Source: an uncultured Candidatus Peregrinibacteria bacterium (GTDB lineage Bacteria > Patescibacteriota > Gracilibacteria > Peribacterales > Peribacteraceae). From it: a DNA stretch of 64,000 nt. This document shows positions 1 to 64,000 of this stretch, one piece after another; within the stretch, counting starts at the first letter, position 1; the number at the start of each line of letters is the position of its first letter. The stretch covers positions 124,001 through 188,000 of the forward strand of contig CAIKAD010000002.1 in the NCBI GenBank assembly GCA_903825315.1, read 5' to 3'. The notes beneath the pieces are model-generated. The model was not told where the DNA came from and did no database searches. It saw only the letters and a program-made list of their open reading frames with translations. The position numbers were made by a program, and so were the translations under genes.

Positions 1-7995: not shown

Positions 7996-9082
7996 TGGTC
8001 CCGTCGGAAACGTTCCAGACCGTCGCCTTCTCCAATCGAGGTGGCAGATGCGTTGCGGTAAGCAAAACCTGATGCTCCGGAAACGCCGCAGTAACCCTTT
8101 CCTGATGTAAATCATCCAATTCGGAATACACATCATCCAAAAGAATGACCGGCTTTTCGCCGCGCTTCAATTCCAGGTACGAACTCTCAAGGAAAAGCAG
8201 GGCGAGAACGGCTGCACGCTGCTGGCCACGTGAAGCATGCGTGGAAAGCGGGTAACCGTCGGCGTGGATTTCCCAATCATCCCGATGGGGCCCGACGGTC
8301 GTGGATTGTATGATGATGTCTTTCTCTGCCGCATCACGTAAAAGGCTTACCATCTCTGCTTCCAGCGCCCCCTGTTGACGTTCGGATCCTTTGCGCTGGT
8401 AACGAATCTTCACCTCACTCCATTTCTCCCCCAATGCCCGCAATTCCTCCTGCAGGGAGAGCGAGAAGGCCTCGATAAGCTCCAGACGCGCAACAGTCAC
8501 TTTACTCCCCTTCTCCGCAAGATTACGGTCCCACGGTTCCAGGTCCGCACGCCTCCCCTTTCCATCCGCAAGTTGCCGCAGGAGCATATTCCGTTGCTTG
8601 AGGAGCTTCTGGTACTCGCTCAGTGTGCGGAAATACATTGGGGAAACCTGCGAAAGGATGTCATCCAAAAAACGACGCCGTTCGGCCGGTGCGCCCGTAA
8701 AGAGTTCCAGATCCTGTGGAAGGAACACGACGGTCGGCAGCCTGCCGACCATGTCGGCCGATGCAATCTTTACGTCGTTACTAAAACAGGCTTTCTTTTT
8801 GCGTGGCAAAAGCTGGCTCGTGATTTCGAGTATCTCGTCCTCTCCGCTGTCATTCCGGATCGTTCCGCGAATGCGATAATACTCCTGCCCGTGCCGGACG
8901 AGATCCTCCTCATCCAATCCCAAAAAAGATCGGTGTGTGGAGAGGATAGAAATACTGTCGAGGAGGTTCGTCTTGCCGCTCGCATTCTTCCCTACAAACA
9001 GATGCAGCAATCTTCCCCCTACGTCGAGGGAGAGCGACTGGTAATTCCGAAAGTCCGTCAGGTAAAGAGTGCTCAGCTGCAC
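7979..9082 (-). CDS. recF: DNA replication/repair protein RecF
   Basis: LYLTDFRNYQSLSLDVG..LFVGKNASGKTNLLDSI, VFLPQDLELFTGAPAERRRFLD, STHASRGQQRAAVLAL, LLDDVYSELD. Confidence 0.92.
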   Translation of the reverse strand: MQLSTLYLTDFRNYQSLSLDVGGRLLHLFVGKNASGKTNLLDSISILSTHRSFLGLDEEDLVRHGQEYYRIRGTIRNDSGEDEILEITSQLLPRKKKACFSNDVKIASADMVGRLPTVVFLPQDLELFTGAPAERRRFLDDILSQVSPMYFRTLSEYQKLLKQRNMLLRQLADGKGRRADLEPWDRNLAEKGSKVTVARLELIEAFSLSLQEELRALGEKWSEVKIRYQRKGSERQQGALEAEMVSLLRDAAEKDIIIQSTTVGPHRDDWEIHADGYPLSTHASRGQQRAAVLALLFLESSYLELKRGEKPVILLDDVYSELDDLHQERVTAAFPEHQVLLTATHLPPRLEKATVWNVSDGTIRQSP

Positions 9083-9091
9083 GGAGAAACT

Positions 9092-9568
9092 TTACAGCGA
9101 TGGCGCGCCGGATACGAGGGAGAGCGCTTCCTCATATAGCCCGGAAACGATCTCCGCATACTCTTTCCGGCGCACGGATGCCGTAATCTGCGGAGAGCCC
9201 ACCCAGAGAAAACCGTCCACCTCCTTGCCATCCACCCTCACCTCCACATCTTCATCCGCCAATGCGAATACGTACGCAATACGCTGCCCGCAGACGTTAT
9301 CGGGACGAAAACGCCGAAAACTCGCCGGAAAATCATACTGGTACACCCGCTTACTCTCCCCCAGGTACGTGCAGTTTGTTATGCCTGCTTCCTCCTCAAG
9401 CTCGCGCAACGCAGCTTGCGGGACCGTCTCCCCCGGCTCTACCCCCCCCTGCGGTAATTGCCACGCGTCGTTCTTGCGCGGCTTGTGCAAGAGAAGAAAC
9501 TGAAAACCCCCTTCCGGGCCCTTCCGGAGGAGCATCACCGATGCTGCGGCACGATAAACGTCATTCAC
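9092..9568 (-). CDS. NUDIX hydrolase (RppH-like)
   Basis: NUDIX box GGVEPGETVPQAALRELEEEAGI. Confidence 0.88.
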   Translation of the reverse strand: MNDVYRAAASVMLLRKGPEGGFQFLLLHKPRKNDAWQLPQGGVEPGETVPQAALRELEEEAGITNCTYLGESKRVYQYDFPASFRRFRPDNVCGQRIAYVFALADEDVEVRVDGKEVDGFLWVGSPQITASVRRKEYAEIVSGLYEEALSLVSGAPSL

Positions 9569-9614
9569 CTTATTACTATAGAACTCTAACGTACAGACAC
9601 AAAATCTTGCACCC

Positions 9615-9803
9615 TTACTTCGAATGGCGCTCCTCCTTCAATTTCATCTTCACGCGCTTCCTGCACACGGGACAGTACTTTTCAGCTGCAAATTCCTTCC
9701 AGCCCACACCCTTGGAATTCTGCTTATGCAATCGGACGGAACCCACACGGTTGCCGGAGACCGAACAGAACATGCCGAAGACGGTACGCTTACCACGAGG
9801 CAT
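9615..9803 (-). CDS. rpmG: Small protein resembling ribosomal protein bL33
   Basis: 62 aa basic protein with C-terminal EKYCPVCRKRVKMKLKEERH; only one clear CPxC pair. Confidence 0.45.
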   Translation of the reverse strand: MPRGKRTVFGMFCSVSGNRVGSVRLHKQNSKGVGWKEFAAEKYCPVCRKRVKMKLKEERHSK

Positions 9804-9961
9804 AACAGGGCAATCCTACACGGTTTTCTTACTTCTGCAAGGCCTAAAGGGAAGATGCAGAGGAAGCAGAGGTTTCAGAGGACGCAAAAGAGAATTTGCT
9901 CAAGGAATCATTGAGCAACTACTCTTCTTATTCTTCTGCATCTTCAACTTCCTCTGCATCC

Positions 9962-10912
9962 TCAGTCACCACCCTCCATCGCCCCCATCCCCTCTCCATC
10001 CCCCTGCAAAAAGGCGAATACGGAGTTGGCGGCTACTGCACCTTCCCCTGCTCCCGTGACAAACTGTGCAAAGTTATTGCTGCCGTTGGTCACGTCTCCG
10101 GCCGCAAATACGCCGGGAACGGTTGTCCCCATATTCTCCCGGACCGTAATGAATCCCGCCGCATCAAGCTCCGCACCCATCCCCTTCGCAAGTTCCGACG
10201 ACGGCAATGAACCGATCTCCACGAACACGCCATCGAGCGCCAGCTTCTCCTGCCCCTCAAACGGCTTGTCGAGCGTAATGCCGGTAACTTTTACGTCACC
10301 GTGGATCTCCTTCACGCTCCGCTCCAGAACAAGCGTCACATTGTCCCGCGCCTTGACGCGCTCAACCCAGTACGGCTCCGCACGGAACTCATTCCTACGG
10401 TGGATCAGGTAGACCTTCTTCGCTACCTGCGCCACGATGGCCGCCCCCTCTACCGCCGCATCCCCTCCCCCAATCACCGCAACGGTCTTTCCGCGGAAGA
10501 AGAATGCATCGCATGTGGCACAGTACGAAACACCCTTGCCCGCAAATTCCTTCTCACCTGGAACTTTGAGATGACGCTTGCTGGATCCGGTTGCCAGGAT
10601 CACCGCTTTCGCTTCCACGCTCTGACCGTCTCCCAGCGTTGCCCTAAAACCTCCGTCAGTCTTTTCTATTTTCTCCACTCGTGCCACCTTGTGCGTGAGA
10701 TCCGGAAAACTTAACGCATGCTTCTTGAACTTCTCCATCAGCTCGGGGCCTTTTATCTCAATGTCACCGGGCCAGTTCCCCACCTCGGCGGCAGTAATGC
10801 CCAAGCCACCCTCTTCCATACCTACCAGACACGTCTTGAGCTTGTAGCGTGCAGTGTAAATGGCAGCGGAGTATCCGGCTGCACCTAATCCAACAATGAG
10901 AACATCAAACAT
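9962..10912 (-). CDS. trxB: Thioredoxin reductase
   Basis: FDVLIVGLGAAGYSAAIYTAR, CATCDAFFFRGKTVAVIGGGDAAVEGA, GVFAAGDVTNGS. Confidence 0.92.
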   Translation of the reverse strand: MFDVLIVGLGAAGYSAAIYTARYKLKTCLVGMEEGGLGITAAEVGNWPGDIEIKGPELMEKFKKHALSFPDLTHKVARVEKIEKTDGGFRATLGDGQSVEAKAVILATGSSKRHLKVPGEKEFAGKGVSYCATCDAFFFRGKTVAVIGGGDAAVEGAAIVAQVAKKVYLIHRRNEFRAEPYWVERVKARDNVTLVLERSVKEIHGDVKVTGITLDKPFEGQEKLALDGVFVEIGSLPSSELAKGMGAELDAAGFITVRENMGTTVPGVFAAGDVTNGSNNFAQFVTGAGEGAVAANSVFAFLQGDGEGMGAMEGGD

Positions 10913-11039
10913 AGGACTGAAGCGTAAGCAATGCGAAGCGAAGAGTCAAAAATATGCTAATCGGTTACCGGGGTAATTGGTACGGAACCACACATGGCCC
11001 GTTGCGTTCCACCACGTAACCAAATAACAAAGCAACCCG

Positions 11040-12305
11040 TCAACGAACCCACCCTCTCACGCGCATTGTTTCTACGATCCGTCCAACACCCACGGCAAAC
11101 GCCGCCATGCGATGGCTGATCTTCCCTTTCTTCGCCTCGTCACGAACCGCCTTGTAAGACGCATGCATAATGCGGTGAAGACGCTCATCTACATCATCTG
11201 CAGTCCATTGCTCCCCAGACCTCCCCTGGCTCCACTCAAAGTAACTCACGGTAACGCCGCCTGCATTGGCGAGAACATCCGGAATCACGACAATTCCCTT
11301 CTTTTCGAGAATGGCATCCGCTTCCGGCGTTGTGGGACCGTTCGCCAGCTCCAGGATATACTTCGCTTTGATATTCTTTGCATTCCCCACGTTGATCACA
11401 TTATCAAGCGCGGCGGGAATGAGAATGTCACAAGGCAGTTCCAATAACTCCTCGTTCGTAATGACTTTCCCTCCGCTGGTCTTGCCGAAGACTGATCCGG
11501 TCTCTTCTTTGGTCTTTCCCACGCGGACGGGATCAACCCCCTTGGGATTGTAGATGCCGCCTTTGGAATCGGAGACGGCAACCACGGTGAATCCCGCTTC
11601 ATGCAGAAACCGTGCCATCGTGGCACCGGCGTTGCCAAAGCCCTGCACGGCAACCTTCAGCTTTTTCTTATGCAACTTCTCCATCTTCACGAGCTCGTTG
11701 AGGATAAAGAACCCTCCGCGAGCCGTGGCGGTGTCCCGCCCGAGCGATCCGCCGTACGCAAGGGGCTTGCCCGTAATCATGCCCGGCGCGTAGGGCTCCT
11801 TGACCTTCTCAAATTCGTCGCGCATCCACGCCATAATCTCCGGTGTGGTGTTCACATCCGGCGCAGGTACGTCGATATCCGTCCCGATATGGTCCGCAAA
11901 GGCACGCACGTATGCGCGGGAAACTGCCTCCAGCTCCTTCCTACTGAGTTCTTTGGGATTGCATTGCACACCGCCTTTGGCGCCGCCCATGGGAATGCCG
12001 ACCACAGCGGTTTTAATGGCCATGAGCGCAGCGAGCGCCTTTACCTCGTCTTCGTCCGCGAGCGGATGGAAGCGGATGCCACCCTTGTACGGGCCGCGGG
12101 CATTATTGAACTGGATGCGGAACGCGGGGAACGTCTGCTTTTTGCCGTTATCGCGCACGATGGAAATCTCCTTCTTGTGAATCAACTGCGGCCTGTCGAG
12201 CAACTTTCGTTCCGCTGCAGAAAGCTCCAGATAGTCCATAACTTCGGCGAGATTCTTCTGAAAACGTTGGTACGGAGTATGAGCGGTGGGTAATGAGGGT
12301 GCCAT
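11040..12305 (-). CDS. gdhA: Glutamate (Glu/Leu/Phe/Val) dehydrogenase
   Basis: GGAKGGVQCNPKELSRKELEAVSRAYV, VQGFGNAGATMARFLHEAGFTVVAVSDSKGGIYNP; start at MAPSLPTAH. Confidence 0.9.
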   Translation of the reverse strand: MAPSLPTAHTPYQRFQKNLAEVMDYLELSAAERKLLDRPQLIHKKEISIVRDNGKKQTFPAFRIQFNNARGPYKGGIRFHPLADEDEVKALAALMAIKTAVVGIPMGGAKGGVQCNPKELSRKELEAVSRAYVRAFADHIGTDIDVPAPDVNTTPEIMAWMRDEFEKVKEPYAPGMITGKPLAYGGSLGRDTATARGGFFILNELVKMEKLHKKKLKVAVQGFGNAGATMARFLHEAGFTVVAVSDSKGGIYNPKGVDPVRVGKTKEETGSVFGKTSGGKVITNEELLELPCDILIPAALDNVINVGNAKNIKAKYILELANGPTTPEADAILEKKGIVVIPDVLANAGGVTVSYFEWSQGRSGEQWTADDVDERLHRIMHASYKAVRDEAKKGKISHRMAAFAVGVGRIVETMRVRGWVR

Positions 12306-12463
12306 GGAAGAAACGTACTCCGGGGGAAGGACTGAGTCGAGTTGATGACGAATTTCGTACGGTATTCTTAAGCACCGCCCTTCTCTCATTCTCTTCGGTT
12401 TCCTTTTCGTGATGAAAACGTCCAAATACTTCTGGGCTTAAGGAAAGTACGCTCACACTGCAG

Positions 12464-12712
12464 TTATCTGACGCCTTTCAGCTCCCCTACGAACGGCATC
12501 CCCCGCACGCTTCCGCTTCCCATACCGGACGCTGCTTCCCGCGGGGCAGACACTCCGTGTGAAGTCCATGCAAGCTCTTCCGCCATAAGAGACCGAGAGA
12601 GATCCATGCTTAATTTGATCGCCACTCCCATCGCCACGCCGGACGTGACAAATGCCACCGTTGCCAATGTGACTGTTGAGCGCAGAAGGTATTTGGGTAT
12701 GGAAAGGGACAT
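12464..12712 (-). CDS. Small hypothetical exported/membrane protein
   Basis: 82-aa ORF with N-terminal hydrophobic segment. Confidence 0.35.
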   Translation of the reverse strand: MSLSIPKYLLRSTVTLATVAFVTSGVAMGVAIKLSMDLSRSLMAEELAWTSHGVSAPREAASGMGSGSVRGMPFVGELKGVR

Positions 12713-12811
12713 ACATGAATATTATAACATAATTTAGTATTATTAGCAATTTTGTGCCGAAGGAGGGTATCGAACCCTCAGCGCCTTGCGGCACACGATT
12801 TTGAGTCGTGC

Positions 12812-12946
12812 CCGCCCGTACCGAACGTATTCATAATGGTGCCATGGGTGGGAATCGAACCCACATTCCTTGCGGAACACGATTTTGAGTCGTGCGCGTC
12901 TACCAATTCCGCCACCATGGCAAGGATCTACGGTACGTTCGGGCGG
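12812..12946. mobile_element. Insert with CCGCCCG/CGGGCGG arms carrying tRNA-Leu
   Basis: Minus strand CCGCCCGAACGTACCG...CGTTCGGTACGGGCGG; same arm design as 3379-3416. Confidence 0.6.
12837..12921 (-). tRNA. tRNA-Leu (CAA)
   Basis: GCCATGG...CCATGGC-A-CCA, class II variable arm, anticodon loop CTCAAAA. Confidence 0.93.
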
Positions 12947-13052
12947 ACGTGTCTACCAATTCCGCCACTCCGGCACGACGAGATTGTACCTCTTGTCCGG
13001 AGCGCCAGGAAGTGACGCGTGCCGTTCCCCTTTCCGGTATGCTGATGCTCTC

Positions 13053-14369
13053 GTGAAACCATACCAGACCTTCATTTTCGGCTCGCATGCCTTCGATCCA
13101 GCTTCGGGGAAGATCTCGCTGAACTATAGTGTAGACAATGAGGTGACATTTACGGAGACCCTCACGCTGCCGAGCCCTCATCCCCAGGAAGAGATTACTG
13201 ATGATGCCCTGCATGCCCTCCATCTGATAGGAGGAATCAGCTACTTCAAAACGTGTCTTCCTCCCACAATCGAGATCCGGACTAAACCGCTCACCCCGGA
13301 GCAGGCGGACTTCTGGAACACAGTCTACGAGAACGGCCTCGGCGAGTTTTTCTTTCGCAACAACCTTGACCCAAATGACCGGATTCACTTCCCATCCGCC
13401 GCTGCCGGACAGTCCTCCACCAAAAAGACGGCGCAGACAGACCCACAAGCGACCAAACGCATCCTCGTTCCCATCGGGGGCGGAAAAGATTCTGTTGTCA
13501 CTGCCGAGCTCTTACGAAAAGCCGGTCATGACGTCACGCTTCTGCGCGTGGGAAGCCACCCGCTCATCACGTCCCTGGCGAAGGAAATGAATTTGCCACT
13601 CCTGGAAGTGAGCCGCAAACTCTCCCCCAACCTCTTTAAGCTCAATGAGGAAGGCGCCCTCAACGGCCATATTCCCATCACCGCGTATCTGACCTTCCTC
13701 GCCGATGTCATGGCACAGCTCTACAGTTTTGATGCTGTGGTGTGGAGTGCGGAGCGGAGCGCAAACGTGGGCAACACTCTCTACCACGGTATGGAAATCA
13801 ATCACCAATGGAGCAAGAGCCTGACATTTGAACGTGCGCATGGTGCCTACACGCAAGGCATCCCGCCCTCATTCAGCCTCCTGCGCCCCTGGAGCGAGCT
13901 GCGGATTGCGCAGGAGTTCGTGAACTATCCTCAATACCTGCCGTTTACGACGAGCTGTAATGCGAACTGGAAGATCGTACAGAAGCAATCGGAGAAGCTC
14001 TGGTGCGGTCACTGTCCCAAGTGTGCTTTTGTCTATGCACTCTACGCAGCCTTCCTGCCACAACAGAAACTCAACGACATATTCGGCAAAGACCTGTTCG
14101 CCGATCCGGATCTTCTCCCGCTCTTTAAGCAGCTCCTCGGTACGGAAGGCTTTAAACCGTTCGAATGCGTGGGGACGCCGGAAGAGACCAAAGCCGCCTT
14201 CTGCCTCGCGCACGACCGCAAAGAATGGAACGGGACTCCTATTATGGACTTCTTTGAGCGCGAGGTCCTGCCGACCATTACCGATTGTGACGCACTCCTC
14301 AAGGACGCTCTGACTCCTTCAGGGGAACATGACATTCCTCCCCACTACTTCTCCATCCTCCCGTCCTAA
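13053..14369 (+). CDS. murL: UDP-MurNAc-L-Ala-L-Glu epimerase (MurL-like)
   Basis: GTG start; ILVPIGGGKDSVVTAELL, VVWSAERSANVGN, LWCGHCPKCAFVYAL; immediately upstream of a MurD-type ligase. Confidence 0.8.
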   Translation: MKPYQTFIFGSHAFDPASGKISLNYSVDNEVTFTETLTLPSPHPQEEITDDALHALHLIGGISYFKTCLPPTIEIRTKPLTPEQADFWNTVYENGLGEFFFRNNLDPNDRIHFPSAAAGQSSTKKTAQTDPQATKRILVPIGGGKDSVVTAELLRKAGHDVTLLRVGSHPLITSLAKEMNLPLLEVSRKLSPNLFKLNEEGALNGHIPITAYLTFLADVMAQLYSFDAVVWSAERSANVGNTLYHGMEINHQWSKSLTFERAHGAYTQGIPPSFSLLRPWSELRIAQEFVNYPQYLPFTTSCNANWKIVQKQSEKLWCGHCPKCAFVYALYAAFLPQQKLNDIFGKDLFADPDLLPLFKQLLGTEGFKPFECVGTPEETKAAFCLAHDRKEWNGTPIMDFFEREVLPTITDCDALLKDALTPSGEHDIPPHYFSILPS

Positions 14370-14405
14370 TATTCCGATATTCCATTTCTCCAATATCCCC
14401 CTCCG

Positions 14406-15689
14406 ATGCACCTCAAACAGCTCAACGGCAAGAAGATCTGCATCCTTGGCTTTGGGAGGGAAGGTCAGGCTACGTTCCGCGCCCTGCGCCTCTACGCACC
14501 GGACGCGCAGGTAACGGTGGCAGATCAGCAGAACGTGACATTGCCCGAAGGTGTTACGGACGTCTGTCTGCAGGCGGGTTCGGACTGGCTGAAGGATCTG
14601 GACCGCTTCGACGTGGTCATCAAATCACCGGGCATACCGCCGTGTCCGGAACTCGCCGCACTGGGAACAAAACTGACAAATGCCACGCAGATCTTCCTGG
14701 ATACCGTAGCGGAAGACGGCGCGACGGTGATCGGCGTTACCGGGAGCAAGGGAAAAAGTACAACGTCGACCCTGATTCACCTGATGCTCGACGCCGCGGG
14801 ACATGACGCGTTTCTCATCGGGAACATCGGCAAGCCGTCACTGGATTATGTGGAGGAATCCTCCCGGAACACTGTCTTCGTAATGGAAATGAGTAGCTAC
14901 CAACTGATGGACATCGTGCGCAGCCCGCACATTGCCGTCATCACCAGCTTCTTCCCGGAACATCTCGACTATCATGGAAGCGTGGATGCATACATGGAAG
15001 CAAAGAAGCACATCACCAAATTCCAGAACACGGACGATGTCGTCTTCTTCAATGGACAGTCGGAAGGGGCAAAAGAGATTGCCCATGCGAGTGATGGCAA
15101 CAAGATACCCTTCACGCCCAACGACGCCCCCGTGACGTTGGAAGAGACCCGTCTTATCGGAACGCACAACCTGGGGAACATTGCTGCAGCGTCAAAGGTT
15201 ACGGAGTATCTCGGCGTTCCAAAGGATATCCGCATCGCCGTCCTCAAGGATTTTCCGGGGCTCCCCCACCGTCTTCAAAAACTGGGAACATTCCAGAGTA
15301 TTGAATGGGTGGATGACGCCATCTCCACTACCCCCGAATCCGCCATTGCCGCGCTCGAGGCACTCAAAGGACGCGTCGTAACCATCATTCTGGGCGGACA
15401 AGACCGTGGAAATGACTTCCGTACACTGGCAGAGACCATCACAGCGTCGCCCATAAAGAACATCATTCTCTTTCCGGGGAGCGGTGCGCGTATCCGAAAA
15501 GCAATGGAAGAAACTCAAGCAGCGGTCACATTTTTCGATGCAGATTCCATGGAAGCCGCCGTCCGCATTGCCAAAGAAGTGACGCCTCAGGGAACGATCT
15601 GCCTCCTCTCAACCGCTTCGCCCAGTTATGGCATGTTTAAGAACTTTGAAGATAAAGGCGATCAGTTTCGCCGATGCATCGGATTGTAA
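14406..15689 (+). CDS. murD: UDP-N-acetylmuramoylalanine--glutamate ligase (MurD/MurD2)
   Basis: ILGFGREGQATFRAL, VIGVTGSKGKSTTSTLIHLML, SFFPEHLDYHGSVDAYMEAK, ILGGQDRGNDF. Confidence 0.9.
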   Translation: MHLKQLNGKKICILGFGREGQATFRALRLYAPDAQVTVADQQNVTLPEGVTDVCLQAGSDWLKDLDRFDVVIKSPGIPPCPELAALGTKLTNATQIFLDTVAEDGATVIGVTGSKGKSTTSTLIHLMLDAAGHDAFLIGNIGKPSLDYVEESSRNTVFVMEMSSYQLMDIVRSPHIAVITSFFPEHLDYHGSVDAYMEAKKHITKFQNTDDVVFFNGQSEGAKEIAHASDGNKIPFTPNDAPVTLEETRLIGTHNLGNIAAASKVTEYLGVPKDIRIAVLKDFPGLPHRLQKLGTFQSIEWVDDAISTTPESAIAALEALKGRVVTIILGGQDRGNDFRTLAETITASPIKNIILFPGSGARIRKAMEETQAAVTFFDADSMEAAVRIAKEVTPQGTICLLSTASPSYGMFKNFEDKGDQFRRCIGL

Positions 15690-15859
15690 CACTTGGGTAC
15701 AACGAATTATCCCCTTCGGGAAGCCATCGAAATGCCTTTGTGAAAATCCCGTTCCTGCAGAAGCAAGGATAATGGTAGTTTTTTGATCTGGAAGCGGATA
15801 CTAAAAGACTTGCGAACCTACTTGAGCCTCATATTTGTCTGCATACAATCATACTTGAT

Positions 15860-16048
15860 ATGGCACTCAAAACCTCTGCCCGATGGCACAGAAAGGAACG
15901 GGAGATTTCCTTTCTCCAGAAAAACTCCCGCCCTAATCAGATGCTGGATAAGGGGCATGGTAAAAAAGTCTCCGCCGCGGACCTTGCGGAAGAGATCCTG
16001 AGGGATGAAGAAGAAGGCGAAAAGTCTTTGGAGGATTTGTTCTCCTGA
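15860..16048 (+). CDS. Small hypothetical protein
   Basis: 62-aa acidic C-terminal ORF in otherwise empty gap. Confidence 0.3.
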   Translation: MALKTSARWHRKEREISFLQKNSRPNQMLDKGHGKKVSAADLAEEILRDEEEGEKSLEDLFS

Positions 16049-16062
16049 ACGGAACACCGTAG

Positions 16063-16623
16063 TCAGGATGTATGACCTTTATCCTTGTGGCCGTTCTCTG
16101 ACGATCCATCCCCCACCTTAACCTTAGCGGGACGGAGTATGCGACCGTGCAGCTCGTAGCCGTCCTCAAAGACCTCCAGCACTTTGCCTGTTTCTCCTGG
16201 CCCCTGCATGAGCACCTCGTGCCTGGAAGGATCCAACGGTGTTCCGAGCGCCTCAATCTTGCGGAGGCCCATGTCCGTCAACTGACGGATGTAATCCTGT
16301 TCAATGGCAGAAACTCCCTTCACCCATTCGTTCGTCTTGAGATCCTCGGGCAAATGCTGAAAGGCCCGCTGAAAGTTGTCGACGGTTGGGAGCAGCCGCT
16401 TAAGGAGCGTCTCTGCCGCATACTTCTGCAACTCCTCTGCATCTTTCTGCAGACGCATCTTGGCATTCTGGAGATCCGCCTGAGCCCGACCGGCAATGTC
16501 CGTCAGCTTCTTCACCTGCGCTTCTAGATCTTGAATGGTCACATCTTGTTGCGTCCCCTGAGACGGTACGCCCGCCTGTTGATTCTGCTTCTTCTTGGAT
16601 TCCATAGCTTCATCATAGGACAT
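16063..16623 (-). CDS. grpE: Nucleotide exchange factor GrpE
   Basis: ELQKYAAETLLKRLLPTVDNFQRAFQHLPE..., GYELHGRILRPAKVKVG. Confidence 0.9.
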   Translation of the reverse strand: MSYDEAMESKKKQNQQAGVPSQGTQQDVTIQDLEAQVKKLTDIAGRAQADLQNAKMRLQKDAEELQKYAAETLLKRLLPTVDNFQRAFQHLPEDLKTNEWVKGVSAIEQDYIRQLTDMGLRKIEALGTPLDPSRHEVLMQGPGETGKVLEVFEDGYELHGRILRPAKVKVGDGSSENGHKDKGHTS

Positions 16624-16794
16624 ATATGGCTTTTCTCTCAACTCTGGATGCGCTGGAAAGGCAGTGGCACTTGGCGTCAGGCCGTAGTCCATACATGCAA
16701 CAAATATTGGAACTTTCTTCGTTCGCGTACTCAACCATGAACAGCAACCTACGAGCTACCACCTACAACCTGCGCTCTGATACAATCTCTTCCG

Positions 16795-17964
16795 ATGCCC
16801 ACGCCAAAAACTGCACACCTGCCTTCCTGCTGCGTCCAAGAGGAACCCCGTTCCTTCCAGTACTGGGTAGAGACGGCCGGCATGCTGGCACTGGTCATTA
16901 TCCTGGGTCATATTCTCTCCGCACTGCAACTCACTGCGTCCAACCCAACGGACGGAGCTGCGGGGCTGGGCGCCGTCTTTTTTCTGGGTCTTGTCGCATC
17001 CTCCAGCAGTTGCCTGAGTCTCGTCGGCGGGCTTCTCCTCTCCCTCTCAGCCACCTGGCGCGAGTATTCGGAGAAACAGACTGCCTGGCGCCGGCTGCAA
17101 CCGCTCCTTCTCTTCAACGGCGGCCGCTTATTGGGATTCTTTCTCCTCGGCGGCCTCATCGGCATCCTCGGCTCTGCCCTCCATCCGTCCCCCCGTGTAA
17201 CGGCATATCTCACCGTCTTTATCGCCGGCGTGATGGTGCTCATCGGCCTCCACCTGCTACAAATTCTCCCCCCGTTGCCGTTCAAAAATCCGTTCTCCGG
17301 CCGCCTGGCAAACCGCCTGGTCCGTATGACGCGTTCGGCAAGCGCCCCCCTTGCCCTCCTTCTTGGCGCCCTCACGTTCTTCGTCCCCTGCGGCTTTACG
17401 CAATCCACACAGCTTCTTGCGCTATCCTCGGGCACATTTCGTAGCGGAGCGCTCATTATGACGGTCTTTGCCCTGGGTACGCTCCCCTCTCTCCTGGGCA
17501 TCAGCGTAATCAGTTCGCTAGCCGGAGGGGATTTTCTCCGCTGGTTCCTCCGTTTCTCCGGGGTCCTTGTGGTTGTCCTGGGCCTCCTCAATCTCAAAGG
17601 CGGCCTCTTGCTCCTCAACGTGGATGTCACGGCCTTCCTCCCTGCCACCCTCTCACAGGAACAGGATCCCAACGTCAGTATCGACCAGAACGGCCTGCAA
17701 ATCATCACGGTTACCGTAACGGACCAGGGGTACATTCCCAATGTCTTCACGATCAAAGCGGGATTATCCACTATGGTTCACGCCATTGCTCCGCAAAATC
17801 TGGGCGGCTGCGCTACGTTCCTCCTCGTGCCTGCCTACAATCTTCGTACACCCATCCTGCAAGGCGAAAACTGGCTGGGCCCCATCGAAAACCCGCAGTC
17901 TGACTTCATCCTAACCTGCTCGATGGGCATGCTGAGGGCGGATGTTCACGTTGTTCCAAACTGA
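16795..17964 (+). CDS. TauE/SafE or DsbD-like multi-TM protein with C-terminal cupredoxin-like domain
   Basis: Multiple TM helices, TFFVPCGFTQSTQLLAL and SSSSCLSLVGG motifs; C-term VTVTDQGYIPNVFTIKAG...FILTCSMGM. Confidence 0.75.
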   Translation: MPTPKTAHLPSCCVQEEPRSFQYWVETAGMLALVIILGHILSALQLTASNPTDGAAGLGAVFFLGLVASSSSCLSLVGGLLLSLSATWREYSEKQTAWRRLQPLLLFNGGRLLGFFLLGGLIGILGSALHPSPRVTAYLTVFIAGVMVLIGLHLLQILPPLPFKNPFSGRLANRLVRMTRSASAPLALLLGALTFFVPCGFTQSTQLLALSSGTFRSGALIMTVFALGTLPSLLGISVISSLAGGDFLRWFLRFSGVLVVVLGLLNLKGGLLLLNVDVTAFLPATLSQEQDPNVSIDQNGLQIITVTVTDQGYIPNVFTIKAGLSTMVHAIAPQNLGGCATFLLVPAYNLRTPILQGENWLGPIENPQSDFILTCSMGMLRADVHVVPN

Positions 17965-17989
17965 TCGTCGGTTCACTGCCTTTCCAATC

Positions 17990-18646
17990 CTACAATCGGC
18001 AGTCCGCTGTCGCATCACACTCGGGCGGCCCACCTCTTCTGGGACATGCCTGCGAGTAGAGACAGGCATCCCGCGTGAGGAGTGAGAGTTCCTGCTGCGC
18101 CATATCGTCATCCGCGCCATAGGAAAGGAGTATTCCGTCCAGATCACGCAAAACATACCCCGGCCGCAGGGGTATTTCGACGCTATTGACGAACATCCGC
18201 CATGCCGAGTCACCTTCATCGCAGATTTTCTCCCCCGTATCCGTCTCCAGGCACGTTTCATCAATGTTCATATCGAGAGCGCTAAAGAAATCCCGAAGCG
18301 ACTGCCCAGGCTTATGGATATGGATTACATGACTGTTTCCTTCGTGAAAGTGAATGTATTTTGCCGGACTATCATCGGACATATCCTCTTCTTCCTCCTC
18401 CGTGAGCAGATACTTGGGCTGATTGAAATCAAGCTGCCTCCCCGACACCCATACCGCAATATCCGCGTGAACGTGTGCAGGATCGGGGTTGGGAGCCGTA
18501 GCTGGCGGTCGCATTGCTAGCCCCATGCCAATAAGAAGCAGTGCGCCGATGATGATGAAGATGCTCCCGGCCCCCTTATTGTGCAACATATGAAACGTAC
18601 GAAACGGATCTACGAAAATGTACCTCCCCTTGCGGAGGAGGTACAT
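17990..18646 (-). CDS. Membrane-anchored His/acid-rich extracytoplasmic protein
   Basis: N-terminal TM; HVHADIAVWV, YIHFHEGNSHVIHIHKPG; start may be internal (MLHNKGAGS). Confidence 0.6.
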   Translation of the reverse strand: MYLLRKGRYIFVDPFRTFHMLHNKGAGSIFIIIGALLLIGMGLAMRPPATAPNPDPAHVHADIAVWVSGRQLDFNQPKYLLTEEEEEDMSDDSPAKYIHFHEGNSHVIHIHKPGQSLRDFFSALDMNIDETCLETDTGEKICDEGDSAWRMFVNSVEIPLRPGYVLRDLDGILLSYGADDDMAQQELSLLTRDACLYSQACPRRGGPPECDATADCRL

Positions 18647-18681
18647 CTTGTTTCATCAGATTGCCGTAAGGAAGCAAGCGA

Positions 18682-18966
18682 TCACTGTAACGCTGCTGCC
18701 GACGACGTGCCGGCGGCCTCCGGTGCGACGCTTGAGGTTGCCGTAGCTTCCTCGGATGACGCCTCTGCACCTGCAGACACTGCCTCGCCCGTTCCCTCCG
18801 GAGCGATCACTTCCGGCGTACCTTCAGCCGAAGGGATCACCGCCTCAATAGAGGAAGACTCCTCACCCGTGGGAGGTGTGACATTACCGGTGTCGCTGGA
18901 TCCGCAAGCGCTTAAAAGAAGAAGCCCTGCCGCAAGGGCGGGAAGAACAATACGAAAACGTGCCAT
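18682..18966 (-). CDS. Putative lipoprotein
   Basis: MARFRIVLPALAAGLLLLSACGSSD lipobox; Ala/Ser/Glu-rich remainder. Confidence 0.6.
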   Translation of the reverse strand: MARFRIVLPALAAGLLLLSACGSSDTGNVTPPTGEESSSIEAVIPSAEGTPEVIAPEGTGEAVSAGAEASSEEATATSSVAPEAAGTSSAAALQ

Positions 18967-19145
18967 GAAAATGTGTGGGAAGAAGGTAAAGACTTTGTAA
19001 TGATACAAGATGTTCACTTCATCGCAACATTCAAGGTTTGCAAGTTTGACGAATGGTTTTTCCGTTATAGTTTGGAAGGATATTTGAACGGTTGCCAAAA
19101 TGTAGTTGTCTATATTATTAGACTTAGAAGGTGGTGATGCGGGGG

Positions 19146-20057
19146 TTACTGTTTATCTAAATTTACGTCATCCACCCTATAGAAGAAATGTGGCTTCATC
19201 ATAAGGCTTTGCACCTCTTTAACTTGGTTCACAACTTCTTCGGCTGCGCTATTCAATTCCTCTAATGAGGAAAGTTTCTTCCATTCGGACTCGATCTTAT
19301 CTGCGTGGATGTCTAGCTGATAATGAGTGCCTGTTTTTCCCTCTGAAATATTCCTGAGACCGATCGCAGGCAAAATTCCCAAGTAGTACTCTTCCTCAAC
19401 TGTGATCTTTGCTGTCATTTCTAAATATTGTTTGTACTTCGGATCTTTTTTTGAGAAAAGAGTAACCGTGCCGAGTTCTACATGGTGGGTTCCTTTCTCA
19501 TGTGGACAATTTCCAATATTCCATTCGTGGAATGGAATTTGATGCAGATTTACAAGTTTTCCTCGAGTGCTTACAACTAATTCATCCAAACCTGGAACCA
19601 TACACGGACCTAGGGTGTCGTGCTTGAAGCTAAAGCTGTAGTGCTTTGGCTTGGCAATCACACATCTGACCGGAATAAATAATGTAGGAATTGATAGACT
19701 TGGAGAAATTGCCTCTACCAACTGGATGTTTGCATCTTTTGCACGTGCCTTCGCTCCATCATCGAATCCAGTTGGAGATACGATAACGCCAATATCGACA
19801 CCTGTGTCTTGGACTCTTCCAATAAACTCATCAACATCTGCCATTGGTACCTTGCCTTTATAATCCTTCTCCTCTGCATTTATTCGTACATCAAATGGTC
19901 CAATTTTCCCTTCTATTAAGACATCAACCTGACGCATCCGACCACTTCTTCCTTTCAGCTTCACGTTATGACTGACTTTTGCCCTCTCGATACCCCGACA
20001 AATATCGGCAACAACTGCTTCCAATAATTTGCCGTCCTTTCGCGCTTTTTTGACCAT
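19146..20057 (-). CDS. Restriction-endonuclease-fold (Mrr-like) protein
   Basis: DVLIEGKIGPFDVRINAEEKDYKGKVPMADVDEFIGRVQDTGVDIGVIVSPTGF; visibly more AT-rich than neighbours. Confidence 0.65.
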   Translation of the reverse strand: MVKKARKDGKLLEAVVADICRGIERAKVSHNVKLKGRSGRMRQVDVLIEGKIGPFDVRINAEEKDYKGKVPMADVDEFIGRVQDTGVDIGVIVSPTGFDDGAKARAKDANIQLVEAISPSLSIPTLFIPVRCVIAKPKHYSFSFKHDTLGPCMVPGLDELVVSTRGKLVNLHQIPFHEWNIGNCPHEKGTHHVELGTVTLFSKKDPKYKQYLEMTAKITVEEEYYLGILPAIGLRNISEGKTGTHYQLDIHADKIESEWKKLSSLEELNSAAEEVVNQVKEVQSLMMKPHFFYRVDDVNLDKQ

Positions 20058-20086
20058 ACCTCCATATTAAACCTGTAAACCTTATG

Positions 20087-20163
20087 TGGTGCCACGGGCC
20101 AGGATTGAACTGGCGACCCCAGGCTTATGAGTCCTGTGCTCTACCAACTGAGCTACCGTGGCA
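20087..20163 (-). tRNA. tRNA-Met (CAT); could be elongator Met or Ile2
   Basis: GCCACGG...CCGTGGC-A-CCA, loop CTCATAA. Confidence 0.93.
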
Positions 20164-20217
20164 CGAATGAACTATGGTGGGAATAAACGGATGCCAACCG
20201 AGCCTCTTTATCCATGG

Positions 20218-20264
20218 CGCGTCTCGACAAGCTGCGACGCGGCCAACTGAGCTACCGTGGCACG
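20218..20264 (-). pseudogene. Truncated tRNA-Met 5' fragment followed by a palindrome
   Basis: 20243-20264 repeats the first ~22 nt of the intact tRNA-Met gene; followed by CGCGTC...GACGCG hairpin (20218-20241). Confidence 0.8.
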
Positions 20265-20331
20265 GCGAGGGCCCGAAGATTATGCATCAGGAATGGAATA
20301 CGTTGAAGGGATTTTTCGAGTCTTCTCAGCA

Positions 20332-20607
20332 TCACAACCAACCGCCGAATATCGACTTCTTCTTGGGAGACTTGTGTGCAGTCGCCTTAGCCTTCTTGGG
20401 CTGCTTCTTTGCCACCTGCTTTGCCTCCACTGCCCCCTTGGGCATTACTTCCGCAAGCGTGGTTCCCACGTCAAAGGGAACAATGCGCGCCACTGGCTCG
20501 GAGTGCCGCATGATGATGTAGGTGATGTCACGCTCCTGCGCGTCTTTAAGGAGCTGTGTCATGTCGGATCGGAATTCGCGGATGCTGACTAGTTTGGGAC
20601 TGGGCAT
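20332..20607 (-). CDS. Phd/YefM-like antitoxin
   Basis: MPSPKLVSIREFRSDMTQLLKDAQERDITYIIMRHSEPVARIVPF; Lys-rich tail. Confidence 0.7.
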   Translation of the reverse strand: MPSPKLVSIREFRSDMTQLLKDAQERDITYIIMRHSEPVARIVPFDVGTTLAEVMPKGAVEAKQVAKKQPKKAKATAHKSPKKKSIFGGWL

Positions 20608-20635
20608 GTGCAGGGGGGTAACTTGTGCAATATAA

Positions 20636-20658
20636 AGTGTACACATTTGTGTGCACAT
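20636..20658 (-). promoter_or_regulatory. Candidate antitoxin operator (TGTACA-type palindromes)
   Basis: GTGTACAC-ATTTGT-GTGCAC ~30 bp upstream of the antitoxin start. Confidence 0.4.
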
Positions 20659-20767
20659 TCTTCAAGTAATCTGTTTTGCTTTTGTGATGACAACCCCCAC
20701 TATCGCTGGCCGCGCTGCAAGATGATCATGAGTAGCAACACAAAGAATGATCCGTTAGACTGGCCAC

Positions 20768-21505
20768 GTGCCCTCATCTCCCACGAAAAAGAAACCAACT
20801 CTTCTTTGCCTACATGGGTGGGGAGGTTCGAGCGAATCTTTTACCGAGCTCCGCGCCGCACTCAAAGGAGCAAACGTGACGATTCTTACGCCGGACCTCC
20901 CGGGATTCGGAACAGAAAAGGAGCCACGGCGTCCCTGGACCGTAAATGACTACGCCGGATGGGTGGAGAAGTTCGTAACCCAGAAGAAGGTGACGTCACC
21001 ACTGTATCTTCTTGGCCATTCCCATGGCGGACGAATCGCCCTCAAAGTGGCGTATCGCGGCAAGGTGAAGATCAAACACCTCTATCTTTGCGCTGCAGCA
21101 GGAATCCGCCACAAGCAGACTCTTAAACGGACACTCGGTATCGCGCTGGCCAAGCCGGGTAAACTCCTTCTCTCGCTCCCTGGCCTCCGCCAGCTGGATA
21201 CTCTCGGCAAAAAGACACTCTACAAAGTCTTCCGCGTCCATGATTACGAGCAGGCCAGCCCCGTCATGCGCCAGACAATGGTCAACGTGACCCGGGAGGA
21301 CCTTCGCGAAATCCTGCCCTTAATTAAAGTGCCAACGGACCTGTTTTGGGGCACGAATGACACCATGACTCCCCTTTCCGACGGAAAAGTGATGGAACAA
21401 AGGATCAAGAAGAGCACGCTCCACGTCTTTCCGGGCGTACGGCATCGTATTCATAGAGATAAAGCCAAGGAGATTGCTGCAATCGTGAAGGAACAAATCG
21501 GGTAG
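20768..21505 (+). CDS. Alpha/beta hydrolase
   Basis: LLCLHGWGGSSESF, LLGHSHGGRIAL, FPGVRHRIHRDKA. Confidence 0.85.
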   Translation: MPSSPTKKKPTLLCLHGWGGSSESFTELRAALKGANVTILTPDLPGFGTEKEPRRPWTVNDYAGWVEKFVTQKKVTSPLYLLGHSHGGRIALKVAYRGKVKIKHLYLCAAAGIRHKQTLKRTLGIALAKPGKLLLSLPGLRQLDTLGKKTLYKVFRVHDYEQASPVMRQTMVNVTREDLREILPLIKVPTDLFWGTNDTMTPLSDGKVMEQRIKKSTLHVFPGVRHRIHRDKAKEIAAIVKEQIG

Positions 21506-21512
21506 AATAGGA

Positions 21513-23066
21513 TTGATGGATGCCCCCATCCTCACCGGCTTTACGCTCCTCGCGTGCCTTTCGCCCTTGCTGACCTTTGCCACGTTTTGGCAGGTCAAAG
21601 AGTGGCGGTGGGACCGCTTGCGGGAAGAAGTGATACGCGAGAGAAAGTTCCTTCCTCTTGTGGGAGGGCATATTCGCCCCCTCATCACCCTTCTCTTCCT
21701 TGCACTGTTTCCCATTCTCCCTACGGGAAGTCTGCTCCTGGCGGCACTGGGAGTACTGACACTCCTAAACATCGTCCAAATCGTCCTCCGCAAGCAACGT
21801 TTACCGGTGTGGACTACCAAAGCAAAGACACTCGTCGGTACTGCCCTTCTTCTGGATGTAGCTCTTGCTTTCGTCCTCTCGTCCTCCACTCCCTTCGCTC
21901 TTTCCGTCATCTTCCTGCCTCTCTTCCAGTCTCTCTCCTTGGGGGCAGCATGGGCCGTCTTCCTCCCAATGGACCGTCACCTGAAACAGAAGGTTATGGC
22001 ACGGGCGAAAGCGCGGCGCGAGGCACACCCGGAACTGATGGTGATCGGCATTACAGGAAGCGTGGGAAAAACGACGACAAAGGAATTACTTGCTCACATT
22101 TTCAACGACCGTAGGCCTTTATTCACTCCCGCGCACGTAAACACAGAGATGGGCGTGGCACAGTGGATCCTCAAGCACCTCCTTCCGGAACCTTTTCCGC
22201 AGGGCACGCCTCTTATTGTGGAAATGGGTGCATACCGCACGGGTGAGATTGTGACACTCTGCTCCTTTGTGCAGCCGCAGATTGGCATGGTCACATTTAT
22301 CGGCAACCAGCACATGGCGTTATTCGGCTCACAGGATGCATTGGTGAAAGCCAAAGGGGAACTCCTGCAAGCTTTACCTCCTACTGGCCATGCTTTCCTA
22401 AATGGGGACTGTGGGCTCTGCCGCGATATGCAGCGGTTCTGCTCATGCCCCGTGACCATTGTAGGAACGGGCGGCTCGGACGATTTGGAAGCATATGACG
22501 TGGAGGAAACACCGACAGGAATTCGTTTCACCGTTTCGGGAACTCCCTTTTCCGTTCCGCTCCACGGAACGCATAACGTCGTCAACGTCCTCCTGACGAT
22601 TGCTGTTGCCGAGCACCTGGGAATGACAAAACCAGCGATTGCCGAGCGCATCCGCACGTTCCAGCCGCCGCACCGTACGTTTGAAGTGCGTCAGGAGCAG
22701 GGCATCACCATCCTGGACGATACGCACAATTCCTCAGCTGCCAGTTTTAAAGCGGCGATTGCCTGGGCAAAGACGCAGCCTTTTGAGCACAAGACGCTCC
22801 TCACGAGCGGACTCATCGAGCTGGGCGAGGAACACCAGCGCACCCACCGAGAACTGGGCGCACTCGCGGCAGGCGTGTTCCGGGAAACGATTTACCTCAA
22901 TCGTCAGAGCGCACCGCTCTTCGCGGAAGGCTTCGGCAAGGCAGTTCTACCCCTCACATCGCAAACCCCTCGCGTCCCAGACGGATCGCTGCTCGTCTGT
23001 GTGGGACGTATGCCTCCCTCCACCATCCAGCGCCTTCTTCCACTACCTGCTCCAAAAACCATCTAA
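21513..23066 (+). CDS. murF: MurF-like Mur ligase with N-terminal membrane domain
   Basis: VIGITGSVGKTTTKELLAHIF, HVNTEMGVAQWIL, HGTHNVVNVLLTIAVAEHLG, LDDTHNSSAASFKAAI. Confidence 0.85.
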   Translation: MMDAPILTGFTLLACLSPLLTFATFWQVKEWRWDRLREEVIRERKFLPLVGGHIRPLITLLFLALFPILPTGSLLLAALGVLTLLNIVQIVLRKQRLPVWTTKAKTLVGTALLLDVALAFVLSSSTPFALSVIFLPLFQSLSLGAAWAVFLPMDRHLKQKVMARAKARREAHPELMVIGITGSVGKTTTKELLAHIFNDRRPLFTPAHVNTEMGVAQWILKHLLPEPFPQGTPLIVEMGAYRTGEIVTLCSFVQPQIGMVTFIGNQHMALFGSQDALVKAKGELLQALPPTGHAFLNGDCGLCRDMQRFCSCPVTIVGTGGSDDLEAYDVEETPTGIRFTVSGTPFSVPLHGTHNVVNVLLTIAVAEHLGMTKPAIAERIRTFQPPHRTFEVRQEQGITILDDTHNSSAASFKAAIAWAKTQPFEHKTLLTSGLIELGEEHQRTHRELGALAAGVFRETIYLNRQSAPLFAEGFGKAVLPLTSQTPRVPDGSLLVCVGRMPPSTIQRLLPLPAPKTI

Positions 23067-23074
23067 CCAGGAAC

Positions 23075-24337
23075 ATGTCCCGCCCCATCCATCACACGTT
23101 CGCGCCCCTCGCAGATGCCTCCTATACCTGGGCAGCGCTCTCCATGATTCTGGGCGGACAGCATAGTAGCGACATCAGCCTCAAAAACGCGCTTGAGGAC
23201 AAATTCGGCGGCACGGCTTCTCTCTTTGCATCCGGGCGGGAAGCGCTCCTCGCCCTGCTGCGCGCGCCGCAGTTTGCCAAGGGTGACGAGGTGATTGTCC
23301 AGGGGTACACGTGCGTTGTGGTTCCCAATGCCATACGGGCGGCGGGGCTCGTTCCGGTCTACTGCGACATTGAGAAGAGCACACTGAGTTTGGATCCTGA
23401 AGCCGTCGAAAAGGCCGTGACATCCAAGACAAAAGCAGTGATCTGCCAACACACGTTTGGCATTCCGGCACCTATGGAAGCGCTGCGGGAACTCTGTGAT
23501 CGTCATCATCTCCTCCTGATAGAAGATTGTGCGCACGCCCTGCCCGATAATGCGGGACCGGCGGATATCGGCAGATTTGGAGATGCCTTCCTCCTGAGTT
23601 TTGGACGGGACAAAGCCATTTCGGGTATTGCCGGCGGCGCCATGGTCGTCCAGGGGAAAATGAATAGCGACTATCAACTCCCGCCCCTTGCCGACGCCCT
23701 GCGCTACGAAGAACACCGCGCCATTCCCCTCTCCCGCTACACGACGTTCCGTCTCCTTCTGTATCCGACCCTCTATGCATTGGCGCGCCCCCTCTACGGA
23801 AGCGGGATCGGCAAAGCATTCCTGGCTCTCTGCCGCAAATTGCACCTTCTCGTCCCTATCGTTACCAAGGAGGAAAAGTACGGCCATCAGCCTTCCACGC
23901 TCCATAAAATGCCCCAGGCCTGCGCAGCCCTTGCCCTTCGCCAGTGGGAACGGCTGCAGAAGATCAACGACCACCGCAGAAAGCTCACCCGCCTCTACCT
24001 CCATGCCTGCGCGGAGTACGGCTGGCCCGTTCTCCACGGCATACGGACCGACCTCCCGCTCCAAAAGTTCCCTCTCTTCGTCCACAACGCGGACCAGATC
24101 CGCAAGAAACTCAAGAAACAGAACATTCACCTCGCCGATGGATGGACTGGCTGCGTGGTGTGCCCGGCAGACGTTCGCATAGAGGAAGTCGGTTACCGCA
24201 AAGGATCCGATCCGGAAGCCGAAAAAGTCTGCGAAGAGATCCTCACGCTACCGACGCACCCGGGAATGACGGATGCAGACGCGCAACATCTCATCGCGGC
24301 ACTGTCACGATTTCTTCCTGCAGCATCGCAATCCTGA
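23075..24337 (+). CDS. DegT/DnrJ/EryC1/StrS-family aminotransferase
   Basis: VIVQGYTCVVVPNAIRAAGLVPVYCDIE, LIEDCAHALP, LLSFGRDKAISGIAGGAMV. Confidence 0.85.
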   Translation: MSRPIHHTFAPLADASYTWAALSMILGGQHSSDISLKNALEDKFGGTASLFASGREALLALLRAPQFAKGDEVIVQGYTCVVVPNAIRAAGLVPVYCDIEKSTLSLDPEAVEKAVTSKTKAVICQHTFGIPAPMEALRELCDRHHLLLIEDCAHALPDNAGPADIGRFGDAFLLSFGRDKAISGIAGGAMVVQGKMNSDYQLPPLADALRYEEHRAIPLSRYTTFRLLLYPTLYALARPLYGSGIGKAFLALCRKLHLLVPIVTKEEKYGHQPSTLHKMPQACAALALRQWERLQKINDHRRKLTRLYLHACAEYGWPVLHGIRTDLPLQKFPLFVHNADQIRKKLKKQNIHLADGWTGCVVCPADVRIEEVGYRKGSDPEAEKVCEEILTLPTHPGMTDADAQHLIAALSRFLPAASQS

Positions 24338-24352
24338 AACGGGTGGCGCGTT

Positions 24353-24478
24353 TTACTCTTCCGCCTGTTCTCCCGACCCCTCCTTCTGTTTCCCCGCTGC
24401 ATTGTTTCCGTATACGGTCGCGGCAATAACAATACTCACCACGATCAGAATGAGAACAATGATTCCTATGAGCATCAT
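24353..24478 (-). CDS. 41-aa single-TM microprotein
   Basis: MMLIGIIVLILIVVSIVIAATVYGNNAAGKQKEGSGEQAEE, translated by hand; below the ORF-track cutoff. Confidence 0.35.
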   Translation of the reverse strand: MMLIGIIVLILIVVSIVIAATVYGNNAAGKQKEGSGEQAEE

Positions 24479-24529
24479 AGGAACAGTTAATCATACTGCG
24501 CCACCCTTTCCCAGCACTCTGTACAGACA

Positions 24530-25645
24530 ATGGAAGAGGACATGACAGCCGCGACTTCTCCTGTAGAGTACGCGCTGTCCATGCCTCTCTCCCTCTTCCA
24601 CGCCGAACACCCCGGAGCCTGGGACGCGTTCCTCGCGTCACAGCGCTTCCGGCCGTTCCTCCAGAGCTGGACCATGGGCGAAGTCTATCGTGACGTGGGC
24701 CAGGAGCCGTTTCGCCTTGAGGTGCGCGAGAATGGGGACATTGTGGGCGTATGTCTTGCGCATGTCGTCAACGCGCGGCGTGGCAGGCACCTCTCGATTC
24801 CCTACGGCCCTGTGACGCATCATCCGGAAGCGCTCCGTCTTATGATCGAGGAATTGAAGAGGATAGGACGGGAGCTTGGCTGTGCGTTTGTGCGCTTGAG
24901 CCCATTCCTTCCGGCAACATCCCCTCTTCTTCCCATACTGAAGGAGTCCAAAGGAAAATCTTCACCCCTTCATCTCCTTGCCGAGCATATCTGGTACCTG
25001 CCACTCCAGTATCCGGACTGTTGGGATGATTTTGCCTCTAATGCCCCGCCAGAGCGTCGTGTGGAAGACGAGATATTTGCCAAAATGCGCTCTACAGCTC
25101 GCAATCTTATTCGCCGTGCCGAACGGGATGGCGTCACTATCACGAGATCTGCTTCTCCCATCGATGACCTGCCGCACTTCCTCCGCCTGCATGACGAAAC
25201 GCGGCGGCGCCACCACTTTGTCCCGTACACCAATGCCTTCTTTCGGGCACAGGTCTCCCAGTTCTCCCCCAAGAAGGAAGTGAGTATCTACCTCGCCCAC
25301 TATCAGGGCGAAGTGATTTCGGCTTCTATCCATATGCACTTTGGCGGCGAGACGAGCTACCACCACGGCGCCAGTACGCAGAAGTTCAAAAACATCCCTT
25401 CGAGTTACCTGCTGCAATGGAAGGCGGTGACGGACGCACTGGAACGCGGGGACCACGTTTACAACTTCTGGGGTGTGTCACCCGAAGGTGTACGCCGCCA
25501 CCCATTTGCAGGCGTTCGAACCTTTAAGACCGCATTTGGAGGCCGCATCCTGGAACTCGCACACTGCACAGATCTTCCATTGTCTGCAAAGTATTACGTT
25601 ACAAGAAGTATTGAGACGGCAAGGAAGTGGAGGCGGGGCTTCTAG
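24530..25645 (+). CDS. FemAB/FemX-family peptidyltransferase
   Basis: AFLASQRFRPFLQSWTMGEVYRDVG, SASIHMHFGGETSYHHGASTQKFKNIPSSYLLQWKA. Confidence 0.88.
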   Translation: MEEDMTAATSPVEYALSMPLSLFHAEHPGAWDAFLASQRFRPFLQSWTMGEVYRDVGQEPFRLEVRENGDIVGVCLAHVVNARRGRHLSIPYGPVTHHPEALRLMIEELKRIGRELGCAFVRLSPFLPATSPLLPILKESKGKSSPLHLLAEHIWYLPLQYPDCWDDFASNAPPERRVEDEIFAKMRSTARNLIRRAERDGVTITRSASPIDDLPHFLRLHDETRRRHHFVPYTNAFFRAQVSQFSPKKEVSIYLAHYQGEVISASIHMHFGGETSYHHGASTQKFKNIPSSYLLQWKAVTDALERGDHVYNFWGVSPEGVRRHPFAGVRTFKTAFGGRILELAHCTDLPLSAKYYVTRSIETARKWRRGF

Positions 25646-25752
25646 GTGATAGGTAGTAGGCAGTAGGCAGTAAGTCGTACCAGTACTGAGCAATTGCTCA
25701 GTTTTCTCATGCACATGTACCACGACCTACAACATTCTCACTATCTGCTACC

Positions 25753-26046
25753 ATGTGCATCATGCCCCCCACGCCAACAGAAGAGAAACTCGACGCCATT
25801 CTCCAGCACATCAAAAACCTCGACCGGCGCGACCGGTTGCGCACCTGGGGCGGGTTCTTCCGGAGCATTATTACCATCATCCCCGTCATCGTGTTTCTCT
25901 ACGCCAGCTGGTACGTTACGCAGCACGCGGGAGAGATTATGCAATCCATAGCCGCCGAAGCCGCCCAACAGACTGCAGCCGCCACTTCCAAATACCTGCC
26001 CGAAGGGACGTCACTCGATTCCCTGAAGACACTGATGAAGAAATAG
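25753..26046 (+). CDS. Small membrane protein
   Basis: 97 aa, one TM helix, N-terminal amphipathic segment. Confidence 0.55.
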   Translation: MCIMPPTPTEEKLDAILQHIKNLDRRDRLRTWGGFFRSIITIIPVIVFLYASWYVTQHAGEIMQSIAAEAAQQTAAATSKYLPEGTSLDSLKTLMKK

Positions 26047-26056
26047 GCCCGTACCA

Positions 26057-26081
26057 AAAGGACGCTTTTCAGCGTCCTGAT
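26057..26081 (+). terminator. Hairpin terminator candidate after 25753..26046
   Basis: AGGACGC-TTTTCA-GCGTCCT. Confidence 0.5.
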
Positions 26082-26378
26082 GATGAAATGGGGAGACGGC
26101 GTCCGAGTCGAAATGAGGTTCAGTTAATCCTGCCCTTTCGTGACTTAGGCTTCAAAATTCCTGTCCACCTGCGTGGCCAAAATTTTCTTTCGACATCCTT
26201 GTTCTCCGTTTATCGCGGATGTCGCTGCTCTCCCCTGCCCGTCAGCACGTTACGTGCAGGAGGAGCTAAAGTTATTGTTTGGCGCTATGGCGAGCGATAC
26301 ATGGCCAGGGGACGGGTAGAGAGGAATGAAAGGAAGATTCAGGTTAGGGATGACGCATCATTGCGTCCAGACGCTCCG

Positions 26379-27869
26379 TCATTTCACTACTGCAACCACG
26401 TCATCCGGTGACATGGCGGAGGTGATCGTAAAGCTGGGAAGACGGAGAAGCTGTGAGCGGTAAAAACTCTTCTCGGGCGCATTGCCGATGCCAAAGAGGT
26501 AGCCCTGTTCGGCAGCAATGCCTGCAATACGGTCATTGACGCCGCCTTGTGGATAATCGACGGCAAAGACTGGCCTGCTCGTGAGATCCTCAATCAATTG
26601 TCGCCCTTTAGCCAAATCCAATTTGGCCTGGTCGTTGGTCAGTGCGCGTAAATCATCTCCCGAATACCCTGCAGTCTGGATATCAAAGCCATTAGCGATG
26701 AACGTCATGAGCATCTTCTGTGTGATACCTGACAATCCCACATTCTTGCCCGACACAAAGAACGTTGCGGTAACGCCCTGACCGTACAGGATATCCGACG
26801 CTTTCCGCGCGGCGTCGGGTGTGAGTTCCGTAATGGCAAGCACCACTGCCTTGGACGGTAGGGATACATTTTTTTGCGCTTCCTGCTGGAGAAGTATGTC
26901 CTGAACATCACGCAGGGAAACAAAATGCACTCCAGCGTTCTTCAGAGGCGTAATATGCGCCGCCAAATCTTCCAGCACACCGGGATCGCTGGCGCGGTAG
27001 CGGAGGATGGCGAGGGCGAATTTGTCCTTCCGTACCATGAAGGCAGGACGGAACGGCGCCAGATAGGACTTGGAGACGTATCCCTCCTTCCCGTTAAACG
27101 GTACGCGCGCCCAATCCCCCTCCATCGAGAGCGGACGTACAAAAGTGTCACCGTCAATTTGCCCCAATTTTTCACTCTTCTGGTCCGGTTTGGCTCGGAC
27201 ATTTACGAAAGCAAAGTGGACGTAGTAAAGGCCGTTGAACGCCTTCTGTTCCTCCGCCAGCCGGTCTTCCGTCGTCATACGTGCTAGATACTGAAGGGAA
27301 GCGTAGCCGGTCTTGGAGCCGGCCACCTGTACCTTAGCCCATCCCGCATTGATAAACTCCAGGACAGTGACCTCATCACCGCCGTTGAGCCGCACGACAA
27401 GCGAGGACGAAACCTTGGGTTCGCTGCGGATGTTAAGAAATGAGTTGGTAATCCGGTACAGATTGGCGCCCTCCGCCGCCCCCGAAGCGCGCATCGCGTT
27501 GTATGTAGGGACCATGGAGAGATCCAAAGACGGCATCTGGGCCGTCGAGGTGTTGACTAATGACGCCGTTCCGGTGTCCAACACATCTGCAGATATCGAA
27601 CTCATGTTGTCCAGTGCCGCCCCCGTCCCCTCCTGCACTCCTGCTAGACGCTGGAACCGCTCCAAGTCCTTCTCCGTAAAGGTAATGTCGTCCACCGGCG
27701 CTTGGTCCGGACCTTTGACAACATTGCTGCCGCCGCACCCAGCAAACAGGATTCCGAAAGACGCGACGAGAAGGAACGCGACGAGAGAGCTCCAGCGCAT
27801 GCCCGAAGCATTGCGGCGTGGTTGCCCGCGTGTGGAAGATCGGAAGCGCGTGTGACGGTAGCTGTTCAT
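26379..27869 (-). CDS. Lipoprotein with SH3-like repeats and C-terminal polysaccharide-deacetylase-like domain
   Basis: LLVASFGILFAGCGG lipobox; two SH3b-like units (NSFLNIRSEPKVSSSLVVRLNGGDEVTVLE; FVNVRAKPDQKSEKLGQIDGDTFVRPL); ATFFVSGKNVG. Confidence 0.65.
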   Translation of the reverse strand: MNSYRHTRFRSSTRGQPRRNASGMRWSSLVAFLLVASFGILFAGCGGSNVVKGPDQAPVDDITFTEKDLERFQRLAGVQEGTGAALDNMSSISADVLDTGTASLVNTSTAQMPSLDLSMVPTYNAMRASGAAEGANLYRITNSFLNIRSEPKVSSSLVVRLNGGDEVTVLEFINAGWAKVQVAGSKTGYASLQYLARMTTEDRLAEEQKAFNGLYYVHFAFVNVRAKPDQKSEKLGQIDGDTFVRPLSMEGDWARVPFNGKEGYVSKSYLAPFRPAFMVRKDKFALAILRYRASDPGVLEDLAAHITPLKNAGVHFVSLRDVQDILLQQEAQKNVSLPSKAVVLAITELTPDAARKASDILYGQGVTATFFVSGKNVGLSGITQKMLMTFIANGFDIQTAGYSGDDLRALTNDQAKLDLAKGRQLIEDLTSRPVFAVDYPQGGVNDRIAGIAAEQGYLFGIGNAPEKSFYRSQLLRLPSFTITSAMSPDDVVAVVK

Positions 27870-28056
27870 GGGAACGGAAAAGAATGGGGGGATAAAAAGA
27901 GCGGTTTCAGATAAAACGCGACAGTAATCGGGAGGTTGTTTCACCAATTTCATCCACACAGTACTTCATCGTTTCCTTAATCACTGTTCCTGCCGGGAGG
28001 CGGGAGAGGAGGGAGAAAGTGGCCAGGAGCGGGCTGATCATGGACATAGAGATGGG

Positions 28057-29754
28057 TTACATGCGTTCCGGGACACGGAGTGTGAGGAGTTCGGCCCCAG
28101 CCTTGAGCACGTCGGCCGTGAGCGCCGTGATATGCAAACGGAGCGACCGTACGGGTTCCTCCGCCTTGAGGATGGGCTCGGCGTTATAGAATGCGTTAAA
28201 ATCCTGGCTGAGCTGGTACAGGTAGTTCGTCAGCTTGTGCGGCAGACGCATATCGCGCGCCTCTGCGAGTACGGAGGGAAACTGCAGGATCGTGCGGACG
28301 AGGAGCCGGTCCGCAGACGACAGCGGCACGTTTCCTTTGGGGGCGGGCGTCTTCTTTACATCCGCCTTGCGGAGAACAGACCGGGCGCGGGCATGCGTGT
28401 ATTGAAGGTACGGAGCGCTGTTCCCCTCAAAGCTCAGCATTTTGTTCCAGTCGAAGATGATGTCCATTTTGCGATTCTGGCTGAGCACTCCATAGATAAC
28501 CGCACTGATCCCCATCATCTCGGCAAGAGCCTGAGGATCATCTGTTTGTATGGTCTCCCCGCGTTCGCGGATGATGTCACCCGCGCGCTTCACAGCCTCG
28601 TCCAGAACTTCTTCCATACGAAGGGATGTTCCTTTCCGCGTACTCATGGAGGCATCCGCAAACCGCATGCGGCCGAAAACCGTATGTTCAAGAGATGGAA
28701 GTTCCCATCCCAAGAGCCGACATGTTTCGAAGAGCTGCTTGAAGTGCATGCTCTGCGCCACATCCACCACGTAATACAGTGCGGAGGGGTGGTAGGTGTC
28801 GATGCGATAACGGATCATCGCCAGGTCGCGCGTGGCATAGAGGGTGGAGCCGTCACTCTTCTGCATGAGGAGCGGCGGAAGCCCCGTTTCTTCCGGAAAC
28901 GGAACAATCAATGCTCCCCCTTCGCCCTTCTGGAATAAACCTTTCTTCTTCCCCTCTTCCAGGATTGGCGCCATTTTGTCCTCGTAAAAGCTCTCCCCCG
29001 TCTCCACATCAACATGGAGGTGCAATCGCTCGTACAAGCCCCCCAGTGCCGCCTTGCTCACGGCCACCGCATCCGCCCAGAACGCACGGAGTTCCGTATC
29101 ACCTTCCTCCATTTTCTTGAATGCTGCACGCGCCTCATCTTCCAATCCTGCATTCTTCTCCGCCTCCTCATGAAAGCGTACGTAGAGACCGAGCAGCTCC
29201 TCTAGGGAATAGTCTTTGGGACTCTTTCCGTTCCCCCACATTCTGTACGCCACTGCCAACTTTCCAAACTGCGTCCCCCAGTCGCCGGGGTAGCTCCACC
29301 CAATGACATGAACCCCCGTATGACGATAGAGATTGATGATGGCCTGTCCGATGACGTGCGAGCCCAGGTGATGCACGCCGAGTGGTTTGGCAATATTCGG
29401 TCCACAAAAGTCAATGATGATGGGCGCATCTTTCTTGCGGACCTTTGCGGGCTTCGTTGATGCGAGAGAATCCTGGAGTTGTTCAACGAGCTCGGCGGAG
29501 GTGAGCCAGACATTCACATAACCGGGCGCAATTGCTTCCACACGTTCCACGCCGTTCACGCCCTTCAATTCCTTGGCGAATTCCTGTGCAATGTCCATTG
29601 GATTTGTCTTCAACTTCTTCGCAAGAGAAAGAGGCAAACTCGTTGCCAGATCCCCCCGATCCTCCTCGCGCGGCGCCTGCCAGTTCACTGTACCTTTCTC
29701 TCCTGTCTTGGTGGCAAGAAACTGTGCAGCCGCTTCTGTGATTGTCTCAAACAT
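28057..29754 (-). CDS. argS: Arginyl-tRNA synthetase
   Basis: DFCGPNIAKPLGVHHLGSHVIGQAI, HVIGWSYPGDWGTQFGKL, FADASMSTRKGTSLRMEEVLDEA. Confidence 0.93.
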   Translation of the reverse strand: MFETITEAAAQFLATKTGEKGTVNWQAPREEDRGDLATSLPLSLAKKLKTNPMDIAQEFAKELKGVNGVERVEAIAPGYVNVWLTSAELVEQLQDSLASTKPAKVRKKDAPIIIDFCGPNIAKPLGVHHLGSHVIGQAIINLYRHTGVHVIGWSYPGDWGTQFGKLAVAYRMWGNGKSPKDYSLEELLGLYVRFHEEAEKNAGLEDEARAAFKKMEEGDTELRAFWADAVAVSKAALGGLYERLHLHVDVETGESFYEDKMAPILEEGKKKGLFQKGEGGALIVPFPEETGLPPLLMQKSDGSTLYATRDLAMIRYRIDTYHPSALYYVVDVAQSMHFKQLFETCRLLGWELPSLEHTVFGRMRFADASMSTRKGTSLRMEEVLDEAVKRAGDIIRERGETIQTDDPQALAEMMGISAVIYGVLSQNRKMDIIFDWNKMLSFEGNSAPYLQYTHARARSVLRKADVKKTPAPKGNVPLSSADRLLVRTILQFPSVLAEARDMRLPHKLTNYLYQLSQDFNAFYNAEPILKAEEPVRSLRLHITALTADVLKAGAELLTLRVPERM

Positions 29755-30093
29755 ACGCAAGAGCGTGGACCCCTCCTGAACAAAAGTCCTACTCAGGAAA
29801 TTAGGCGAAATGTAGCACCTGTATATACATAGTCCAACTGAGAACAAAATTTGCTCTTGCACACAGAATGTCCTCATATTCTGAACAGTATTTGTGCACG
29901 ATTTTTCTCTTTGTATTGAGACCGCAATCCCCGCATCGTCCTCTGAACATGTGTGGTGCAGACGTACCGTCGGATTGAGTTGGCCCATTCCCATCACACG
30001 TCACGAAACGCTTAGAGGTATTTTTTCCTTGTACGGACATCCCGGCAGGACGTCCCTACTACCATCCCTAGGCATCGGTCGCTACAATGAAGA

Positions 30094-30891
30094 ATGCCCA
30101 TGCGTTTTCTGCGCATCATGTTCCCGGCTCTTATCCTCCCACTTCTCCTCACGGGCTGCGGGAAGAAGGAGCTGCCTCCCGCTCCCCCAGCACAGGAACG
30201 CCAAAATCCACGACCTGCAGCGGCACTCGGGACGTATGTGAGTTATTTTTTGGGGAAGGGAGCCTACCCTTCGGTGGGCTCTGCCATGAAAGGCATAGAA
30301 GCCCAAGTTCGTTTTCTGCAAGCCTATAATCCACTCACCAGCGACGACACGTTCACCCTTCTTCAGGAATTCGGCAACGTGCTCCAGGTGGATGTGACGG
30401 ATCTTCTCAACCGTTCCACAGACCGCCCGCACACACTCACCGCCTACACGGATGGTCTTAGGAACATAACCGAACGCGCCGAGAACATGGTGAAGGAATT
30501 GGAAAACCGTGCCGCAGATCTGCGCACGCAAGGGCGGGATGCACATAGCCAAGTTAGCGCTCTACAGCGCAGCGTAGACCAAGCGTACCGAACGCAGGAC
30601 TACTCCACTGCCGGAGGCTTGCAACAACAGCTTGCCGACGCGCAAACCCGGGTTTCCCAGCTCACGACGGAAGACACGCAGGTCCGGAACGTGGAGAACA
30701 CCTACAAACGTCTCATAGACGTGGCACAGAAGCGCCTAAACGCCATCGAGGAAAACCGCGAAGTGCTCATAGCCGGACTGACGGTTGTGCAGCTGCCAGG
30801 CATCGAAGATATTGGCGTGCTCGAGACACAAAAAGGGTACCATTCGCAGGGGGAAGGCTCCCCGCTTCTCAAGGGGTTGGACAATCTCTAA
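30094..30891 (+). CDS. Coiled-coil lipoprotein
   Basis: LILPLLLTGCGKKELPP lipobox; long helical region. Confidence 0.6.
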   Translation: MPMRFLRIMFPALILPLLLTGCGKKELPPAPPAQERQNPRPAAALGTYVSYFLGKGAYPSVGSAMKGIEAQVRFLQAYNPLTSDDTFTLLQEFGNVLQVDVTDLLNRSTDRPHTLTAYTDGLRNITERAENMVKELENRAADLRTQGRDAHSQVSALQRSVDQAYRTQDYSTAGGLQQQLADAQTRVSQLTTEDTQVRNVENTYKRLIDVAQKRLNAIEENREVLIAGLTVVQLPGIEDIGVLETQKGYHSQGEGSPLLKGLDNL

Positions 30892-30930
30892 AAACAGCAA
30901 TACCAAGCCAAAATCTTAAATAAGTGCGCA

Positions 30931-33399
30931 TTGAAGGAAAGTGTGTTTTCTGCTATAATTAACAGATTCTACCTTCACGTGGCCCAAACACCCACCGCAC
31001 CTCCGGCTTCCCCCCTGCGGACATCCCCTCTGCTGCTCGCCATCGACGAGCTCCTTGGCCTGAACAGGAAGGCAGAGGAATTGCTGGTGAAGGGAGAAAC
31101 GGAGGAGGGGGAATCCTGGAGTTCTGAGGAGCGGGAAGCGCTCAAACACTACCAGGAAGGGCTCCAGAAGATTCTGGACATCATCGCGCCGGCCGCTATG
31201 GAAGTGAAATCCAACGAACTGATTCTCAACGACCAGTACGTGCGCGTGCTCTATGCGTACAACTGGCCCAACTTCATCTACCCCAACTGGCTCTCACAAA
31301 TCGTCAATGCTGACGCGCAGATGGACATCTCCCAGTTCATCTACCCCTCGACCAACAAGGCCATCATGAAGATGCTGCGTAAGAAAGTAGCGGAACTCCG
31401 CTCCAGCATCCGCATTCTGGAACAGCGCGGCATCGTGCGCGATCCGGCACTGGAAGCTGCACTGCAGGATGCCGAGGAACTGCGCGACCTCCTCGCCCGC
31501 GGCCAAGAGAAACTCTTCCAATTCGGCCTCTATCTTTCAATCTACGCAGAGGATGAGGAGCGGCTTAAAAAGCAGCAGACGGACATCGAATCCATCCTGG
31601 GAGGCAAACTCGTGCTCACCAAGCCGTCGCTGTTTCAGATGGAGCATGGCTTTACGAGTACGCTGCCTCTGTGCCTGGATGAGCTCGAAATCAACCGCAA
31701 CATGAACACGTCGCCGCTGGCTACAAGCTTCCCCTTCTCCAGCTGTGATCTCACCAGTGACCGGGGCATTCTGTACGGAGTCAACCGCCACAATGAAAGC
31801 CTCGTGATCTTCGACCGGTTCGATCTTCCCAATGCCAACGCCAACGTATTTGCCATTTCCGGCGCCGGCAAATCCTTCGCGGTCAAGCTGGAGATCCTCC
31901 GCTCCCTCATGTTGGGAACGGACGTGCTCGTGATTGACCCGGAAAACGAGTACGGCGAGCTCTGCCAGACGGTAGGCGGCACGTACATTCCCCTCTCACT
32001 CCAAAGCTCCTTCCGCGTGAACCCGTTTGACCTGCCGCAAGCTATCCGCAGCGAAGAGGCGGAAACAGGAGAAACACTGCGCGCCGCCGTGATCAATCTG
32101 CACGGACTCTTCAAGTTAATGCTGGGAACGCTCACGCCTGCGGAGGACGGAGTGTTGGATAAGGCAATTTTGGACACGTACGCCCTCAAAGGCATCACGC
32201 TGGCTACGGAGAATCCCGGGACATTGGAACCGCCTACGCTCCACGACCTCGTGGATGTGCTGCTGACCACCGATGGAGGCGAAAATATGGCTAAGGTGCT
32301 CCAAAAATACACTGCGGGAAGCTTTGCAGGATTGTTCGACCAACAGACCAATGTGCAGCTGGAGAACCAGCTCGTGGTGTTTCAAATCCGCGACCTGGAG
32401 GAGCAGCTGCGCCCCATGGCAGTGTACATTGTCTTGAACTTCCTCTGGAACCGCGTCCGCAGCGAACTGAAGCGGCGGTTTTTGGTGATTGATGAGGCCT
32501 GGAACCTCATGCAATTCGAGGATTCCGCGCGCTTCCTGTACGGCATCGTCAAGCGCGCTCGCAAGTACTACTTGGGCGTAACCACTATCACGCAGGACGT
32601 GGAGGACTTCGTCAACTCGCCCTACGGCCGCCCCATCATTACCAACTCGTCCCTCCAAATCCTCCTCAAGCAGTCCGCAACGGCTGTGGATAACCTCCAG
32701 AAGCTGTTCTACCTCACGGACGGGGAAAAGTACGTACTGCTCAACTCCGGTGTCGGGCAGGGCATCTTCTTCGCTGGAAACAAGCACGTAGCCATTGAGA
32801 TCGTCTCTAGCCCGGACGAGGCTGCTGTGATCACCACCAAGCCAGAGGAACTCCTCGCCCGGCGTGCTCAGGCCGCCGTACGCGAGCGCGAGGAAGCGAT
32901 TGAAGCAAGGAAACACGGTATGGCTCCCGCCGAGCCACAAACGCCCCAGGGCGAGCCTGTGAATGCCCATAGCGTGCTCAAGGCGGCAGTGCCGGAGGCT
33001 GCGGACCAAAAATCCGCGCCCCCTCCTCCCCCACCGGCACCTGCCACGGCAGAACTTCCACCGGAACCTCTCCTTGCGGAACCCCCTCCGTCAAAACAAC
33101 CGGAACCAAAACCGTCTAAAGCGGAAGCGATGAATGAACCTCCGTCTCCTGCAGAGGAAGCCAACACTGCCCCCCTTGAACCTCCGCCTGCCGCAACGCA
33201 AGAACTGGAGCCAACAACAACCGTCATGGAAAACACACCTCCCGCTGTAGCCGAAACTCCGACGATGGAACCGGAACAGACACCGACTGCCGAACCTCAA
33301 ACCGCCTCTTCCACCGAAGACTTGCTTCAGACCACAACTGACCCTCCTCCGCAGCCGGAAGAAACGCCTTTACCTGCAGAACAGGGGGAGAATACGTGA
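30931..33399 (+). CDS. VirB4/TraC-like T4SS ATPase with Pro-rich C-terminal tail
   Basis: VFAISGAGKSFAVKLEILRSLMLGTDVLVIDPENEYGELCQTVGG, FLVIDEAWNLMQFEDSARFLYGIVKRARKYYLGVTTITQDVEDF. Confidence 0.85.
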   Translation: MKESVFSAIINRFYLHVAQTPTAPPASPLRTSPLLLAIDELLGLNRKAEELLVKGETEEGESWSSEEREALKHYQEGLQKILDIIAPAAMEVKSNELILNDQYVRVLYAYNWPNFIYPNWLSQIVNADAQMDISQFIYPSTNKAIMKMLRKKVAELRSSIRILEQRGIVRDPALEAALQDAEELRDLLARGQEKLFQFGLYLSIYAEDEERLKKQQTDIESILGGKLVLTKPSLFQMEHGFTSTLPLCLDELEINRNMNTSPLATSFPFSSCDLTSDRGILYGVNRHNESLVIFDRFDLPNANANVFAISGAGKSFAVKLEILRSLMLGTDVLVIDPENEYGELCQTVGGTYIPLSLQSSFRVNPFDLPQAIRSEEAETGETLRAAVINLHGLFKLMLGTLTPAEDGVLDKAILDTYALKGITLATENPGTLEPPTLHDLVDVLLTTDGGENMAKVLQKYTAGSFAGLFDQQTNVQLENQLVVFQIRDLEEQLRPMAVYIVLNFLWNRVRSELKRRFLVIDEAWNLMQFEDSARFLYGIVKRARKYYLGVTTITQDVEDFVNSPYGRPIITNSSLQILLKQSATAVDNLQKLFYLTDGEKYVLLNSGVGQGIFFAGNKHVAIEIVSSPDEAAVITTKPEELLARRAQAAVREREEAIEARKHGMAPAEPQTPQGEPVNAHSVLKAAVPEAADQKSAPPPPPPAPATAELPPEPLLAEPPPSKQPEPKPSKAEAMNEPPSPAEEANTAPLEPPPAATQELEPTTTVMENTPPAVAETPTMEPEQTPTAEPQTASSTEDLLQTTTDPPPQPEETPLPAEQGENT

Positions 33400-33414
33400 T
33401 CATCTCTACGTGCA

Positions 33415-34464
33415 TCACACGGAAGGCTGAGCTTGTTCCTCATTGCCTTGCCCTTCATCTACGACTTTCCATCGCACTTCCGGCTTGAGATGCCCCGGCA
33501 TCGCAAAGCCCGCCGCTTTCCTGTGCCCGCCGCCGTGGAACTTACCGGCCATTTTGGACACGTCCACATCCTCCCGCAGCGTTCGTAGTGAACCGCGGAC
33601 TTTTCCCGCACGCTCAGAGAGGATGAGTGAAAACTTCATGCCAGGGATGGCATTCACATAGTCGATGGCACCCGTCAGTTCGGAATAATCGGCGCCTGTT
33701 GCACGGAAATCGCCTTCCGTAACGGCGGAAATGGCGCCTCCCTCTTCCGTCAGGCTCACTTTCTCCAGAACCCGCCCCCACAATCGCAGCGTACTCATCT
33801 TGGCCGTCCGGAACACGGCATGGACCACCTCCTGGCGCCGCGCCCCTGCCCGCAGAAGGCGCGCTACGGTGCGGTAGACCTGTCCGGTGGTATTGCTATG
33901 CAGAAGGCCGCCTGTATCGGTGTAAACGCCCGTGAGGAGGCACGTGGCAATGTCCGCCGTGAGAGGCCACTCCAGCATGTCTGCAAGCCCCACCGCCACT
34001 TCGCAGGTGGAACACGCTTCTGGAACGAGCAAGTTCACGGTCCCGTAGCGGGGATTGCCGGGGTGGTGGTCCAGCATCACCGATCGAATGGTGCCGTCGA
34101 AGAGCGGCTTGTGCGTCTCGTGCAGCTCGGTGAGCTTGGGCTCAGCGCTATCCAGAAACACGCACACGTCCTCCGCAGGATGGAATGCTTCGGAAGCGGG
34201 AGGAGCTGTGACCCGCAACGCCCCCGGAAGGAAATGAAATGTTTCGGGGACGGCATCCACGCAATGGAACTGCACTTCTTTATCTGCAAACTGCTGCTCC
34301 AGGAGCAAGCCCATGCCCATCAACGCCCCCATCGCATCCCCGTCCGGATTGCGGTGGCAGATGCAGTGGATACGCCTGGCGCTCTGGAGGATTACTTCTG
34401 CCCGTACTGCGTCTGCTTTCGTGAGCGGCATGGAATTCCTGGCTTGGCTCAGAGGATCTTTCAT
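33415..34464 (-). CDS. DHH/DHHA1 phosphoesterase (NrnA-like)
   Basis: IHCICHRNPDGDAMGALMGMGLLLEQ, VMLDHHPGNP, TGVYTDTGGLLHSNTT, GGGHRKAAGFAMPG. Confidence 0.9.
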   Translation of the reverse strand: MKDPLSQARNSMPLTKADAVRAEVILQSARRIHCICHRNPDGDAMGALMGMGLLLEQQFADKEVQFHCVDAVPETFHFLPGALRVTAPPASEAFHPAEDVCVFLDSAEPKLTELHETHKPLFDGTIRSVMLDHHPGNPRYGTVNLLVPEACSTCEVAVGLADMLEWPLTADIATCLLTGVYTDTGGLLHSNTTGQVYRTVARLLRAGARRQEVVHAVFRTAKMSTLRLWGRVLEKVSLTEEGGAISAVTEGDFRATGADYSELTGAIDYVNAIPGMKFSLILSERAGKVRGSLRTLREDVDVSKMAGKFHGGGHRKAAGFAMPGHLKPEVRWKVVDEGQGNEEQAQPSV

Positions 34465-34716
34465 TCCGCATCCCCGGAACTGTCTGCCAAAGAAAATGGA
34501 ACGGGAGTGTAGTGCTGTGCACGATGATTCATCAACGTGCCTCGTCTACTTCGTCTTGCTGCAGCATTGAAGTGTCTCCTGAATTTCTTTCGTACAATCG
34601 GTGTGACATAGGGAATGAACCAAAGTTCCAACATCACAAATCGCAAAACGTTCGAGACATCGAAGCGACAGTAGTCATTGGAATTTTGAATATTGGATCA
34701 TTGATGGTGAAGACAA

Positions 34717-35046
34717 TCACAAACCTAACAACGTATCGATCCTCTCCCCACGCTCACTCCTGTCATCAATCCGAAACCGAATTTTGGGCGTCCGGTGAGC
34801 AGTGATTTTCCGTCCCAGCGCCTTCTGCAGTTCCCCCTGCCTGCCCTCCAGGAATTCCAGAGCCCTCTGCGGTTCTTTGAGTGCGCTGATGTAGATTGTG
34901 GCATACGTAATATCCGGAGATACCTCCACCTCCGTAATGGAAACCATGCCGCATACCTGCGGCGCCTCGCGCAAAATGGGTGCTATGGATTCCCGGACAA
35001 CGGAAGCGATCATGGCGGGACGCTTTCTTGATGGTGATGAATCCAT
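34717..35046 (-). CDS. rbfA: Ribosome-binding factor A
   Basis: ASVVRESIAPILREAPQVCGMVSITEVEVSPDITYATIYISAL...PKIRFRIDDRSERGERIDTLL. Confidence 0.85.
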   Translation of the reverse strand: MDSSPSRKRPAMIASVVRESIAPILREAPQVCGMVSITEVEVSPDITYATIYISALKEPQRALEFLEGRQGELQKALGRKITAHRTPKIRFRIDDRSERGERIDTLLGL

Positions 35047-35051
35047 GGGCA

Positions 35052-35175
35052 AGGAGGCAGAAGAATCAGAAGATACAGATGAATCAGAGGACAAAAGCTA
35101 CCACTCTTCTGCATCTTCTGCATCCTTTGTTTCATCTGCATCCTCTGTACCCCCTGCATCCTCTGCTTCCTTCCA
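35052..35175. repeat. GAAGA/TCTTC-family long imperfect hairpin between divergent rbfA and fmt
   Basis: GGCAGAAGAATCAGAAGATACAGATGAATCAGAGGA...TCTTCTGCATCTTCTGCATCC...CATCTGCATCCTCTG. Confidence 0.6.
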
Positions 35176-35197
35176 AAAACAAGGTACACTGACGCAA

Positions 35198-36070
35198 ATG
35201 TCTGACCCTACCCTGCACATCCTCTTCCTCGGCACGTCATCCTTCGCTATCCCCTCGCTCAACACCCTTGCGAAGGAGCCCCGCTTCCATGTGGATGCTG
35301 TTATCACCCAGCCGGATCGTCCTATAGGGCGCAAGCAAATTCTCACGCCGCCTCCAACCAAGATTGCAGCCCAAAACCTCAACCTGCCTGTACTGCAGCC
35401 TGAAGATCTGAGGAAGGACTTTTCCGCTTTAGGACTGGAAAGACCGGATTTTCTGGTGGTCGTCAGTTATGGACAAATCCTTTCGCAGGAGATTCTGGAT
35501 TTTCCCCGTATCGCCCCGGTAAACGTTCACGGCTCCCTTCTGCCCCGCTTTCGCGGCGCCTCACCCATCCAACACGCCCTGCTCGCAGGAGACAAGGAAA
35601 CAGGCGTCACAATCCAGCATATGGTCAAAGAACTGGACGCAGGCCCTATTCTTGCACAGGGTAAAGTGACGATAGAGCCACGTGATACCTTTGTCCTCCT
35701 CCACGATCGCCTGGCGGCCATGGGTGCTGAACTTCTCCAGAATACGCTTATTGCCCCCCTCCTTCCCGTTCCGCAACCTACCGAAGGAATCGTTCGATGC
35801 GGCAAGCTGGACCGTAAGGACGGCGATGTTGATCCGAGCTCCATGACCGCTGAGGAGATCGACCGCAAAGTACGCGCGCTGACACCATGGCCGGGCGTGA
35901 CAATGACCTTCTACGGAGAACCCGTGAAGATTCTGGAGACCGATCTGCAGCCTCAACCGCGTTCCACTCCACTTCCCTGTGCCGGCAACTCCACACTTCA
36001 TCTTGTGACTGTGCTTCCGGCCGGAAAGAAGCCGATGTCAGGAGCCGAATGGAAACGAGGAAGACAGTGA
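35198..36070 (+). CDS. fmt: Methionyl-tRNA formyltransferase
   Basis: ILFLGTSSFAIPSLNTLA, PVNVHGSLLPRFRGASPIQHALLAGDKETGVTIQHMVKELDAG. Confidence 0.92.
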   Translation: MSDPTLHILFLGTSSFAIPSLNTLAKEPRFHVDAVITQPDRPIGRKQILTPPPTKIAAQNLNLPVLQPEDLRKDFSALGLERPDFLVVVSYGQILSQEILDFPRIAPVNVHGSLLPRFRGASPIQHALLAGDKETGVTIQHMVKELDAGPILAQGKVTIEPRDTFVLLHDRLAAMGAELLQNTLIAPLLPVPQPTEGIVRCGKLDRKDGDVDPSSMTAEEIDRKVRALTPWPGVTMTFYGEPVKILETDLQPQPRSTPLPCAGNSTLHLVTVLPAGKKPMSGAEWKRGRQ

Positions 36071-36121
36071 AGAGTCTTCCATGCGTTGCCACGCTATTTT
36101 TCGTTTCTTGTTTTCACAAAA

Positions 36122-36159
36122 TTGTGCCTACATTTGTGTACACATTTGTAAGCACAATT
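36122..36159. repeat. TTGTGC..ACATTTGTGTACACATTTGT.AGCAC repeat, copy at 3' side of fmt
   Basis: Near-identical to 50930-50968; shorter relative at 20636-20658. Confidence 0.7.
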
Positions 36160-36176
36160 AACAGCTATTGACGGTT

Positions 36177-36479
36177 CTATTTTTGCAGTTTCCCCTTCAT
36201 TTCCTGGAACGCTTCAAGGAACTTATCAAGGTCCTCCACGTCGAACATAATCGTCGTCTTCTGGCCTCCGCGGGACTTCTCGGAAACCTTGAAGAACTTA
36301 CCATTGGTACTCTCCTTAAGATCGATATAAAAGGTGCGCTGGCGCGCATGGATAGTGACGGAATGCAAATCCTGAGCGTAGCGGCCGCCGCCATTACCGC
36401 CTCTGGGTGGCAATCCAGAACCGAATCCGTCACCCTGTTGCGGAGGGGGACCCGACAGTTCGGACATGGGGTCGAACAT
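36177..36479 (-). CDS. PUR-alpha/DUF3276-type nucleic-acid-binding protein
   Basis: TIHARQRTFYIDLKESTNGKFFKVSEKSRGGQKTTIMFDVEDLDKFLEAFQEM. Confidence 0.8.
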   Translation of the reverse strand: MFDPMSELSGPPPQQGDGFGSGLPPRGGNGGGRYAQDLHSVTIHARQRTFYIDLKESTNGKFFKVSEKSRGGQKTTIMFDVEDLDKFLEAFQEMKGKLQK

Positions 36480-36703
36480 AGAAAAGGGGGAAGAAGAATT
36501 GGAACGCTGCTCCCATCGCCACTTCCTGCAGCAAACGCCTGAAGTCGGTCGGGAGGCATTTCCATGGTAGCAAATGGAGTGTTGAATGCAATGGAAGCAA
36601 TCGTTGATCTAGAAGGATTACGGAACAACAGAATAACGGAATAGGAGAGTAACAGGGCACCTTCCCGAACCTGTTATTCCATTATCCCCCTACAAAGCCC
36701 CCC

Positions 36704-38230
36704 TTACTTCTCCAGACGCGGAAACAATATGGAAGGCTCCCCCACACCCTTCCATCCCTCCTCCGCCCCCCACTTCTTCATTGTGGCCGTGATCACAAAA
36801 CCCTTCTCCAACATGGTATCCGCATAGGGAAGATTGAGCTGGGCCGCCATGCGCTGCGCGCTTCCGGGAATGAAGGGCAGGAGCATGAGCGTGATGTGAC
36901 GGAGGACTTCTGCTAGCGGGGAAAGGACCTCCATCTTCTCCACACCCTTGAGCTCCCACGGCTTCTTTTCGGCAATGTACTTGTTCGCGCGGTCCATCAA
37001 CCCCACGGGCACGGCGAGGCCGTCCTGCAATGCAAAACCATCCATGGCTTCCTGGTACTTCTTCCAATCCACACCCAACGGATCCTTCCCGAAACCGGAG
37101 AGCTGGCTCCCCTCTTTCTTGAGGAGGACGAGGACGCGGTTCAACAGGTTCCCCAGCTGGTTCCCCAGAATGCCTTCGTAGATCTCCTTGAACCGGTCCC
37201 ACGAAAAGTCGCCGTCATTCCCCACGGGTATTTGATGACTCAGGTAGAACCGCAACGGGTCCGGGTTGCCGCCGACCAGCTTGAGAACGTCATCAGGCAC
37301 AACGACATTGCCGATGGACTTGCTCATCTTCTGCCCCTCACTGGTGAGAAAACCATGGATGAGGAGCTGATCCGGGGTCCGTATGCCGCCGTATTGGAGC
37401 ATCGCCGGCCAGATGAGGGCATGGAAACGGGCGATGTCTTTGCCGATGACGTGCGTAACCGTGGCATCGTCCCACCATTCCTTTTCCGCGTGATCCGTGA
37501 GCAATCCAATGCCGGAAATGTAGTTCGTGAGCGCATCACACCACACATACATCGTCTGGCTGGAATCATCCGGTACGGGAATGCCCCAGGAGAGGCTGGA
37601 GGTGGGGCGCGAGAACGAGACGTCTTCCAGACCCTGCTCAATGAGCTGCAGTGTCTCCGGCGCACGAAAATCCGGAATGATCCTGTAGCCGCCTTTCCGT
37701 ACCGTGAGCAGCTTTTTGAGATCCTGAGTCTTCCGTCCCAGGAGGAAGAAGTAATTCTCCTCCGCGACTTCCTGCGGTGGAATCTGGTGATCGGGGCACT
37801 TGCCGTCCACAAGATCCTTCCTGGTCAAGAATCGCTCGCATCCCGGGCAGTAGAGACCGGTATAGGTCCGCTTTTCCAACGCGCCCGCCTCCGCAAGCTT
37901 CTTCCAGAGCGCCTGGACGGTTGGCCAGTGCTTCTGTTGATTCGTCGTCCGGACAAAAGCGTCAAAGGATACATGGAGCCTCCGATACAGATCCTCAAAC
38001 TGCGGCACGTTGCGATCGACTAGCTCTTTGGGCGTCAGGTTCTGCTTTGCGGCTGTTTGCTGGATTTTGACCCCATGCTCATCCGTACCGATCTGAAAAC
38101 GGACCGTATCGCCGCGTAACCGGAACCAACGCGCCACCACGTCCGCCAATATCTTTTCCAGCACGTGGCCCATGTGCGGAGCCGCATTGGGATAGTCGAT
38201 GGCAGTGGTGATGTACTGGCGCGAAGGCAT
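36704..38230 (-). CDS. metG: Methionyl-tRNA synthetase
   Basis: YITTAIDYPNAAPHMGHVLEKILADV, GTDEHGVKIQQTA, GQKMSKSIGNVV. Confidence 0.93.
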   Translation of the reverse strand: MPSRQYITTAIDYPNAAPHMGHVLEKILADVVARWFRLRGDTVRFQIGTDEHGVKIQQTAAKQNLTPKELVDRNVPQFEDLYRRLHVSFDAFVRTTNQQKHWPTVQALWKKLAEAGALEKRTYTGLYCPGCERFLTRKDLVDGKCPDHQIPPQEVAEENYFFLLGRKTQDLKKLLTVRKGGYRIIPDFRAPETLQLIEQGLEDVSFSRPTSSLSWGIPVPDDSSQTMYVWCDALTNYISGIGLLTDHAEKEWWDDATVTHVIGKDIARFHALIWPAMLQYGGIRTPDQLLIHGFLTSEGQKMSKSIGNVVVPDDVLKLVGGNPDPLRFYLSHQIPVGNDGDFSWDRFKEIYEGILGNQLGNLLNRVLVLLKKEGSQLSGFGKDPLGVDWKKYQEAMDGFALQDGLAVPVGLMDRANKYIAEKKPWELKGVEKMEVLSPLAEVLRHITLMLLPFIPGSAQRMAAQLNLPYADTMLEKGFVITATMKKWGAEEGWKGVGEPSILFPRLEK

Positions 38231-38281
38231 GGAAAAACAGTGACTGGCGCTCAGGATAGCATAAGAACGGCTCTTCTGTAT

Positions 38282-38665
38282 TTAGTTATTCGCAACCAGC
38301 GTGATGACGTATGCGATGGAAAAGATGACAAGATCGGACACAAGGGCAAGGATGAGGCCGATGCCTACGTTTGTGAGGACGCGCTTGGCCTCGGCTTTCC
38401 CCTCCTCGTTGAACCCGGCAGCGGAGAGCCGCATGGCAGCGTAGACCACCAGCGCGACAGCCACGAACCCCGTGAACCAAAAGACAAGGTAGGCGACACG
38501 GCCAAAGAGATAGCCTGGGGTGCTCGGACCCGCCAACGCAAAAGGGAAGATACTTTGGAAATTGTTCCACATGTCACTCACGCCCGGAGCGCCCTGACCG
38601 ATCTGGCTGAGATCGAGCGCTTGCGCTTGTGGGGTGAGCCAATGGCGGATACATGTGAGGATCAT
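38282..38665 (-). CDS. VirB2/TrbC-like small membrane protein
   Basis: Two to three TM helices; ATG at 38665 overlaps upstream stop (ATGA). Confidence 0.6.
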   Translation of the reverse strand: MILTCIRHWLTPQAQALDLSQIGQGAPGVSDMWNNFQSIFPFALAGPSTPGYLFGRVAYLVFWFTGFVAVALVVYAAMRLSAAGFNEEGKAEAKRVLTNVGIGLILALVSDLVIFSIAYVITLVANN

Positions 38666-39339
38666 CAGCCAAGCCAGGGAAGGCGGAGGAAGATATTGAC
38701 GAGTGCGCGGGACACGTTGACCAGTATGGCGCCAATGATCGCCCATTTGAGGATTTTAACCCCTTTCTGCGTCTGGTCGGATTTGCCGCGCCCCATCACC
38801 ATCAGGTAGCCGGCATACAGGATGACAAAGAGAAGGATGACGTTAAAGAGCGCCAGAGCAATGCGGACGATGGAGCCAAAAATACCCAATTGTCCAAACA
38901 GGAAATCATCAACACCTATGAAGAATGTGGGATTGATGACGGAAGGCGACCCCGAGGCCTGCCCCCAATTGGTACTCACGACGAACGAGACGAGGGCATT
39001 GGCGCTTAAGGCGAGCGCCAATCCTCCGAGTCCGTAGAGTATGGTGTTCTTCGCCTTTTCGGAGGCTCCATCCTCCCCATTGGAGAAGACGAGCTGGTAC
39101 CCCGCCCACACGATGGATATCACCGCCAATGCTGCGGTAATTTGCAGGAATTTATCCGTAATGTAGGCAATGCCTTCAGCAACCGGAAGGAGGCTTGCCC
39201 ACCCCAAACCGCACCCGGGCAGATTTCCACAGGCAACCGGAGGAGGAGGCTGCGTGGCTCCGGACGGCAAAGCGGGCTGCGCATTGGCTACTAGCGGGAG
39301 CAAGAGTGAGCCGATGGAAAGCAGACGCGGGAGTTTCAT
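38665..39339 (-). CDS. VirB2/TrbC-like membrane protein (appears to be two pilin-like modules fused)
   Basis: Signal peptide, two segments each resembling TM-(NGEDGASEKAKN)-TM and TM-(RGKSDQTQKGVK)-TM. Confidence 0.65.
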   Translation of the reverse strand: MKLPRLLSIGSLLLPLVANAQPALPSGATQPPPPVACGNLPGCGLGWASLLPVAEGIAYITDKFLQITAALAVISIVWAGYQLVFSNGEDGASEKAKNTILYGLGGLALALSANALVSFVVSTNWGQASGSPSVINPTFFIGVDDFLFGQLGIFGSIVRIALALFNVILLFVILYAGYLMVMGRGKSDQTQKGVKILKWAIIGAILVNVSRALVNIFLRLPWLG

Positions 39340-39710
39340 GTGAAACTAAAGGCAACGGGGTTGATGGTATGCAGGATAGTGGCTGCAAAAAGCAGGATGA
39401 GGAGCCCGGCTACCGCCGCGAGTACCCGGTTTTTGTTCTCCGTCACTTTGGACTGGTCCCCTCCGGAAAGGATAATCCCCGAACCGCCCCAGATTCCCCA
39501 CAGCACGCACAAACCTCCTGCCACCCCCATTATCCAGGGATAGAAGGCATTAATGTAGACGAAGATAAAATTGGGATTGCTGGTATCAATCTCGGAAATG
39601 CCATTCACCGGCTGCAGCAGCGTTACGCCTGCCGCCCAAACCTGTATGGGGACTACAAATGACGCCAGGAAGGTCATGAACCTAAGAATAGGTGAGTGTT
39701 TCAGGAACAT
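39336..39710 (-). CDS. VirB2/TrbC-like membrane protein
   Basis: Signal peptide, GIWGGSGIILSGGDQSKVTENKNRVLAAVAG; 4-nt overlap with next gene. Confidence 0.65.
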   Translation of the reverse strand: MFLKHSPILRFMTFLASFVVPIQVWAAGVTLLQPVNGISEIDTSNPNFIFVYINAFYPWIMGVAGGLCVLWGIWGGSGIILSGGDQSKVTENKNRVLAAVAGLLILLFAATILHTINPVAFSFT

Positions 39711-39775
39711 CAGAGAATTATAGCATATTTATGCCGTTTTTGCGAGTACCGGGAAAGATGTATGTATGCGTTAAA

Positions 39776-39849
39776 TGGAGCGGGATACGGGAATCGAACC
39801 CGTCTCTCAAGCTTGGGAAGCTCGCGTACTACCACTGTACTAATCCCGC
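39776..39849 (-). tRNA. tRNA-Gly (CCC)
   Basis: GCGGGAT...ATCCCGC-T-CCA, loop TTCCCAA. Confidence 0.93.
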
Positions 39850-39873
39850 TCGAAACAGGGCAAAGGATCAGAA

Positions 39874-39951
39874 TGGAGCGGATGACGGGGCTCGAACCCG
39901 CGACCTTCGCCTTGGCAAGGCGACGCTCTAAGCCAACTGAGCTACATCCGC
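39874..39951 (-). tRNA. tRNA-Gly (GCC)
   Basis: GCGGATG...CATCCGC-T-CCA, loop TTGCCAA. Confidence 0.93.
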
Positions 39952-40029
39952 AGAGCCTGCAAATCCTACGAAGAAATTCGGAGAGACGCAAGGACAGACG
40001 GCCAAGAACTTTCCTCCTCGGCCTTCTCC

Positions 40030-40902
40030 CTACTCCTGTTCCCGGAACGCCTGCTCCCCGTAGGCGATAAGCGCGTTGCGGTATCCTTCCGGCGTACCGG
40101 TATCGAGACGCTTCCCCTCACACTCGTAGCCGTAGATCTCGATGTTGTTGAGCTGCGCGATCAAGGCATCTATGAGGCGGATTTCCCCATCCTTGGTGGA
40201 CGATTTTACCTTGGGTAAGACCGAAAATGTGGACCGGGGAATGAGATAACGCCCGACAATGCCGAATGTGGATGGTGCAGCCTCCGGCTTGGGCTTTTCC
40301 ACGAGGCCTTTGACCTTCTTCAGACGTGCGTGGGATGGCTGATCTGATGCCACATCGATAATGCCGTACTTGGAAGAAAGTTCCCGCGGGATATTCTCTA
40401 CGGCGATCACCGCCTTTTCCCTGCCCGAACCGGTAGGGGCGGAGCCCCCGCCTGCGGTCTCATATCCCGCCATGAGCTGCTGCAAGGCGCTCCCCGCGCC
40501 GATAAAGAGGTCATCACCAAAGAGCACGGCAATCTCGTCACTCTCCACCCAACCTTCGGCTTGCAGGATTGCATGGCCATCGCCTTTCAACTGCTCCTGG
40601 TACACCACATGGAAGCGGGTCTCGTCGTAGCGGGTGAGCTCCTCGAGGAGATGCGACTTTCCCCGAAGTGCCAGTTCCTCCTCCAACTGAGCATCCCGCT
40701 GGAAGTACTGCGGAACCACCTCTTTCCCCCGGGAAATCACGAAGCAGATGTCCCGAATCCCCTGCTCCAGGCACTCATCCACGAGCAGCGCAATGATGGG
40801 CTGCGTTCCAATGGGCAGCATCTCCTTGGGTACGGCTTTGGTCCACGGCAGGAAGCGCGTGCCCAGTCCGGCTATAGGCAATATCGCTTGTGAGATCTTC
40901 AT
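40030..40902 (-). CDS. galU: UTP--glucose-1-phosphate uridylyltransferase
   Basis: QAILPIAGLGTRFLPWTKAVPKEMLPIGTQPII, VLFGDDLFIG. Confidence 0.92.
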   Translation of the reverse strand: MKISQAILPIAGLGTRFLPWTKAVPKEMLPIGTQPIIALLVDECLEQGIRDICFVISRGKEVVPQYFQRDAQLEEELALRGKSHLLEELTRYDETRFHVVYQEQLKGDGHAILQAEGWVESDEIAVLFGDDLFIGAGSALQQLMAGYETAGGGSAPTGSGREKAVIAVENIPRELSSKYGIIDVASDQPSHARLKKVKGLVEKPKPEAAPSTFGIVGRYLIPRSTFSVLPKVKSSTKDGEIRLIDALIAQLNNIEIYGYECEGKRLDTGTPEGYRNALIAYGEQAFREQE

Positions 40903-40975
40903 TGCCGTTAGAATACTCGAAATCCTCGCCTGACGCACGGAGAAGAATAGTACAATGAACCCAGATCCAATATCT

Positions 40976-41040
40976 CAATGACCAAATACGAATGAAAACA
41001 AGATTGTTTTTGGTCATTGCACAATTGGCCATTGGTCATT
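40976..41040. repeat. TGACCAA/TTGGTCA-family intergenic hairpin
   Basis: CAATGACCAAATACG...GTTTTTGGTCATTGCACAATTGGCCATTGGTCATT. Confidence 0.7.
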
Positions 41041-41053
41041 TCCTCGATCTACA

Positions 41054-41890
41054 ATGATGAAGATGACTTGGGGCCTTGCACTCTCAGCGGGATCAGCCCT
41101 CGGCATGGCCAATGCCGGTATCATCGAGCGCCTGGAGGAGGAAGGACTGCGACCAAACGCCATCGCCGCAAGCAGCATGGGTGCCATCATCGGCTCGTTG
41201 TACGCGCTGGGACTTCCCACGTCCGTGTTTCGGACGCTGGCGAAGGAAATCAACCTCACAAATATCGTCCGTGCAAGCAAGCGCCCCTTCCTTGGTGGCC
41301 TGCATGGCGGCGCGCTGCGTCAACGCCTTGAGGAGCATCTGGAGCCGTATATTGGCAACGCAACCATAGGAGACTGCGTGATTCCCTTCTACTGTGTCGC
41401 GGGGCGCGTCAAAGAGCCCATCCGCTGGGAGCGGATCATTCAGGAACAGTTTGGCGATTACGTGAACGCTTGCATCGAACCATACGTCTTTCCGCCGGAG
41501 ACGCCGCTCCTCGCCGCCATCCTTGCCAGCAGCGCCATTCCCGTGGTCTTCTCTCCGGTGACGATCGGAAAGGACTCCTTTGTGGATATCTGCAACTTTG
41601 GCGCCATCCCCGTCCGTGAGTTACGGGAGCACGCCCATCCGGACATCATCATCGCCACGCACACCATGCCCGCCTACGACAAGCTTAAGCGTATCTCGCC
41701 CAGGTTCCTGCGTGACTGGCTGGACTTTAACGCACGCATGCTCCAGGAGGGCGCGGAAGGCGCTGACCTCATCATCACGCCCAAGCCTGCAGCGCCGTCC
41801 TTCCGTTTCGACAAGTTTGCAGCGTTCATGCAGGCCGGGAGAAAGGCAGCCGACGAGGCGATGCCAAAGATACGTCAACTGCTCAAATAG
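41054..41890 (+). CDS. Patatin-like phospholipase/NTE family
   Basis: WGLALSAGSALGMANAGIIERLEEEGLRPNAIAASSMGAIIGSLYALG; GxSxG (ASSMG) and VDICNFGAIPV. Confidence 0.85.
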   Translation: MMKMTWGLALSAGSALGMANAGIIERLEEEGLRPNAIAASSMGAIIGSLYALGLPTSVFRTLAKEINLTNIVRASKRPFLGGLHGGALRQRLEEHLEPYIGNATIGDCVIPFYCVAGRVKEPIRWERIIQEQFGDYVNACIEPYVFPPETPLLAAILASSAIPVVFSPVTIGKDSFVDICNFGAIPVRELREHAHPDIIIATHTMPAYDKLKRISPRFLRDWLDFNARMLQEGAEGADLIITPKPAAPSFRFDKFAAFMQAGRKAADEAMPKIRQLLK

Positions 41891-41911
41891 ACCGATGGTG
41901 TTCCCATTGCA

Positions 41912-41946
41912 GGCTTGCCATGAGGAGTCCGGCTGCGGACGACGAA
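41912..41946 (-). repeat. Conserved post-tRNA element, likely remnant of a GIY-YIG cassette start
   Basis: Minus strand TTCGTCGTCCGCAGCCGGACTCCTCATGGCAAGCC, near-identical to the stretch between tRNA-Lys and its GIY-YIG ORF (45595-45631). Confidence 0.7.
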
Positions 41947-42023
41947 TGGTGCGCTTGGCGGGATTTGAACCCACAACCTTCGGCTTCGGAGGCCGACGCT
42001 CTATCCAGTTGAGCTACAAGCGC
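41947..42023 (-). tRNA. tRNA-Arg (CCG)
   Basis: GCGCTTG...CAAGCGC-A-CCA, loop CTCCGAA. Confidence 0.93.
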
Positions 42024-42059
42024 AAAGATCCTGCGTATTCTACAGTCGGCAAGTGCATT

Positions 42060-42818
42060 TCAAAACCTAAAGAACTCCACCGCATTCTTCGTTGTCACCC
42101 GCTCCACTTCCTCCAGCGGCACTCCTTTGATCGTCGCGATCAGCTTCGCCACTTCCACAACATAAGCAGGCTCATTCCTCTTCCCCCGGAGCAGCCCCGG
42201 CGCGAGGTACGGCGCATCGGTTTCCACCATCATCTGCTCCAGAGGACAGTGTTGTATGGTATCCCGAATCACTGTCGCAAAATCGTATGTGGCGATGCCC
42301 GTGAACGAGAGTAAATATCCCCTCTCCACGAGTGGCCGGACGTCTTCCCATTTTTCCGTGCAACAGTGCAGGACGAGCTTGGGGGGCGCGACACGGTCAA
42401 TGATCGCATAGAGATCCTCAATGGACTCCCGATTATGGACGACAGCAGATATGTTAATTTCTTTCGCCAGTTTTAACTGATCCTCGAACGCCCGCTTCTG
42501 CATCTCGCGGGGAGAAAAGTCGTAGTGGTAATCGAGACCGATCTCCCCGATCGCTTTCACCTTCTTCGATTGCTGGACCATCGATCTCAACTCATCCAGA
42601 CCTTCCGACTTCCACTCCTTCGACGCGTGTGGATGGACACCAACGGCGCAAAAAACCTCCGGATACTTCTCCGCAATCTGCACGCACCGGCGCGACTCCT
42701 CCACAGAATCCGAGATCGTGACAACACGATCCACTCCTGCCCTCTGCGCACGTTCCAGCACGGGCTCCAGATCCGGCGAAAACTTCTTATCCGCAAGATG
42801 GCAGTGCGTGTCGATCAT
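42060..42818 (-). CDS. tatD: TatD-family DNase
   Basis: MIDTHCHLADKKFSPDL, AIGEIGLDYHYDFSP, VVHNRESIEDLY, ETDAPYLAPG. Confidence 0.92.
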   Translation of the reverse strand: MIDTHCHLADKKFSPDLEPVLERAQRAGVDRVVTISDSVEESRRCVQIAEKYPEVFCAVGVHPHASKEWKSEGLDELRSMVQQSKKVKAIGEIGLDYHYDFSPREMQKRAFEDQLKLAKEINISAVVHNRESIEDLYAIIDRVAPPKLVLHCCTEKWEDVRPLVERGYLLSFTGIATYDFATVIRDTIQHCPLEQMMVETDAPYLAPGLLRGKRNEPAYVVEVAKLIATIKGVPLEEVERVTTKNAVEFFRF

Positions 42819-42899
42819 CGGGAATGATGATGACGGATTCTGCCCCCGAACGATAGCTCAATTCCTTCTCACGAGTATGGTGCGGCGTTCCGACTCCGT

Positions 42900-43091
42900 T
42901 CAAGACTCTAGTACCCTTTTACATTTCTGCGCGGTATATGATCTCCATTCCATCATCTTCGTCTCAGCATTAAAACGAAAGTACCCCCTTCCTTCCACAC
43001 GTGCCGAGGACACGCTGTCGCCCTGTTCCTGCCCTTCTTCTGCCACCTCCAGCTCAGCCGGTGGAATACCTTTGATCTCTGGTTCGCCCAT
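42900..43091 (-). CDS. Small hypothetical protein
   Basis: 63-aa ORF, acidic N-terminus. Confidence 0.3.
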   Translation of the reverse strand: MGEPEIKGIPPAELEVAEEGQEQGDSVSSARVEGRGYFRFNAETKMMEWRSYTAQKCKRVLES

Positions 43092-43436
43092 AGGAGATTG
43101 CGGGAAAAGAATAGTGCTTCTCTTATACGAATCTGCATCAAAAAATCAAGGCTGTTCACTGCCTGCCAAATCATCGGATAGGAAAGCGATGCATGAAGAA
43201 TCGGGAGAGATCGGTCTTCGCATTTCGGGGACCCTCCCGAAGCAAAGCCATTCTGCAGAGCTTGCAAAGCTGAATAGCGGGTCCCGGCTCCGCTGGCGAG
43301 CACGCCGAGGTTCCCAAGTAACCATCCCGGCGAAGTCCGCAGACGTAGCCGGATGGTGGCTTAAATTCTGTAATACTGATATAATGATAATGTATTTGCT
43401 TGCCCCTCTGCTCGTGCTCGCAAATAACTTAGTCCT

Positions 43437-45209
43437 ATGGAAAAACCACCACAATTTATAAAAGAGTTTTCTAAAAAAAAATCTTCAGAAGAACGGCAAC
43501 GAGCTTCTCAGGCGATTAGAGCTAAGCGTACAGAACATTTTGCTGAACAACGTACTCAAGCAGAAAGACAGACAGAATTAGATCAATCTACTAGCGAGCG
43601 GGCGCGAGCTTTATCGAAACAACTAGAAGCCGTGCACAACTTAGAAAATATTATTACTGAACTCTCTACAACAAGGCTCGGAACAATTGTTAATTATTTT
43701 CAGATAAGAAAACTTCGAGCCGATGTTGCGGTTGGACAAAGAACTTATGATGAATTGAAACAACAGCAAGATATTGAAGTCCGCGAAAAACAAGCTATTG
43801 CTGAAAAGTTGGATTCTGAAGATACGCCGCCAGCAATGTTAACAGCGAAAGCGATGTTGACCAATTTTTATAAAGGGCAAACGAAAAAGTGGGCAAGAAG
43901 TGAGCATACAAAAGAAGATATTACAGAATATTTTTCCGAAGAGAACTTGTCCTCGTTATCACTTGAAGATTACTCACTGCTGCTCAAGAGGTTCCCCGAA
44001 GGAATGGTGACACATGTTACACGACAAGGAATCCGAGACCACATCGGACATATGTATCACACTGCCGGTGAAGGCGCTTACGCTGATGGTTTTATGAAAA
44101 TGGTTGAGGATGGTCGTTTGCGTTCACCTCTCGGAGTTTATCTTGTCGAGGGCGAGAAAGAACAAGCGATAGCGAGATTTCTTCACTTGGATAAGTTTCA
44201 TACGAGAGAAGAGGCTTTGAAATATTTAGGAACTCTTGTTAGCGAAAGACAGGGAGATGCTGGTAGTTATGCAGATAGAATGGCAATTCATTTTGCCACA
44301 GAAGAAGTTGCAGATTGTTATTATGGTTCTGAAAAAGGAAATGAAATATTTATTGTGTATCCTTCTGCGCATATTGCCTCGCAATATTATTTTAATGGTC
44401 AGTTACATGAAAGTGGCGGTGGATATTGGAACGATCAATGGGTTTGGGCGAATGAAGAACAAGGAATGGATGTTAATGCCGGAGTTGTTTTTATTCCCGA
44501 AGAAGCCAAAGTTAATAAAGCAACTGGATCACGCTATGAACTCGATGAAAATGGTAACGCTATTATTAATTCTGAATATCAAGATGCTTTTAGGAGAGTA
44601 GCAGATGCGCCCGATTTTCATGATTTTGCCAAACAAGTTATGGAGATAACCGGCAAACTCAACCAAAGTTGGGATAGCCCGAATCTGCTACCAAAGAATC
44701 GAGAGTTACTTGAAAGATTAGAGCCATTTCGTCTGAGGTTAGAACAGGAATTTGGCATAAGTGACCGCCGACTTCAAATGGCAATTCTCGATTATCATCA
44801 TGTATTTAATCTTGATGTGCAGAAGAAAAAACAAGAAGAAGGCCGTGAAGACACATTCCATTCTGTTGATTCGGTTATTAAAAGTGCGATGAAAGACGAA
44901 GGAATTTTATATGCAGAAGCGAAGGATACAATTAGTTCAAAAGAATTTTGGGAGGCTCATTTTGCAAAGAATCCCGTAAAGAGACCGACAAAAATTGTGT
45001 ATTATAAAGGTTCAAGTCCAACCAGGGCACTTTACGATTGGCAATATGCACAAGATATCTACAAACAAGCAAAAGATAAAAACATAGGATTTTCTGAACG
45101 ACATATCGAACGAAACGCGCCGCAAGCTACCGCAGGACTTGATCGGTTTACAGTTCTTGCAAAGAAAGTTATCGAGGATCATTTTGCTCAAACGGAATTT
45201 GCTTCTTAA
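43437..45209 (+). CDS. Large uncharacterised protein in an AT-rich block
   Basis: 590-aa ORF, N-terminal coiled coil; composition clearly more AT-rich than surrounding genes. Confidence 0.8.
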   Translation: MEKPPQFIKEFSKKKSSEERQRASQAIRAKRTEHFAEQRTQAERQTELDQSTSERARALSKQLEAVHNLENIITELSTTRLGTIVNYFQIRKLRADVAVGQRTYDELKQQQDIEVREKQAIAEKLDSEDTPPAMLTAKAMLTNFYKGQTKKWARSEHTKEDITEYFSEENLSSLSLEDYSLLLKRFPEGMVTHVTRQGIRDHIGHMYHTAGEGAYADGFMKMVEDGRLRSPLGVYLVEGEKEQAIARFLHLDKFHTREEALKYLGTLVSERQGDAGSYADRMAIHFATEEVADCYYGSEKGNEIFIVYPSAHIASQYYFNGQLHESGGGYWNDQWVWANEEQGMDVNAGVVFIPEEAKVNKATGSRYELDENGNAIINSEYQDAFRRVADAPDFHDFAKQVMEITGKLNQSWDSPNLLPKNRELLERLEPFRLRLEQEFGISDRRLQMAILDYHHVFNLDVQKKKQEEGREDTFHSVDSVIKSAMKDEGILYAEAKDTISSKEFWEAHFAKNPVKRPTKIVYYKGSSPTRALYDWQYAQDIYKQAKDKNIGFSERHIERNAPQATAGLDRFTVLAKKVIEDHFAQTEFAS

Positions 45210-45293
45210 TTATGGTTCAACCTATTGTGCTTAATATGCCGAAGACAATGGTCTTTCCTATTGCTTCCAAAATAAAGTCGTCTGGTTATATCG

Positions 45294-45321
45294 TGGTGGG
45301 TCAGGTGAGGATCGAATCCTT
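45294..45321 (-). pseudogene. Truncated tRNA-Lys 3' end copy (T-loop to CCA)
   Basis: Minus strand TTCGATCCTCACCTGACCCACCA, one mismatch to the intact tRNA-Lys 3' end. Confidence 0.8.
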
Positions 45322-45340
45322 CGTCGCCCTGCGGGGCTCC

Positions 45341-45604
45341 TCAGGACGAGCCCACTTCCCTCTTCCACAACGCCTCCTTCTTCATTCTGCTCCAGCCTTT
45401 GATTTCGCGCTCGCGCTTCGCTGCGTTCGCTCTATCCGGTTGCGATTCAGACCACAGTAAACGTCTTATCGAATATTTCTTCGTATGTGAGCAGGCTATG
45501 CCCTCACGATGCTCTTGAAGTCTCCGCTGAAGATCATTGGTATGACCAACATAGTATGATCCATTACGAAGCTTGAGGATGTAGACCTTGAAATGGCTTG
45601 CCAT
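45341..45604 (-). CDS. GIY-YIG domain nuclease
   Basis: FKVYILKLRNGSYYVGHTNDLQRRLQEHREG, AAKREREIKGWSRMKKEAL. Confidence 0.85.
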   Translation of the reverse strand: MASHFKVYILKLRNGSYYVGHTNDLQRRLQEHREGIACSHTKKYSIRRLLWSESQPDRANAAKREREIKGWSRMKKEALWKREVGSS

Positions 45605-45631
45605 CAGGAGTCCGCCGTAGCGGACGACGAA

Positions 45632-45706
45632 TGGTGGGTCAGGTGGGGATCGAACCCACGACCAATGGCTTAAAAGGCCACTGCTCTACCACTGAGCTAC
45701 TGACCC
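45632..45706 (-). tRNA. tRNA-Lys (TTT)
   Basis: GGGTCAG...CTGACCC-A-CCA, loop CTTTTAA. Confidence 0.94.
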
Positions 45707-45799
45707 AAAGAACATCGTCATCATTGTGCAGCAAGAAGCGACGAAACGGAAGCGCATCCGCCATTCCTTATACAGATATGAGGGAATGCATCCCAAATA

Positions 45800-46024
45800 T
45801 CATGGGCGATCCCCTAGCTCCACCTCATCGAGCTTCGCTTTGAGTTCGGGGACTTGCCACGGAAGCGTCCCGTCATCCGCCTGATTGAGTATCCATCCAA
45901 GCTCCTCGCGAATCTTTGCAGCGAGCGCCTCCACATATTCCGGGTGTTGCCCCTTGTTCTGTTCCTCTGTTAAGCGGTCCAGTGCAACACGTACTTCCTG
46001 CAGGTCTGCATCGGTGAGCCGCAT
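45800..46024 (-). CDS. Small hypothetical protein
   Basis: 74-aa ORF, charged helical. Confidence 0.45.
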   Translation of the reverse strand: MRLTDADLQEVRVALDRLTEEQNKGQHPEYVEALAAKIREELGWILNQADDGTLPWQVPELKAKLDEVELGDRP

Positions 46025-46066
46025 GGTGTGTGTGGGTAGAATGTAGGTTAATCTGGAGTATTTTCA

Positions 46067-48466
46067 CTATTTTAGCACCAATTTTTCCCCCCGCTTCACG
46101 TCATGAGCCAGGAGGTAATTGGCGAGGCGGTCCTCTATTTTGGTCATAATGGTGCGGTACATCTCGCGTGCGCCGAACTCCGCGCTATAGCCGTGAGCAA
46201 TGAGCATGGCAAAGAGCTCCGGTGCCACTTGTACCTCAATGCCCCTCTTGCGACGTATCTGCTGGACGATATCTCCCAACATGAGGCTGGCAATGCTACT
46301 CACGATGGAAGGAGTGAGCGGTCGAAAGAGAATGACCTCGTCGAAGCGATTGAGGAACTCGGGGGTAAACGCCCCCTGCCGGAGGATCTCATCGATAAGG
46401 TCCTGCTTAAGCTTGGGTATGTCCGGGGTGGGGTTCTTGCGGATGACGTCGCGGATAAAGAGCGCCCCTGCATTGGACGTAGCGATGATGATGGTATTGC
46501 GGAAATCGGTCCGAACACCGCGCGCATCGTTGAGCGTGCCTTCGTCCAGCACCTGCAGGAACAGGTTGAGAACGGCGGGGTGCGCCTTTTCAATTTCATC
46601 GAGAAGGATGAGCGAGAACGGTTTGTCCTGTACCCGCTGGGCGAGAAAACCCTCCTCTTTGCCGGACGTGGGCGACCCGACGATATCAAAGACGGACGCC
46701 GCATGACTGAACTCGTTCATGTCCAGGCGGATCATGGCGTCCGCGCTCCCAAAGTATTCCTCGGCAAGGACCTTGGCCGTATGCGTTTTGCCCACGCCGG
46801 TCTGCCCGAGAAAGAGGAACGTCCCCAGCGGTTTCTTGCGCTCGTGCAGATCCAGGCGCGCCCGCTTGAGGGCACTGGCTACAGCACGTACCGCATCCTC
46901 CTGTCCCACAATACGCTTGGTAAGAGTCCCCTCAATGGTGAGAAGCCGCTGCCGCTCGCCCTCTGACATCTGCTGCACATTCATCTTGGCTTTCATGGAC
47001 ACGGCCCCGCGCACGTCCTCTTCCAAAATGACAGCATCCTTTCGGGAGAGCGCCAGTTCAAAGGCATCATCGTAAACCTGGAGCGGAATAGCCGGCGAGC
47101 CGCCCTGGGAAGAAAGAAAGCGCTTACACAGATCCTGAATGGATCGTGCGGCCTTGTAGCTCAGGCGCGGCCCGTGCGCGCGGCTAAAGGCGTGGGCCAT
47201 GAGAACTTCCATCGTTTCGGTATCGTCGGCATCCCGAACGTCAATCTTTTCAAAGAGACTGTCGATTCCCGGAATCGCTTTGACGATGCCGTGGTAATCC
47301 TGCGTGTCCACAATGGCAAGAACGGAGAGGTTTGGCATCTGGAGGCATTTGAGGAGGACGGTCTGCAGGCGCGCATTGCTGGCCTTGAGGAGCAGCGCCA
47401 GATCGCGGATGACGAGGACAATGCGCCCGGCGTCCTGCGCCTTGGCAAGTGCATAGAGGAAAGCGCCGTCCGGGTCGCCCGTTCCTGCAAGGAGTTGGTC
47501 GGTGCGCAGTCGGAGGGCACGGCTAAAGGGCATGTTCTGCGTCCGCTCGAGGCCATGGAGAATCCCCAGCGCGTTCTCCACCATACGGCGCTTGCCCGTG
47601 CCCATCGGTCCCGTGATGAGTGCGTTGTTGCGCTGGGAACGGCAGAGAACGTGAAGGAGCGCATCAATCTTGTCATGATGGATGACAACGCTCCGTTCCC
47701 CGCCTGCAGCCGATTCCACCTGCATCTCCTGTGTGAGCGAATCCAGTGCCAACGTATAACCCGCCACCCACATGCGCCCGATGGAAACGCTGCGCAGGGA
47801 TTCGGCGGAAAATGGTGATGGCTTGCGATGGAATCGATGGTGAAACGCTTCCCAGGCGAGCAAGCCGTCCAACTCGTCCTCGGGCAGTCCCGCCCGCTCC
47901 AGCGCATCGCGACAGACGGGGATATGGCGAAAGAACAGGGACAGGATGACCGGCGCATCCACGCGTGTCTCGCCTGTGCTCTTCGTCACTTGCCACGCCG
48001 CTTTGATAAAGGCACCCACGTCCACCGTGGCCTCCACTTGCGAAAGACAATCCTCCAGAAACCGCGTAGGGTCCAATCCCGTCTCGCGGAGGAGGAATCG
48101 CCCACGCGGCGCATTCGCCGCCGCACGGAGTAGATCGCCTCCATGTATCTTTCTCCCTTCCATCTCCAGGATAATGTCAGCAGAAAGGAGACTGGCTGCA
48201 TTCCCCTCCTCCGACACCTTAAGAGGAATCGTATCGTTGAGGAGCGTGTCGTGGAGGAAGAGATGTACTACATGGAAGTAAAACGCCGTGCCCGCCACCA
48301 TGCAGACAAGCGGCAGAAGCATGCCATCGCGCAGGTACAGGAACCCTGCAGGCACCAGAAACACCGCGATGAGGAACGACATCCCCAAAAAAGGCGAAAA
48401 GACCCGCTGACGTAACCGCATACCTGCGTATGTCCGTGTGCCGTAGAGTGACAACTTTTCCATCAT
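46067..48466 (-). CDS. Membrane-anchored Clp/HSP100-like AAA+ ATPase
   Basis: Two N-terminal TM helices; D2 [47 protein letters not shown]; degenerate D1 (GPMGTGKRRM). Confidence 0.85.
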   Translation of the reverse strand: MMEKLSLYGTRTYAGMRLRQRVFSPFLGMSFLIAVFLVPAGFLYLRDGMLLPLVCMVAGTAFYFHVVHLFLHDTLLNDTIPLKVSEEGNAASLLSADIILEMEGRKIHGGDLLRAAANAPRGRFLLRETGLDPTRFLEDCLSQVEATVDVGAFIKAAWQVTKSTGETRVDAPVILSLFFRHIPVCRDALERAGLPEDELDGLLAWEAFHHRFHRKPSPFSAESLRSVSIGRMWVAGYTLALDSLTQEMQVESAAGGERSVVIHHDKIDALLHVLCRSQRNNALITGPMGTGKRRMVENALGILHGLERTQNMPFSRALRLRTDQLLAGTGDPDGAFLYALAKAQDAGRIVLVIRDLALLLKASNARLQTVLLKCLQMPNLSVLAIVDTQDYHGIVKAIPGIDSLFEKIDVRDADDTETMEVLMAHAFSRAHGPRLSYKAARSIQDLCKRFLSSQGGSPAIPLQVYDDAFELALSRKDAVILEEDVRGAVSMKAKMNVQQMSEGERQRLLTIEGTLTKRIVGQEDAVRAVASALKRARLDLHERKKPLGTFLFLGQTGVGKTHTAKVLAEEYFGSADAMIRLDMNEFSHAASVFDIVGSPTSGKEEGFLAQRVQDKPFSLILLDEIEKAHPAVLNLFLQVLDEGTLNDARGVRTDFRNTIIIATSNAGALFIRDVIRKNPTPDIPKLKQDLIDEILRQGAFTPEFLNRFDEVILFRPLTPSIVSSIASLMLGDIVQQIRRKRGIEVQVAPELFAMLIAHGYSAEFGAREMYRTIMTKIEDRLANYLLAHDVKRGEKLVLK

Positions 48467-48894
48467 GACGGAAAGAGGACAAGGCTAAGCGTGGCAATGA
48501 ACCCCGCAATGAAGGCAAACGGAAAGAGGATCCACACAATCAGATACGCCACAAAACCCACGACGACCACGATGAGGATAACGAGCCCGACAATAAACGT
48601 GACAATACGCACCACGGCGCCAATGGCCCGCGTGACGATGTTGAACACAACGGTCTCAAAGACTTTGTTAAAATCAAAAAGATTGCGCGGCCAGGGATCG
48701 GCGATACTCTTCCATGGCGCAAAAAGCGTTTTGAGGAGAAACACCAACGACAGCGTTTCCTGGAGCGCGGCAATGTACTTTGTAAACGTCCGTAGGATCT
48801 TTGCGGGATGATCCACGGCATACCACCCCAGAAAGAGCGGGATGAGGTGCACCGAGGCCCCCGATGGCGCAGCGGAACGTGAGGCGTCCGTCAT
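48463..48894 (-). CDS. Small multi-TM membrane protein coupled to the Clp-like ATPase
   Basis: 143 aa; ATGA overlap with downstream gene. Confidence 0.65.
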   Translation of the reverse strand: MTDASRSAAPSGASVHLIPLFLGWYAVDHPAKILRTFTKYIAALQETLSLVFLLKTLFAPWKSIADPWPRNLFDFNKVFETVVFNIVTRAIGAVVRIVTFIVGLVILIVVVVGFVAYLIVWILFPFAFIAGFIATLSLVLFPS

Positions 48895-49091
48895 GGAGTG
48901 AATACGTATTTTACCTATTTATTATACAATATTTTGATATATTTGACAATTCCTCAATTGCAAGCAATAACCAATAGACTCCGGGTATGGGGGACCGAGG
49001 CGAGGGATACCCGCCACCCTCTATTGCTCATTTTTTTCTCGCCGTGAGAAAAGAAATGGGGAACCACTGTCTCACTGCTATCCTGTCTTCA

Positions 49092-50243
49092 ATGAAAGTA
49101 GCGTTAGTCCATGAACTACTAACCATCCGCGGCGGCGCCGAAAAGGTGCTGCGCATCCTTGCGGAACTGTTCCCCGATGCGCCCATCTACACGCTCCTCT
49201 ATAACGAACGGAAACTCGGCGACTGGTTCCCGAAGGAACGGGTGAAGACAAGCACCATCCAGTCCTTCGCCAATCACCTCAATCATTTTCCATTTTCCCT
49301 TTTCCATTATCCATTTGATCATCATCTGTATTTGAAAAGATTCCCAGCCGCTGTCGAGGCGTGGGATTTTTCGTCGTATGACCTGGTCCTCTCTTCCTCC
49401 TCTGCATTTGCCCACGGCATCATCACGAACGGAAAGCCCAAGCACCTGTGCTACGTCCACTCTCCCGCCCGCTACCTCTGGGACCGTACGCACGACGTTA
49501 TGGAACAAGCAGGGAAGGGCATCCTGGGACCGCTCAAACGCTCCCACCTCTCCCGCACGTTCCACAATCTCCGTACATGGGATGCAGAAGCTGCAGACCG
49601 TCCGGACCGCCTCATCGCCGCATCACAGACCGTCCAACGCCGCATCCGGCTCTACTGGCACCGCGACAGCACAGTGGTCAATCCGCCTCTCGATGACCAT
49701 TGGCTCCAAGAATCATCTCCCCCCAATCCCCAATCCCCAATCCCTCATCCCTACTTCTTCCTCGCCTCCACCCTCGCCCGCTACAAGAACATCGAACTCG
49801 CCATTGCTGCCGCCAACCAGCTCAAGGTGCCTCTCAAAATCGCCGGTGAAGGCCAGGATGAACAGAGATTGAGATCCCTCGCCGGACCCACCGTGGAGTT
49901 CCTCGGCTACCAATCACAGGAACAACTGCGCGACCTCTACGCAAACGCCATCGCAACCGTCTTCCCCGGTGATGAGGACTTCGGCCTCGTTCCCCTGGAG
50001 TCCCTCGCATGCGGAACGCCCGTCGTCGCCTTGCGGTCCGGTGGAGCCGTAGAGACCCTTACGGATGATGTTGCCGCGTTCTTTGACGCTCCCAATGCGT
50101 TATCCCTTGCAAGCGCCCTGGAACGGATCACTCGTAAAAAACGCGATCCGGCAACCTGTCGTACAACGGCTTCCCGTTTTGCGCGTTCCCGCTTTGTGAC
50201 GTGCATGCAGCAGGAAATCGCTGCGTTGATGGGAAAGAACTGA
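49092..50243 (+). CDS. Glycosyltransferase family 4
   Basis: MKVALVHELLTIRGGAEKVLRILAELFPDAPIYTLLY, FPGDEDFGLVPLESLACGTPVVALRSGG. Confidence 0.88.
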   Translation: MKVALVHELLTIRGGAEKVLRILAELFPDAPIYTLLYNERKLGDWFPKERVKTSTIQSFANHLNHFPFSLFHYPFDHHLYLKRFPAAVEAWDFSSYDLVLSSSSAFAHGIITNGKPKHLCYVHSPARYLWDRTHDVMEQAGKGILGPLKRSHLSRTFHNLRTWDAEAADRPDRLIAASQTVQRRIRLYWHRDSTVVNPPLDDHWLQESSPPNPQSPIPHPYFFLASTLARYKNIELAIAAANQLKVPLKIAGEGQDEQRLRSLAGPTVEFLGYQSQEQLRDLYANAIATVFPGDEDFGLVPLESLACGTPVVALRSGGAVETLTDDVAAFFDAPNALSLASALERITRKKRDPATCRTTASRFARSRFVTCMQQEIAALMGKN

Positions 50244-50274
50244 GCGGTGTACACGTCGGCAAAGGACGGATACT

Positions 50275-50925
50275 ATGCCGCGCGTGTTCCCCGTCCTCAC
50301 AACGGCCCTGGCGCTCCTTGCGGGTAATCCTGGCAGTACGCTCATCCGCCCCGCGCATATCAGCCCCCGTTCCATCCGGATGCAGGTCCTTCAACAGAGA
50401 AAGGACAGTGTGCAGAACGGACGATATACGTACCCCGCAGCGCTTCAGCAGATCTACCGCAATAACCAGTATGGCTTTTCCGTGCGCTATCCCCAGGCCT
50501 GGACGATGCAGGAATCACGGCAGTTGAAAGGTTCCTCACTGTCCACCATCGTCCTCTTCCTCTCGCCCCTGGAAACAGAAAAGGACGCGTCGCGCGAGAA
50601 TATCAATATTGTCATTGAGAATCTGCCTTCTGCCACCATGACGCTCGACGCGTATACGGAAGCCGCACTGGAAAATGAAAAGGCGGTCTTTGACGGGCAG
50701 TACACCGTCCTCGCCTCGCACGATATTCCGTTGGGAGACATGACGGCCCACCGCCTGGCATTCATCGGACGCATCGGTGATGGCGGTCCCGTGTGGTTTG
50801 AACAGATTTGGTTCATCCGCAACGGTGCCGCACACGTCTGGACGCTCGCTGCACTGGAAGGTTCCTCCGACCGCTACGCGCAGATCTTCCGTGGGATGCT
50901 CGACACCATCGCATTCCGTCTCTGA
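50275..50925 (+). CDS. Exported hypothetical protein (PsbP/DcrB-like fold possible)
   Basis: YGFSVRYPQAWTMQES...GMLDTIAFRL pattern; signal-like N-terminus. Confidence 0.5.
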   Translation: MPRVFPVLTTALALLAGNPGSTLIRPAHISPRSIRMQVLQQRKDSVQNGRYTYPAALQQIYRNNQYGFSVRYPQAWTMQESRQLKGSSLSTIVLFLSPLETEKDASRENINIVIENLPSATMTLDAYTEAALENEKAVFDGQYTVLASHDIPLGDMTAHRLAFIGRIGDGGPVWFEQIWFIRNGAAHVWTLAALEGSSDRYAQIFRGMLDTIAFRL

Positions 50926-50929
50926 TATA

Positions 50930-50968
50930 TTGTGCACACATTTGTGTACACATTTGTTAGCACTTTTG
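50930..50968. repeat. TTGTGCACACATTTGTGTACACATTTGTTAGCAC repeat
   Basis: Near-identical to 36122-36159. Confidence 0.7.
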
Positions 50969-51094
50969 TTCGTATGTGTTGACTGCGTTTCTGGAAAGAT
51001 CGGCTCGTTGGTTACGTGGTACATTCAAAACCTTTCCCATCACGCGTGCGAGAAAGTAACCAAATATCGACGTATAATTTTCTACCCGATTCCA

Positions 51095-52138
51095 TCAACC
51101 AAACAAAGAGCTTTGCGCCCCCTCCGGAATCGCGCGCCCTAATTTTTCATACGCCCTCTTCGTCGCCATACGCCCCTTGGGGGTCCTCTGAAGATACCCC
51201 TGCTGCAGCAGGAACGGCTCGTACACATCCTCAATTGTTTCTTCCTCATCGGCAAGCACAGCCGCAATGGTGGAAAGGCCCACCGGTCCTCCCCCAAAGG
51301 TATCGATGATCGTCTGCAAAATCCCGCGATCCGTGGCATCCAGCCCTTCAACATCGATGTCGAGCGCCTGCAGCGTCTGCTCCACGGATGCCGCATCCAC
51401 CCTTTCCTTCCCTCCCACCTGCGCATAATCACGGACAGCCCGAAGGAGACGATTGGCAATGCGGGGGGTAGAACGGCTGCTGCCCGCAATGCGGTTGGCC
51501 GCTCGCGGCTCCATCTCCACCTTGAGAAGCGATGCCGAACGCTCCACGATCATTTGCATCTCGGACAGATCGTAGAAAGCGAGCTTGAACTGATGAAGGA
51601 AACGGTCGCGCAGCGGCGCGCTAATGGCGCCGATCTTGGTGGTGGCACCGATGAGCGTGAACGGCTTGAGGTGCAGACGCATGGACCGGGCCGTGGGGCC
51701 CTTGCCGATCACCAGATCCAGCGCATAGTCCTCCATGGCTGCATAGAGCATCTCCTCCACGACCGGCCGCAGACGGTGCACCTCATCAATAAAGAGAACG
51801 TCACCCTGCTGAAGATTGGTGAGAATCGATGCCAGATCACCCGGCTTCTCCAGTGCGGGACCGCTGGTGAGACGAATCTGCGCTCCCATCTCGCGGGCAA
51901 GAATGTGCGCCAAAGTCGTCTTTCCGAGCCCAGGAGGACCGTAGAGAAGCGAATGGCCCAGGGGTTCCTTGCGCCCCTTTGCGGCTTGGATGTGCATCAG
52001 CAGATGACCTTTCACCTTGCTCTGTCCGACGTACTCCGCGAGAGTCTTGGGCCGCAAAGCCACATCCACCGCTGTAGCCTCCTTTTGCTGTACGTCCGGA
52101 CTGACGATGCGTGGCGGTGTGGATCGCTGGAGGGCCAT
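51095..52138 (-). CDS. ruvB: Holliday junction branch migration helicase RuvB
   Basis: LRPKTLAEYVGQSKVKGHLLMHIQAAKGRKEPLGHSLLYGPPGLGKTTLAHILAREMG, LFIDEVHRL. Confidence 0.94.
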   Translation of the reverse strand: MALQRSTPPRIVSPDVQQKEATAVDVALRPKTLAEYVGQSKVKGHLLMHIQAAKGRKEPLGHSLLYGPPGLGKTTLAHILAREMGAQIRLTSGPALEKPGDLASILTNLQQGDVLFIDEVHRLRPVVEEMLYAAMEDYALDLVIGKGPTARSMRLHLKPFTLIGATTKIGAISAPLRDRFLHQFKLAFYDLSEMQMIVERSASLLKVEMEPRAANRIAGSSRSTPRIANRLLRAVRDYAQVGGKERVDAASVEQTLQALDIDVEGLDATDRGILQTIIDTFGGGPVGLSTIAAVLADEEETIEDVYEPFLLQQGYLQRTPKGRMATKRAYEKLGRAIPEGAQSSLFG

Positions 52139-52303
52139 ACGGAGATGATAGCAGAAACAGGAGAACGGGTTATTTGGTTCATGGGTTATTTGGCTCCCAC
52201 GCAGAGAACCGCTTGCCCGCCCGGCCATGGCCGTTCGGACGGGCGTCCACGTAACAGAATATCAAAGTAACAAATCCTCCAAAATGGAGTAGACTACCGT
52301 CCA

Positions 52304-52891
52304 ATGACACGCAGAACCCCCATCCTCACCGCTCTCGGCTTTACAGCCATCCTCCTGGCACTGGCGGTCTCCGATGCGCTGCTCACACAAAGTACGCTCG
52401 ATCTTCCCTTCCCCTCCACTTCCCCCACCCTCACGGCTGATGTGACGGGCATTGTGGCACCTGCAAAGTCCGGAGGAACGCCCGTGGAACAGATCCTCAA
52501 GGCTCAGAGCATGGAATTCTCCTCCACCTCCGAACAGAGCCTCCTCGTACGCATTGTTCCGGAACCTTCCATCGTCCGCACGCAGGTACTCCTCAAAAAC
52601 GGAGACCGCCTGGCGCTCGTGTCCTGGATGGAATCCCCTTCGGTAAAGACGTATTTCAACTCACTCAAGGATGCCCTCCATGCTTCGTTCTCGGACAAAG
52701 TGTCTGACCTCCGTGATGAGACGCTCACCGCACCGGATAAGCCCACAGTCAATTTCCTCACCTTCCGCGACCCCACCATTGCCCCGGAACGCCTCGTCTT
52801 CCTCCGCATCCGCGAACGCCTCTTTGAGCTCCACGTAGCGGACGGGAAGGATGTTCAGATTGCGGCGTTGCTGACGGAGTTGTCGCGATAA
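52304..52891 (+). CDS. Hypothetical exported protein
   Basis: N-terminal hydrophobic anchor; 195 aa. Confidence 0.5.
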   Translation: MTRRTPILTALGFTAILLALAVSDALLTQSTLDLPFPSTSPTLTADVTGIVAPAKSGGTPVEQILKAQSMEFSSTSEQSLLVRIVPEPSIVRTQVLLKNGDRLALVSWMESPSVKTYFNSLKDALHASFSDKVSDLRDETLTAPDKPTVNFLTFRDPTIAPERLVFLRIRERLFELHVADGKDVQIAALLTELSR

Positions 52892-52905
52892 TGAATGACC
52901 CATTC

Positions 52906-52980
52906 GCCAAAGACCCAATGACCAAAACGGTCAGAAGAACGAAGTGTTTTGGTCATTGATAATTGATCATTGGTCATTCA
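52906..52980. repeat. TGACCAA/TTGGTCA-family intergenic hairpin
   Basis: CAATGACCAAAACGGTC...GTGTTTTGGTCATTG..TTGGTCATT. Confidence 0.7.
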
Positions 52981-53036
52981 CCAAAGCGGAAATCTCCGTT
53001 GACGTACCCCAAAAGTATCACTAAAGTACCCGGGCT

Positions 53037-53459
53037 ATGGCCAAGGCAATTAAGAAAGTCATCAAAGTGCAAGCAAGAGGCGGGCAAGCTAATCCCGCCC
53101 CTCCGTTGGGACCTGCCCTGGGGCAGGCCGGCGTGGATATCAGCGGCTTCTGCACCAAATTTAACGAGAAGACCAAGGCTCAAATGGGCAAGCTCCTACC
53201 GGTGGTTATCACTGTGTACGAGGACCGCACCTTCTCCTTCATCGTTAAACAGCCCCCTGCCACGGCACTCATTCTCGAGGCAGCCAAGCTGGAAAAGGGC
53301 AGCGGCGAGCCCAACAAGAATAAAGTGGGCAAGATCACCAAGGCGCAGCTCCGCAAGATCGCCGAGACCAAAATGGCAGACCTTAACGCAGGCAGTATCG
53401 AAGCAGCCGAGAAGATTATTGCGGGTTCGGCGAGGAGTATGGGAATCGTCGTGGAATGA
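53037..53459 (+). CDS. rplK: 50S ribosomal protein L11
   Basis: [38 protein letters not shown]. Confidence 0.95.
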
Positions 53460-53507
53460 TTATCCTTCGAAACGTTTGGGAGTGGTAGTTTGTGTGTGTT
53501 CGCAAAT

Positions 53508-53588
53508 GATCAATTATCAAAATCCCAATGACCAAAACAATCAGGAGTACGGGCATTTGATCATTGATAATTGGTCATTGGTCAATCA
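53508..53588. repeat. TGACCAA/TTGGTCA-family intergenic hairpin
   Basis: CCCAATGACCAAAACAATC...GATAATTGGTCATTGGTCAATCA. Confidence 0.65.
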
Positions 53589-53660
53589 CTTCTGCAATGC
53601 GATAAACGTGCAAACACCCTGAATTAAACGTACGCTGACTTCCGCTCTTTCCCCTGGCCC

Positions 53661-54251
53661 ATGCTCATCACCCTCCCGGCAGACAGTCCTGCCAAGCTTA
53701 GTATCCTTGCGTACGCAGGTATTTTTGCCCTGGCCGTGATGCTGCTGTACTTGATGATCCTCGTCCCCTCCCTCCTCCCCAATAAGGCACGGCCGGAGGA
53801 TATCGGCCGGTCACTCTTCTGCTACCTCATGGAAGGAATCGGCGTGGCCATCATGTCCGTGAGCGGCCTCACTGCAGTTATCGGCGTACTCGCGGGCATC
53901 CCCGCTCCTGCCTTCTCCTACCTGCTGCTCCTCCTGGTTTTCGGTGCAGGCGGCGTCATATTCCTGCGCTATGAGTCTCGGCAACGCATCATCGATCCCA
54001 ATGCACAGATCATCCCCTCTTTACTTTTCCGTTATACGGTAAAGCTCGTAGGCGTCGCATCCGGTCTCCTGGGTGGTTTCTCGCTCATCTCGTTCCTGTT
54101 CTTCCGCCCTATCGGCATCGCTCCCAGATGGTGGGTGAATCCTCTCGTCATGCTCATCTACGGCTGCTTCCTCGTATGGGTTACGCGCCAGCGCCGTGTG
54201 GAAGAGGAAATGCTGATGGATCCGTTTGGGGCGAAGCGAAAGAAGAAATGA
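53661..54251 (+). CDS. Multi-TM membrane protein
   Basis: 196 aa, several hydrophobic segments; lies between rplK and rplA. Confidence 0.6.
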   Translation: MLITLPADSPAKLSILAYAGIFALAVMLLYLMILVPSLLPNKARPEDIGRSLFCYLMEGIGVAIMSVSGLTAVIGVLAGIPAPAFSYLLLLLVFGAGGVIFLRYESRQRIIDPNAQIIPSLLFRYTVKLVGVASGLLGGFSLISFLFFRPIGIAPRWWVNPLVMLIYGCFLVWVTRQRRVEEEMLMDPFGAKRKKK

Positions 54252-54292
54252 GCGGGTGTTTGGCACCTCAAGAAACAGAAGGAAATGAACCA

Positions 54293-54372
54293 ACGTTTCA
54301 ATATCCCAATGACCAAAGACGATCCCTTGCGGGGTCGTTTTGGGAATTTAGTTCCTTGTGTATTGGCCATTT
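54293..54372. repeat. TGACCAA-family intergenic hairpin
   Basis: CAATGACCAAAGACGATCC-cttgcgg-GGTCGTTTTGGG. Confidence 0.6.
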
Positions 54373-54474
54373 CTGCTACGGCGTACGAACATTTGCATTA
54401 TACCCTGACTTCGTTCATAATCACCGCACTCGTGGGAGTCCCCCCGACGTTCGTACCACGTTCCCCCCATTTCC

Positions 54475-55176
54475 ATGACCTCCAAAAGGAGTCCCCTCGC
54501 GCGCAGGCGCGGCAAAAAGTACGCCGAAAAGAAGGCACTCGTATCCAAGAATATCTATCCCATCCCGGAAGCCGTGGAGCTTTTGACGCAAATTTCCACC
54601 GCCAAGTTCGATGCGGCAGCCGAGCTGCATATCCGCATCCTCGCGGACACCACACAGGCAGACCAATTGGTGCGCACCACCGTCTCCCTTCCGCATGGAA
54701 CGGGCAAGACCGTGCGCGTAGCCGCCTTCGTGACCGACGACAAAATTGACGAAGCCAAAAAGGCCGGAGCCGACATCGCCGGGAACGAGGACCTCATCAA
54801 GGACATCACGGACGGCAAGATTAACTTCGACATTGCCGTGGCCATGCCCCGCCTCATGAAGGACCTGGGAAAGGTGGCCAAGATCCTCGGGCAGAAAGGC
54901 CTGATGCCGTCGCCCAAGGCCGGAACTGTCACCGATGCCATCGCCAAGGCCGTGGAGGAACTCAAGAAAGGCCGCATCGAGTGCCGCATGGACAAGCAAG
55001 GCATCATCCACTCCGTGTTCGGTAAGATCAGCTTTGGCGCCAAGAAACTGGAAGAGAACCTCAACGCCGTCATTCAGGCCATCCAGGAAGCCCGCCCCTC
55101 CGGTATCAAGGGCGAATACATCGCATCGGTCGTGATCGCCCCCACAATGGGACCGAGCGTGAAGGTACAATTGTGA
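54475..55176 (+). CDS. rplA: 50S ribosomal protein L1
   Basis: GKKYAEKKALVSKNIYPIPEAVELL, LGKVAKILGQKGLMPSPKAGTVT. Confidence 0.95.
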   Translation: MTSKRSPLARRRGKKYAEKKALVSKNIYPIPEAVELLTQISTAKFDAAAELHIRILADTTQADQLVRTTVSLPHGTGKTVRVAAFVTDDKIDEAKKAGADIAGNEDLIKDITDGKINFDIAVAMPRLMKDLGKVAKILGQKGLMPSPKAGTVTDAIAKAVEELKKGRIECRMDKQGIIHSVFGKISFGAKKLEENLNAVIQAIQEARPSGIKGEYIASVVIAPTMGPSVKVQL

Positions 55177-55184
55177 GTGACCCA

Positions 55185-55248
55185 AATCCGAACTCCCCAT
55201 GACCAATAACGATCCTAAACAGGGTCGTTTTGGTTATTGGTCATTGAT
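55185..55248. repeat. TGACCAA-family intergenic hairpin
   Basis: CATGACCAATAACGATCCtaaacaGGGTCGTTTTGGTTATTGGTCATTG. Confidence 0.7.
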
Positions 55249-56212
55249 GCTTCTGGTCCCCTATGCCAAGAATCTTCTCTACTTCAGCCACACTCTCCAC
55301 GCGCACGAGTTTTGCCCGCATCTCCGCCGCCCCCGGGATGCCACGGACGTAACTTGCCAGATGACGGCGCATTTCCATCATGCCCCACTTCTCCCCTTTG
55401 ATCGCCGCCGCCAACCGGCAATGATCGAGGATAAAGGGAATGCGCTCTTCAAACGTCTCTGGAGCTTTACAGGGATGATCAGAACCATGTAAGGCGTCAC
55501 AAATCTGTCGGAGCAGCCAGGGATTGCCGAACGTCCCCCTCCCCACCATCACACCATCCAGATTCCCGATTTTCGCGCGTGCATCCTCCGCCGAAGCAAT
55601 ATCCCCGTTGCCGATGACAGGAACGTTCACGTGACGCTTGAGCTCATAGATCGGTTCCCAATCCGCCTTGCCCGTGAACTTCTGCGTATAAGTTCTTCCA
55701 TGGACTGCCAATGCGGCTGCCCCCGCCCCCACGAGTTTCCGACCGAACGCCACCAGATCATCGGATGCATCCCAGCCCAGCCGCGTTTTGACGCTCACGG
55801 GAATACGGACGACTTTGACGGTGGCTGCGACGAGTTCCGCGGCGAGGTCCGGATCTTTCATCAATGCCGATCCGTGGCTGCTGCTGACGACCTTGGCCGC
55901 GGGGCAGCCCATGTTCAAATCCACGCCATCCGCCCCCATATCCTCCACCACCTTCGCCGCCTCTACGAAGTGCTCCGGCTTGCGCCCGAAGACCTGCACG
56001 ATAAAGGGACGTTCAAGCTGCGGATCGAAGTGCATCATCTCGCGCGTCTTCTTTGACCCGTGCGCCAGCGCGTCCGTGCTCAGGAACTCCGAATAGACGA
56101 TTGCCTCCGGCGCCAGCCTCTTAATGAACTGGCGGTACGACGCGTCCGTCACACCCGCCATAGGGGCAAGACAGACCATCGGCCGCTGTTGTGTACTCCA
56201 GGAAAAAGTCAT
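55241..56212 (-). CDS. dusB: tRNA-dihydrouridine synthase
   Basis: VCLAPMAGVTDASYRQFIKRLAPEAIVYSEFLS, DLNMGCPAAKVVSSSHGSALMKDPDL, VIGNGDIASAEDA. Confidence 0.92.
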   Translation of the reverse strand: MTFSWSTQQRPMVCLAPMAGVTDASYRQFIKRLAPEAIVYSEFLSTDALAHGSKKTREMMHFDPQLERPFIVQVFGRKPEHFVEAAKVVEDMGADGVDLNMGCPAAKVVSSSHGSALMKDPDLAAELVAATVKVVRIPVSVKTRLGWDASDDLVAFGRKLVGAGAAALAVHGRTYTQKFTGKADWEPIYELKRHVNVPVIGNGDIASAEDARAKIGNLDGVMVGRGTFGNPWLLRQICDALHGSDHPCKAPETFEERIPFILDHCRLAAAIKGEKWGMMEMRRHLASYVRGIPGAAEMRAKLVRVESVAEVEKILGIGDQKHQ

Positions 56213-56220
56213 ATGAAGGC

Positions 56221-56305
56221 TTCATGACCAAGGAAACAATGACCTATACGAATGACAGCAAAGGACGTTTTTGGTCATTGGGATTTTGAATAATTGGTCA
56301 TTCGC
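56221..56305. repeat. TGACCAA-family intergenic hairpin
   Basis: TTCATGACCAAGG...CGTTTTTGGTCATTGGGATTTTGAATAATTGGTCATTCG. Confidence 0.65.
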
Positions 56306-56376
56306 CCTCATTATACACAACACTTTCCCCTACCCTGCTACTGCAAAGATCCTCGTTCTGCCGCAAGATATCCTCC

Positions 56377-56730
56377 ATGATGCGGTTCTTCCGGACGGTC
56401 CTCATCGCCGCAGTTCTGGCACTGCCCGTGGCGGTGTTTGCGGCTCCCACAACTATCCTGGACAACAGCGTCTGTGATTTTGCGCAGGGGTACATCACGT
56501 TCGATTGCATCCCCAGGTTCATCGCACATCTCGTTAATTTCATCTTCGCGGGAGTGGGAACGTTTACCCTGCTTCAAATTATCTTCGGCGGCTACCAGAT
56601 CGCCATTGGCGGAGCCGTGGGCACACGTGAGGCAGGCATAAACCGCATCCGCATGGCGGTCATCGGCCTGGTCGTTACCCTTCTCATCTACGCCATCATC
56701 AATTTCATCATCATCGGCGTTACGTCCTGA
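56377..56730 (+). CDS. VirB2/TrbC-like pilin membrane protein
   Basis: Signal peptide, IIFGGYQIAIGGAVGTREAGINRIRMAVIGLVVTLLIYAIINFIIIGV. Confidence 0.7.
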   Translation: MMRFFRTVLIAAVLALPVAVFAAPTTILDNSVCDFAQGYITFDCIPRFIAHLVNFIFAGVGTFTLLQIIFGGYQIAIGGAVGTREAGINRIRMAVIGLVVTLLIYAIINFIIIGVTS

Positions 56731-56732
56731 CC

Positions 56733-57992
56733 ATGTCCCCTCCCCGCAAACCACAGGCTGCGTTCCAGTCGCTCCGCATCATCGGGGAAAAGGCCCATAA
56801 GCTTCTGCAGCGGGCAAAAGGCCTTGGAAAAGAAGGCGCCCCCACCGCTCCCCCTTCCAGTCACGGCGCCTCCCAAACCCTCCCCCGCGTGACGGTTTTT
56901 GTTACGGTGAGCAGCGTCCTTCGCAGTGCGGTGGCCATATTGGGAATCTGCTTCTGCGTCTTCCTCCTCTATGTCCTGCAGGACAAAATCGTCCTGTTCC
57001 TGCTGGCTGTATTCGTCGCGGTCATCCTGGATCCGGGCATCAAACTCCTCGGCCGTGCCCGCATCCCCCGCGGAGTGGCTGTCGTCCTGCAGTACGCCAT
57101 AGCACTCTTTCTCTTCGTTTTCCTCACGGTCTCCCTTATCCCGGTGCTGGCAGAGCAGATTCAGCAACTCGGCAAGTTCCTCAACGACTGGATGAACAGC
57201 TTTCTCCATGCCCCGTCGATTGACCTCCCCCTCCTCTCTCCCGAGGTCAATCGTCGCCTCACAGACCTCCTCAAGAGCTCGCTTGCCACCCTGGGTATTG
57301 ACCGATTCTCGGACGCCTTGCAACAGATGGGCCGCAATCTCGCCGTACCGGCAGAGGGTTCTCTTCTCTTTGCTGCCCGTCTAGCTGGTTCTGTCCTCGA
57401 CTTCTTCGTCAATCTTATCCTGGTACTTGTCTTTGCCTTCTTCATGCAGATTGAAAAGGAGAAGATTATTGCTTGGATACGCAGCTTCCTTCCCTGGAAC
57501 GTCCGCCTCTACGTGGATGACAAATCCGAGATGATCCACTGGAAGCTGGCACAATGGACGCGCGGGCAGCTTCTCCTGTGCTTCTCAGTGGCGTTCCTGG
57601 TCTTTCTGGCCCTTGTGATCCTGCGCATGCGGTACGCCCTTACGCTGGGTATTCTCGCGGGCTTCACGGAGCTTATTCCGGTTGTAGGCATCTTCATCGC
57701 CGCCATTCCCGCGGTTCTCATCGGTCTCACGCAGCAAGGCTGGCTCTGGGCTGTGATGCTGGTAGCGATCTACTACGTCATCCAGTGGTGCGAAAGCAAC
57801 GTGCTCGTGCCGCTTGTCATGAAGCGGAACATCGGCCTTTCCCCCATTGTCGTCCTCTTTGCCATGCTCGTTGGCGTCAGCTTCCCCTCCCTCATTCACC
57901 CCGTCCTCGGCATCATGCTTAGTATCCCGCTTACCACAATCCTGGCAATCTTCATGGAGGATTGGAAGGAAACGAGAATGCGGAAAAGATAA
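56733..57992 (+). CDS. AI-2E family transporter
   Basis: Multi-TM; GFTELIPVVGIFIAAIPAVLIGL, VIQWCESNVLVPLVMKRNIGLSPIVVLFAMLVG. Confidence 0.9.
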   Translation: MSPPRKPQAAFQSLRIIGEKAHKLLQRAKGLGKEGAPTAPPSSHGASQTLPRVTVFVTVSSVLRSAVAILGICFCVFLLYVLQDKIVLFLLAVFVAVILDPGIKLLGRARIPRGVAVVLQYAIALFLFVFLTVSLIPVLAEQIQQLGKFLNDWMNSFLHAPSIDLPLLSPEVNRRLTDLLKSSLATLGIDRFSDALQQMGRNLAVPAEGSLLFAARLAGSVLDFFVNLILVLVFAFFMQIEKEKIIAWIRSFLPWNVRLYVDDKSEMIHWKLAQWTRGQLLLCFSVAFLVFLALVILRMRYALTLGILAGFTELIPVVGIFIAAIPAVLIGLTQQGWLWAVMLVAIYYVIQWCESNVLVPLVMKRNIGLSPIVVLFAMLVGVSFPSLIHPVLGIMLSIPLTTILAIFMEDWKETRMRKR

Positions 57993-58230
57993 TACCCAAA
58001 ACGTGAGTAAGGGGTTCGTTTGGGTCATTGGGATTGTGTGATTTGATCATTTGGTCTTGTATACATTCTTGTACTTCCACAAAAGTCCGTCCCTATTCAC
58101 ATCATCTGCAAGCCCTTTTTCTTGTATACATTTCCTGAACATCATACAATTCTCAGAACAGGTTTTATCCTTTCCTGTCATTCAGCTTTTCCCTCGAACT
58201 CTGTTAGAATGATCAGAAATATTTCGACGA

Positions 58231-58257
58231 TTAGCACTCGTTCATGTAGACTGCTAA
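58231..58257. promoter_or_regulatory. CIRCE-like HrcA operator
   Basis: TTAGCACTC-N9-GACTGCTAA, one mismatch to consensus, 22 nt upstream of clpC ATG. Confidence 0.85.
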
Positions 58258-58278
58258 TCGTATCCTTCACTCTCCGTT

Positions 58279-60882
58279 ATGCATCCTTTCGATCGCTTCA
58301 CGCCAAACGCAAAGCTCGCCCTGCAAATCGCTGAGCAGGAAGCCAAAGCGCTCAAGAGTCCGTATATCGGAACGGAGCACCTTCTTCTCGGTCTCCTGAG
58401 CATCCCAAAATCCTTGGGCTTCTCGATCTTCACGGGTGCCGGAGTAACGCAGGAGAATGTGCGCATCCTCCTCAAAGCGCTCAAGCAGACGAATATCGAG
58501 GGACAGCACGTCAAACACGGCCTCTCCACCTTCCTCCACACCGTCATTGAGCAAAGCGTGGTAACCGCGCACAAGTTCCGCCATGCCAACGTAGGCACGG
58601 AGCACCTGCTCCATGCGCTGGTCTCCACGGGCAAGAACGCCGCCACGCTCATCCTGGAAAACATGCAGGTGGACCCGGAGGACCTCCGCCTGCGCGTGGA
58701 GGAAATGTTCGGACAGATCAATCAGTTCAAGCAACAGAACCGCAACCTCGAGCAGTCACTCGAAGCCTTCTTCCACGGACTCCAGGGCGCCATAGCCGGC
58801 ATGCAACCGACGATGTCCGAACCGGAAGCATTGCGACGTCGCAAAGGCGACCCCAAGAGCAAAACGCCGGTCCTGGACTACTTTACGGACGACCTCATCG
58901 CCCGCGTGCGGGAAGGAAAAACCGACCCCATCATCGGACGCGATGAAGAGATTGAGCGCATGATCCGCATTCTCAACCGGAAGACGAAGAACAACCCCGT
59001 CCTCATCGGAGAACCGGGCGTGGGGAAAACAGCGATCGTAGAGGGGCTGGCTCAGCGGATTGCGTCCGGTAATGTTCCGGATCTGCTGCGCGACAAGCGT
59101 CTGTTGATCCTCAATATGGGATCGCTCGTCGCCGGCACCAAGTACCGCGGCGAGTTTGAGCAGCGCTTCGACGATATCATCAAGGAAGCCACCAAGAACG
59201 AGAACGAAATCATTCTCTTCATCGACGAAATCCACACTGTTGTGGGCGCAGGATCCGCCGAAGGGTCGCTGGACGCTGCCAACATCCTCAAGCCCGCGCT
59301 CAGCCGCGGCTCGCTGCGGGTTATCGGCGCCACCACGATTGATGAATACCGCACGGTGGAGAAGGACCGCGCGCTGGAACGCCGCTTTCAGAGCATCCTC
59401 GTGCAGGAACCGCGCGTGCCGGACGCCGTGCAGATCCTTACCGGACTCAAGAAGAGTTTTGAGGAATTTCACCACCTGGCCATCACCGACGAAGCCATCG
59501 AAGCCGCCGTACACCTGAGCAAGCGCTACATCACCGAACGCTACCTCCCGGATAAGGCGATTGACGTTCTGGACGAGGCAGCTGCGGGCAAGAGCCTGCA
59601 GGCCACTCTCGCCAACCCCGAGATGCGCAAGGTACAGGAAAAGCTGGATACGCTCCTCAAGAAACAGCAGGAAGCCGTCCGCGAACAGAAGTACCACCAG
59701 GCTCTCAAGCTCAAGCAAGAGCAGCAGGACCTGCGGGAGACGCTGGAAAAGATGCAAAGCGCCGCCGACGGTGACCGCCGCTCCCCCATGACGATCACGG
59801 ATGACGACATTGCATCGGTGGTGGGGCGCATGACGGGCATTCCCGTTACCAAACTTCTCAAGTCCGAGGCTAAACGGCTCACGAACCTCGAACTAGTCCT
59901 CAAAAAGCATATCGTGGGACAGGACGATGCTATCCGCAAAGTTGCGCGCGCCATACGCCGCAGCCGTGTCGGCATCAGCGACGTGCGCCGGCCCATCGGC
60001 TCCTTCCTCTTCATGGGACCCACCGGCGTGGGAAAGACGGAACTCGTGCGGGCCATTGCTGCGGAGGTCTTTAACCGCGAGGATGCCCTCATCAAGATCG
60101 ACATGTCCGAGTTCATGGAACGCCACAACGTTTCCCGCTTAATCGGAGCCACAGCAGGCTACGTGGGCTACGAAGAGGGCGGTCAGCTGACGGAAGCGGT
60201 GCGCCGCAAGCCGTATAGCGTGGTGCTGTTTGACGAAATAGAAAAGGCGCATCCGGAGTTCTTCAATGTCCTCCTTCAGATCCTGGAGGATGGAGTCCTT
60301 ACGGACGGACAGGGCAAGCAGGTGGACTTTACTAACACCATCATCGTAATGACGTCCAACATCGGTGCGGACAAACTGACCAAGCAGGCAGCCAAAATCG
60401 GCTTCCATCTGGCCGACGAGGCACGCGGGGAGGAGGCGGAGTACGAAGAGAAGTGCAAGGAAGTGATTCAGGAACTCAAGGACAACCTGCGGCCGGAATT
60501 CCTCAACCGCGTGGACCACATCATCGTCTTCAATGCCTTGAACCAGCAGCACATCCGCAAAATCGTCCGCATCCACCTGCAGAAGCTCAGTGACCGCCTC
60601 AAGGAGCAGGGGTACAAGCTCGATGTGGACACCAAGGCCTTGAACCTTCTCGCAGAGGAAGGATTCGATCCGGAGTACGGAGCAAGACCTGTCCGCCGAA
60701 CGGTGCAGGAACGCATCGAGAGCGAAATCGCCGAACACATCCTCAAGGGCATTTTCCGCAAGGGCGACACCATTCGCGTGATCTGTAAGGACAAGAACAA
60801 ACTCGATTTCCTGCCCGGAAACGGCAGCAAGGAACCGGATCCCGTCAAACAGCCGGAGGATGAGGAGGTGACGGCAGGTTAA
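58279..60882 (+). CDS. clpC: ATP-dependent Clp protease ATP-binding subunit ClpC-type
   Basis: Clp_N repeats; D1 [19 protein letters not shown]2 [18 protein letters not shown]-loop candidate [12 protein letters not shown]. Confidence 0.93.
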
Positions 60883-61067
60883 GTGGTAGGTAGTAGTCCT
60901 TTCATTGCTGTTTGAATTGAGCAACTGCATACCTATTCCCTTTTGGAGAGACTAGAACCTAAAATCTATCACCTACAACCTTTTCCTGATCCGTCAACAA
61001 TTGTCCTAGACGCTCTTTTCTGATAAAATACATAGATTTCCCTGAACCTGCAGTCATACCAAAAATT

Positions 61068-61838
61068 ATGTCGATCGACCCCGTCAAAATCCCGCAGAAC
61101 GTGTACGTGGAGGACCGCATCGTCGGCCCCCTCACGCTCCGCCAGCTCCTCATGATCGCCGTGGGCGGTGGGTTTAGCTATATGCTCTACGGAACGATCG
61201 CCAAGGCAAACGGTGGACATCTTGGCATTGTCCCCACGGTACTGCTGTGGATTCCCTGTGCTATTTCGGTGCTCTTTGCCCTCGTAAAAATCAACGACCT
61301 TTCTCTCTTCCGCATCGTCTTCCTTGCAGTGGAGAAAATCAACAAGCCGCCCGTCCGCACGTGGGGGCCGCGGCAGGGCCTGAGCATCCACATCCGCACA
61401 GGTGGGGCGCAGGAGGTGGAAAAGATGGAGAAAGCCAGGCAGGAAGAGCAAAAACGCATGGAAGAAGCCGCAAAGACCGGCCACAGGATCCGTGAACTGA
61501 GCTCCGTGCTGGACCGCCCCATCGATCCCCTTCCGGACAACGTAACGAACACAATGACTGAGCCCCAAGCCGCTGCTCCTGCACCGTCTGCAACGCAGGA
61601 TACGGATGCTCCCGCCCCGCGCTTCCCCGTAGATAAGAACCGCGTGCAAGCCACTCCCCTTGCCGGTGACACGCTTAACGATCTCCTGGCTCCCACGGAA
61701 ACCCAAGCCGCCACGCCGGACCCCGCGAAACCGGACGCTCCCGCTGCCCCGTCATTCCTTACGGATAATCCACCCACTACGCCTCCCGACCTTTCCGCGT
61801 ACCGCGGCGTCTTCCGCGACATCTCCCCCCAACCTTGA
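61068..61838 (+). CDS. PrgI-family protein
   Basis: IPQNVYVEDRIVGPLTLRQLLMIAVGGGFSYMLYG, followed by VirB4 N-terminal gene. Confidence 0.8.
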   Translation: MSIDPVKIPQNVYVEDRIVGPLTLRQLLMIAVGGGFSYMLYGTIAKANGGHLGIVPTVLLWIPCAISVLFALVKINDLSLFRIVFLAVEKINKPPVRTWGPRQGLSIHIRTGGAQEVEKMEKARQEEQKRMEEAAKTGHRIRELSSVLDRPIDPLPDNVTNTMTEPQAAAPAPSATQDTDAPAPRFPVDKNRVQATPLAGDTLNDLLAPTETQAATPDPAKPDAPAAPSFLTDNPPTTPPDLSAYRGVFRDISPQP

Positions 61839-62563
61839 TGGCCACGCCGGATCACTCCAAGGCAAAGAGCACGGTGCGCCAGCGCAAGCAGAGCTCGCTG
61901 GGGACGACGCAGCGCTTCTTGCCCATCGCCGAAATCCACCACGACACGGTTGTGCTCAAGAACGGCGGTCTGCGCGCCATCCTCCAGGTGGAAACACTCA
62001 ACTTCAACCTCAAGAGCGAGACCGAGCAACAGGGCATCATCGCCGGGTACCAGTCCTTCATGAACACCCTCACCTTCCCGCTTCAGATCCTCGTCCGCTC
62101 CTCCCGCATGAACATCGACCCGTACCTCACGCGGCTGCGCCAGCTCGCGGGCACACAGAAAAACGACCTTCTGCGGAAACAGACCATCGCCTACGCCGAG
62201 TTCGTGGAGAAGCTTGTGGACATCGCGGACATCATGCAGAAACGCTTCTTCGTAATCGTCCCGGTGGACCTCAACGCGCACAAGAAGACACTCGTAGAAC
62301 AGTTCTTCGGTTGGCTTTCTCCCGATGATACCAGCGCCCACATTGCGCAGCGGCACCGCGATTTCGGCCCCGCCCACGTAACCCTTAAGGACCGCGTGAA
62401 CCTGGTGCAGGCCGGCCTGCAGAACATCGGACTCCTCTCACAGCGCCTGGGCACCCGGGAACTCATTGAACTCTTCTACGACATCTACAACCCCAAGACG
62501 AGCCAGGAACAGAAGCTGCCGCCGGAAGAGGGAAAGTTGAAGACGGATCAGACGGTACTGTGA
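61835..62563 (+). CDS. TraC/VirB4 N-terminal-domain-like protein without ATPase domain
   Basis: QRFLPIAEIHHDTVVLKNGGLRAILQVETLNFNLKSETEQQGIIAGYQSFMNTLTFPLQILVRSSRMNIDPYL; ATGA overlap with PrgI gene. Confidence 0.75.
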   Translation: MMATPDHSKAKSTVRQRKQSSLGTTQRFLPIAEIHHDTVVLKNGGLRAILQVETLNFNLKSETEQQGIIAGYQSFMNTLTFPLQILVRSSRMNIDPYLTRLRQLAGTQKNDLLRKQTIAYAEFVEKLVDIADIMQKRFFVIVPVDLNAHKKTLVEQFFGWLSPDDTSAHIAQRHRDFGPAHVTLKDRVNLVQAGLQNIGLLSQRLGTRELIELFYDIYNPKTSQEQKLPPEEGKLKTDQTVL

Positions 62564-62564
62564 G

Positions 62565-62690
62565 GAATCCGAAGAAACCGAAGAAACCCAGGAAACCGAG
62601 GGGGTCGTCATGTATTCATCTCAGGTTTTGACATACATCATTCCTCGGATTCTTCGGATTCATCGGTTTCCTCGGTTTCTTCCACTTAAC
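62565..62690. repeat. GAAGAAACCGA/TCGGTTTCTTC-family long imperfect hairpin
   Basis: GGAATCCGAAGAAACCGAAGAAACC...CCTCGGATTCTTCGGATTCATCGGTTTCCTCGGTTTCTTCC. Confidence 0.7.
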
Positions 62691-62694
62691 GCTT

Positions 62695-62722
62695 TTGACA
62701 AACATCCTCCTTTGTATACAAT
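62695..62722 (+). promoter_or_regulatory. Sigma70-like promoter upstream of rpsA
   Basis: TTGACA - 16 nt - TACAAT. Confidence 0.65.
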
Positions 62723-62797
62723 AACAACCTGAACGGACGCTGCTCGTGCGAGAGCGCCGTTCCCCTCTTATCCTTCCCCTCGCACCCTTATTCCCCT

Positions 62798-64000
62798 ATG
62801 GCAACGCGAACCGCAGCCAAGACCCCGACGATGATGGACGAACTCCTCAAGGATTCCCCGCCCGTACTGCGTGTGCAGCCCGGCGAATTGGTGGGAGGCA
62901 TTGTAGTTTTCCGTGGTAAGAACAAGCTCCTCCTGGATATCCAGGGCGTAGCAACGGGCATTGTGAGCGGACGCGAACTGCGCGACTCCTTTAACACATT
63001 CAAGGAACTCAAGGTGGGAGACGAGGTCTCCGCGCTCGTTCTGGAAGAGGAAAATGACGAGGGAATGGTGGTTCTCAGCTTGCGCATGGCAAGCCAGATG
63101 AAAGCCTGGGAGCGGTTCCACAAGCTCGTGGAGGGCGAAACGACCATGAAGTTCACGGCACAGGAAGCTAACAAGGGCGGCCTGCTCGCCAACATTGACG
63201 GCATCCGCACCTTCCTCCCGGTAAGCCAGCTAGCCCCGGCGCACTATCCGCGCGTCAACAATGCGGACGCTTCCGAAATCATCAACCGCCTGCAGAGGTA
63301 CGTGGGCATTACCTTCACCGTCAAGATCATCTCCATGGATGAGGAGGCTGGTAAAATCGTTGTGTCCGAGCGTGAGGCAATGGCCGAAGAGCGCGCCAAG
63401 GCCCTGGAACAGCTCAAGATCGGCGACGTGCGCGACGGAGCGGTGAGCGGCATTGTGAAGTTTGGGCTCTTCGTGGCATTTGACGGGTTAGAAGGCCTCG
63501 TGCACATCTCCGAAATCGCCTGGGGCCATGTAAAGAACCCCGCGGAATTCGCACAGGTTGGAGACAAGGTGACCGTAAAGGTGATCGGCGTAGACGGTGA
63601 AAAGCTCTCGCTCTCCATCAAGCAATTGACCAAGGACCCGTGGGAAGAGATTGCCGAGCGCTATCCGGTGGGCAAAAAGGTGTCCGGAACCGTCGTGCGC
63701 TTTGCCGATTATGGCGCCTTCCTCCGCCTGGAGAAGGACATCAACGGCCTCGTGCACCTTTCCGAACTGGCCCACCACAAGGTAACAGATCCGGTGGAAG
63801 TCCTCACGATCGGCCAGAAGATAGAAGCCCAAGTGATCAACATCGACGTGGACGAGCGCCGCATCGGCCTCTCCATCAAGGCACTCAAGCCCATCGATAA
63901 GGAGACGCTGGAGCGCATCAAGCGCGAGCGCGAAGAGGAGGAGCTCAAGGCGAAGGAAGCGGCTGCTGCCGGAGAAACGACATCGTCCGCTACTGACGAC
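62798..64000 (+). CDS. rpsA: 30S ribosomal protein S1, 3'-truncated by the window edge
   Basis: Translated by hand from ATG 62798: MATRTAAKTPTMMDELLKDSPPVLRVQPGELVGGIVVFRGKNKLLLDIQG...; repeated S1 domains; open to base 64000. Confidence 0.92.
   Translation, partial: MATRTAAKTPTMMDELLKDSPPVLRVQPGELVGGIVVFRGKNKLLLDIQGVATGIVSGRELRDSFNTFKELKVGDEVSALVLEEENDEGMVVLSLRMASQMKAWERFHKLVEGETTMKFTAQEANKGGLLANIDGIRTFLPVSQLAPAHYPRVNNADASEIINRLQRYVGITFTVKIISMDEEAGKIVVSEREAMAEERAKALEQLKIGDVRDGAVSGIVKFGLFVAFDGLEGLVHISEIAWGHVKNPAEFAQVGDKVTVKVIGVDGEKLSLSIKQLTKDPWEEIAERYPVGKKVSGTVVRFADYGAFLRLEKDINGLVHLSELAHHKVTDPVEVLTIGQKIEAQVINIDVDERRIGLSIKALKPIDKETLERIKREREEEELKAKEAAAAGETTSSATDD

What the first reader, a model, noticed from the sequence alone, without database searches (positions are those of the whole stretch)
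12754..12975. A complete tRNA-Leu(CAA) nested inside another, interrupted tRNA-Leu(CAA)
On the minus strand, 12947-12975 is the 5' part of a tRNA-Leu and 12754-12811 is its 3' part. Their acceptor strands pair (TGCCGGA/TTCGGCA) and both lie in correct order. Between them is a ~135-nt insert that carries a second full tRNA-Leu with the same anticodon and an encoded CCA, which the host gene lacks. The insert ends are CCGCCCG/CGGGCGG complementary arms. Either the outer tRNA is a dead gene replaced by the tRNA carried on the element, or the insert is excised at the RNA level and one transcript yields two tRNAs. The insertion lies at the D-stem/anticodon-stem junction, not at the usual anticodon-loop intron position. 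Inference: a tRNA-targeting element that brings a replacement tRNA.
Basis: partly seen in the sequence, partly recalled or inferred. Interest (0 to 1): 0.85.

Follow-up and report, generated by a model that had tools for sequence, protein, structure and literature searches.

The report
Replacement tRNA nested inside broken tRNA
In a tiny-genome groundwater bacterium (Peribacteria), a tRNA gene has been split by a small hairpin-flanked insert that carries a complete tRNA with the same anticodon; the same arrangement recurs in related genomes and sits alongside a wider, apparently undescribed invasion of tRNA genes linked to small DNA-cutting enzymes.

Summary
On the minus strand a 137-bp insert (12811-12947) splits a tRNA-Leu(CAA) exactly between its D arm and anticodon arm. 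The insert is hairpin arm, intact tRNA-Leu(CAA), hairpin arm. The genome is a Peribacteraceae (Patescibacteria). It is not an assembly chimera: nine complete nests occur in nine genomes of six genera, in Leu(CAA), Leu(CAG), Leu(UAG) and Thr(UGU). The inner anticodon equals the outer one in all 8 legible cases, and the inner acceptor stem always differs. In a congener the outer tRNA-Thr halves joined are 75/75 identical to an uninterrupted ortholog, so insertion is precise and without target duplication. The window's outer tRNA is decaying (D-stem pair and CCA lost), and another species has lost the outer halves, so the inner tRNA is most likely a live replacement and the outer a dead shell. 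The arms belong to a dispersed hairpin family. More widely, 14 of 47 tRNA genes in this genome have displaced pieces of themselves beside them, and 7 of 7 SegB-like GIY-YIG endonuclease genes sit next to tRNAs; their phylogeny tracks tRNA isotype. I propose homing-type invasion of tRNA genes with tRNA restoration. How the nested cassette forms is inferred. RNA-level splicing is unsupported.

The parts
12983..12988 (-). candidate -10 box (TACAAT) of the outer tRNA gene; only visible promoter upstream of the inner tRNA
   Evidence: read by eye; not tested
12948..12974 (-). outer tRNA-Leu(CAA), 5' part (linear nt 1-27); D-stem pair broken (G to A)
   Evidence: uninterrupted orthologs in G001, G002, G003
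12931..12947 (-). 5' hairpin arm TCCGCCCGAACGTACCG of the insert
   Evidence: dispersed family, 59 exact hits in 17 of 75 family genomes against 1 control hit
12837..12921 (-). inner, intact tRNA-Leu(CAA) with encoded CCA; the only intact Leu(CAA) gene found in the genome
   Evidence: ARAGORN, Rfam RF00005 61.5 bits, survey of 47 tRNAs
12811..12827 (-). 3' hairpin arm CGTTCGGTACGGGCGGG of the insert
12755..12810 (-). outer tRNA-Leu(CAA), 3' part (anticodon arm to discriminator); CCA lost
3358..3428 (+). displaced 5' part of tRNA-Ile (nt 1-21, then 22-33) split by hairpin 3379-3416 of the same family as the nest arms
3438..3701 (+). small GIY-YIG endonuclease gene between displaced 5' part and intact tRNA-Ile
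   Evidence: PF01541 E 1.5e-13
3667..3742 (+). intact tRNA-Ile(GAT)
20216..20261 (-). displaced 5' part of tRNA-Met (nt 1-19) followed by a hairpin, upstream of intact tRNA-Met 20087-20162
45389..45589 (-). GIY-YIG endonuclease gene (matched part) downstream of intact tRNA-Lys(TTT) 45632-45706
45294..45349 (-). displaced 3' part of tRNA-Lys with a hairpin next to the T loop

Best explanation
A short DNA cassette (hairpin arm, tRNA, hairpin arm; 137 bp) was inserted precisely between the D arm and the anticodon arm (nt 26/27) of the resident tRNA-Leu(CAA) gene. It destroyed that gene and at the same moment supplied an intact tRNA with the same anticodon, so the cell survived. The inner tRNA is now the working gene: it is read from the old gene's promoter through the outer 5' half, and RNase P and 3' processing cut it out. 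The outer halves are non-functional and decay. The insertion belongs to a wider, recurrent invasion of tRNA genes in Peribacteraceae, in which GIY-YIG endonucleases of the freestanding homing type cut tRNA genes and the repaired locus keeps one intact tRNA flanked by displaced halves carrying hairpins. Shown here: the anatomy, recurrence, precise empty site, anticodon match, outer decay and loss, dispersed hairpins, and endonuclease adjacency with isotype clustering. Inferred: expression and processing, endonuclease cleavage of tRNA genes, and that the nested form arises in the repair of such cuts rather than by a separate hairpin-transposition process.
For: Uninterrupted GCCGGAG-type outer orthologs in all three congeners G001-G003. 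Reciprocally, G001 has a nested tRNA-Thr(UGU) whose joined outer is 75/75 identical to G002's intact gene, while the window genome has that gene uninterrupted. Nine complete nests in six genera, three Leu isoacceptors and Thr. Inner and outer anticodons equal in 8/8 legible nests; inner acceptor differs in all. Window outer has 7 changes from congeners, among them a D-stem pair and CCA, whereas 46 of 47 ARAGORN tRNAs in the genome encode CCA. G005, same genus as nested G209, keeps only the inner tRNA with a residual arm. Outers in G225, G006 and G005 carry further inserts in the anticodon or T loops. 14/47 tRNAs have displaced same-strand pieces, 5' pieces always upstream and 3' pieces always downstream, against 0/47 on the reverse strand and 1.3% in mismatched loci. 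7/7 GIY-YIG genes lie within 260 bp of a tRNA, P about 2e-12; 24/30 in the family. Leu-associated GIY-YIG genes form one group (91/91, 0/500 shuffles), labels overall 22 changes against 29.8 shuffled.
Against: The nest itself has no endonuclease gene. In simple displaced-half loci the fragment matches the intact copy (self-duplication), whereas in nests the inner acceptor differs, so two processes may be at work. The outer in G001 (Thr) is still perfect, so decay is not universal. No expression data.
Confidence: 0.8

Rival explanations
1. Both tRNAs are functional. The inner tRNA is cut out by RNase P and 3' processing, and the outer is kept as two pieces held by the acceptor stem and hairpin arms, or is ligated: a bacterial split tRNA.
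For: Joined outers fold as tRNAs. The G001 outer is unchanged from its intact ortholog. Acceptor pairing is kept (6-7/7) in 10 of 11 loci counted (9 nests, 2 relics). Arms pair in the fold.
Against: The window outer has lost CCA and a D-stem pair; the G225 outer anticodon loop is replaced by a palindrome; G006 and G005 outers have T-arm inserts; G005 outer halves come from two different tRNAs (4/7 pairs); G005 Leu(CAA) has no outer at all. No intron family was recognised, and the arms are not a bulge-helix-bulge by inspection.
Confidence: 0.07
2. The insert is a tRNA-carrying passenger of a hairpin (REP/MITE-like) transposition process acting on single-stranded or folded DNA, without any role for the GIY-YIG endonucleases.
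For: Arms are a dispersed hairpin family with up to 11 copies per genome. 17 of 18 mapped hairpins in tRNA remnants sit at cloverleaf junctions or loops (7/8, D-loop 3' edge, T-loop apex), one within a D stem. No target duplication in the Thr nest.
Against: The same hairpins occupy displaced halves next to GIY-YIG genes, at the same site, even in distant Patescibacteria. No transposase was looked for genome-wide.
Confidence: 0.3
3. Assembly chimera of two tRNA-Leu loci.
For: tRNA genes are similar to each other and metagenome assemblies can collapse them.
Against: Nine nests from separate assemblies with different flanks, arms and anticodons; the window lies on a 312-kb contig.
Confidence: 0.01

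Closest known systems
tRNA-dependent lysogeny of actinobacteriophages (PMC10865867)
   Different: There a tyrosine integrase and a whole prophage, attB commonly in the anticodon loop. Here 137 bp, no protein, hairpin arms, site at the D-arm/anticodon-arm junction.
SegB-type freestanding GIY-YIG homing endonucleases of T-even phages (PMC13096335)
   Same: GIY-YIG domain, freestanding, associated with tRNA genes; SegB cuts within tRNA genes, motif RAWTSGAAC, which matches the complement of a tRNA T loop, one of the sites where hairpins sit here.
   Different: Phage genes. Here bacterial chromosomal 75-95-aa proteins flanked by a displaced tRNA half and an intact tRNA; cleavage untested.
Rickettsia palindromic elements and other bacterial MITE-like hairpins (PMC2229807)
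   Same: Small dispersed palindromes, reported within RNA genes (tmRNA, RNase P RNA).
   Different: Those are thought neutral to host RNA function and carry no tRNA. Here they sit in dead tRNA copies or bracket a complete tRNA.
Mitochondrial double-hairpin or repetitive hairpin-forming elements and yeast GC clusters (PMC2800124, PMC4618339)
   Same: Hairpins considered mobile, inserted into genes and rRNA at structurally tolerated points.
   Different: Organellar; no tRNA cargo in the passages read.
CPR rRNA insertion sequences with homing endonucleases (PMC11270868)
   Same: Same bacterial radiation, homing endonucleases, inserts at the tops or bases of RNA stem-loops.
   Different: rRNA targets, over half group-I-intron-like, LAGLIDADG dominant; GIY-YIG called sparse; the text does not mention tRNA.

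Membership tests
tRNA intron (group I/II or archaeal bulge-helix-bulge) | recognisable intron structure or canonical anticodon-loop position | tested here: not met
   Rfam finds only the tRNA; insert at the D-arm/anticodon-arm junction; a single 4-nt bulge, not BHB, by inspection
tRNA-dependent lysogeny / integrative element | replacement tRNA of the same isotype inside the insert | tested here: met
   8/8 legible nests
tRNA-dependent lysogeny / integrative element | integrase gene and attachment core | tested here: not met
   137-bp insert, no ORF of its own; no duplicated core at the Thr empty site
Dispersed hairpin (REP/MITE-like) element | multiple dispersed copies of the hairpin | tested here: met
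   59 hits in 17 of 75 genomes, control 1
Dispersed hairpin (REP/MITE-like) element | target-site duplication | tested here: not met
   Thr nest empty site exact, 75/75
Dispersed hairpin (REP/MITE-like) element | a mobilising transposase (such as a RAYT) | not tested
Freestanding GIY-YIG homing endonuclease (neighbouring loci) | GIY-YIG catalytic domain | tested here: met
   PF01541
Freestanding GIY-YIG homing endonuclease (neighbouring loci) | lies at its target and lineage tracks target | tested here: met
   7/7 and 24/30 next to tRNAs; Leu group 91/91
Freestanding GIY-YIG homing endonuclease (neighbouring loci) | cuts the uninvaded target | not testable with these tools
   needs purified protein
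Freestanding GIY-YIG homing endonuclease (the nest itself) | endonuclease gene in the insert | tested here: not met
   137-bp insert without ORF

The most novel reading that the evidence does not exclude
Peribacteria host a self-spreading system specialised on tRNA genes. GIY-YIG endonucleases, each matched to a tRNA isotype, cut tRNA genes. Hairpin-armed cassettes that carry, or rebuild, an isotype-matched tRNA are installed at cloverleaf junctions, as if the target were recognised as folded RNA or single-stranded DNA. Essential tRNA genes are thus overwritten again and again without killing the cell.
Probability: 0.35. Interest if true: 0.9.

Novelty: new variant of a known kind. Interest (0 to 1): 0.8.

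Why it matters
tRNA genes are treated as the most conserved and inert parts of a genome. Here essential, mostly single-copy tRNA genes are repeatedly broken and replaced in place, down to the base, by inserts that supply the missing tRNA. This gives a natural series of states (empty, nested, decayed, outer lost) in which the replacement of an essential gene by an insert can be followed. It also offers candidate tRNA-specific GIY-YIG endonucleases for biochemical test, explains odd partial tRNAs beside intact ones, and shows that tRNA finders can be misled (ARAGORN calls a shifted false second tRNA in the Thr nest).

Tried and rejected
Intron hypothesis: no Rfam match. Assembly artefact: rejected by recurrence. 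Literature: none of ten text searches produced a description of nested tRNAs or tRNA-flanking GIY-YIG genes in Patescibacteria (the first, 'nested tRNA', returned nothing); the library lacks most subscription journals. Exact type-2 palindrome in a phylum sample: only 5 of 389 genomes, so that palindrome is not general, though two of the hits outside the family carry the same GIY-YIG/tRNA-Leu layout. The idea that nests arise by two successive half-displacements was set aside for the window, because the outer halves meet exactly and the arms are complementary. The idea that arms keep pairing by compensatory change was judged by eye only and is weak (G216 arms lose pairs).

Full report
WHAT IS THERE. 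An outer tRNA-Leu(CAA) is split into 12974-12948 and 12810-12755. Between the halves lies a 137-bp insert: arm TCCGCCCGAACGTACCG, a short spacer, a complete tRNA-Leu(CAA) at 12921-12837 with encoded CCA, a spacer, and arm CGTTCGGTACGGGCGGG. The outer acceptor strands pair 7/7 (one G.U), and ARAGORN recognises the joined outer as tRNA-Leu(CAA) with one D-stem pair broken. The genome has 47 ARAGORN tRNAs; the inner tRNA is the only intact Leu(CAA). The neighbours are murL and murD on one side and an archaeal-type glutamate dehydrogenase on the other. Related loci identify the lineage as Candidatus Peribacteria, Peribacteraceae.

IT IS NOT AN ARTEFACT AND NOT UNIQUE. Searches of relatives and named genome records give nine complete nests in nine genomes of six genera: Leu(CAA) in the window genome G000, G209 (record JACQCJ010000106.1), G016 and G223 (DCXE01000004.1); Leu(CAG) in G006, G216 and G005; Leu(UAG) in G225; Thr(UGU) in G001. 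Partly eroded relics occur in G216 Leu(CAA), G201 and G233. All are in Peribacteraceae; the tandem-motif pattern found none in the other families of the class sample (360 genomes). Inner and outer anticodons agree in 8 of 8 nests where the outer anticodon can still be read; the inner acceptor stem differs from the outer in all.

THE EMPTY SITE. G001, G002 and G003, in the window's genus, carry an uninterrupted GCCGGAG-type tRNA-Leu(CAA), the ortholog of the window's outer tRNA. Conversely G001 has a nested tRNA-Thr(UGU) with arms of the same family (CCCGCCCGAACGACCCG ... CGTTCGGGTCGGGCGGG) inserted after GGTA in the D loop. Its outer halves joined are identical at 75 of 75 positions to the intact gene of G002, and the window genome has that gene uninterrupted. 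The insertion is therefore precise and leaves no duplication.

THE OUTER tRNA IS MOST LIKELY DEAD. Against its congeners the window's outer has seven changes in 86 positions, including loss of a D-stem pair and of CCA, while 46 of 47 tRNAs in the genome encode CCA. In other nests the outer has gained further palindromes in the anticodon loop (G225), T arm (G006, G005) or between acceptor and D stem (G006, G216); in G005 the two outer halves come from different tRNAs. G005 Leu(CAA), in the same genus as nested G209, keeps only the inner tRNA with a residual 5' arm. So the outer can be lost and the inner suffices. I infer that the inner tRNA is transcribed from the outer gene's promoter (a TACAAT box lies just upstream) and released by ordinary tRNA end processing; this was not tested.

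THE ARMS ARE A DISPERSED HAIRPIN FAMILY. CCGCCCGAACGNNCCG occurs 59 times in 17 of 75 family genomes against one hit for the reversed control, up to 11 copies per genome, usually closed to a tight hairpin of about 36 nt. The window genome has three: the nest, a displaced tRNA-Ile half (3379-3416), and the leader of the 16S rRNA gene. Twelve of 25 fetched copies lie within 450 bp of a tRNA. A second palindrome, CCTGCCTGCCGGCAGGCAGG, plays the same part in other genomes. Of 18 hairpins mapped inside tRNA remnants, 17 sit at a loop or junction of the cloverleaf (acceptor/D junction, D-loop 3' edge, T-loop apex) and one within a D stem. Many of the Leu cases share descent or transfer, so the independent number is smaller.

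A WIDER INVASION OF tRNA GENES. In the window genome 14 of 47 tRNAs have a partial copy of themselves on the same strand within 900 bp. Every 5' piece is upstream and every 3' piece downstream. The reverse strand gives 0 of 47 and mismatched loci 1.3%. tRNA-Val(CAC) has both, apparently an eroded nest. Small GIY-YIG endonuclease genes (PF01541) lie between the displaced piece and the intact tRNA: 7 of 7 in this genome lie within 260 bp of a tRNA (P about 2e-12) and 24 of 30 of the best family hits are next to a tRNA. Two layouts recur: displaced 5' half, endonuclease, intact tRNA (Leu, Ile, Val); and intact tRNA, endonuclease, displaced 3' half (Phe, Lys, Cys, His, Ser, Gly). At several other loci the endonuclease follows a tRNA but no displaced piece was detected. 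In a tree of 40 proteins the Leu-associated ones form a single group (91/91; 0 of 500 shuffles), including one from another family of the class and one from elsewhere in the phylum, and tRNA labels overall need 22 changes against 29.8 in shuffles. This is what target-specific homing predicts.

MECHANISM, AND WHAT IS INFERRED. The best reading is that tRNA genes are cut by these endonucleases and the surviving products are those in which an intact tRNA of the same isotype is present: either a half is duplicated from the resident gene, or, in nests, a complete tRNA bracketed by hairpin arms is placed inside the cut gene. The link between endonuclease and nest is indirect: shared hairpins at the same site of tRNA-Leu, not an endonuclease gene in the nest. 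An independent hairpin-transposition process is a serious rival. The anticodon match may reflect survival (only matching inserts are viable) or the use of the resident gene as template; in G001, G216, G006 and G225 inner and outer share the anticodon-stem sequence, by inspection, which favours the latter; G005 does not.

COMPARISON WITH THE KNOWN. Functionally it resembles tRNA-dependent lysogeny (PMC10865867), where a phage destroys a host tRNA and supplies the same isotype, but there is no integrase and no phage. The endonucleases resemble phage SegB, which cuts in tRNA genes and whose motif matches the T loop (PMC13096335; the match to the T loop is my reading). Hairpins recall Rickettsia palindromic elements (PMC2229807) and mitochondrial hairpin elements (PMC2800124). 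CPR rRNA inserts are known (PMC11270868), but that paper does not mention tRNA. I found no report of nested same-isotype tRNAs in bacteria in the library searched; most subscription journals are missing from it.

VERDICT. Real, recurrent and best read as a live replacement tRNA inside a dead one. The existence and meaning of the nest are well supported; the engine that makes it is a hypothesis with testable parts.

Noticed in passing
window 3358-3742: Displaced tRNA-Ile 5' half with hairpin, GIY-YIG gene and intact tRNA-Ile(GAT): a complete 5'-type invaded tRNA locus in the same window.
   Followed up: yes
L156 (G000:C5:102400-104600): The nest's hairpin arms also occur just upstream of the 16S rRNA gene, on the opposite strand, with a 54-nt loop.
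   Followed up: partly
window 12755-14369 and loci L001-L043: The tRNA-Leu(CAA)/murL pair is conserved in the family, but the tRNA points now away from murL, now towards it: the tRNA segment seems to invert repeatedly.
   Followed up: no
L132, L139, L141, L158 against nests in L108, L109, L112, L150: Inner tRNAs of Leu(CAG) and Leu(UAG) nests have the GCCGTGG acceptor also typical of tRNA-Leu(GAG) in this family: possibly remoulded copies of tRNA-Leu(GAG) with changed anticodons.
   Followed up: partly
L166 (G576, elsewhere in the phylum) and L168 (G300, other family of the class): Same GIY-YIG plus CCTGCCTGCCGGCAGGCAGG hairpin plus tRNA-Leu layout in distant Patescibacteria.
   Followed up: partly
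L015 (G017:C84), about 150 bp past tRNA-Leu(CAA): A GIY-YIG gene next to Leu(CAA) reads in frame into a Nudix-like domain (216 aa).
   Followed up: no
L223 (G000:C5:52802-52875): A second tRNA-His(GTG) call without CCA, odd for a genome in which all other tRNAs encode CCA.
   Followed up: no
L263 reverse complement 1623-1696: ARAGORN reports a false second tRNA-Thr that starts in the hairpin arm: nested loci can yield spurious tRNA annotations.
   Followed up: yes
L261, L272, L145: Tandem series of two displaced 5' pieces before the intact tRNA (Thr, Pro, Leu), suggesting repeated rounds of invasion at one locus.
   Followed up: partly

Follow-up and report, generated by a model that had tools for sequence, protein, structure and literature searches.

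Sequence-defined miniature elements with hairpin ends at tRNA 3′ ends in a bacterium with a small genome and in related bacteria

The hairpin behind tRNA-Arg and its counterpart at tRNA-Lys

The 64,000-nt stretch of DNA analysed here, referred to as the window, belongs to the 1.29-Mb genome of an uncultured Candidatus Peregrinibacteria bacterium (the source genome). On its minus strand, from 41946 to 41912, the window carries the 35-nt sequence TTCGTCGTCCGCAGCCGGACTCCTCATGGCAAGCC immediately 3′ of the CCA of tRNA-Arg(CCG). Is this sequence the residue of a GIY-YIG cassette that once resided at tRNA-Arg, as the original prediction held, or does it have another origin?

The prediction relied on a near-match with the sequence behind tRNA-Lys, which we confirmed (TTCGTCGTCCGCAGCCGGACTCCTCATGGCAAGCC versus TTCGTCGTCCGCTACGGCGGACTCCTGATGGCAAGCC), and on a reading frame at tRNA-Arg that is short, as claimed. 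The motif TTCGTCGTCCGC-N2..8-GGACTCCT has two sites only in the 1.29-Mb genome, one at each of these tRNAs. The 12-mer with at most one mismatch has three matches in the window versus 0.54 expected, and three were reached in none of 100 shuffles. The outer pairing of the tRNA-Arg hairpin, CCAT/ATGG, recruits the tRNA's own CCA, and a gene on the opposite strand ends at 41890, approximately 20 nt away.

The element at tRNA-Lys is complete and is composed of a left end (H1), an ORF, a right end (H2), and a displaced duplicate of the tRNA 3′ end (Table 1). In addition to its PF01541 match, the ORF product has the conserved VY, YYVG, R, EH, and RE-EIK of a GIY-YIG domain. According to the prediction, the GIY-YIG gene begins within the shared motif at tRNA-Lys. 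Such a start holds for some copies, in which the ATG within ATGGCAAGCC is in the GIY-YIG frame, but the ATG is part of the element itself and its coincidence with the gene start is mostly fortuitous; at three loci (L048, L065, and L067) the gene begins at a later ATG than the element's own. At the other end, the conserved H2 encodes the C-terminus and stop codon of the GIY-YIG protein (..SSLP*) in many copies, e.g., at L067 and L048. A search for an empty tRNA-Lys site, with the joined flanks against 74 genomes, matched tRNA-Lys genes only and gave no empty/filled pair, because flanking DNA diverges too fast between the genomes compared.

By contrast with the complete form, tRNA-Arg has neither the terminal inverted repeats nor the target-site duplication that characterize MITE-like elements. 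Downstream of it, no convincing H2 was found (the best candidate, 227 nt away and with 3 mismatches in 12, is at chance level), nor was a displaced duplication of the tRNA-Arg 3′ end. A tblastn search there with 12 proteins of the H1 clade (see below) for a GIY-YIG remnant returned short, chance-level matches, the best having an E-value of 0.014 over 14 residues. These results indicate a solo or truncated end and are no proof of a lost GIY-YIG cassette; with most copies being gene-less, this part of the prediction was not borne out. A solo H1 is also located at tRNA-Arg(CCG) in G003, which is of the same genus, and in G027, with differing stems, which reflects either a long-standing state or a gene-less copy that was inserted separately and truncated later. 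By sequence, the tRNA-Arg copy is one end of the element family to which the beginning of the tRNA-Lys cassette also belongs.

Table 1. Positions of tRNA genes, element parts, and displaced tRNA pieces in the window
Feature	Position	Strand	Remarks
Displaced 5′ part of tRNA-Ile	3358..3428	+	nt 1-33; 38-nt palindrome (3379-3416) in D-loop
Second GIY-YIG ORF of the window	3432..3701	+	between displaced 5′ part and intact tRNA-Ile; open frame enters tRNA
tRNA-Ile(GAT)	3667..3742	+	intact; ARAGORN
Split tRNA-Leu(CAA), 3′ half	12754..12811	-	joined halves called tRNA-Leu(caa) by ARAGORN
136-bp insert	12812..12947	-	inverted repeats CCGCCCGAACGTACCG / CCGCCCGTACCGAACG; holds complete different tRNA-Leu(CAA), 12837-12921
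Split resident tRNA-Leu(CAA), 5′ half	12948..12974	-	
Displaced tRNA-Met 5′ fragment	20243..20261	-	nt 1-19; upstream of intact tRNA-Met 20087-20162
Solo left end (H1) at tRNA-Arg	41912..41946	-	TTCG-[GTCCG/CGGAC hairpin]-CTCATGGCAAGCC; no H2, tRNA duplication, or GIY-YIG similarity downstream
tRNA-Arg(CCG)	41947..42023	-	intact, CCA encoded; ARAGORN
Displaced tRNA-Lys 3′ end duplicate	45294..45316	-	23 nt, 1 mismatch
Right end (H2) at tRNA-Lys	45318..45352	-	GGCTCGTCCTGAG-hairpin-CGACGAAGG, counterpart of H1 in inverse orientation; includes the stop codon of the ORF
GIY-YIG ORF	45341..45604	-	87 aa; PF01541 E 1.3e-14; start overlaps H1
Left end (H1) of complete element	45595..45631 (45631 to 45595)	-	TTCGTCGTCCGCTACGGCGGACTCCTGATGGCAAGCC after tRNA-Lys CCA
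tRNA-Lys(TTT)	45632..45706	-	intact; ARAGORN

Copies, paired ends, and tRNA duplications

We found 108 occurrences of CTCATGGCAAGCC in 74 genomes of the same family, compared with three of its reversed control. The motif is thus no relic peculiar to the neighboring cassette, as its constant parts, TTCG and CTCATGGCAAGCC, recur in the family, mostly immediately behind tRNA genes. On their own strand, 64 of the 108 copies follow a tRNA 3′ end at a distance of 0-70 nt, compared with approximately 0.15 expected by chance, as estimated from about 47 tRNA genes in 1.29 Mb. The tRNA-Arg sequence is thus a hairpin bound to tRNA 3′ ends, as suspected, and the motif is REP-like, yet it is strongly linked to tRNA ends and differs in this from a common REP element. 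The tRNAs concerned include those for Arg, Lys, Leu, Pro, Tyr, Val, Ala, Ile, Met, Ser, and Trp. We counted 109 H1 rows, two doubled-motif loci being counted twice; in 36 of these 109, a CCA but no intact tRNA directly precedes the hairpin. Nine of the 36 follow a 10-nt end identical to a tRNA's (control, 2.3%), and the remaining ones lie elsewhere, mostly still behind ..CCATTCG. Either the targeting, although strong, has exceptions, or copies decay often.

The layout of H1 is [tRNA..CCA]TTCG-[covarying hairpin]-CTCATGGCAAGCC. The stem between TTCG and CTCATGGCAAGCC varies in sequence while its pairing is kept through G-C, C-G, and T-A exchanges: at the first three positions the pairing fraction is 0.82, compared with 0.50 for shuffled partners, and none of 5000 shuffles was as high. 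In complete copies, H1 is accompanied by H2 (GCTTGCCCTGAG-[hairpin]-CGAAGG), which is followed by a second copy of the last 17-18 nt of the tRNA. The reverse complement of H2, CCTTCG-[hairpin]-CTCAGGGCAAGC, is the counterpart of H1, and the two have TTCG-hp-CTCADGGCAAGC in common, forming terminal inverted repeats. The tRNA 3′ duplication is present in 26 of the 109 rows; H2 precedes it in 24 of these 26, and its length is 17-18 nt in 20. The target-site duplication is always the tRNA 3′ end, with 17-18 nt spanning the T-loop after A58 to the CCA. Examples are Val-CAC and Ala-TGC of the source genome, both gene-less and complete, as well as Trp and Arg-TCT, and GIY-YIG-bearing copies at Tyr and Leu. 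Duplication of its 3′ segment leaves the tRNA gene intact, as can be read directly from these loci. The GGTTCRA stretch before H2 resembles the T-arm of the tRNA concerned, a match that plain target duplication does not explain.

Most elements are 60-90 bp long and gene-less, within a range of 60-340 bp. The prediction had proposed to check for a GIY-YIG ORF downstream in other copies: about 90 of the 109 have no such gene nearby, and the ratio of gene-less to gene-bearing copies is approximately 5 to 1. GIY-YIG-bearing copies share their ends with gene-less copies. A tRNA-Met carries a tandem double copy, and an identical 60-nt element is found at Val-GAC and Val-CAC of the source genome, more than 100 kb apart. 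The copies form a family, hitherto without a name, of miniature elements with hairpin ends that are located at tRNA 3′ ends in this bacterium and related ones.

GIY-YIG genes and displaced tRNA pieces

The source genome has eight PF01541 matches, seven of which are stand-alone genes, and all seven are located at tRNA genes. In the family, we inspected 70 GIY-YIG domains chosen by score. A tRNA lies within 300 nt upstream on the same strand for 26 of them, compared with an estimated expectation of about 0.5% each; most domains without an upstream tRNA belong to different GIY subfamilies. In a scan of named genomes that was seeded with the tRNA-Lys-associated protein and is therefore not a random sample, 18 of 24 GIY-YIG genes have a tRNA in this position, and the genomes span Microgenomates, Paceibacterota, Omnitrophota, Bacteroidetes, Ignavibacteria, and Fibrobacter. 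Displaced tRNA ends of 40 nt (Fibrobacter, Lys), 31 nt (Ignavibacteria, Ala), and 18 nt (Omnitrophota, Leu) were found in the same scan. In a tree of 33 tRNA-linked GIY-YIG domains, the hairpin class tracks the protein clade, with four changes versus a least possible three and a shuffled mean of 16.4. The core H1 clade is located at Leu, Lys, Pro, and Tyr tRNAs, and more distantly at Ile and Val. Its genes are under purifying selection (pN 0.23 versus pS 0.80), with pN lower than pS in all 66 pairs. The gene order tRNA-Arg(TCG), GIY-YIG, tRNA-Lys(CTT) is common to several CPR classes (L227, L229-L233, and L237), and some loci of this order have TTCG-hairpin-CTCAGYGTAAACGC ends.

We inspected the stretches around tRNA and GIY-YIG genes of the source genome for displaced tRNA pieces. 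About 20 of the 47 tRNA genes adjoin such pieces, with 5′ pieces upstream of 10 and 3′ pieces downstream of 12; controls in which these flanks were compared with other kinds of tRNA (n = 259) gave 5 and 2, respectively. The restored tRNA plus displaced fragment that marks tRNA-targeted islands is present. The 5′ pieces often comprise nt 1-12 or 1-19. Copies of nt 1-19, ending at the GG of the D-loop, lie 77-85 nt upstream of the intact tRNA in the window (20243-20261), at Val-CAC (L121), and at Pro-GGG (L294), and copies of nt 1-12 are seen at Trp, His, Gln-CTG, and Arg-GCG. Displaced pieces often have a palindrome in a loop, e.g., in the D-loop of the source Ile and in the T-loop of a Bacteroidales Pro; in the displaced piece of the source Lys-CTT, a palindrome replaces the anticodon arm. 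The 18 nt might arise by reverse transcription of the tRNA up to A58, the copies beginning at nt 59. We do not favor this idea, since 5′ fragments (nt 1-19 and 1-12) occur equally often and no reverse transcriptase is found in elements with identified ends.

Other tRNA loci add to this picture. At 12754-12974, both tRNA-Leu(CAA) alleles have close relatives that are intact in other genomes. Other families of post-CCA hairpins, e.g., TCCGKCTTCG..., which is often closed by CTACGCCGGGAT, and CGTATAGCGCC...GTGGCACAGCCAC, are seen in the source genome at Cys, Thr, and Ser-CGA and at Glu-TTC and Glu-CTC.

Explanations and known systems

Could a full GIY-YIG cassette behind tRNA-Arg have been deleted except for its leader? 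The tRNA-Arg end is the same as that at tRNA-Lys, and GIY-YIG-bearing copies with this leader exist at other tRNAs, but the missing right end, duplication, and GIY-YIG trace, the fivefold excess of gene-less copies, and the same solo end in G003 make this unlikely. That the hairpin lies directly after the CCA and pairs with it, keeps its stem while the sequence changes, and is retained at tRNA-Arg in two genomes of the genus would agree with an immobile host RNA feature of tRNA transcripts, i.e., a 3′ trailer, processing signal, or terminator. Yet we find such a role improbable, given that the hairpin lacks a T-run, only a minority of tRNA genes carry it, it varies from one orthologous tRNA to another, in complete copies it is joined by an inverted partner and 18 nt of duplicated tRNA, and an Rfam search of eight element loci returned nothing but tRNA above the gathering score.

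Two other sources of mobility have to be weighed against the GIY-YIG protein. Classically, tRNA-targeted islands are recognized by crossover in the T-loop and a 3′ fragment that has been displaced (Islander, PMC4383910), and phage Ms6 has its attB in a tRNA T-loop (PMC1762012). The source genome has a single tyrosine recombinase, at C2:74001, away from the elements. We nevertheless doubt that the elements are minimal islands moved by such a recombinase with GIY-YIG as a passenger, since at 60-340 bp they contain no integrase and at most a GIY-YIG ORF, the GIY-YIG clade matches the end class, and tRNAs are preceded by 5′ fragments as often as they are followed by 3′ fragments. Also counting against it, hairpin ends of this kind are to our knowledge not a feature of tRNA-targeted islands. 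REPINs are units formed by two inverted palindromes, as are the elements here, which would fit palindromes moved by a RAYT-like Y1 transposase. This is highly improbable, as no Y1 transposase (PF01797) was found in the source genome, a diverged Y1 enzyme would be required, and GIY-YIG genes occupy the place of Y1 between the ends.

We consider it probable that the 35 nt at tRNA-Arg are the solo left end of a miniature mobile family that inserts at tRNA 3′ ends and is moved by GIY-YIG. A full element consists of H1 (TTCG-hairpin-CTCATGGCAAGC) directly after the CCA and an inverted H2, behind which the final 17-18 nt of the tRNA, from T-loop to CCA, are repeated; the GIY-YIG-bearing copies are the likely autonomous form. 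The nuclease would recognize the hairpin ends and the tRNA T-arm and cut tRNA genes; opening of the gene with an 18-nt stagger, or equivalent repair, would allow the element to be copied in. Gene-less H1-H2 units would be short derivatives moved in trans. At tRNA-Arg, the left end alone would remain, or alone would ever have been fixed, and the hairpin of this end may have been retained because, as a 3′ trailer, it now folds together with the CCA of the tRNA. We know of no GIY-YIG enzyme acting as a transposase, which counts against this explanation.

More tentatively, and with somewhat less than even confidence, the elements could represent a new class of mobile DNA: hairpin-ended miniatures within or next to tRNA genes, with single-domain GIY-YIG nucleases matched to their ends as the moving enzymes, in CPR and, in other forms, in Bacteroidetes, Ignavibacteria, Omnitrophota, and Fibrobacter. 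The tRNA would be kept by end duplication or by a whole replacement tRNA, so that host tRNA genes are reshaped or replaced. Single-domain GIY-YIG proteins occur widely among bacteria, and most have no known role. If true, the tRNA link, matched hairpin ends, and tRNA-end duplications would make a large group of them movers of miniature elements, account for many tRNA fragments beside tRNA genes in small genomes, and offer a route for tRNA gene replacement (compare the nested tRNA-Leu in the window). The predicted cutting of T-arm DNA and hairpin ends is directly testable.

Our search of the open-access literature, with subscription journals outside its scope, returned comparators only: it found no description of the tRNA-linked elements, and no co-occurrence of GIY-YIG with REPIN or repetitive extragenic palindromic. 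One match to GIY-YIG, Patescibacteria, and tRNA was unrelated. Like REP/REPIN sequences and their RAYT (Y1) proteins, the elements have short inverted palindrome pairs, many gene-less copies, and a nuclease gene with matching ends; they differ in having GIY-YIG for Y1, the anchoring to tRNA ends, and the 17-18 nt duplication. The atp6 ORF360 of Allomyces is reportedly an endonuclease gene with a duplicated end of its host gene. Free-standing GIY-YIG homing endonucleases and the ORF360 type share with the elements a gene beside its target and the preservation of target function by duplication of a gene end, whereas inverted hairpin ends, spread across different tRNA genes, and non-coding derivatives are particular to the latter. 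The 87-aa ORF belongs to the fold family of UPF0213 and single-domain GIY-YIG proteins (PDB 1zg2 and 1ywl); these two structures are of hypothetical proteins to which neither a function nor an element has been assigned. In CPR rRNA genes, PMC11270868 describes non-intron insertions encoding GIY-YIG, with most rRNA insertions at the top or base of a stem-loop. They occur in the same bacterial group and may be a related phenomenon, but the targets there are rRNA, the paper nowhere contains the word tRNA, and its passages on these insertions describe no hairpin ends. With tRNA-targeted islands (PMC4383910), the elements share a restored tRNA target, a displaced fragment at the far end, and the T-loop break; unlike them, they are 60-340 bp long, with inverted hairpin ends, GIY-YIG in place of an integrase, and mirrored 5′ fragments that are also common. 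Parts of what we describe resemble tRNA-targeted islands, REPINs, and homing endonucleases, but for each of the three a defining feature appears to be missing here.
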